Source: a virus. Taken from it: a stretch of DNA of 27,966 nucleotides. The notes below the pieces were generated by a model. It had not been told where the DNA came from and did not search any database. It saw only the letters and a program-made list of their open reading frames with translations. Positions 1 to 27,966 of the stretch are shown one piece after another. The position numbers and the translations under genes were made by a program. Positions within the stretch are counted from its first letter, which is position 1, and each line of letters starts with the position of its first letter. The DNA lies in the IMG/VR virus record IMGVR_UViG_3300013128_000027, positions 1 to 27,966 of that record. One strand, written 5' to 3'.

Positions 1-696
1 AAAAACACATACTTAAAAAAAGATAACAACAATGTCCCCCCCGCCCCTAAAGGGGAGCATCGGGACGCTAACGCGCCCGATAATCCAGTCAGCTTTTCAT
101 CTGGCGATGAAGGGGAAGAAGAGGAAGATTTTGAAGGATTGATTCTAAGGCCTCAAAAATCGAATCAAAACTTAGATGGCTACTCCGAGTCTACCGAGTG
201 TAGTAAACAGCCTCTAAAGCCAAAAGAAAACAGTTCTGTGGGGTTATCGCTCGCGTCATCCCTCCTCGCCCGCATCTTGGCCGTCCATCCTAAGTTGAAA
301 CCCCCCAAACTTGAGAGCTGGGCGCGTGAGATCGACCTCATGATATCAATAGACAAACGAGAAGCCTTGGATATCGCAGCATTGATTGACTACATCTTTG
401 ACCAAGACGCTTTCTGGGTGAATCAGGTTCGTTCCACGGACAGCCTGCGCCGCAACTTCGACAAAATATGGGCCAAAATGCATCCCGCGTCCAACCGTGG
501 CGCATTAATCCAAAAAAACAGATCCATAGCCCACGAGGCCGTGTCCTGCATGAAAATGACTGAGACCGGAAAAACCATGCGGATCACCAATGACTATCTA
601 CTAAACATCAAAACGATGGATCAAATACCTTTTGACATAGACTATATCGAATTCAAGGCCAGAATGTGCGCCTCTTTCGGTCTAAAGGAGTATTGA
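1..696 (+). CDS. Phage replication protein, C-terminal part (5' end outside window)
   Basis: The reading frame is open from the first base of the window, so the gene starts upstream and only its last 231 residues are visible. The first 45 visible residues are low-complexity and acidic (a run of E/D near nt 112-130), probably a linker. The C-terminal domain (about nt 300-490) has the pattern W-A-R-E-I-D-L-M ... D-Q-D-A-F-W ... S-x-x-S-L-R-R-N-F-D-K-I-W. This is the arrangement seen at the C-terminus of many phage replication-organiser proteins (O/gp18-like and Gram-positive replisome organisers). Role inferred: origin recognition or helicase recruitment. An internal TTG at 139 is not a credible start, because coding sequence continues upstream of it. 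A DnaC-like gene at the other end of the window fits a replication module flanking the structural genes in a circular map. Assignment is by motif pattern only. Confidence 0.6.
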   Translation, partial: KNTYLKKDNNNVPPAPKGEHRDANAPDNPVSFSSGDEGEEEEDFEGLILRPQKSNQNLDGYSESTECSKQPLKPKENSSVGLSLASSLLARILAVHPKLKPPKLESWAREIDLMISIDKREALDIAALIDYIFDQDAFWVNQVRSTDSLRRNFDKIWAKMHPASNRGALIQKNRSIAHEAVSCMKMTETGKTMRITNDYLLNIKTMDQIPFDIDYIEFKARMCASFGLKEY

Positions 697-783
697 TACG
701 GCATGGATCAAAAGGAGGTTCAAAGTTTAACAGCCACCGATCCCTTTCTTTAACGTATTGGAAGAGGGAATTGGGAAAAATCT

Positions 784-811
784 TTGATTCTAAAAAAAAT
801 CTTGATATACT
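784..811 (+). promoter_or_regulatory. Candidate promoter for the 834-1268 genes
   Basis: TTGATT (784-789) is followed after 16 bp by TATACT (806-811), with an A-tract (792-799) between them. It lies just upstream of the gene at 834 in a 137-bp gap. Part of it (AAAAAATCTT followed by the -10) recurs upstream of two other genes in the window. Confidence 0.45.
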
Positions 812-833
812 CGCCTTTAAAAGTTAGGTGATT

Positions 834-1103
834 ATGCAAGAATTGCCAACATCTTTGAGTTTCCATCACGAAGAATCCGTACTTGATGAAAAAGAAAATA
901 CCACTGAAAAAGGGTCTGATTTCTGCGAGGTCGCTATCACTCTGAAAAGCGAAGATCAAAAGCTTGTGTGCAGATATCCTGAGTATCGACTCCTTTCGTG
1001 CTCAAAAGACTGCCCCGTCTTGCAAGAACTCGTCTCAAAGTCAATAAAAGCCTTTGCAGGAACTCCTCAGGACATTAGTATAAAAATTAAAGTAGAGTGG
1101 TGA
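834..1103 (+). CDS. Hypothetical protein, 89 aa
   Basis: A small acidic-to-neutral protein with several Cys residues in its middle (a C-S-K-D-C-P stretch) and a C-terminus ending in alternating I/K, likely a beta-strand. I do not recognise a family. I chose ATG 834 over GTG 828 because AGGTG at 825-829 sits at Shine-Dalgarno distance from 834. It is the first gene after the candidate promoter at 784-811 and is followed within 3 bp by another tiny gene, so the two are probably co-transcribed just ahead of the terminase genes. Confidence 0.6.
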   Translation: MQELPTSLSFHHEESVLDEKENTTEKGSDFCEVAITLKSEDQKLVCRYPEYRLLSCSKDCPVLQELVSKSIKAFAGTPQDISIKIKVEW

Positions 1104-1106
1104 TCA

Positions 1107-1268
1107 ATGGCCTATCACGCAAAAGCGTTCTCACAGCAAAGCATCGCGATGATCACAAAGGACATCGACGACTTTCTAGTCGCCAATCCTACTTTTGTCC
1201 CCATCTCCGTCAGCAATACGCTTGAGGGAGCTGGATACTATGCAATACTTGTATATAGCACCCCGTGA
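1107..1268 (+). CDS. Small protein, 53 aa, possibly Cse60-like
   Basis: ATG 1107 lies 3 bp after the previous stop. The product has an amphipathic first half (M-I-T-K-D-I-D-D-F-L) and a beta-like end (Y-Y-A-I-L-V-Y). The layout 'x-I-x-x-x-I-x-x-F-L ... I-S-V-S ... Y-A-I-L-V-Y' resembles the small Cse60-type (sporulation protein) family that occurs in phages, but this is a pattern match only. Codon use is ordinary for the region and the spacing suggests co-translation with its neighbours. Function unknown. Confidence 0.5.
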   Translation: MAYHAKAFSQQSIAMITKDIDDFLVANPTFVPISVSNTLEGAGYYAILVYSTP

Positions 1269-1291
1269 ATACTCCCTCAGGATAAGTTATA

Positions 1292-1780
1292 ATGCCAGCT
1301 CCAAAAGGTCATCCTTGCTACTTCAAAAATAATGGACGCCCACCGAAGTACGATTTAGAAAAAGAAGCTGCAGATTTGTTAGAATGGTCCCTAAAGCCAG
1401 ATTCTACTGCAATCTATGAATTCGCTTATAATAAAGAATACTTAGTAGCTCAGTTCGATGAATTCTGTGATAGAAGTGAAACCTTCTCTAAAGCTTACAA
1501 AAAGGCTAAAGAAAGAGTTGCAAAGAATAGAGCTGATAAGTGTAGTAAAAATGAGATGAATTATGGAGTTTGGGCAAAAAGCGCTGCGATTTATGACCAC
1601 CTCCTAAGACAGCACAATCGAGAAGAAGTCGAGCACAAGATCGATTACGAAGTGATGAAGAAATTGCCAAACTCTACTCCACAGAATGAAGCTGTGGTTG
1701 CTTTAGTGGAGAAGCTTGCTGAGGAAAACGCTGTCCTAAGAAAAGAACTCAGAGAAATGAAAGAAAAAAGTGTTCAGTGA
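1292..1780 (+). CDS. Terminase small subunit (DNA-packaging protein)
   Basis: A 162-aa protein of small-terminase type. It starts M-P-A-P-K-G-H-P and has a G-R-P-P-K stretch before a helical DNA-binding region (about residues 20-70). A long charged helix follows, with E-R-V-A-K-N-R-A-D-K-C and L-L-R-Q-H-N-R-E-E-V. The last 35 residues are a probable coiled coil for oligomer assembly. In this family the protein recognises the packaging site and hands DNA to the large subunit. The gene overlaps TerL by 11 nt, the usual arrangement. AGGA upstream serves as ribosome site. Confidence 0.82.
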   Translation: MPAPKGHPCYFKNNGRPPKYDLEKEAADLLEWSLKPDSTAIYEFAYNKEYLVAQFDEFCDRSETFSKAYKKAKERVAKNRADKCSKNEMNYGVWAKSAAIYDHLLRQHNREEVEHKIDYEVMKKLPNSTPQNEAVVALVEKLAEENAVLRKELREMKEKSVQ

Positions 1781-3026
1781 AAAGCAGATCTTGAGCATTC
1801 ATGAATCAACCAGGCGTCTGAATATTTGGGTAGGCGCCATACGGTCAGGAAAAACATACGCCTCCATCTGGAGGTTCGTTAAATTTCTTCGCAATGGTCC
1901 TCCTGGCGATGTGATGATAGTGGGTGTGAACCGAACCACAATCCAACGAAACGTCCTAAATGACTTGTATAATATCGTAGGTGGAAATCCACCCACCTCT
2001 AAATCCACAGAAACGCAACTGTACGGAAGAAATGTCTACTTTGTAGGTGCTCATGATGAAAGCTCAGTTCGTGCCATTCAGGGAGCTACTCTAGCATGCG
2101 CATATGTAGATGAGGTGACATGCATCCCTGCTCCATGTTGGAAGATGCTTACCGGAAGGCTAAGCGTCAAAGGAGCGCAGCTCTTTGCTACTTGCAACCC
2201 CGAAGGCCCATCACATTGGCTTAAAAAAGACTACATCGACCGATCTAGCGATCTCGACATGGCCGTATTCAACTTCACTCTCGATGACAATCCATCTCTA
2301 GACGAATCCTACAAAGAAGCCATTAAAAAGGAATACACAGGCGTTTGGTATCAAAGATTCATCGAGGGAAAGTGGGCATTTGCACATGGGCTGATTTACG
2401 ATTCATTCGATTATACCAACCTTGTCGATGAACCTAAAAATAATGCGACCTATTACATAGCAGCGGCAGATTTTGGTATATCAAACGCCACCGCATGTGT
2501 AGTCGCTGCGGTCAATCCGAAAGTATGGCCCCAAATCACTATCGTTGATGAGTACTATTATGACAGTATTCAAAGAGGCCGTTCCCAAACCGATGCAGAG
2601 CTTGCTGATGATGTATATAAGATGCTTCGCTACCGAGGGATTCGAGCGATATACATAGACCCTAGCGCGGCAGGTTTTAAGATGGAGCTTCGCAATAGGA
2701 ATCTTCCTGTTCTAGACGCTAGTAATGACGTTCTTGAAGGCATTCGATGTGTTTCTAAACTCATCTCTCAAAAAAACCTAGTGATCATGAAAAGTTGCAG
2801 AAATCTTATAGACTGTATTCAAAGCTATGTGTGGGATCATAAGGCGGCCGATAAGGGGATAGACAAACCTCTGAAGAAGTTCGATCACCTGGCGGATAGT
2901 CTCCGGTATCTGTGTTTTTCTGCATTCCCACGCGGCATCGCAGGACATGCTGATGACCATCGATCTATAGACTCCATCCGAGAAGAGATATACGGAGAGG
3001 CTCCATTCTTCGCCGGCGGTTATTAA
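1770..3026 (+). CDS. terL: Terminase large subunit (packaging ATPase/nuclease)
   Basis: This 418-aa protein is the motor that drives DNA into the prohead and cuts it. The ATPase domain has the phage-type Walker A G-A-I-R-S-G-K-T at residues 22-29, Walker B C-A-Y-V-D-E-V-T at 110-117 (D114, E115) and the coupling motif L-F-A-T-C-N-P-E-G-P at 138-147. The RNase H-like nuclease domain has its acidic residues at D234 (A-A-D-F-G), D297 (I-Y-I-D-P-S) and D372/D376 (F-D-H-L-A-D-S-L-R-Y). The start is GTG 1770; Walker A lies only about 20 residues in, normal for this family, so the protein is complete. It overlaps the small subunit gene and is followed by a frame that stays open into the portal gene. 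Confidence 0.96.
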   Translation: MFSEKQILSIHESTRRLNIWVGAIRSGKTYASIWRFVKFLRNGPPGDVMIVGVNRTTIQRNVLNDLYNIVGGNPPTSKSTETQLYGRNVYFVGAHDESSVRAIQGATLACAYVDEVTCIPAPCWKMLTGRLSVKGAQLFATCNPEGPSHWLKKDYIDRSSDLDMAVFNFTLDDNPSLDESYKEAIKKEYTGVWYQRFIEGKWAFAHGLIYDSFDYTNLVDEPKNNATYYIAAADFGISNATACVVAAVNPKVWPQITIVDEYYYDSIQRGRSQTDAELADDVYKMLRYRGIRAIYIDPSAAGFKMELRNRNLPVLDASNDVLEGIRCVSKLISQKNLVIMKSCRNLIDCIQSYVWDHKAADKGIDKPLKKFDHLADSLRYLCFSAFPRGIAGHADDHRSIDSIREEIYGEAPFFAGGY

Positions 3027-3033
3027 CCTGTAG

Positions 3034-3052
3034 TCAAAAAAATATTAATAGC
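3034..3052 (+). promoter_or_regulatory. A-tract element upstream of portal (weak promoter candidate)
   Basis: AAAAAATATTAATAG resembles the A-tract elements at 794, 5200 and 16615 but lacks the TGATAC end. It lies in the only gap before the portal coding region and could start a short portal leader. Weak on its own. Confidence 0.2.
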
Positions 3053-3182
3053 AAACGGAATTTGTGCTAACGTCCTATTAATATCAGGATCACGCAGAAA
3101 GAATCCTACGAGGTGCACCATCGGATCATACGGAAATTCATACAGCTCTTCCAATTACCTGGATCCAACGGATTCAAAAGGA

Positions 3183-5105
3183 ATGCACATACGCCAGCGC
3201 ATGGATGCTTTCTATCAGGCTACCTATACTCCAAGCGCAGCGTTCCAGCAGCAAGCGAACATCGATAAGCGCTTCAAGGCAGGAGATCAGAATCTGCAGT
3301 CTTTCTGGTATGCCTCTGGATCTTACTATAATCAGAGGCGCTACTTTTTCAACCTTCTTCGTCGTCAATCCAACATGATCTGTGGTTTCCAGCGTAGAAA
3401 CCGAAAATCCACGGTCACTCTTCCTTTTCAGGAAAATAGCGACGACCTTTGCGATGACTATAACAAAGTTCTCCGATGGTGTGAGGATCGTGACGGATTT
3501 CAGGAGTATTTTTCCCAATCATTCGAGAACTCTACTGACGTAGGCATTAACCTACTTCACCTTTACCCCGACTATACCTTAGATCCTGTATCAGGAGATT
3601 TATTCACCGATAGCGTCTCATTTCAGAACTTCATCATCGATCCATACTTTAGAAAAATGGATCTATCGGACTGCAATGGAATTTGGCGTAGACGATGGGT
3701 GTCAAAGCAAGAAGCGATGAATCTAGCCCCTGAATATAAAGACCAAATAAATAAGATGCGAGCTACCGGACTTAAAGACGGTCGATTTCCTCTTCAAGCA
3801 GAGCTCATCAATCTCGATACTAACAATCTGTTCACGTGGGACGAATTTTACTACAAAGACACACGTGAAGCGAACGTTATACTAGATCCTATCACTGAAG
3901 AATCGGCTATTTTCGATGCAGATGACGATGAGATAAAAGAGATCCTCAATGAGCAGCCATGGCTTCAGGTGACTAAACAGCAAATCCCAACTGTGCGTAT
4001 GGCCATTTCTGTGTGTTCTCAGACGATTTACGACGGACCCAATCTTCTAGGCATAGATAGGTACCCTTTTGTCCCCACCCTTTGTTACCACGAACCAGAT
4101 CTTCAATCGTATGCATGGCGCATCCAGGGCATCATCAGGGGTGCTAGAGACGCGCAGCATCTATACAATATCCGAAAGGTCATAGAACTCGATCTTCTCC
4201 AATCTCAGGTTCAAAACGCGTGGGTATATCCGGTCGATGCAGTAGTAGACGCAAAAGCATTCCGTCAAACCGATAACGGATGTGTCATCCCACTAAAAGC
4301 AGGCTTTACCCCTGAATCCGTCAAAAGGCTCGATCCACAAGCAATCCCTGAATCAGTCATAGGCTTATCTATGGCCCTATCAGAAGACATTACTCGCATC
4401 GTAGGAACCAACGATGAGCTCCTAGGATCTGCAACTGACGACAAAGCCGGTATCTTATCGATGCTTAGGCAGGGAGCAGGACTTACCACTCTTCAAGGCA
4501 TCTTCGATAAGGCCGATTACTCTCAGAGGCTATATGGCCAGATACGATTAGAAGCTATCATAAAAAACTTCTCAAAACAAAAGGTTCGTCAAATACTCGG
4601 TCGAGAGCCTAATGAACGATTCTTCACGGCGTCTTCCCTTAAATACGCCATCCAGGTTGAAGAAGGGAACTATAGCTCGACGCAGCGTCAGACGGAGCTT
4701 CAGCAGTTGATCAGTTTCAAACAAATGGGTATGCCAATCCCCGATACATCCATCATGAGAGCCGCCTTCATCACCAACAAGAAGCAGATATCCATGGATA
4801 TGGAGAAAGCACAGCAACAGCAGATGCAGCAGCAGCAAGCACAAATGGAGCAACAGGCTAAATCAGAGAATGCCAAGACTATGCAGGCTTATGCTAAGTC
4901 CCGCGTTGATCTAGCCCACGAAAAAGAGCTTTTAGCTAAATCGGAAGAGCTTGAATCCATGAAGGACCACAATGAGATGAAGTCCACGATGGATCTGGTT
5001 CGTACCATGATCGAACTCGAGAATCTAGATATGGATCAGGTTCGTCGATCGTTTGAGATGGCGCAGGCTCTCAAGCAAGCGCAGAAAGCAGAAAATGTCG
5101 TATGA
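3183..5105 (+). CDS. Portal protein (P22-like)
   Basis: From the first ATG the protein has 640 aa. It forms the dodecameric ring at the capsid vertex through which DNA enters and leaves. Recognisable pieces are an N-terminal stem/wing with R-F-K-A-G-D-Q-N-L, the N-M-I-C-G-F-Q-R-R-N-R-K-S stretch near residue 70, R-I-Q-G-I-I-R-G-A-R-D-A-Q-H-L-Y-N in the middle, and L-G-S-A-T-D-D-K-A-G-I-L-S-M-L-R-Q-G-A-G near residue 425. The C-terminus is Q-rich and helical (about 535-640), like the barrel of P22-type portals. The frame is open upstream of ATG 3183 all the way to the TerL stop. AAAGGA abuts ATG 3183 with no spacing, which is a poor ribosome site. A start at ATC 3120, with AGGTG upstream, would add 21 residues that look like a portal N-terminus (see findings). 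Confidence 0.93.
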   Translation: MHIRQRMDAFYQATYTPSAAFQQQANIDKRFKAGDQNLQSFWYASGSYYNQRRYFFNLLRRQSNMICGFQRRNRKSTVTLPFQENSDDLCDDYNKVLRWCEDRDGFQEYFSQSFENSTDVGINLLHLYPDYTLDPVSGDLFTDSVSFQNFIIDPYFRKMDLSDCNGIWRRRWVSKQEAMNLAPEYKDQINKMRATGLKDGRFPLQAELINLDTNNLFTWDEFYYKDTREANVILDPITEESAIFDADDDEIKEILNEQPWLQVTKQQIPTVRMAISVCSQTIYDGPNLLGIDRYPFVPTLCYHEPDLQSYAWRIQGIIRGARDAQHLYNIRKVIELDLLQSQVQNAWVYPVDAVVDAKAFRQTDNGCVIPLKAGFTPESVKRLDPQAIPESVIGLSMALSEDITRIVGTNDELLGSATDDKAGILSMLRQGAGLTTLQGIFDKADYSQRLYGQIRLEAIIKNFSKQKVRQILGREPNERFFTASSLKYAIQVEEGNYSSTQRQTELQQLISFKQMGMPIPDTSIMRAAFITNKKQISMDMEKAQQQQMQQQQAQMEQQAKSENAKTMQAYAKSRVDLAHEKELLAKSEELESMKDHNEMKSTMDLVRTMIELENLDMDQVRRSFEMAQALKQAQKAENVV

Positions 5106-5114
5106 GTTCTCTTT

Positions 5115-5153
5115 GAGCATCGTGAAAATGACAAATGTCATTCTTGTGATGCT
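5115..5153 (+). terminator. Stem-loop after portal gene
   Basis: AGCATC (5116-5121) pairs with GATGCT (5148-5153), and inside it AATGAC (5127-5132) pairs with GTCATT (5137-5142) around AAAT. There is no T-run directly after it, so it may be a processing or attenuation structure rather than a classic terminator. Confidence 0.45.
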
Positions 5154-5199
5154 GCTCTAATATTCCACGTAGATTCACTTTTTCTGTCGCCTTTGCATA

Positions 5200-5217
5200 A
5201 AAAAATATTTATGATAC
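5200..5217 (+). promoter_or_regulatory. Candidate phage promoter upstream of pre-capsid genes
   Basis: AAAAAATATTTATGATAC contains TATGAT at 5210-5215. It follows the post-portal stem-loop and precedes the gene at 5247 by about 30 bp, where a new transcript would be expected. The same A-tract plus TGATAC is seen at 16615-16633, and a close form at 794-811. No convincing -35 hexamer sits at standard spacing. Confidence 0.4.
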
Positions 5218-5246
5218 GTTGAAGTCAACGCAACCATGGTACCAAT

Positions 5247-5426
5247 ATGGGAATCAATCCAAAAATGAAAGGCTTCCCTTTCAAAAAAGATCAATCCGAA
5301 AAGAAACAACGAGAAGCATCTCCTTCTAACCTAAAATATTCCCCTTCCGAAATGCGAGAAGGCGAGGAATATGATGCTCGATCAGAAGCGCTAGCTGCAT
5401 ACGTTCGAAAAAACAAGGCAAAGTGA
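5247..5426 (+). CDS. Small charged protein, 59 aa
   Basis: Starts at ATG 5247 and ends in TGATG, overlapping the next start by one base. The product is strongly charged (many K, E and R), with Y-S-P-S-E-M-R-E-G-E-E-Y-D in the middle and a basic C-terminus. I recognise no family. Its place between portal and scaffold and its coupling to two further genes suggest a small virion or assembly protein. The Shine-Dalgarno is weak. Confidence 0.55.
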   Translation: MGINPKMKGFPFKKDQSEKKQREASPSNLKYSPSEMREGEEYDARSEALAAYVRKNKAK

Positions 5427-5587
5427 TGTCAAAAGACAAAGTTAGTCTTTCTTCACAGCATTGGGAAATGAAGTACCATCCTACGGTTAAAAAGGACTCT
5501 AAAAAAGCCGTAGGTGAGCAGTTCTCCCCAAAAAAGGGGAAAGATCGGCTTGTGACGTACGAGAAAACCAATGAGTGTGATCACTAA
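5426..5587 (+). CDS. Small basic protein, 53 aa
   Basis: Begins inside the preceding stop (TGATG) and overlaps the start of the next gene (ATG 5571) by 17 bases, so the three genes read as a translationally coupled set. The product is Lys-rich (K-D-S-K-K-A-V-G; S-P-K-K-G-K-D-R) with one W. No family recognised; a small nucleic-acid-binding or virion protein is possible. Confidence 0.55.
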   Translation: MSKDKVSLSSQHWEMKYHPTVKKDSKKAVGEQFSPKKGKDRLVTYEKTNECDH

Positions 5588-6224
5588 ACCTGAAGAGAGA
5601 AAGACCGCTGGCGAATTAGCCAACGAAGCTCTCAAGGACACTTCTACATACCATTCAATGGACGTTGCAAATGCGCTTTGCAACGACATCTTAAGGGAAA
5701 TATGGAAGTGCATCGATGCGCATTACAACGTCATCGATGAGCCAGAATTTTTCATTGTTGTAGTGCTTGCCAACGATTGCCTCATCAAGAATCTGAAGCG
5801 ACGCAAATTCTACGCGTGGCCATATCTTCCTAAGCCAAGACCTAATCAGTCTGTGTTCCTTTATCGCAAGAAAGATGACGATATTCAAAGGCTGTGGGTG
5901 CTTCCTGAGGCAGCGACGATGGCAAACCTTTCAGAGATGCACCAAGTCCCTGAAAAGTGGGCTACCATGAAGCTGTGGAGCGATGCTTTCTTTAAGGGCA
6001 CATTCTGGCACACCATCCGAAATCAACATGGTATCAATCACCTATCCGAGCATGAGTATCTAAAACTGCACAGGGAAGAACTCATTCAGGCGGGATGCAA
6101 GGAGCCCACGTTCGACATCATTGATCCCTTCGACTTTGGAAAGGCTTTTGGAATGGAAGTCGTAAATCCTTTCAAAGCCGAGATTCCTAAGCTTTCTGCT
6201 CAAGGAAGAAGAAAGGCAAAGTGA
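5571..6224 (+). CDS. Hypothetical phage protein, 217 aa, between portal and scaffold
   Basis: A mixed helical protein with a conserved-looking core: R-R-K-F-Y-A-W-P-Y-L-P-K-P-R-P-N-Q near residue 85, then L-W-V-L-P-E-A-A-T-M and M-K-L-W-S-D-A-F-F-K-G-T-F-W near 140. The C-terminus is basic (G-R-R-K-A-K). The Trp/Phe/Tyr-rich middle suggests a folded domain. Position between portal and scaffold suggests a head-assembly role, but I recognise no family. Its last 165 nt are overlapped on the other strand by the ORF at 6060-6344, which also has coding character. Confidence 0.75.
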   Translation: MSVITKPEERKTAGELANEALKDTSTYHSMDVANALCNDILREIWKCIDAHYNVIDEPEFFIVVVLANDCLIKNLKRRKFYAWPYLPKPRPNQSVFLYRKKDDDIQRLWVLPEAATMANLSEMHQVPEKWATMKLWSDAFFKGTFWHTIRNQHGINHLSEHEYLKLHREELIQAGCKEPTFDIIDPFDFGKAFGMEVVNPFKAEIPKLSAQGRRKAK

Positions 6225-6344
6225 AGAGATCGGCAAGTCCCCAGCCATTATCATGAGAGATTTGTTGTAAGACTCAAATTGTTTTTTGATATTTTCGATA
6301 TTTTCATTAATATGTTTCTTAAAAACTTCAGGATCAACGGACAT
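6060..6344 (-). CDS. Antisense ORF with RNA polymerase alpha-CTD-like helix-hairpin-helix pattern (94 aa)
   Basis: On the minus strand an ATG at 6344 has GGTGA 6 bases upstream (plus-strand 6350-6354). Residues 1-35 are a probable amphipathic helix. Residues 38-90 follow the alpha-CTD pattern: P-I-S-S-L-x-L-S ... K-L-R-N-L-G-F-E-R-I-Y-D-F ... L-S-K-V-E-G-I-N-D-V ... L-L-A-S-R-L. A 23-residue stretch aligns without gaps to E. coli alpha-CTD (around its L-E-L-T-V-R-S-A-N-C-L), although the UP-element arginine (R265) position is Ser here. The ORF is antisense to the end of the 217-aa gene and crosses the 118-bp gap up to the scaffold start; the two starts share the bases CATG. If expressed it could bind DNA or touch host RNA polymerase. 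It could also be a chance ORF. Confidence 0.42.
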   Translation of the reverse strand: MSVDPEVFKKHINENIENIKKQFESYNKSLMIMAGDLPISSLCLSSSLSRKLRNLGFERIYDFHSKSLSKVEGINDVERGLLASRLNEFFPVQF

Positions 6345-7032
6345 GAACTCACCAACAGATCAAGTTGCTACAAAAGAAGTAACACAATCCACAGTTGCAG
6401 TGCAACAAACAGAAGCAGAACCTCAAAATCCTGCTGAGGTCAATTGGAAGAATTTCCGGGAAGCTAGGAAAAGAGAACGAGAAGAAAAGCTCCAATTAGA
6501 GAGAAAAACTCAAGAGCAAGAAAGTCAGATGGCAGCCATGAAGGCAGCTATGGAGTCTATGATAAAGCCGCAAACAGAGTCTGTGGAATTATCCGATGAT
6601 GATATCCTAAACCAGAAGGTAGCAAAGGCTCTTCAAGCAGAAAGAGACCGATTCACAACAGAGCAAAGACTGAAAGAACAACAAGAGTTACCCTACAAGA
6701 TTCGCTCAGTGTTCCCCGACTTTGAGCAGGTATGTTCTCAAGAGAACATGGATTACCTAGATTACCACTATCCCGAGGTTTCTAAAGCGCTTGAATCAAT
6801 GCCAGATGGGTTTGAAAAGTACGCGACCATCTACAAAGCAGCCAAGCGATTCTTACCCAATACAAACGCTCAGAAAGAAGTGGATAAAGCTAAAGCTAAT
6901 CTATCAAAGCCTCAGTCTATATCAAAGGTAGGATCAGACGCTTCTATCACTGAAGACTCAAGACGTTATCTAGACGATAAGAGAAGGTCTGACAACTGGT
7001 TGAGAATGCAGAAGATAATGCGAGGGTCTTGA
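6343..7032 (+). CDS. Scaffold-type head assembly protein
   Basis: A 229-aa protein, Glu/Gln/Lys-rich and mostly helical. Residues about 30-80 form a coiled coil (R-E-A-R-K-R-E-R-E-E-K-L-Q-L-E), and residues about 95-125 a second one. Its place directly before the capsid gene, its hydrophilic helical composition and its basic C-terminus (D-D-K-R-R-S-D-N-W-L-R-M-Q-K) are those of phage scaffolding proteins, which guide capsid shell assembly and then leave. I chose ATG 6343 with AGGA at 6330-6333. An in-frame ATG at 6286 would add 19 hydrophobic residues from the leader and is less likely. Confidence 0.72.
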   Translation: MNSPTDQVATKEVTQSTVAVQQTEAEPQNPAEVNWKNFREARKREREEKLQLERKTQEQESQMAAMKAAMESMIKPQTESVELSDDDILNQKVAKALQAERDRFTTEQRLKEQQELPYKIRSVFPDFEQVCSQENMDYLDYHYPEVSKALESMPDGFEKYATIYKAAKRFLPNTNAQKEVDKAKANLSKPQSISKVGSDASITEDSRRYLDDKRRSDNWLRMQKIMRGS

Positions 7033-7036
7033 TTTT

Positions 7037-7246
7037 CTAGAAAGGCCACCAGACAACTTTTTTGCCATGATCTTCTACCCATTTAGCGTGCCTCTTCATG
7101 AAGTCGAGCTCTTCCCTCATTTCCTTGACTTGAGCTTCTAGTCTTTCGATATCGTCATGGTGGGAATAGGTTTTGTAAGATAATGAAGTGCATCCAGCTG
7201 CGACAGCTATTGCGATGCACAGGATGCATATTTCTGAAGGTTTCAT
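7037..7246 (-). CDS. Small lipoprotein with coiled coil (o-spanin-like candidate)
   Basis: This 69-aa protein has a short hydrophobic signal (residues 6-18) ending in A-V-A-A-G-C, a plausible lipobox with Cys19. It is followed by a coiled coil (R-L-E-A-Q-V-K-E-M-R-E-E-L-D-F-M) and an aromatic tail V-V-W-W-P-F. The gene overlaps the upstream minus-strand gene by 4 nt (ATGA), so the pair is coupled. A TM-coiled-coil protein followed by a small lipoprotein is the layout of two-component spanins (Rz/Rz1 type), which fuse inner and outer membranes at lysis. This is inference from architecture; it sits far from any recognisable endolysin or holin. Convergent with the scaffold gene, stops 5 bp apart. 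Confidence 0.6.
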   Translation of the reverse strand: MKPSEICILCIAIAVAAGCTSLSYKTYSHHDDIERLEAQVKEMREELDFMKRHAKWVEDHGKKVVWWPF

Positions 7247-7443
7247 CGACTCCTCATTTTGTTTAACCGTATATTCAGGCTTTCTATATCTTTGAGCAAA
7301 TCATCAAGCTCATTTCTATGAGATTTTCGGTCATTGTTTGACTCCCCTCGATTCCATAGAAAAAGGGATATCATGACACCCACGATGGAAAACACTCCGA
7401 AACCGATTGCGATCACTATGCTTAGTACTTCTGTGTTTGTCAT
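7243..7443 (-). CDS. Small membrane protein with cytoplasmic or periplasmic coiled coil (i-spanin-like candidate)
   Basis: A 66-aa protein: one transmembrane segment (about residues 7-30, I/V/F/G-rich) then L-W-N-R-G-E-S and a charged heptad-like helix (L-D-D-L-L-K-D-I-E-S-L-N-I-R-L). First gene of the two-gene minus-strand cassette inside the head module. Architecture suits an inner-membrane spanin subunit. The positive charge just after the membrane segment argues for the C-terminus staying in the cytoplasm, so other roles (moron or superinfection membrane protein) are open. No strong Shine-Dalgarno; AT-rich leader upstream with GATATGATATAG as a possible -10. Confidence 0.6.
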   Translation of the reverse strand: MTNTEVLSIVIAIGFGVFSIVGVMISLFLWNRGESNNDRKSHRNELDDLLKDIESLNIRLNKMRSR

Positions 7444-7688
7444 ATACGTATTCTTTTTCGACTATATCATATCAAAAGCTTAGATTTTTAAAAGCTAAAA
7501 GAAAATTTTGCTCAAAAACGCCTCCACATAGCAACGTGAGCGGGAAAGCATTTTGTTTTCCCATTCCAAATTAAATAAATTTTTTGTAAAATCAGCTTTG
7601 ACAGTATCGCACCTCGTCAGTGCATCGGGCTGTGTGCCGCGTTTCGCCTAGCGGACAATTATATTACTAATCCTTATTGGATTATATT
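7444..7688. other. Divergent intergenic region upstream of capsid gene
   Basis: A 245-bp gap between the minus-strand cassette and the capsid start. It holds the inverted copy of a translation-start block (7515-7554), a GGGAAA/TTTCCC hairpin (7542-7560) and a structured leader (GCAC/GTGC and CCGC/GCGG stems, about 7608-7655). A TTGACA at 7598-7603 has no good -10 at 17 bp. The capsid leader is therefore likely structured, but I cannot place its promoter. Confidence 0.4.
7515..7554 (-). repeat. Inverted copy of the start-region block found at 15703-15743
   Basis: Read on the minus strand it begins AAAATGCTTTCCCGCTCAC, 19 bases identical to the start of 15703-15743. It then continues TGCTA and GTGGAGGC with few differences. 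At 15703 the block provides the GGAGG and start of a tail gene. Here no ORF follows; the frame after GGAGG meets TAG within a few codons. Confidence 0.8.
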
Positions 7689-8132
7689 ATGACAGCATCT
7701 ACAGGGATTACCACGATAAGCAATCTAGCTCCAGAAATGCCTTTGCAAGCTAGTGAAGACTTATTGTCAACCCCAATGTTTAACCTCATTTTCTCCTTCG
7801 GTGCAGATCTGCACTTTGCGGAAGCCTATATGGGCCGCACAGTCCGTCTCAGCCGTTTTGAGAGATTGTCTACTGACGGCGGTCAGCTTGATGGTTCTGG
7901 TATTGATCCAGCACCTGAAGTTCCCGTTCGTTCAGATGTAGACGCAACTGTTGAGATCTATGGCAAAACCATAGTGACCAACGAGCAGGTTGCGCTCTTT
8001 GAAAATAGCAAAACGTTAACGAAGTTTACCGCTCTCCTTGGTCAGTGGCTGAGAGAGAAGGAAGACCTCTTAATGAGAGACCTTTACGCTAGCTCAGCGT
8101 CGTACATTAACTGTACGGGTGGAGTTAACGGT
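7689..8132 (+). CDS. Major capsid protein, exon 1 (148 codons)
   Basis: First exon of a capsid gene split by two group I introns. Joining 7689-8132, 8367-8708 and 9829-10005 gives one 320-aa protein, a usual length for an HK97-fold, N4-gp56-like shell protein. Exon 1 supplies the N-terminal arm (S-N-L-A-P-E-M-P-L-Q-A), the E-loop region (G-R-T-V-R-L-S-R-F-E-R-L) and the spine helix (L-L-G-Q-W-L-R-E-K-E-D-L-L-M-R-D-L-Y), ending N-C-T-G-G-V-N-G. Start at ATG 7689; a TTG 12 nt upstream is in frame but less likely. Without splicing the frame runs 18 codons into the intron and stops at 8186. Follows the scaffold, as expected for a shell gene. Confidence 0.85.
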
Positions 8133-8366
8133 AGAATGATTGCCGTTATAAAATCTTTGGTGATGGACTCGAAACTCGCAGCGTGAAAGACGGCGATAAC
8201 GAGGCGCAAGCAGGGAAACCATGCAGCGTGAACGTAGCAAGCCCAGAGACCCAGAAATGGGATGCAGTGCTCTGAACAGTCGGGAAACCGATTGAGGGAA
8301 GTGCAATAGGCTTCCTCGCCAGTAGGTAACATTTTGTAACCAACTGGTCATAAAGTAACAGAAAAG
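8133..8366 (+). ncRNA. Group I self-splicing intron 1 in the capsid gene (no ORF)
   Basis: A 234-nt intron. P1: exon AACGGT (8127-8132) pairs with internal guide GCCGTT, giving five Watson-Crick pairs and the required U-G at the 5' splice site. P10: the next exon's GATCA (8367-8371) pairs with TGATT (8137-8141) just ahead of the guide. The core has TAACGAGGCGCAAGC (8197-8211) and GCAGCGTGA (8223-8231), both shared with intron 2. P7 is AAGCC (8239-8243) with GGCTT (8309-8313), enclosing a stem AGTCGG/CCGATT. The last base is G8366, after AAGTAACAGA. Removal joins exons 1 and 2 in phase. Confidence 0.88.
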
Positions 8367-8708
8367 GATCAACCCTCGGAGATCTCTCGTTCTGATGTGA
8401 ACAACATCGAGAGGATCTTACTTGGTAACGACGCCAGGTCTATGTTGGAAGTAATCGAAGCCGAAAATAAATTCGGCACGTCTCCAACTAGAGATGCTTT
8501 CCTTGCGCTTGCAAGTACGGATATCACATCCGATTTGCAAAACGTATCAGGAGTGCTTCTCAAGAACGCTTATCCTTCACAAGAGGGTCTGCGTCCTGAA
8601 GAGTATTGCTCGATTTCGCGCTTTAGATTCTTCGTGTCTTCACGGGGTATCAAAGTTCCGAATTCGTCCATGCTCGGAGCGAACGTTTATAAAGTCCCAA
8701 TGTTCGGT
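8367..8708 (+). CDS. Major capsid protein, exon 2 (114 codons)
   Basis: Begins D-Q-P-S-E-I-S-R in the frame joined by splicing at 8132/8367 and ends V-P-M-F-G at 8708. It carries the central alpha/beta region of the shell protein, including the I-E-R-I-L-L-G-N-D-A-R-S-M-L helix and the F-R-F-F-V-S-S-R-G-I-K-V-P-N strand pair of the A-domain/P-domain. A naive call from GTG 8397 would miss its first ten codons and would run past the true exon end (Q-A-A then stop) into intron 2. Confidence 0.82.
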
Positions 8709-8886
8709 CAAGCAGCTTAGCCGAATTAAAACCATCTCTAATTGACTCGGAGGCCCGATGGGGTAACGAGGCGCAAGCGAAAGCAGCGTGAGAGACTAAA
8801 CGAGATGGACTCTGCAAAGAGTATGCAATAGTCCGATCCACTCGAATATATGAAGGAGTGGAGGCTGACAGAAATGATCAGTCCGC

Positions 8887-9786
8887 TTAAACACCTTTTT
8901 GATTTAGGGCTTTGACCTTATGGTAAATGTCATTCTTAAGAAGCAAGATGGAATCTCTCCAAGAATAAAAATCTTTGGCAAGACTTCCTTTTCTCTTCCT
9001 GCTGATATCTATAAGTCTAAGAACTTCCTTGGCCTGTTCAGATTTATGAACAAGATGAGGAAGAGTCCTTTTCAAGATTTCTTCGAGATTTTTGCCAGAT
9101 ATATGAAGATCAAGAATGGAACTATGGAGATTGTATCTTCCTTTTTCAAGGAAAAATACATTTCCTCCAAACCGTTCCATCATCCATTTAATAACAGGAT
9201 ATTTTGTGTTTCCACATCTTATATAAGGTCTAAAACACAAATATTTCCCATGTGCTTTTCTTTTATTGATGCATATGCAGCACTCTGCGTCTATAAATCC
9301 AGACATATATTGATAGTCAGTTTCAGATGGCTCGATTGTATTTTTCAAAAGATTCATTTCTTTTGGGAAATTTTCGTATGCAGGATTTTGTCCTCTCTGA
9401 ATTTTTATCAATTTTACAAGTTGATTTCTTTTGCAAGGTTCAAATTCCTTAAAGTTCATGCAAGTCAAGCATTGATCTTTTTTCTCTATAAGAAATGGCA
9501 AAATATTTTTAAGAAATCCGTCATTCGGAACGTTTTTCCTGTAAAGGAAAAGTTGTGCTTGGTTTTCGATAATCTTCTTATGTTTATAAATAGAACCACC
9601 AAAGTTTTCTTTTATAAAATTAAGACATTTTATTTGTTTTCCACATATCGAAATTTGACAAAGGTAATCTGTACATTTTACTGGAGATATTTTTCTTCTT
9701 CTTTCTCTTTTGGAGACGTTCAGAACGAAACTTCCGTCTCCATCTATGTATCCAGCAAGATAAGGAAAAGGTTTATCTTTTTGCAT
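8887..9786 (-). CDS. LAGLIDADG homing endonuclease (antisense, inside intron 2)
   Basis: A 299-aa protein with two LAGLIDADG motifs: L-A-G-Y-I-D-G-D-G at residues 10-18 and M-S-G-F-I-D-A-E-C at 161-169. Both catalytic acids (D17, E168) are present, so it looks like an intact single-chain double-motif enzyme that cuts intronless capsid alleles to spread the intron. It is highly basic, as is usual for DNA-binding nucleases. Unusually it runs against the host gene. It has its own candidate promoter in the intron tail: TTACTT, 17 bp, TACAAT (plus-strand 9793-9821), with the ATG only about 7 nt beyond the -10 and no clear Shine-Dalgarno. A plus-strand frame over the same bases is its shadow. Confidence 0.92.
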   Translation of the reverse strand: MQKDKPFPYLAGYIDGDGSFVLNVSKRERRRKISPVKCTDYLCQISICGKQIKCLNFIKENFGGSIYKHKKIIENQAQLFLYRKNVPNDGFLKNILPFLIEKKDQCLTCMNFKEFEPCKRNQLVKLIKIQRGQNPAYENFPKEMNLLKNTIEPSETDYQYMSGFIDAECCICINKRKAHGKYLCFRPYIRCGNTKYPVIKWMMERFGGNVFFLEKGRYNLHSSILDLHISGKNLEEILKRTLPHLVHKSEQAKEVLRLIDISRKRKGSLAKDFYSWRDSILLLKNDIYHKVKALNQKGV

Positions 9787-9792
9787 AGGTAT

Positions 9793-9821
9793 ATTGTACA
9801 GTCATTTAAGTTAAAAAGTAA
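9793..9821 (-). promoter_or_regulatory. Candidate promoter for the antisense endonuclease
   Basis: On the minus strand, TTACTT and TACAAT are separated by 17 bp and face the endonuclease start. The bases also belong to the intron 3' end, so the element does two jobs. Confidence 0.4.
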
Positions 9822-9828
9822 CAGATTG

Positions 9829-10005
9829 TTAGAAGCCACTTCCAAAATCGAGCAGAACACTTACTCAGCCGTTGTAGGATATCGCCCACCATGGGTTGTA
9901 TCTTCTGTGGCTCAGAACTGTCAGCTGTACGCTAAGTTTGCACTCGCTCGCGCGATTACAAACCAAAACTGGCTGTCAGGACTTAACTGTACACAAAGAC
10001 TGTAA
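9829..10005 (+). CDS. Major capsid protein, exon 3 (58 codons plus stop)
   Basis: Begins L-E-A-T-S-K-I-E-Q after the intron's terminal G9828 and ends L-N-C-T-Q-R-L. It completes the shell protein with G-Y-R-P-P-W-V-V-S-S-V-A-Q-N and a long helix (Y-A-K-F-A-L-A-R-A-I-T-N-Q-N-W). Position 9829 is the only in-phase junction near here that follows a G. The frame upstream is open only because it shadows the endonuclease gene. Confidence 0.82.
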   Translation, partial: LEATSKIEQNTYSAVVGYRPPWVVSSVAQNCQLYAKFALARAITNQNWLSGLNCTQRL

Positions 10006-10016
10006 AGGAGGGGATC

Positions 10017-10958
10017 ATGTTTACATTGCTAATGCAAGATTCTTTCATTTCTACGGGATCTGCGTACGATATCGATCTTCCAGGTGATTGGAGCTCCATT
10101 GAAGTAACAAACGTTACTCAAGCAGGCACTACTCAAACACCAGGAAGAGGCTTTAAATTTGAAGCTGTAAAAGGCGATCCGGAAGGCAGCCAGCTCAGAT
10201 ATTTCAAATCTGATGGTTCTAATGCCGTGAATGTAGATACCGACTCCTCAGGCGGATTTACATATTACGAAAGCTTTCCAGCTCCTGGCCCGCAAGTGTC
10301 AGGAACTGCTATCACAGCAGCCAACCCAGCTGTTGTTACCATGACCAACACGTTCTCTAATAATGATCGTGTTGTGCTTTATGGAACGACAGGGATGCTT
10401 CAAATTGCTGGCATGAGTTTTACCATTTCCTCCGTTTCCGGTTCTGGATTTACTCTCTTGGGTCTCGACTCAAGCGCGTTCTCCGCTCCTGCCACGGCTG
10501 TGAAAGCAAGGCTTGTATCTCCTGTCGATCCTGTTGCTCCTATGACTCTCTACGTGACTAAAATCACACAAGCGAGTCAAGCTGTTGTAACAGTGTCCAC
10601 AAAGCATGATTACCAAGTGAATCAGTTGGTACACTTTAGTGTTCCTTCTTCAATGGGCATGCAGCAGATGGATCAAAAGACGGGCAAAATTGTCGCTGTG
10701 ACGGATTATACCATGACAGTGGACATCAATAGCTCTTCTTTTAGCGCCTTTGCTTTCCCTGCAAGCTCACTTTCGCCAACATCTAGATTGTTTGCGACTG
10801 TGGCTCCAGCAGGTCAAAGAAATGGCTACAATGTGGATCAAGTGCCGTTCCACAGTGGGCTTTTCATTCCTTTTATCAGGCTTGCAGCCGGTGCTCAGTC
10901 ACCTGCTGGATCTTCTGGTGATGTCATGGTATGGAAAGTTTGGAGAAAGGAGAATTAA
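10017..10958 (+). CDS. Head decoration/structural protein with two FCCH-like beta domains
   Basis: A 313-aa, Ser/Thr/Val-rich beta protein directly after the capsid gene, with a strong ribosome site (AAAGGAGGGG). Two repeats, about residues 95-155 and 178-245, share the pattern 'I-T-x-A-x-x-A-V-V-T-V ... G-M-x-x-x ... F-T-I/I-V-A-V ... F-T-L/M-T-V-D ... S-x-F-S-A'. This matches the small beta domain called FCCH (ubiquitin-activating E1) in phage structural proteins. Place and composition suggest a capsid decoration or neck protein. The last 35 residues (H-S-G-L-F-I-P-F-I-R-L) look like a separate conserved tail. Two hairpins follow the gene. Confidence 0.7.
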   Translation: MFTLLMQDSFISTGSAYDIDLPGDWSSIEVTNVTQAGTTQTPGRGFKFEAVKGDPEGSQLRYFKSDGSNAVNVDTDSSGGFTYYESFPAPGPQVSGTAITAANPAVVTMTNTFSNNDRVVLYGTTGMLQIAGMSFTISSVSGSGFTLLGLDSSAFSAPATAVKARLVSPVDPVAPMTLYVTKITQASQAVVTVSTKHDYQVNQLVHFSVPSSMGMQQMDQKTGKIVAVTDYTMTVDINSSSFSAFAFPASSLSPTSRLFATVAPAGQRNGYNVDQVPFHSGLFIPFIRLAAGAQSPAGSSGDVMVWKVWRKEN

Positions 10959-10998
10959 TCTCCTTTTGCCGAAAGAGGGGGATGCATATCCCCCTTTT
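10946..10998 (+). terminator. Two back-to-back stem-loops (terminator pair)
   Basis: First hairpin: AAAGGAGA (10946-10953) with TCTCCTTT, loop ATTAA, ending in TTTT; it contains the stop codon. Second: AAAGAGGGGGAT with ATCCCCCTTTT (10972-10998), loop GCAT. Each has a GC stem and a T-run, so this is a strong end to the capsid/decoration transcript. Confidence 0.75.
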
Positions 10999-11053
10999 CC
11001 TAGTTGCGAAGTATCTTAACGAGATCTTTTTCTGAGAGTGGAGAAAAATTTTT

Positions 11054-11443
11054 ATGAAACAATACACAACGCCGGAAGGCAAAAAACATGGCTTGATCAG
11101 CACCCTTCCAAATTCAAGTAAAACAATCAATGTGGATGCTAAGATCAAGGAAGAATACGAAAGAAAGCGCAAAGAAGACGGTAAAATCAAGAAGGCACAG
11201 TACCTTCACAAAAACGGGTCAGGCAATTATCTGGTGAAGCCATATTGCAGATACGCGGGAGAACCTCTCCAGATGTATTTGTTCCTGCACGGACACGAAT
11301 ATGAAGTTCCTTTTGGATTGATTGAAGAAGTAAATAATGTTAAAGAAGTGGAGAGGTCAGAGATTTTAGACAGAGATGGAATCCCGACCATAAAAGATAG
11401 AATACCAGACAAAACTCATAGATTTGTTCCAACAGGATTTTAA
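11054..11443 (+). CDS. Hypothetical structural-module protein, 129 aa
   Basis: Lys/Glu-rich first half (E-E-Y-E-R-K-R-K-E-D-G-K-I) and a beta-like second half (P-L-Q-M-Y-L-F-L-H-G-H-E-Y-E-V-P-F-G-L). Its stop abuts the next start (TAAATG). GTGGAG upstream is the ribosome site, about 10 nt from the ATG. Position between decoration protein and adaptor suggests a virion or head-completion role; no family recognised. Confidence 0.65.
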   Translation: MKQYTTPEGKKHGLISTLPNSSKTINVDAKIKEEYERKRKEDGKIKKAQYLHKNGSGNYLVKPYCRYAGEPLQMYLFLHGHEYEVPFGLIEEVNNVKEVERSEILDRDGIPTIKDRIPDKTHRFVPTGF

Positions 11444-12526
11444 ATGGTCGTACAAGCAAATTCCACTTTAGCGCAGATTAGACGGGATGTCAGATCCCTC
11501 ACATCAAGCCCAGGTGAATCTAGCTTGCCGAATGCTGTGATTGATCAGAAGATCAATCAGTACTATTCGCAAAAGTTCCCTTACAGCATAAAGATGGATG
11601 TTTTAAGAACCGTCTACAGCATCTATACATCTCCTTTTGTGGATACTTATCCTCTGGATATCAACTCTTATCAGGGAATAAGAGCCCCCGTGTATTTTCA
11701 GGGAATACGGGGGCAGTTCTTTAAAGATAGACAGCAGTTTTTCAATATGTGGACTAGGTTTCCCACCCAATTCTTCCCGGTGCAAGGAGACGGGGTTACT
11801 CAAGTGTTTCAGTTCACTCTTGGAGCTCCAATCGGGGCTCGAACTGTTACGATTGGTGGAGTAGATATCAATGGAAATATCGTGAGGATCACCGATGATG
11901 GAGGAATTTTCGCTGCTACCTACGGTAACAAACGAACTAGTGGGAACCTTTTGCTCATTTCTTCAGATGTGCAAGGTGATATTGTGCCTCCTATTCCTCC
12001 ATCTTCTCCTATTGCCTCAGTAAATCCTCCAGCAATAAACCCAGAAATACCTACAAACGCTCTCAATGTCGGTACAGTTGACTATGTAACTGGCGAATTC
12101 AACATCTCTCTTCCCACGCCCTTAAAAGTAGGCTCTCAGCTGAGCGTATGGGTTTACCAGTATCAAGCAGGAAGACCTTGGTGCCTTCTTTTTTGGAACA
12201 ACGAATTCACAGTGCGTCCTATTCCTAATGACGTTTACAAGATCGACGTAGAGGCTTATCAAGTGCCAACGCAATTCATGTCTACTACTCAAGATCCTAC
12301 TCTAAATCAATGGTCTCGCTTGATTGCTATCGGGGCAGCGGTCTATATCTTGGAAGACCGTCAAGACGTGGAGGGAGTAAATTTCCTTGGGGAGATGTAC
12401 GATCGAGAAGAGAGTATCACTCTCGAGAGACAGGCGACCGAGGAGATTGGTCAAAGGAACACTACCATGTTTGCTGATATAATACAGTCTCAGAATTATG
12501 GAAACTTTAACAACTCATGGTTTTAG
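11444..12526 (+). CDS. Head-to-tail adaptor / neck protein candidate
   Basis: A 360-aa protein starting A-N-S-T-L-A-Q-I-R-R-D-V-R-S-L-T-S-S-P. A helical region follows (V-I-D-Q-K-I-N-Q-Y-Y), then aromatic-rich beta segments. This opening and the R-P-I-P-N-D-V-Y-K-I-D-V-E-A-Y-Q-V-P stretch near residue 260 are familiar from adaptor (gp4-like) proteins of short-tailed phages, which sit under the portal. A beta insertion (about 125-230) holds a Pro-rich stretch (P-P-I-P-P-S-S-P). The C-terminus is helical (E-S-I-T-L-E-R-Q-A). Assignment rests on position and general pattern. Confidence 0.6.
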   Translation: MVVQANSTLAQIRRDVRSLTSSPGESSLPNAVIDQKINQYYSQKFPYSIKMDVLRTVYSIYTSPFVDTYPLDINSYQGIRAPVYFQGIRGQFFKDRQQFFNMWTRFPTQFFPVQGDGVTQVFQFTLGAPIGARTVTIGGVDINGNIVRITDDGGIFAATYGNKRTSGNLLLISSDVQGDIVPPIPPSSPIASVNPPAINPEIPTNALNVGTVDYVTGEFNISLPTPLKVGSQLSVWVYQYQAGRPWCLLFWNNEFTVRPIPNDVYKIDVEAYQVPTQFMSTTQDPTLNQWSRLIAIGAAVYILEDRQDVEGVNFLGEMYDREESITLERQATEEIGQRNTTMFADIIQSQNYGNFNNSWF

Positions 12527-12556
12527 AAAATTAGCAATTTTAGTAGAGGTAGCACA

Positions 12557-12742
12557 ATGGAAAAGAACTGGATCGCAGAGGCAGTCAAACACAAGGGAAG
12601 TTTGCATCGATCTCTTCATGTTCCACAAGGAAAGAAAATAGGAATGAAGAAGATTGAGGAAGCCACGCATTCTAAAAGTCCAACAGTTCGCAAGAAGGCT
12701 AACTTAGCAAAGACTCTTTCCAAACTTAGAAAGAAAAAATGA
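12557..12742 (+). CDS. Small basic virion-module protein, 61 aa
   Basis: The opening N-W-I-A-E-A-V-K-H-K-G-S-L-H-R-S-L and the C-terminal V-R-K-K-A-N-L-A-K-T-L are typical of a small Lys-rich protein often found next to tail genes in phage genomes. The product is strongly basic. AGAGGT upstream serves as ribosome site. The stop overlaps the next start (ATGA). Function unknown; DNA- or RNA-binding is plausible from charge. Confidence 0.75.
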   Translation: MEKNWIAEAVKHKGSLHRSLHVPQGKKIGMKKIEEATHSKSPTVRKKANLAKTLSKLRKKK

Positions 12743-12891
12743 TACATGTAAAGCATAAGCGTCTTATAGATTTTAGGGAAAAGTACGATTTAAGCGTGGA
12801 AGTATATAGCAAGGAAAATATCATGAAGATTGTGAAAGAGGCTTTATATGCAGTATCAAAAAATTATCCATCAGATAATCGGCGATTTTAA
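12739..12891 (+). CDS. Tiny hypothetical protein, 50 aa
   Basis: Locked between its neighbours by overlaps on both sides: ATGA with the preceding stop and TAATG with the following start. The product is charged and helical (N-I-M-K-I-V-K-E-A-L-Y-A-V) with a basic end. No family recognised; the double overlap supports it being a real gene. Confidence 0.6.
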   Translation: MIHVKHKRLIDFREKYDLSVEVYSKENIMKIVKEALYAVSKNYPSDNRRF

Positions 12892-15119
12892 TGGCAAGAG
12901 CATACGATCCATTGCATATCGGAGGTCCTAAAGAAGGTCTTGTTTCTCAATATCCGGATCACCTCCTTGCTAACGATGCGTTTCCACAAATGTTGAATGC
13001 GTATACTTGGAGAGGAAAGATCGTACGAAAGCCGGGTAATAGACTCATAGGACGTTTAAGGCGATCTCTAACTGCGCAATCATTAGGCAACACTGATGGA
13101 TCGGGATCATTTTCAGGAAACATCAAGTCTATTCTATCCTTGGAAACAAATGCTGAGATTGAAGAAGGATTTCAGATACATGTTGGCGCATCGCTATATA
13201 CCGACAATGGCGATGGCACGCTTTCTCCCAATGGTGCCATTAATTATTCTACTGGCGCGGTTTCTTTTTCAGCAGCTCCTACAACAACTGCTGTAACAAT
13301 AGATTTTGCCTATTTTCCTACACTTCCATCAATGGGCCTCCGTCTCAGGGAGCTATCGTCCATAAATTTTGAGGAAACGGTAGCCTTTGATACAAAGTAT
13401 GCATATATATTCTCGACAGGACAATGGCAAGAGTTCATCCCTGGTACTACTTGGAGCGGAACAGATAGCGATTTCTTCTGGTCAACTAACTACTGGCAAG
13501 ACGCGGCTAATAATCGCCTATTTTGGGTCACAAACAATGTAGCTAATGTGAGTAATCCGATCCGATATAGCAATGGATCATCTTGGACCTCATTTGCTCC
13601 TCCATTAGATTCCACGGGAACTCCATCCCTCCTTTTGCAATGTCTCATCCTCATTCCTTTTAGAAGCAGGTTGGTTGCTTTCAATACCTTTGAAGGGGTT
13701 TCGTACGGTTCTGGACTTCGTTATGCCAACCGTATTAGGTGGTCAACGATAGGGAGTCCTATTACATCAGACTCATGGTTTGACGATGTGCAAGGCAAAG
13801 GTGGATTTCTGGATATGCCAACTTCACAATCCATCGTAGGCGTTGGATTTGTCAGAGACAATCTAGTGATCTATTGCGAGCGATCTACATGGCAGCTCAG
13901 ATATACCGGAAGATCCATTCAGCCATTTGTTGTTGAGAAAGTGAACACCGAACTTGGAGCAGAAAGCACCTTTTCGATGGTAGCATTTGACGAGGCTCTT
14001 GTTGGTATCGGAGACAAGGGTATTGTTTCGTGCGATAGTTTCTCTAGTCAAAGGATCGATCCAAAAATCCCTGACTTCGTATTCAATATCAATAACGAAA
14101 ATAACGGTCCAAAACGAGTTCAAGGATATAGGGATTTTGTTCAAAAAGTCTGTTTCTTCAATTACCCAACTCCTAGAGAAGGGTATGATTCAAACAAGTT
14201 CCCAGATTATAGGCTTCTGTACAACTATGATGAGGCTTCATGGGCAATCATGAAAGACTCTTTCACATGTCTAGGTCCTTTTCAGCCCGTAGATTCTCCT
14301 CGTTGGCAAGATGTGCTTGAGGCATGGGAAGACCTCAATTATGCGTGGATATCAAGGAGTGCTCTTTTACCTACTGTTTCTGCTGGTAATCAGCAGGGTT
14401 ACATCATGCAAATCACAAATAACGAAGATCAATTCACGTCCAACGGTGATTCTCTTTGTATTCAAGATATCTTAGCGACTCAAGTTATCAAATGCGTGGA
14501 TCATAATTTCATTGGAGGAGAGATCGTCCAGATATTTGGAACCACTTCAGGGAATTCTAATCTTCAAGGCATATTTGCAGTATTTCGTATCATCGATAAA
14601 GATTCATTCACCGTCGCTTCCTACAACTCAAACACCGGTCAATTCGATAATGAGCAACGATTAACTGCCTCTCCCTATCTCGGGCTTTGGGAAATAGCCA
14701 TAAGGGATAATTTCAGTATCCTGAGCAAACGCTTTAACAAGCTGGAAGAAGGTCAAAACATACAGTTGGGATGGGTAGATGTTTTGACGCCAGTCACGTC
14801 TGATGGAGCGGCGACGATGAATGTATATCTGGACTACAATTTTAGCTCTCCAATCAATCAGTATCCTGAAAACAATATCTCTGGCTCATCATCTCCAGAC
14901 CCTGTATTCAACAGCATTGTCCCCACTTCTCAAGAGGCGGGGATTAATTCGATTCAATCATGGCATCGAGTCTATTGCAACGTAAGAGGTAATTTCTTCG
15001 CCATACAATGGACGCTCAGTAACTCCCAGATGAATGGAAACGAGTGTTTGCAGTATTTTGAGATTGATTCGCAAATTTTATGGACAAGAAGCGCAGGTCG
15101 CCAACTTACAAATTCTTAA
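12891..15119 (+). CDS. Tail hub / packaged-DNA stabilisation-type protein (beta-propeller)
   Basis: A 742-aa protein, the largest in the window. It opens G-G-P-K-E-G-L-V-S-Q-Y-P-D, continues N-A-Y-T-W-R-G-K-I-V-R-K-P-G, and has a string of W/Y/F-rich beta blades. The core block (about 260-400) reads R-L-V-A-F-N-T, R-Y-A-N-R-I-R-W-S, L-V-I-Y-C-E-R-S-T-W-Q-L-R-Y-T-G, which is the pattern of gp10/nozzle-type beta-propeller hubs of short tails. A small FCCH-like domain lies near 524-590. The C-terminal part (I-Q-S-W-H-R-V-Y-C-N-V-R-G) is another beta domain. Role inferred: tail nozzle that keeps packaged DNA in place. TAATG-coupled to the gene before it. Confidence 0.68.
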   Translation: MARAYDPLHIGGPKEGLVSQYPDHLLANDAFPQMLNAYTWRGKIVRKPGNRLIGRLRRSLTAQSLGNTDGSGSFSGNIKSILSLETNAEIEEGFQIHVGASLYTDNGDGTLSPNGAINYSTGAVSFSAAPTTTAVTIDFAYFPTLPSMGLRLRELSSINFEETVAFDTKYAYIFSTGQWQEFIPGTTWSGTDSDFFWSTNYWQDAANNRLFWVTNNVANVSNPIRYSNGSSWTSFAPPLDSTGTPSLLLQCLILIPFRSRLVAFNTFEGVSYGSGLRYANRIRWSTIGSPITSDSWFDDVQGKGGFLDMPTSQSIVGVGFVRDNLVIYCERSTWQLRYTGRSIQPFVVEKVNTELGAESTFSMVAFDEALVGIGDKGIVSCDSFSSQRIDPKIPDFVFNINNENNGPKRVQGYRDFVQKVCFFNYPTPREGYDSNKFPDYRLLYNYDEASWAIMKDSFTCLGPFQPVDSPRWQDVLEAWEDLNYAWISRSALLPTVSAGNQQGYIMQITNNEDQFTSNGDSLCIQDILATQVIKCVDHNFIGGEIVQIFGTTSGNSNLQGIFAVFRIIDKDSFTVASYNSNTGQFDNEQRLTASPYLGLWEIAIRDNFSILSKRFNKLEEGQNIQLGWVDVLTPVTSDGAATMNVYLDYNFSSPINQYPENNISGSSSPDPVFNSIVPTSQEAGINSIQSWHRVYCNVRGNFFAIQWTLSNSQMNGNECLQYFEIDSQILWTRSAGRQLTNS

Positions 15120-15128
15120 AGGTAAAAA

Positions 15129-15704
15129 ATGGCAGTATATCAACCAACAATCCCTCAGCCGACAGATAAATTAAATGCAAGCCAGAAGGACATTCAAGAT
15201 AACTTCACTGTTCTTGATGCATCTTTTGGTGTAGATCATACCGCCTACAGCGTATCATCCAACGTTGGATTCCATAAGAAGATTACCATTCAGGATTCTC
15301 TTTTAGCAGATCCAAATCAGGTCGCTCCTATTAGTTCTTTTTACACGAAGGGAACCCCATCTCAGTTGTTCTTTCAAAATGGCGCTCTTGCGTCTGATGT
15401 AGTCCAGTTAACTGGGTCTCTTCCAAATGAAACCGGAAACGATGGTTTTGGTGGTGGATATACACTATTTTTCCTTCCTTGGGCCTTAAAATTATTCATG
15501 GGGTCAACGGTTGCTGCATCGGGCTCTACCAACTACACTTTAAGTGGGACGACTGGCTTTGGAAGCCTTATCTATACTTCTCAATGCACTCCTTTCGGAG
15601 GAGGTTTTGTTTCTTTAACATTTTCCCCCTCAGGAGGCACAAAAAATTTTAACATCACGAGATCTGCTTCCATTCCAACGCGCTGGATGGTGATCACAAA
15701 CTAA
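15129..15704 (+). CDS. Short tail/structural protein, 191 aa
   Basis: Opens Y-Q-P-T-I-P-Q-P-T-D-K-L-N-A-S-Q-K-D-I-Q, then a D-N-F-T-V-L-D-A-S-F-G-V-D-H segment. This opening is common in phage tail/fibre-associated proteins. The rest is beta and Gly/Ser/Thr-rich and ends R-W-M-V-I-T-N. Located just 3' of the tail hub and 5' of the attachment protein. AAAGG 6-7 nt before the ATG. Likely part of the tail or a trimeric appendage; no precise family. Confidence 0.6.
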   Translation: MAVYQPTIPQPTDKLNASQKDIQDNFTVLDASFGVDHTAYSVSSNVGFHKKITIQDSLLADPNQVAPISSFYTKGTPSQLFFQNGALASDVVQLTGSLPNETGNDGFGGGYTLFFLPWALKLFMGSTVAASGSTNYTLSGTTGFGSLIYTSQCTPFGGGFVSLTFSPSGGTKNFNITRSASIPTRWMVITN

Positions 15705-15743
15705 AATGCTTTCCCGCTCACAGTGCTACGTGGAGGCACTTTT
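15703..15743 (+). repeat. Translation-start block, original orientation
   Basis: AAAATGCTTTCCCGCTCAC ... TGCTACGTGGAGGC holds the GGAGG ribosome site of the gene starting at 15744. Its inverted near-copy lies at 7515-7554. Confidence 0.8.
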
Positions 15744-16244
15744 ATGACTTCGTCAAACCAGCAGCTTCAGAGCTATCTTCCTCTTTATGATACCGTCCCT
15801 CAAGGATGGCAGGAAGCTAGACAAAAGATCGTAGAAGATCTTCGTTTTATTAGCGATGCAGTCAATGCTCGCGAGATCGGATGGTACATTCAGGACCAGG
15901 TAATCACTGGTAAGCAATGCTTCTCTACTGTATCTGCATCCGGATTGAATGATCTTGGACGGAGCAATGTCTACCGAACGATCTTTAGAAAGGTCATTGA
16001 TTTCGGAGCATTGCCTAACACAGCAGTAAAGACCGTTCCTCACGGCATCCTTTTCAATGCCAACTTTACTCTCATCCACCTTTACGCAAGCGCAACGGAC
16101 CCTGTAGGATTCACTGCATTTACTCTTCCAGGTGCAAACTCTTCCATTGAGATGGACGCCACGAAGATAATTGTCACCACAACTTCCAATTTGTCCAACT
16201 ACACACGTTGCATTGTGGTGGTCGAATATCTTTTGGAACAGTAG
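15744..16244 (+). CDS. Tail attachment/fibre-base protein, 166 aa
   Basis: Start ATG 15744 with GGAGG 7-8 nt upstream; a frame extension to GTG 15723 would read through the ribosome site. The helical first part (E-A-R-Q-K-I-V-E-D-L-R-F-I-S-D-A-V-N-A-R-E) leads to I-G-W-Y-I-Q-D-Q. A beta domain follows with F-R-K-V-I-D-F-G-A-L-P-N-T-A-V-K-T-V-P-H-G-I and ends V-V-V-E-Y-L-L-E-Q. This layout (helix, G-x-Y, fR.vv.fG, HgI, closing v-x-E-Y) is known in small tail proteins that hold fibres. The last 18 codons have a decayed second copy at 16320-16376. Confidence 0.65.
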   Translation: MTSSNQQLQSYLPLYDTVPQGWQEARQKIVEDLRFISDAVNAREIGWYIQDQVITGKQCFSTVSASGLNDLGRSNVYRTIFRKVIDFGALPNTAVKTVPHGILFNANFTLIHLYASATDPVGFTAFTLPGANSSIEMDATKIIVTTTSNLSNYTRCIVVVEYLLEQ

Positions 16245-16270
16245 GTTTTTGAAAATTTTATTCCTGAGGA

Positions 16271-16317
16271 CGCATGAAAACCCAGTCCTTTAGGACTGGG
16301 ATGAAATGCGCCTTTTT
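16271..16317 (+). terminator. Intrinsic terminator (long two-part stem, T-run)
   Basis: CCCAGTCC (16281-16288), loop TTTA, GGACTGGG (16293-16300) is a perfect 8-bp stem. An outer CGCAT/ATGCG (16271-16275 and 16306-16310) extends it. TTTTT follows at 16313-16317. It sits between the intact tail gene and its truncated copy. Confidence 0.8.
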
Positions 16318-16319
16318 AC

Positions 16320-16376
16320 AATTTGTCCAACTATATAGGTTGTGTCGTTATGATTGAGTATCTTTTGGAGACCTGA
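16320..16376 (+). pseudogene. Remnant duplicate of the 3' end of the tail gene at 15744
   Basis: Eighteen codons plus stop read N-L-S-N-Y-I-G-C-V-V-M-I-E-Y-L-L-E-T, against N-L-S-N-Y-T-R-C-I-V-V-V-E-Y-L-L-E-Q in the intact gene (16188-16244). Similarity ends abruptly upstream at 16320, right after the terminator T-run. It is the tail of a lost second copy and now supplies the GGAG ribosome site of the gene at 16378. Confidence 0.75.
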
Positions 16377-16377
16377 T

Positions 16378-16581
16378 ATGAACGAAAAAGATTCAGAACA
16401 AATTATAAAAATGGTTGAAAGCTTGAAAAATGCATTCGATGAGCAAGGAGTAGATACTCTTGTGCAGGGTGTTTGCTGCACAATCCACTCAGTTCATTGC
16501 GCACAGAAAATCAGGATGCCGTTAGAGGATTTTATCTCTAGTGCTATGACATACTGGGAGACCATACAAGGGAGTACGTGA
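16378..16581 (+). CDS. Small hypothetical protein, 67 aa
   Basis: ATG 16378 with GGAG at 16367-16370, inside the remnant duplicate. Helical acidic first half (D-S-E-Q-I-I-K-M-V-E-S-L-K-N-A-F), then four Cys and two His residues (V-C-C-T-I-H-S-V-H-C) which could bind metal, and a helical end. No family recognised. Confidence 0.55.
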   Translation: MNEKDSEQIIKMVESLKNAFDEQGVDTLVQGVCCTIHSVHCAQKIRMPLEDFISSAMTYWETIQGST

Positions 16582-16614
16582 ATTTTCGAATTCTTTTTCG
16601 TCCGTCCGTAATGT

Positions 16615-16633
16615 AAAAAATCTTTTGTGATAC
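16615..16633 (+). promoter_or_regulatory. Candidate phage promoter upstream of ejection genes
   Basis: AAAAAATCTTTTGTGATAC matches the element at 5200-5217 (A-tract, TNTT, TGATAC) and shares AAAAAATCTT exactly with 794-803. It lies 23 bp upstream of the gene at 16656, in the 74-bp gap before the ejection-protein genes. Confidence 0.4.
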
Positions 16634-16655
16634 AGTGTGAAGAAAAGGTTAACAT

Positions 16656-17237
16656 ATGTCTCTCTTCTCATCTCTAAAACATATTTTCGCTGGTCGCAAA
16701 GGTAAGTTCGAACAAAGATCTCTCCTAGGCCCCGAACAGCAAGCTCAACTACAAAATCTCATGCAAGCGTCGCAGGGAGCTGGAGCCGGAGGTGCATTCG
16801 GGCAAGCGGCCGATTACTACCGCGATCTTCTTTCTCCAGATAGCCAAACAGCTCAAGCCATGATGGCGCCAGAAATGCAGAGATACCAGCAAGAGATTAT
16901 CCCCGATCTTGCTGAGCAATTTGCTGGAGGAGGAAGTGGGGCTCTATCTTCTTCAGGATTCCGTAACGCAGCCGTCAGAGCAGGAGCTGACTTATCCGAG
17001 CGTCTAGCCGCGATGCGTGCTGGTCTAAGACAGCAGGGGGCGTCAGGACTATTTGGTATAGGCCAGCAAGCTATATCCCCTTCCTACTACCAAAATATGT
17101 ATCGTCCCCGAACGCCAGGTCTCCTCGAAAGTGCGGCGCAAGGTTTTGGAGGAGCCATATCCAATCTCCCTCTAATGAATTTTGGGAAGTCCTTTCAGCA
17201 AGGCCAGCAGCAACAAAATCCAATGCCAATGGGGTAA
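16656..17237 (+). CDS. Ejection/internal virion-type protein, 193 aa
   Basis: Gly/Ala/Gln-rich protein: L-M-Q-A-S-Q-G-A-G-A-G-G-A-F-G near residue 40, helical M-A-P-E-M-Q-R-Y-Q-Q-E-I-I-P-D-L-A-E-Q-F, then G-A-L-S-S-S-G-F-R-N-A-A-V-R-A-G-A-D-L-S-E-R-L-like helix. The C-terminus is Q-rich. The Ala/Gln-rich helical composition and the place after the tail hub suit DNA-ejection (pilot) proteins of short-tailed phages, which are packed inside the capsid and released to form a conduit through the envelope. AAAAGG ahead of the ATG. Family assignment by composition and place. Confidence 0.55.
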   Translation: MSLFSSLKHIFAGRKGKFEQRSLLGPEQQAQLQNLMQASQGAGAGGAFGQAADYYRDLLSPDSQTAQAMMAPEMQRYQQEIIPDLAEQFAGGGSGALSSSGFRNAAVRAGADLSERLAAMRAGLRQQGASGLFGIGQQAISPSYYQNMYRPRTPGLLESAAQGFGGAISNLPLMNFGKSFQQGQQQQNPMPMG

Positions 17238-17240
17238 ACG

Positions 17241-18467
17241 ATGTCCATACAGATCATAGATGAACCTAGGGGTTTTGCAGCAGCCTTTGGGCAGCAATTG
17301 GGCAAGGGAATCGGCGAACAGCTTCCAAAAACGATGGAAAGGTATGGAGTCGCCAAAAGTTTGCAGGAACTTGAAAAGATGGGGAGCCTTCCCGCAGGAT
17401 CTGCAAGGCTTGCAGCTCGTGGAGGTGCCGAATTAGCGAAAGAGTACATTCCATTTTTAAGAAGGTCTCAGTACGAACAGGAATTGAAGAAGCAAGCGCT
17501 GCCAACTACTCAGGCAAAACAAGAAGCTCCATCGACAATGCGGCCTGCTTTGTCCTCAGAAGCTGTGTCGACTGAGAAGCCGATGAAAGATAGCTTTGGC
17601 TTCAAGTGGAAATCTCCTGAGCAAATCCAGAAGTTTCAAAGGACTTTTGAAAAGCCTATCGGGTCAGACGTTAGACAAAAAGAGATCGAGGTTATCAGAG
17701 ATCCAGCTTACGCCCATATCACCGATCCACGAGAAGTTAGAAATATCGCGCGGGATCTCCTTGAAAGGGACAAGGAAGCACAAAGAGAGTGGAGTAGAGA
17801 TTATAAAGAGAGCGCAAAACAGGATCTAAGCACTATTTTTCAGGATCCAGACCTTCAGAGCTACACGTCTCTTTCGGGAGAGATGCTCAATGAGCTTTTA
17901 AGGCAGGGCGAGTCTCTTAGGGAAGAGGGATTGAACCCTCAAGAAGCAAAACTTCTTACGACTGAAGCCGCTAAGAGAATGAAAACTGCCATGCTGAATA
18001 TCCGAGAATCATCCGCTAAGATAGGAAAGCAACAAAATAAGATAAACACTCTTCTTTCCAACAGGGAAGATTTTGAAGACACCCCTTTTATAAAAGCTTT
18101 TGATGATGCAGCTATTTCCATGCTTAACATAAGCCCTGCAATTTATGGGAATATCCTTCATCCAGTGGATAGAGAAGATCAAATGAAAATCATTCGATCA
18201 GCAAGAGTCGCTCCCATATGGTCTCCCAAAAAACGAGAAGAAAAAATGACGCAGCTAGCCCTATCCATAAAGCCAGGGGACGACATCAATGCCATCCAAT
18301 ACGAGCTTCTCAAGAATAAGATAAAGCCATCCATTTTTAAGAAAGCGATTGATAAGGAAGTTTCGAGAGGAAACCTGATTCTGGATGATAAACAGAAAGC
18401 TCAAAATAAAAAATCTGTTAGCGATAAATTTGGATATGGAGATCTATTTTTTGAGGCCACAAGATGA
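17241..18467 (+). CDS. Ejection/internal virion-type protein, 408 aa
   Basis: Starts 3 bp after the previous stop. The first 70 residues are Gly/Ala-rich and could insert in a membrane or pack in a helix bundle (G-F-A-A-A-F-G-Q-Q-L-G-K-G-I-G). The rest is long, charged and helical with many K, R, E and Q. No catalytic motif seen. Middle member of a coupled trio of ejection-type genes (ATGA overlap with the next). Probably an internal virion protein; not assignable to a named family by eye. Confidence 0.55.
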   Translation: MSIQIIDEPRGFAAAFGQQLGKGIGEQLPKTMERYGVAKSLQELEKMGSLPAGSARLAARGGAELAKEYIPFLRRSQYEQELKKQALPTTQAKQEAPSTMRPALSSEAVSTEKPMKDSFGFKWKSPEQIQKFQRTFEKPIGSDVRQKEIEVIRDPAYAHITDPREVRNIARDLLERDKEAQREWSRDYKESAKQDLSTIFQDPDLQSYTSLSGEMLNELLRQGESLREEGLNPQEAKLLTTEAAKRMKTAMLNIRESSAKIGKQQNKINTLLSNREDFEDTPFIKAFDDAAISMLNISPAIYGNILHPVDREDQMKIIRSARVAPIWSPKKREEKMTQLALSIKPGDDINAIQYELLKNKIKPSIFKKAIDKEVSRGNLILDDKQKAQNKKSVSDKFGYGDLFFEATR

Positions 18468-19177
18468 TACCTACTTTGCTAAACGTCGTGAAATATATGC
18501 CGAAATCGGTTGCGCTAAAAGCCTTGTCAAAAGTTTCCCCGTCCCTGAGGAACTACTTTTCTAGCTCCGTTGCATACGGATTGGATGCGAATGCCGCCCT
18601 TGATTATCTGTATAAAAGGTTCTCTGATGACCCTATGGAGGAGCTAGAAAAGAAGCCCACTCCTACTCCTGAAGAGAAAGTTGCTATGCAGTCAGCAAAA
18701 AGGGCAAACCAGCCCTTTGACTTAGCAAAAAACATTGCTGGTTTTGGATTAGGTGCTTTAGCGGCATCTAAGGGAAAACAGCCAGAAAATGCCGAATCTC
18801 CTCAACAACCTGCTAAGATGCTCCAACAGCAACAAAACTTTCAGCAACCTCCTTTATCTAGCCCTCAAGCGAAATTCAGTGCATTTTCTAATAACTTCCC
18901 TAATCTTTCTCGGTTCATCCAAAAAGGCATGGATCGTGGATTGAGCCTTGAAGATACGGTTTCTTCTTTGAGAAATATTGGATCTTTGCAGCCTGAAATC
19001 ATGAGCGCAGAAAAGAAGACAAACATGGATTTAGAATCGATACTGAGATACATATTCGGAGATGATATCCCTTCTTCAAAATCGCAACCATACCAGACCT
19101 CTTCTACAAACAAAGATATCCTTTTGAAGAATCTTCAAAAGATTGAGAGAATGAGAATGAGGAAACCTATAGGTTAA
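18464..19177 (+). CDS. Ejection/internal virion-type protein, 237 aa
   Basis: Overlaps the preceding gene by ATGA. N-terminus V-V-K-Y-M-P-K-S-V-A-L-K-A-L-S-K-V is amphipathic. A Pro/Lys-rich linker (K-K-P-T-P-T-P-E-E-K) leads to a Gly/Ala segment (A-G-F-G-L-G-A-L-A-A-S-K-G) and a Q/P-rich region (L-Q-Q-Q-Q-N-F-Q-Q-P-P-L). The C-terminal part is helical and basic. Composition and gene order suggest the third member of the ejection set. No known domain recognised. Confidence 0.5.
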   Translation: MIPTLLNVVKYMPKSVALKALSKVSPSLRNYFSSSVAYGLDANAALDYLYKRFSDDPMEELEKKPTPTPEEKVAMQSAKRANQPFDLAKNIAGFGLGALAASKGKQPENAESPQQPAKMLQQQQNFQQPPLSSPQAKFSAFSNNFPNLSRFIQKGMDRGLSLEDTVSSLRNIGSLQPEIMSAEKKTNMDLESILRYIFGDDIPSSKSQPYQTSSTNKDILLKNLQKIERMRMRKPIG

Positions 19178-19179
19178 TC

Positions 19180-19329
19180 ATGTGCGATTTGGAACTCACA
19201 GATTTAGAAATAGAAAATGTGTGTTGTTCTTGCGGTCAGGATAAGAGTTTCTTAGAATTTAGAGATTCTTTTACTTACAGTTATTGTGTCGATTGTTGTG
19301 AACATATAGATGCAGGAGAAACTGAGTGA
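19180..19329 (+). CDS. Mini-protein with two CxxC pairs (zinc-ribbon-like), 49 aa
   Basis: Two Cys pairs, C-C-S-C at residues 15-18 and C-V-D-C-C at 37-41, are about 20 residues apart, the spacing of a small zinc ribbon. Acidic overall. ATG 19180 lies 2 nt after the preceding stop; the stop overlaps the next start (GTGA). A metal-binding adaptor or transcription-related role is possible but not shown. Confidence 0.6.
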   Translation: MCDLELTDLEIENVCCSCGQDKSFLEFRDSFTYSYCVDCCEHIDAGETE

Positions 19330-19994
19330 GTCCAGATGAACTTTTGGATGAATTATTAGATTCTTTGCAATCTTATCTTGAATCTGGAGGAGATCTTGAT
19401 GAAGAGCTGGCTGAAAGACTTAATCGACAGATTGAAGGATTGGTTGGAGAGATTGAAAGCGCAGGAGAACTAGGAATTGCACCGCCTCCTATAGAGCCTC
19501 CCATAACCGGAGGAGCTCTTCAACGTCCGCAAGGAGTTGAGTTGCTTTGGATCCTTTCTAATGGAGATATCAATGCTTTTGTAGACTACCTAAGAACGTA
19601 TCCAGGAAAAGGACTTTTAGAACTTTCAGAAAGTCCTGATAGGCTTTTGCAAGTAATCGAATATCTTCAGAAAAATAATCCTATATCGGAACTCCCATCG
19701 GAAGACGAAATACCAAATGTCAAGTATAGATCAAGTAATGTCATAGGTATGAAATATGACATGAATGGAAATGTTCTTGTTAAATTTTTCGGAAATGGAA
19801 AATCTAACCCAATCTATAGATATTCAAATGTCCCAAATCAGGTGATTGCTCTTCTTGAAGAAGGAAATGCATTTGCTAGGACACAAGGATCAAATTCTAG
19901 AGGATCATGGTGGAAGATGAAAAATCCATCAATCGGAGCAGCTGTCAATCAATATCTCAAAGAGGCAGGATATCCTTATCAAAAAGTTGCTTGA
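19326..19994 (+). CDS. KTSC-domain protein, 222 aa
   Basis: GTG start at 19326 with AGGAG 7 nt upstream, overlapping the Cys mini-gene by GTGA. The N-terminal 50 residues are acidic and helical (D-E-L-L-D-E-L-L-D-S-L), followed by a Pro-rich hinge. Residues about 135-200 match the KTSC domain layout: S-S-N-V-I-G-M-K-Y-D, L-V-K-F-F-G-N-G, Y-R-Y-S-N-V-P-N-Q-V. KTSC domains are small beta domains found alone or fused in phage proteins, with unknown activity. It closes the ejection-gene cluster, just before the fibre array. Confidence 0.7.
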   Translation: MSPDELLDELLDSLQSYLESGGDLDEELAERLNRQIEGLVGEIESAGELGIAPPPIEPPITGGALQRPQGVELLWILSNGDINAFVDYLRTYPGKGLLELSESPDRLLQVIEYLQKNNPISELPSEDEIPNVKYRSSNVIGMKYDMNGNVLVKFFGNGKSNPIYRYSNVPNQVIALLEEGNAFARTQGSNSRGSWWKMKNPSIGAAVNQYLKEAGYPYQKVA

Positions 19995-20102
19995 AATGAC
20001 ATTTTTCACGACAAAGTCGACTAACTTCAAAAGACATACAATAATTTGTAGCTTTCTAGTAAGTAAAAATTTAAAGTTGCGTTAAGAACAAAGGTTTTGC
20101 CT

Positions 20103-21074
20103 ATGACCCTACCTCCATTCGGCCAAGATCCTCTCGGATATGTAGGCCTTGTTGCAGCAGAGCAACCAAATTTTATCACAGCAGATCGAGATCCTACAGT
20201 AAATGATCAACAAGACCCCGGTACGCAGTGGTTCAATCGATCTGCGACTCCTAAAAAGATTTACGAGAGCTTAGGAGCTGGCCAGTGGGAAGAGGTTGCA
20301 GGACCTGGAGCTTCCGGTATACAAACTCTAAGTGGGGACACAGGCGTAGCATCCCCTTCTGTAGGAAATATACAGATAGCTACAGGCGCTAATCTTACAA
20401 CATCTGCATCTGGATCAACTGTCACAATTACCTTAGACGGCAATGTGCCTACCTTATTTGGTGGCAATAGCGGAACCGGAGGTGCTATTGGGAATCTCAT
20501 TACTTTGTTTGGACAAGGATCGGTTCTTACAGGAGCCACTGCAGGCCAGGTAAATATTCGAGGCGATGGGATTAAGTCTGTTATCGGAAATTCCGGAACA
20601 GCTACGGGTCCCATATTCCCTAACGCTGGAGCTAACCAAATAACTATTGTTGGATCTGGGGCAATCACAACAACAGGTTCAGGATCAACACTCACCATCT
20701 CTTCTAGTGCTCCTTTTAATAACAGCTGGGTGGTAGCTACCACATCACCTTATAACTTAGCGGTAGGCAACAACCTACTTTTTGATGCGTTGACCGGACA
20801 AATCAATCTTCCAAACATTTCTGCATCTCCTGGTATATCGGTTGGATATGGCGTAGAAATATTGGCCGTGACTAGCGTGTCTTTACCTGGTATTAAAGTA
20901 CAAGCAGTGGCTACAGCAGATAACATTATCTTTGCTCCGGCTACTAACGATTTTAAGAATGTCACTAGCACCTCCACAGGAGCTGCAATAAGACTTATTG
21001 TGGTAGAAAAAACCGGTTCTACTGGTTTGTGGCAAGTTGTTTCAAGTATGGGAAGCTGGACAGGAGGTTCATAA
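20103..21074 (+). CDS. Tail fibre protein with virion-anchor N-terminus (323 aa)
   Basis: First gene of the fibre array. ATG 20103 is preceded by AAGG; a TTG at 20097 is in frame but lacks better support. The N-terminus F-G-Q-D-P-L-G-Y-V-G-L and D-R-D-P-T-V-N-D resemble the start of the last fibre gene (F-G-S-N-P-L-G-Y-L-G, M-D-R-A-P-N-T-N-D), so both probably dock on the same virion part. A Gly/Thr/Ser-rich shaft (I-T-T-T-G-S-G-S-T-L-T-I) follows. The C-terminal head module (V-V-E-K-T-G-S-T-G-L-W-Q-V-V-S-S-M-G-S-W) is shared in outline with three neighbours. Confidence 0.72.
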   Translation: MTLPPFGQDPLGYVGLVAAEQPNFITADRDPTVNDQQDPGTQWFNRSATPKKIYESLGAGQWEEVAGPGASGIQTLSGDTGVASPSVGNIQIATGANLTTSASGSTVTITLDGNVPTLFGGNSGTGGAIGNLITLFGQGSVLTGATAGQVNIRGDGIKSVIGNSGTATGPIFPNAGANQITIVGSGAITTTGSGSTLTISSSAPFNNSWVVATTSPYNLAVGNNLLFDALTGQINLPNISASPGISVGYGVEILAVTSVSLPGIKVQAVATADNIIFAPATNDFKNVTSTSTGAAIRLIVVEKTGSTGLWQVVSSMGSWTGGS

Positions 21075-22504
21075 TGGCTCTCACAAGATTTAATGCATCA
21101 GGGACTTTTGGATCTACCCCATTCTTAGTAGGATCTATTCAAAATGGAGCAGCTTATGCAACTATAGCGGAGGCTCTACTAGATGTTTCGGCTGGCAGCG
21201 TGGTTATTATTCAGCCAGGAACTTACACCGAATCTATCACATGGCCAGCTAACATTGATGTGCAAGGATCTTCGTCATCTATCACAAATCCAGCTGTCAC
21301 TATCATAGGAAACCAAACTTTTAGCAACGCAGGTGAGCTAGCTTTTTATGGCATATCTTTTAGCGCTTCTTCTGGATCTATTTGGACGACAGGACCAAGC
21401 GGCGTAGGCGTTCAAAACGTAGACTTTGATACGTGTAAATTCGAGAATTCGGCTGGTAAGTGCTTGACATCTGTATCAGCTCTAGGATCTTCAAGCATTA
21501 CTTGTAATAACTCTAACTTCCTGTCTAGCGGAGATGTTTGCTTAGATATCTCCAATGCTAGCTTTGCCGCATTCAATTCTGCTGTGTCATCTATCACTCA
21601 TGATGGAGCAACTTTGGGTGCTTCAGGAAATTTAAGTCTCAAAGCTTCTTTTTTGGAAGCAACTTCTGCATATGGGGTAGTTTTAACTGATGCCTCTGCT
21701 TCTTTTTCTAGTGAGGGTGGAAATTTGATTGCAGTAGAACCTATACGTTTTACGGCAGCCGCTGGAGCTTCTTCTATTAGAGATGCCTTTTCTACTTCAG
21801 GAACGAATTATGTTTCTTCAAGTATTCCTGGACCTACATTAGTTATTGGATTGCCTCTTTTCCCATCAGGTAGCTCTATAGCCGATCCTAACGTGACTGT
21901 GGTTGATGTCTCTGCAGGTGGTGGAGGGATGGATATCAACGGTCTTACCGGATATCCTCTTACGGTAGATCATGGAGGAACAGGAGCAACGTCTTTGACA
22001 GATCACGGCATTTTGCTGGGATCTGGCACTAGTGCAGTTACGGTAACCTCTGCTCCTTCTGATGGCCAACTTTTGATCGGCTCAACAGGAGCAGATCCTG
22101 TTCTTGCAACTTTGACGGCTGGCACAGGTATTAGCATTGTAAACGCTTCTGGAAGCATTACTCTTTCGTCATCTGGTACTATCCCATGGGTCTTGCAATC
22201 CGCATCTACGACTTTGGCTGTCAATACTGGTTATTTTGTGTCTTCTGGAGCCCTATTATTGGCTCTTCCAGCTACATCAGCAGTAGGAGACATTATTGAA
22301 GTGAGCCTTCTTGATAGCGCAACTTCCTTCCAAATCACGCAATCTGCTGGTCAGCAGATTCGTGTCGGATCTACTACAACGACATTGGGAGCTGGAGGAA
22401 CTCTTACAAGCACAGCTTTTGGTGATAGCCTGAAACTAGTTTGTTATGCATCAAATACTTTATGGCAATGCATGTCTATAATTGGGAATTTAACAGCAGT
22501 TTAA
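21074..22504 (+). CDS. Tail fibre with beta-helix domain and head module (476 aa)
   Basis: TAATG-coupled; AGGAGG upstream of ATG 21074. Residues about 20-260 are a pectin-lyase-like parallel beta-helix (A-Y-A-T-I-A-E-A-L-L-D-V-S-A-G-S-V-V-I-I-Q-P-G-T-Y), a fold used by phage receptor-binding or polysaccharide-degrading spikes. A 60-residue repeat unit follows (H-G-G-T-G-A-T-S-L-T-D-H-G-I-L-L-G, then G-Q-L-L-I-G-S-T-G). The C-terminal head module begins L-A-L-P-A-T-S-A-V-G-D-I-I-E-V and ends I-I-G-N-L-T-A-V. No catalytic residues can be named by eye. Confidence 0.75.
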   Translation: MALTRFNASGTFGSTPFLVGSIQNGAAYATIAEALLDVSAGSVVIIQPGTYTESITWPANIDVQGSSSSITNPAVTIIGNQTFSNAGELAFYGISFSASSGSIWTTGPSGVGVQNVDFDTCKFENSAGKCLTSVSALGSSSITCNNSNFLSSGDVCLDISNASFAAFNSAVSSITHDGATLGASGNLSLKASFLEATSAYGVVLTDASASFSSEGGNLIAVEPIRFTAAAGASSIRDAFSTSGTNYVSSSIPGPTLVIGLPLFPSGSSIADPNVTVVDVSAGGGGMDINGLTGYPLTVDHGGTGATSLTDHGILLGSGTSAVTVTSAPSDGQLLIGSTGADPVLATLTAGTGISIVNASGSITLSSSGTIPWVLQSASTTLAVNTGYFVSSGALLLALPATSAVGDIIEVSLLDSATSFQITQSAGQQIRVGSTTTTLGAGGTLTSTAFGDSLKLVCYASNTLWQCMSIIGNLTAV

Positions 22505-22514
22505 GAGAGGATTT

Positions 22515-23108
22515 ATGGTCACAGCAAACAGTTTAAACGCCAATAGCTCGACTCCTTTTGAAGTGCCTAATGGAGGCACAGGCGCATCTTCTCTTACCAA
22601 TCAAGGGATTCTACTAGGTCAAGGAGCTTCGGCATTCATTGCTACTGCGGCCCTTACAGATGGTCAGCTATTGATAGGGTCTACTGGATTGTCTCCAGTT
22701 CCAGCGTCCCTGACGGCTGGAAGTAATATCACCATCACCCCTGGTGCTGGATCTGTCACAATCGCAGCTTCAGCTTCATTTTTACCATGGACTACTGTTG
22801 GTGGTACATCTCAATCGATGTCTGTAGACAATGGTTATAGATCCACTTCAGGGTCTTCAACTACTTTTACTCTTCCAACAACCGCAGCTCAATATACCAC
22901 CATACGTGTTGCTGTAGACGGATCTGGTGCTGTTGCTATCGCTCAAAATGCTGGTCAGAATGTCAGATTTGGGAACCAAATTTCTACAACTGGAGCAGGA
23001 GGCTCTTTGACTTCTACTTCACAGGGAGATTGTCTAGAGCTTCTTTGTACGGTTGCTGATACTTCCTGGGTAGTTTTATCATCTGTAGGCGCATGGAACG
23101 TGGTATAG
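22515..23108 (+). CDS. Short tail fibre: one repeat unit plus head module (197 aa)
   Basis: Consists almost only of the shared parts: A-N-S-L-N-A-N-S-S-T-P-F, the repeat N-G-G-T-G-A-S-S-L-T-N-Q-G-I-L-L-G with G-Q-L-L-I-G-S-T-G and T-A-G-S-N-I-T-I, then the head module F-T-L-P-T-T-A-A-Q-Y to V-G-A-W-N-V-V. GAGG upstream of the ATG. It looks like a truncated or duplicated version of its neighbours. Confidence 0.72.
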   Translation: MVTANSLNANSSTPFEVPNGGTGASSLTNQGILLGQGASAFIATAALTDGQLLIGSTGLSPVPASLTAGSNITITPGAGSVTIAASASFLPWTTVGGTSQSMSVDNGYRSTSGSSTTFTLPTTAAQYTTIRVAVDGSGAVAIAQNAGQNVRFGNQISTTGAGGSLTSTSQGDCLELLCTVADTSWVVLSSVGAWNVV

Positions 23109-23122
23109 AAAAGGAATAAATT

Positions 23123-24403
23123 GTGGCAATTGTAAATTCTGATAATAAGTTTGGAACTAATCGTTTTATAGTTTCTCCTAATGCTGGTGACGGTGCATTC
23201 ACTTCTATTCAAGATGCTGTCGACGCAGCAAATGCAGCTGGAGGCGGTGCTGTACTTATCAATCAGGGAAATTACACAGGAAACGTATCCCTAAAACCTC
23301 AAGTATTTTTGTACGGTCTCACTGTAGCTAAAAATAGCAATATCATAATCTTAGGAACAATTGATGTCACAGATGTGAATGGGAATACCGGCATGGAAAA
23401 TGTACAGGTAGAGTCTCAAGGTTCTGATAATGCCGTTGATATATCCAACAATTCCGGGTCATTTTGTAATGTTTTCTTTAACGGGTGCATTTTAAACAGT
23501 GCTTTAGGATCTGCGATTGTATCTACCGGAACAGCCCTATCTTCAGTATCTCTCAGCATCGTCAACACGGATGTTCAAGGAACTGTGTATGGGTTGGATT
23601 TAGTATCTTATACACAAATTCAAATGCAGTATTCTTCAGGCATTGCCGGAACGGCTGTAGGTAGGTTTGGGCCATCCACTCAAGCCAACATCTTTTTCAG
23701 TATATGCAATGCGTTTGGAGGGCAAGGATTCATCATTAACGATCCGTCCGTGACGTTAATTCTTTTAAATTGCTTTGGATCATTCACTAATGAACTCGTA
23801 GATTTTGCATCTGCTGGAACAGCTGTTGTTGTATCTTGCGGATTTTCGTGCTCTTCAGGATCTGGTAATTGGGCGTCTGGCGCAGCAGGAACTCTTACAT
23901 TCTCTAGCATATCGGTAATAGGATCATCAGGGATAGCCCCTGGCATTACTAGGGTTAACGCGGCTTTTCTCCCTTACTCTACAGCAGGAAACACAGGAAC
24001 TGCGATCAGAGGCTCTTCAGGTTTTGATTCATCATCATTCTCTATCACAGATGGATTCGTGTCTCTGTCAGGAACTGGTTCAATGGTTCGCCAAACCATC
24101 AGCTCCAATCAAGCTCTTGCGGTTAACAATGCATACTATGTTACAAGCGGAGCTCTTTCTCTTAGCTTGCCAGCCACAAGTTCTGTGGGAGATATAGTAC
24201 AAGTAACCCTTGCTGGTGGCACGTCTTATGATATAACACAAATAGTCGGTCAGCAAATGCGCATTGGTTCTGTCATGTCTACTATAGGAGCTGGTGGAAG
24301 CGCAACTACAACCGCAGATGGCGATTCTATATTACTTGAATGCACAATCGCTAATCTTGAATGGACGGCAACATCTGTCATCGGAAATTTTACGGTGGTT
24401 TAA
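23123..24403 (+). CDS. Tail fibre with beta-helix domain and head module (426 aa)
   Basis: GTG start at 23123 after AAAGGA. The N-terminal G-T-N-R-F-I-V-S-P-N-A-G-D-G-A-F-T-S-I and A-A-G-G-G-A-V-L-I-N-Q-G-N-Y-T form a pectin-lyase-like beta-helix, paralogous to the one in the gene at 21074. The C-terminal head module (L-S-L-P-A-T-S-S-V-G-D-I-V-Q-V ... I-G-N-F-T-V-V) is the same type. It lacks the G-G-T-G-A-T-S-L repeat, so the array combines modules differently from gene to gene. Confidence 0.74.
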   Translation: MAIVNSDNKFGTNRFIVSPNAGDGAFTSIQDAVDAANAAGGGAVLINQGNYTGNVSLKPQVFLYGLTVAKNSNIIILGTIDVTDVNGNTGMENVQVESQGSDNAVDISNNSGSFCNVFFNGCILNSALGSAIVSTGTALSSVSLSIVNTDVQGTVYGLDLVSYTQIQMQYSSGIAGTAVGRFGPSTQANIFFSICNAFGGQGFIINDPSVTLILLNCFGSFTNELVDFASAGTAVVVSCGFSCSSGSGNWASGAAGTLTFSSISVIGSSGIAPGITRVNAAFLPYSTAGNTGTAIRGSSGFDSSSFSITDGFVSLSGTGSMVRQTISSNQALAVNNAYYVTSGALSLSLPATSSVGDIVQVTLAGGTSYDITQIVGQQMRIGSVMSTIGAGGSATTTADGDSILLECTIANLEWTATSVIGNFTVV

Positions 24404-24423
24404 ATTCAAATTAAAGGTTACTC

Positions 24424-25359
24424 ATGGCTCAAAATAACGCGGCTAATGCGAATTCAACTACACCCCTCTCTGCAACCAATGGTGGCACAGGTGTATCTAA
24501 CCCAATAGCAAATGGCATCCTTGTTGCAAATGGATCTTCAGCTGTCTCTTCAACTGTTTTAACGAATGGACAACTCCTTATTGGGTCTACTGGGATGGCT
24601 CCTTCTGCCGCATCTCTTACATCTACTGGATCTACAATCTCAGTAACTGGAGGAGCAGGAACCCTTAATGTGGATCTAGCAGCTCCTGTGAGCGTTTCTA
24701 ACGGAGGCACAGGCGCAACTTCTCTCACTGATCACGGAGTGTTACTAGGGTCTGGGTCAGGAGCGATTACGCCCACAGCGGCACTGACAAACGGACAACT
24801 TCTCATAGGTTCAACCGGAAATGATCCGGCAGTTGCTACGCTCACAGCAGGAACAAACATTACCATTACAAATGGCGCAGGCTCGATCACTATCGATGCT
24901 GTCGGAGGTGGAGGATCTTCCTATTACGTAGTCGCAGGGAATTCAGGCGACCAAAACAACGTAACAGGAAATGGTACTTCTTATAACTTGTCTTGGTCAA
25001 GTTCCTCTCTCTCAGGATTTACGACGTCTGGATCTACAGGTTTCGTAGTGCCAGCAACCGGTAAATACTTGGTGAACTTGACTCTAAACACTGGTGGGTA
25101 TGTTGCATCTACAAACTCTACTCAGTTCTTCTTGTCAAATGGAGTAACTAATTATACTATGTGTGATTTTAATTCATATCCTATTATAAGCTACTATGGA
25201 ACTCTATTATACTCAACTTCTCTAATGTTAGATCTAACAGTTAGTCAAACTGTTACAACCTCATTCCGTGTCAGCGGTGAAGGGGCAGATATCATTGATA
25301 TTTTTGGAGATGGGGGTTTATTTGTATATCCACGATTAACAATCATCAATGTTGGATAA
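24424..25359 (+). CDS. Tail fibre with two repeat units and a C1q/TNF-like tip (311 aa)
   Basis: AAAGG upstream of the ATG. Two copies of the repeat (G-G-T-G-V-S-N-P; G-G-T-G-A-T-S-L-T-D-H-G-V-L-L-G; G-Q-L-L-I-G-S-T-G twice) form the shaft. The C-terminal 150 residues differ from the neighbours: G-F-V-V-P-A-T-G-K-Y-L-V-N-L-T-L-N, aromatic-rich strands, F-F-L-S-N-G-V-T, ending R-L-T-I-I-N-V-G. The phrase 'P-x-x-G-x-Y-x-V-x-L-x-L' is typical of C1q/TNF-like jelly-roll tips. A different receptor-binding head is inferred. Confidence 0.7.
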   Translation: MAQNNAANANSTTPLSATNGGTGVSNPIANGILVANGSSAVSSTVLTNGQLLIGSTGMAPSAASLTSTGSTISVTGGAGTLNVDLAAPVSVSNGGTGATSLTDHGVLLGSGSGAITPTAALTNGQLLIGSTGNDPAVATLTAGTNITITNGAGSITIDAVGGGGSSYYVVAGNSGDQNNVTGNGTSYNLSWSSSSLSGFTTSGSTGFVVPATGKYLVNLTLNTGGYVASTNSTQFFLSNGVTNYTMCDFNSYPIISYYGTLLYSTSLMLDLTVSQTVTTSFRVSGEGADIIDIFGDGGLFVYPRLTIINVG

Positions 25360-25363
25360 TGAC

Positions 25364-25690
25364 ATGTCAGCATACAGCATACAAGCTAAATATGAAAAAG
25401 CTAGATCAGTTAATACCATCAGTTCTTCTTTTGTGGCTGTAGGCGATCCTTTAGAACATTCAGCCAGGATCTTGAGATATGTGAATGCGACATCAAGTAC
25501 AGTTTTTATCTCTACAGATGGGGTTAATGTGCATGATGTTATGTTCCCTAACAGTCAATTGACTATAAATGTGGGAACCAATAGAGGCAGTGTTTCTTCC
25601 GAATTTTTGTTTCCTCAAGGAACTCAATTTTATGTTTCTGGAAATCCTGGTTCTGGAGTTTTTGCAATCATTTCTATCTACGCAATATGA
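25364..25690 (+). CDS. Small fibre-associated protein, 108 aa
   Basis: Beta-rich protein (S-S-T-V-F-I-S-T-D-G-V-N-V; F-P-N-S-Q-L-T-I-N-V-G-T-N; G-V-F-A-I-I-S-I-Y). Starts 4 bp after the previous stop at ATG 25364 with GGAT upstream; ATG 25349 is in frame but overlaps the previous gene and lacks a ribosome site. Resembles small proteins that cap or accompany fibres; no family named. Confidence 0.6.
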   Translation: MSAYSIQAKYEKARSVNTISSSFVAVGDPLEHSARILRYVNATSSTVFISTDGVNVHDVMFPNSQLTINVGTNRGSVSSEFLFPQGTQFYVSGNPGSGVFAIISIYAI

Positions 25691-25703
25691 AAAGGTATGA
25701 ATC

Positions 25704-27065
25704 GTGAGTGTGACAGATACTTTTGGATCTAATCCATTAGGATATCTAGGGATCAATGAAAGGACTCAGCCTTTTTTTATTTCGATGGATCGCGCTCCTA
25801 ATACAAACGATTGGCAATCTTTTTTTCCTGGAGACCAGGTCAGAGATACCTCTGTAAATCCTCCTGATATCTACGAATGTGTGAGCGTCTCAAATCGACA
25901 AGGCATTTGGAGGAAGATTACAAACGAGAATGAGGGTGAGCTTAGGGAGCTGTCTGCTTCTTCAGGATCAAATCCAGTTACTCCTGATACGAACGGCAAT
26001 ATCAATATCTTTGCTGGAGCAGGAATTACTACCACAGCTACAGCCAATACGATCACTATTGCAGCAACCTCTGGGAGTGGAGATGTCGAAACGTTGGAAG
26101 GAAATTCTGGAGGCCCTGTATCTCCGGATCCTAGTGGGAATATTTTCCTTAATGGTGTTGGAAATATTACGACAAGTGGTAATCCAGGCACTCATGTAAT
26201 TGACTTTTCTTTATCTGGCATCACAGACCACGCGATATTAGTGGGTGCCCCCTCAGACTCTATCCAAAACAAGCTTCTAACGAATGGACAAGTACTCATC
26301 GGTTCAACTGGTTTAGATCCTGTCGCAGCAGGGCTCACCGCCGGTGCTAACATCACGATTACGCCAGGGGCAGGATCTATCACGATTGCTGCAACAGGCG
26401 GATCCGGATTCACTTCGATCAACCAGCAAGTGTTTACCTCTTCAGGAACCTATACGCCAACAGCAGGCATGTCCTATTGCTTTGTCGAATGCGTTGGCGG
26501 AGGCGGAGCTGGTGGAGGCATCCAGCAATCACCATCTGCCAAAACTGGTGCTGGTGGAGCTGGCGGTGAATACCGAGCGGGGTATTTCAGTGCTGCGACA
26601 ATCGGAGCTTCTAAGCCAGTTACAATAGGAACAGGTGGTACTGGTGGAAATGCAGACGGAGGTCCTGGATCTGCAACTTCTTTGGGCGCTTTGATTTCCG
26701 CAAACGGAGGAGGAGGGGGGACCGGTAATAGCACCCTTAACACTCCCGTCCCTGGAGGAACAGGAGGTACCGGAGGAACTGGCGGAACAATATCCGTAGA
26801 AGGTTCTGGCGGGGGTACGTGCTGTACGCCTAGTACTAGTACTGGCGTGCGAGTTTCAGGATATGGTGGACAAGCCGGGAAATATAGCGGACAAACGAGA
26901 GGCATATATGACGCGTCCTCGGGAGGCAGCGCACCATATAATGGAGGAGACGGCGTCAGTTATGGTGGCGGCGGAAGTGGAGCTACGGGACAGAACTTCA
27001 TTCCGGACGGCATTGGAGGCTCAGGTGCAGATGGCCTCGTAGTCATCACGGAGTACATCTTATGA
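25704..27065 (+). CDS. Tail fibre with glycine-rich receptor-binding tip (453 aa)
   Basis: GTG 25704 with AAAGG 8 nt upstream. The N-terminus matches the first fibre gene (virion anchor). A repeat unit follows (L-L-T-N-G-Q-V-L-I-G-S-T-G; T-A-G-A-N-I-T-I-T-P). The C-terminal 190 residues are strongly glycine-rich (G-G-G-G-A-G-G-G; G-G-T-G-G-T-G-G-T-G-G-T) with interspersed aromatic and polar loops, ending G-L-V-V-I-T-E-Y-I-L. Gly-rich repeats between loops are the design of polyglycine-II sandwich adhesins (gp38-type) at phage fibre tips, where the loops bind the receptor. Last and longest reach of the array. Confidence 0.76.
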   Translation: MSVTDTFGSNPLGYLGINERTQPFFISMDRAPNTNDWQSFFPGDQVRDTSVNPPDIYECVSVSNRQGIWRKITNENEGELRELSASSGSNPVTPDTNGNINIFAGAGITTTATANTITIAATSGSGDVETLEGNSGGPVSPDPSGNIFLNGVGNITTSGNPGTHVIDFSLSGITDHAILVGAPSDSIQNKLLTNGQVLIGSTGLDPVAAGLTAGANITITPGAGSITIAATGGSGFTSINQQVFTSSGTYTPTAGMSYCFVECVGGGGAGGGIQQSPSAKTGAGGAGGEYRAGYFSAATIGASKPVTIGTGGTGGNADGGPGSATSLGALISANGGGGGTGNSTLNTPVPGGTGGTGGTGGTISVEGSGGGTCCTPSTSTGVRVSGYGGQAGKYSGQTRGIYDASSGGSAPYNGGDGVSYGGGGSGATGQNFIPDGIGGSGADGLVVITEYIL

Positions 27066-27187
27066 GCAAGCACAAGAAAAACAACATAGCTAAAGTCAAA
27101 TCTCACCTCAAAGGCGATATCAAGACGTTTGAGAAAGAGAAAAAAGAAGACAAAGAATTGCTCAAAAAACTCGGGAAGGCGAAGTAA
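27062..27187 (+). CDS. Tiny Lys-rich protein, 41 aa
   Basis: Starts ATGA-overlapped with the last fibre stop and ends TAATG-overlapped with the next gene. Nearly half Lys/Glu/Asp, helical. No family. The overlaps and its basic twin support a real coupled gene. Confidence 0.5.
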   Translation: MSKHKKNNIAKVKSHLKGDIKTFEKEKKEDKELLKKLGKAK

Positions 27188-27348
27188 TGGATCGGAAGAT
27201 GAGAATTCAGGTGGGTCGTCCACTCAAGAAGGCCGAGAGCCTAGTCAAAAAGGCCGAGAAAGCTAACACGAAGTTAGCCGATTACGACGAACGCGTTCGC
27301 GATCCGCAGATCAAGAAATTGAAGTCTCTTGAGAAGAAGAGGAAGTGA
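27187..27348 (+). CDS. Small Lys/Arg-rich protein, 53 aa
   Basis: TAATG-coupled to the preceding tiny gene. Helical and very basic (L-K-K-A-E-S-L-V-K-K-A-E-K-A; C-terminal L-E-K-K-R-K). The K-K-A-E repeats suggest a coiled coil or nucleic-acid contact. Its end overlaps the stop side of the minus-strand helicase-loader ORF (27311), so the two are convergent. Function unknown. Confidence 0.5.
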   Translation: MDRKMRIQVGRPLKKAESLVKKAEKANTKLADYDERVRDPQIKKLKSLEKKRK

Positions 27349-27562
27349 ATTTATCATGACCTTGGAAAACGTAAACCTTTCTTGAAGCAGATAATCTGCT
27401 CATGCATGCGTCACCCAGTTGATGACAAAGGTCATTGTAGCTGAAGTTGGTAGTTGCGATACAAGACTTTTTCAAGTCGCTTCTTTTGTCCAGAATCAGG
27501 TACAAAAACTCTTGAAACCCTTCGCTTGGGAATCGGTGCCCTATATCGTCCAAAACAATCAC
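27311..27562 (-). CDS. DnaC-like helicase loader, C-terminal half (5' part broken or interrupted)
   Basis: An 83-aa frame carrying the C-terminal ATPase half of a DnaC/IstB-type AAA+ helicase loader: Walker B V-L-D-D-I-G (residues 3-8), E-F-L-Y-L-I-L-D-K-R, sensor-1 C-I-A-T-T-N (34-39) and arginine-finger region M-S-R-L (54-57). Walker A should lie upstream but the frame meets TGA at 27578-27580. A different minus frame (27559-27741) ends G-V-F exactly where adding one base would restore H-D-V-I-V-L-D-D. So the gene is probably frameshifted there. I could not find a clean P-loop farther upstream. GTG 27562 is a frame start, not a likely real one. With the replication-type gene at 1-696 it would form a replication module. 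Confidence 0.6.
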   Translation of the reverse strand: MIVLDDIGHRFPSEGFQEFLYLILDKRSDLKKSCIATTNFSYNDLCHQLGDACMSRLSASRKVYVFQGHDKFTSSSSQETSIS

Positions 27563-27966
27563 GTCGTGAATACTCCCTCAGCTAAAGCAGAAGGCTTCTC
27601 CATGGACAAGCTTGCGCCCATTCCAAGGACCTTTACTCTTAGCCACACCCAGTGTGTGGCGAGGGCTTCTAGGGATTGGTTACCCAGGCTATCTATTCCG
27701 AGAGCCAAAATGTTTAACAGTTTTGGTAAGAGGAACTTGTCTCAGGAAGTTCTGTCAACTACGCCGAATAGCTTAGACTGAGTGAGGAATTACGGCAAGT
27801 CGCGATTCATCTCGGACCTGAAGGGCCTAGTTTTCTCGCGTCCGCAGGGTAAGCTTATGGCTCTTGAGGCAAGAATTAGAGTCATCCGTATGGAAGTTAA
27901 CCAGAAGTGAGCTGCTCGCTTTTTCCGCAAAACTCAAACCCATTGCATTTTTTCTATTCGGAAGGC
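27563..27966. other. Region without a confident gene; likely upstream part of the helicase-loader locus
   Basis: About 400 bp. Minus strand: a frame at 27559-27741 that could join the helicase loader by one base. Farther up, L-P-C-G-R-E-K-T (about 27826-27848) loosely recalls a P-loop but lacks its Gly. Plus strand: a 42-codon frame from GTG 27782 to 27910 in phase with the frame before it. I see no clear promoter or RNA gene. Confidence 0.3.

Follow-up and report, generated by a model that had tools for sequence, protein, structure and literature searches.

The window analysed here, that is, the whole stretch of 27,966 bp, is a complete IMG/VR virus record with terminase, P22-like portal and tail genes. 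Its major capsid gene lies at 7689-10005 on the plus strand and is interrupted by introns at 8133-8366 and 8709-9828. Exon 1 (7689-8132) supplies 148 codons and ends in AACGGT, exon 2 (8367-8708) supplies 114 codons and ends in TTCGGT, and exon 3 (9829-10005) supplies 58 codons and the stop. Joined, they make 963 nt, or 320 aa plus stop, with both junctions in phase 0. The joined product matches the major head protein family phrog_1357 (2.4e-8), and the best 80 of 198 IMG/VR relatives are 75-82% identical to it, continuously across both junctions. When the capsid genes of 16 relatives are aligned with the window, two gaps and no others appear, one at 8132/8367 and one at about 8708/9829; the other window genes that these 16 relatives cover show no insert.

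An earlier note on this DNA had placed both introns to the base and had proposed that splicing restores a 320-aa protein, with phase-zero junctions, that should align with capsid families. Exon joining, the guides and the unbroken relatives agree on these boundaries, the joined protein was reproduced, and both the phrog_1357 match and intronless homologues that span the junctions bear it out. From this anatomy it follows that capsid output would be tied to RNA splicing. Hundreds of copies of the capsid protein are required per particle, so efficient splicing would be demanded.

Two group I introns and an endonuclease gene

Intron 1 (8133-8366, plus strand) is 234 nt long, has no ORF and ends in AAGTAACAGAAAAG; intron 2 (8709-9828, plus strand) is 1120 nt long, has its core between 8711 and about 8880, and ends in AAGTAACAGATTG. 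At each 5' splice site the last exon bases pair with a guide within the intron to form a P1 helix of 7 bp with a U.G pair at the splice site: AACGGT (8127-8132) with GCCGTT (8142-8147) for intron 1, and TTCGGT (8703-8708) with GCCGAA (8720-8725) for intron 2. Shuffling gave guide pairing as good in 0 of 5000 cases for intron 1 and in 133 of 5000 for intron 2. The strand TGATT at 8137-8141 provides intron 1 with a P10 of 5 bp, and the P10 of intron 2 is weak; P10 is not a universal trait of group I introns. Both introns terminate in AAGTAACAGA followed shortly by a final G, and the core words TAACGAGGCGCAAGC and GCAGCGTGA are common to the two and recur in other phages. The guide pairing with its U-G, the shared core words and the common 3' ends had all been described from the sequence before, and all were found again.

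Introns from these phages, 58 in all and including those of the window, were aligned, and a covariance model, R1, was trained on 30 introns with the window and its sister contigs excluded. R1 finds intron 1 at 8133-8336 (101.8 bits, E = 3e-27) and intron 2 at 8711-8898 (138.2 bits, E = 2.5e-37), with no further significant match in the window. In the training alignment, 97.3% of the cells of 40 pairs (P3 to P9 and the P7 pseudoknot) are paired, and there are 274 double changes, compared with 75 in shuffles. The covariation signal is lost when the pair partners are shifted by 1-3 columns, and all seven of the seven P3 pairs show changes on both sides.

At gathering and at relaxed thresholds, Rfam gave no group I match in the window, so that neither intron matched RF00028, and five further loci from this family were likewise without a match. 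Thus, the covariance-model search suggested in the earlier note fails with the Rfam model and succeeds, for both introns, with a model made from the introns of other phages. An RF00028 match is not a defining feature, however, because the capsid intron of mycobacteriophage LittleE, which is known to be spliced, also falls under the cut-off (30.7 bits against the Rfam group I model, where the gathering cut-off is 50). R1 does match the LittleE intron (34 bits, E 2e-8, compared with more than 100 bits for the window introns), and the window introns are therefore called group I. The guides, the R1 matches and the covarying core together uphold the proposal that group I introns split this capsid gene; as such, both inserts would be expected to splice themselves out.

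Intron 2 also contains an ORF that the earlier note overlooked. It lies on the minus strand at 8887-9786 and encodes an intact, two-motif LAGLIDADG protein of 299 aa, which matches PF00961 in two stretches (9e-13) and phrog_5046 (7.7e-33), and matches solved LAGLIDADG enzymes weakly. The family assignment suggests that the protein is a homing endonuclease. The ORF occupies the loop of a terminal hairpin whose arms, as read from the sequence, are CTTAAA (8886-8891) and TTTAAG (9805-9810). Such an antisense LAGLIDADG gene is present in 26 of the 31 motif-bearing large capsid introns surveyed. A promoter scan for the antisense gene gave matches no commoner than expected by chance.

Intron content of near-identical genomes

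The sister contig L088, which comes from a different IMG data set, matches the window with 99.6-99.8% identity over most of its own 8.1 kb. In its capsid gene, intron 2 is present and intron 1 absent, and a 245-nt intron sits at 7990/7991, 142 bases upstream of the intron 1 site. The guide of this intron fits its own site exactly, and the intron clusters with those that L190 and L195 hold at that capsid site. Once spliced, the capsid proteins of the two genomes are identical. The 20 coding differences between them are all silent and lie beside the two polymorphic sites: six fall in a tract of 86 nt around 7990/7991 (7964-8049) and 14 in a tract flanking intron 1 (8132-8441), at position 8132 and within 8372-8441. 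The remaining 7.6 kb or so of the alignment contains only five differences.

Co-conversion of flanking sequence is an expected trace of homing (PMC2988022), and tracts of silent differences at the polymorphic sites are the pattern that it leaves. Presence or absence combined with co-converted flanks is seen for intron 1 and for the intron peculiar to L088; intron 2 is present in the sister contigs L085 and L088 and common to all sister contigs. The near-identical genomes thus have different intron sets and the same protein, so the introns appear to have moved recently. Intron movement seems to have been caught in nature here, with the conversion tracts still visible.

The capsid gene of this uncultivated tailed phage very probably holds two mobile group I introns that were acquired independently; each is expected to self-splice, and the second has its own endonuclease gene. 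In vivo, the last exon bases would pair with the intron guide around the U.G, a guanosine would attack after the U at the 5' splice site, and the freed exon end would then attack after the last G of the intron, giving the mRNA for the 320-aa capsid protein. Intron 2 would have its own means of homing in the gene on its opposite strand. Intron 1 lacks such a gene, so it was probably brought in with its flanking sequence when a co-infecting phage served as donor in gene conversion; a trans-acting endonuclease, or one since lost, would have driven the transfer. No donor phage for intron 1 was found.

The conversion tracts show that exchange took place and are silent on its direction. It is thus possible, though unlikely, that the window lineage did not gain intron 1 and that L088 lost it and gained another intron, through gene conversion involving phages whose capsid genes are intronless or interrupted in other ways. 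Introns of this type are found in none of the 80 loci of the closest relatives, so intronless donors must be common. However, the same observation makes the intronless capsid gene the usual state in close relatives, which favours gain.

Considerably less probable is an assembly chimera, in which the different intron content of L088 would reflect no real movement. The sequences are metagenome contigs, and another sister contig, L210, stops at its position 8766, 20 bases inside intron 1, as a variable site would break an assembly. Such an end is also as expected if the population is polymorphic for intron 1, and a mixed population with both forms is the biological claim in any case. Moreover, the L088 intron carries a guide that fits its insertion site exactly and is a member of the lineage of that site, and every flanking difference is silent, an outcome not expected of random joining.

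The earlier note had suggested that two introns of one type in one gene arose by copying within the gene, and the core words TAACGAGGCGCAAGC and GCAGCGTGA do occur in both. This origin is scarcely credible and the suggestion has to be given up: the introns share 53.6% identity with each other, whereas each shares 68-69% with introns from other phages, the intron tree places them in separate clades, the same core words turn up again in other phages, and L088 has intron 2 without intron 1. As splicing of both inserts is deduced from sequence, the inserts might also be imagined to stay unspliced, leaving the capsid gene inactive or making separate fragments, but exact guides, an intact ribozyme core and 20 of 20 coding differences from L088 that are silent within one identical spliced protein make this extremely improbable.

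Across its 5' splice site (8703-8719), intron 2 shares 17 bases (TTCGGTCAAGCAGCTTA) with the first short insert of L087, which lies at a different capsid site, hinting at possible movement between similar target sites.

The wider family and its short inserts

A spliced profile alignment that covered 151 capsid loci gave 142 inserts, distributed over 62 of them; most loci past the first 80 were located by their intron pattern, so that these insert frequencies are biased. Within its phage family, the capsid gene is a hotspot for introns, with insertion sites that recur from one member to another. The same intron family also interrupts genes for other coat proteins, for portals and for ribonucleotide reductase, the gene names at unnamed loci coming from a reading of the translations. 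R1 finds unannotated introns in three deposited genomes: MW202674, in a P22 coat gene given as two CDSs (L305; 135 bits), OR420741, Roseobacter phage CRP-118, in a ribonucleotide reductase gene also given as two CDSs (L304; 110 bits), and PV686213, a crAss-like Bohxovirus (L306; 74 bits). Current tools thus miss these introns: Rfam gives no match, and the deposited coat and reductase genes are annotated as two.

Intron-bearing related capsid genes are also found in MAGs labelled Chlamydiia, Parachlamydia and Simkania (L217, L218 and L220), and others lie in unrelated MAGs. A host link with the chlamydial labels is possible; phage contigs are often misbinned in MAGs.

The lengths of the inserts are bimodal, with 26 at 25-61 nt and then a gap up to 195 nt. 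Twenty short inserts in 19 loci (two sites in L087, and one each in L097, L099, L107, L109, L111, L113, L114, L118, L137, L139, L143, L171, L172, L189, L190, L195, L207 and L211) follow an exon that ends in U, end in G themselves and contain a guide. Further mini-introns are present in capsid loci of MAGs (L217, L219, L220, L221 and L222). Overall, they are 29-66 nt long, too short for a catalytic core. Nineteen of the 20 have both a P1 (6-9 bp) and a P10 (3-6 bp), and for these only 0-1 of 5000 shuffles of the insert score equally well with the boundaries kept; the mini-intron of L172 has a P1 but lacks a P10 under the scoring used, and by itself it falls short of significance. P1 covaries between homologues, being GUCGAU/GUCGAC in L118 and GUGGAU/GUCCAC in L189. 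In the 13 of the 20 with a resolved frame, read-through leads to a stop or a frameshift and excision restores conserved capsid sequence.

A full intron starts after 26-66 nt of downstream exon in 19 of the 19 cases with downstream sequence, for which the chance is about 0.20 each. Among bacterial-MAG capsid loci picked regardless of introns, five of ten have mini-introns, each followed after 27-84 nt by a full intron. Among 80 other relatives chosen by protein only, a ranking that favours unbroken genes, 78 have no insert and none has a mini-intron.

The simplest reading of this arrangement is that one core removes both elements. It seems probable, though well short of certain, that the mini-introns are coreless group I introns of 29-66 nt, with a P1 containing U.G, a P10 and a terminal G, which are excised by the core of the full intron that follows after 26-84 nt of exon, a single ribozyme thus serving two introns. 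In L083, the mini-intron at the capsid site of L087 is enlarged to 950 nt (about 1289-2238) by a sense-strand LAGLIDADG ORF in the P1 loop, and R1 detects no catalytic core there; given such an element, coreless introns may themselves be mobile. If correct, guide-only mini-introns would represent a new mode of intron persistence, in which the address label is kept and the enzyme of a neighbour borrowed, and the reach of group I catalysis over distance would become directly testable.

Two other accounts of the short inserts were set aside. Bypassing of the T4 gene 60 type relies on take-off and landing codons that match on either side of the gap. The mini-introns have a GGT take-off followed by AAG, TTG, ATG and others before the resumed frame, with no matching landing codon, and the inserts of L190 and L195 split a codon. 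Skipping of the exon across a mini-intron and the following full intron would remove a small exon that encodes conserved capsid residues. Calls at profile positions 69 (L083) and 286 (L183) were not accepted as mini-introns.

A different kind of insert occurs near capsid residue 116 in L137, L176, L179 and L209, where 4 nt (TATG, TTCG, TACG and TTCG, respectively) follow CTCCGT and shift the capsid frame; other phages hold a full intron at this place. A possible pairing partner for ACUCCGU lies in the exon about 80 nt downstream (GGCGGAGT). The 25-28-nt 'introns' called at profile positions 107-109 in the same four loci are aligner artefacts of the 4-nt inserts.

Comparison with known introns

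The introns of the window are a known kind of element, and something new appears in the wider family, in the mini-introns. The literature searched, with subscription papers and preprints largely outside it, gave no precedent for coreless or helper-dependent group I introns. The mini-introns thus look new; the window itself, though in the same family, has none.

The closest parallel to the window is the major capsid intron of LittleE, for which splicing was shown by RT-PCR and which was called most likely group I (PMC3706429; JF937101). It contains an opposite-strand endonuclease ORF likened to LAGLIDADG (PMC3706429). Intron 2 of the window resembles it in being a group I-type intron of a major capsid gene with an antisense endonuclease ORF. 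However, LittleE is an unrelated phage with one capsid intron rather than two, and the sequence similarity is distant. Two group I introns in one phage gene, as in the capsid gene of the window, have been described for nrdE of Staphylococcus phage Twort (Landthaler et al. 2002, cited in PMC3984707). The gene there encodes a ribonucleotide reductase rather than a capsid protein.

In T4-like phages, introns that have no ORF or a defunct one are mobilised by endonucleases acting in trans (PMC3984707; PMC2988022). This provides a model for the spread of the endonuclease-less intron 1, with the flanking exon co-converted, although the window revealed no endonuclease cognate to the site of intron 1. 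By the R1 model, the introns of MW202674, CRP-118 (OR420741) and PV686213 belong to the same family as those of the window. They lie in other genes and in other phages, and one of these phages, CRP-118, has a named host strain.
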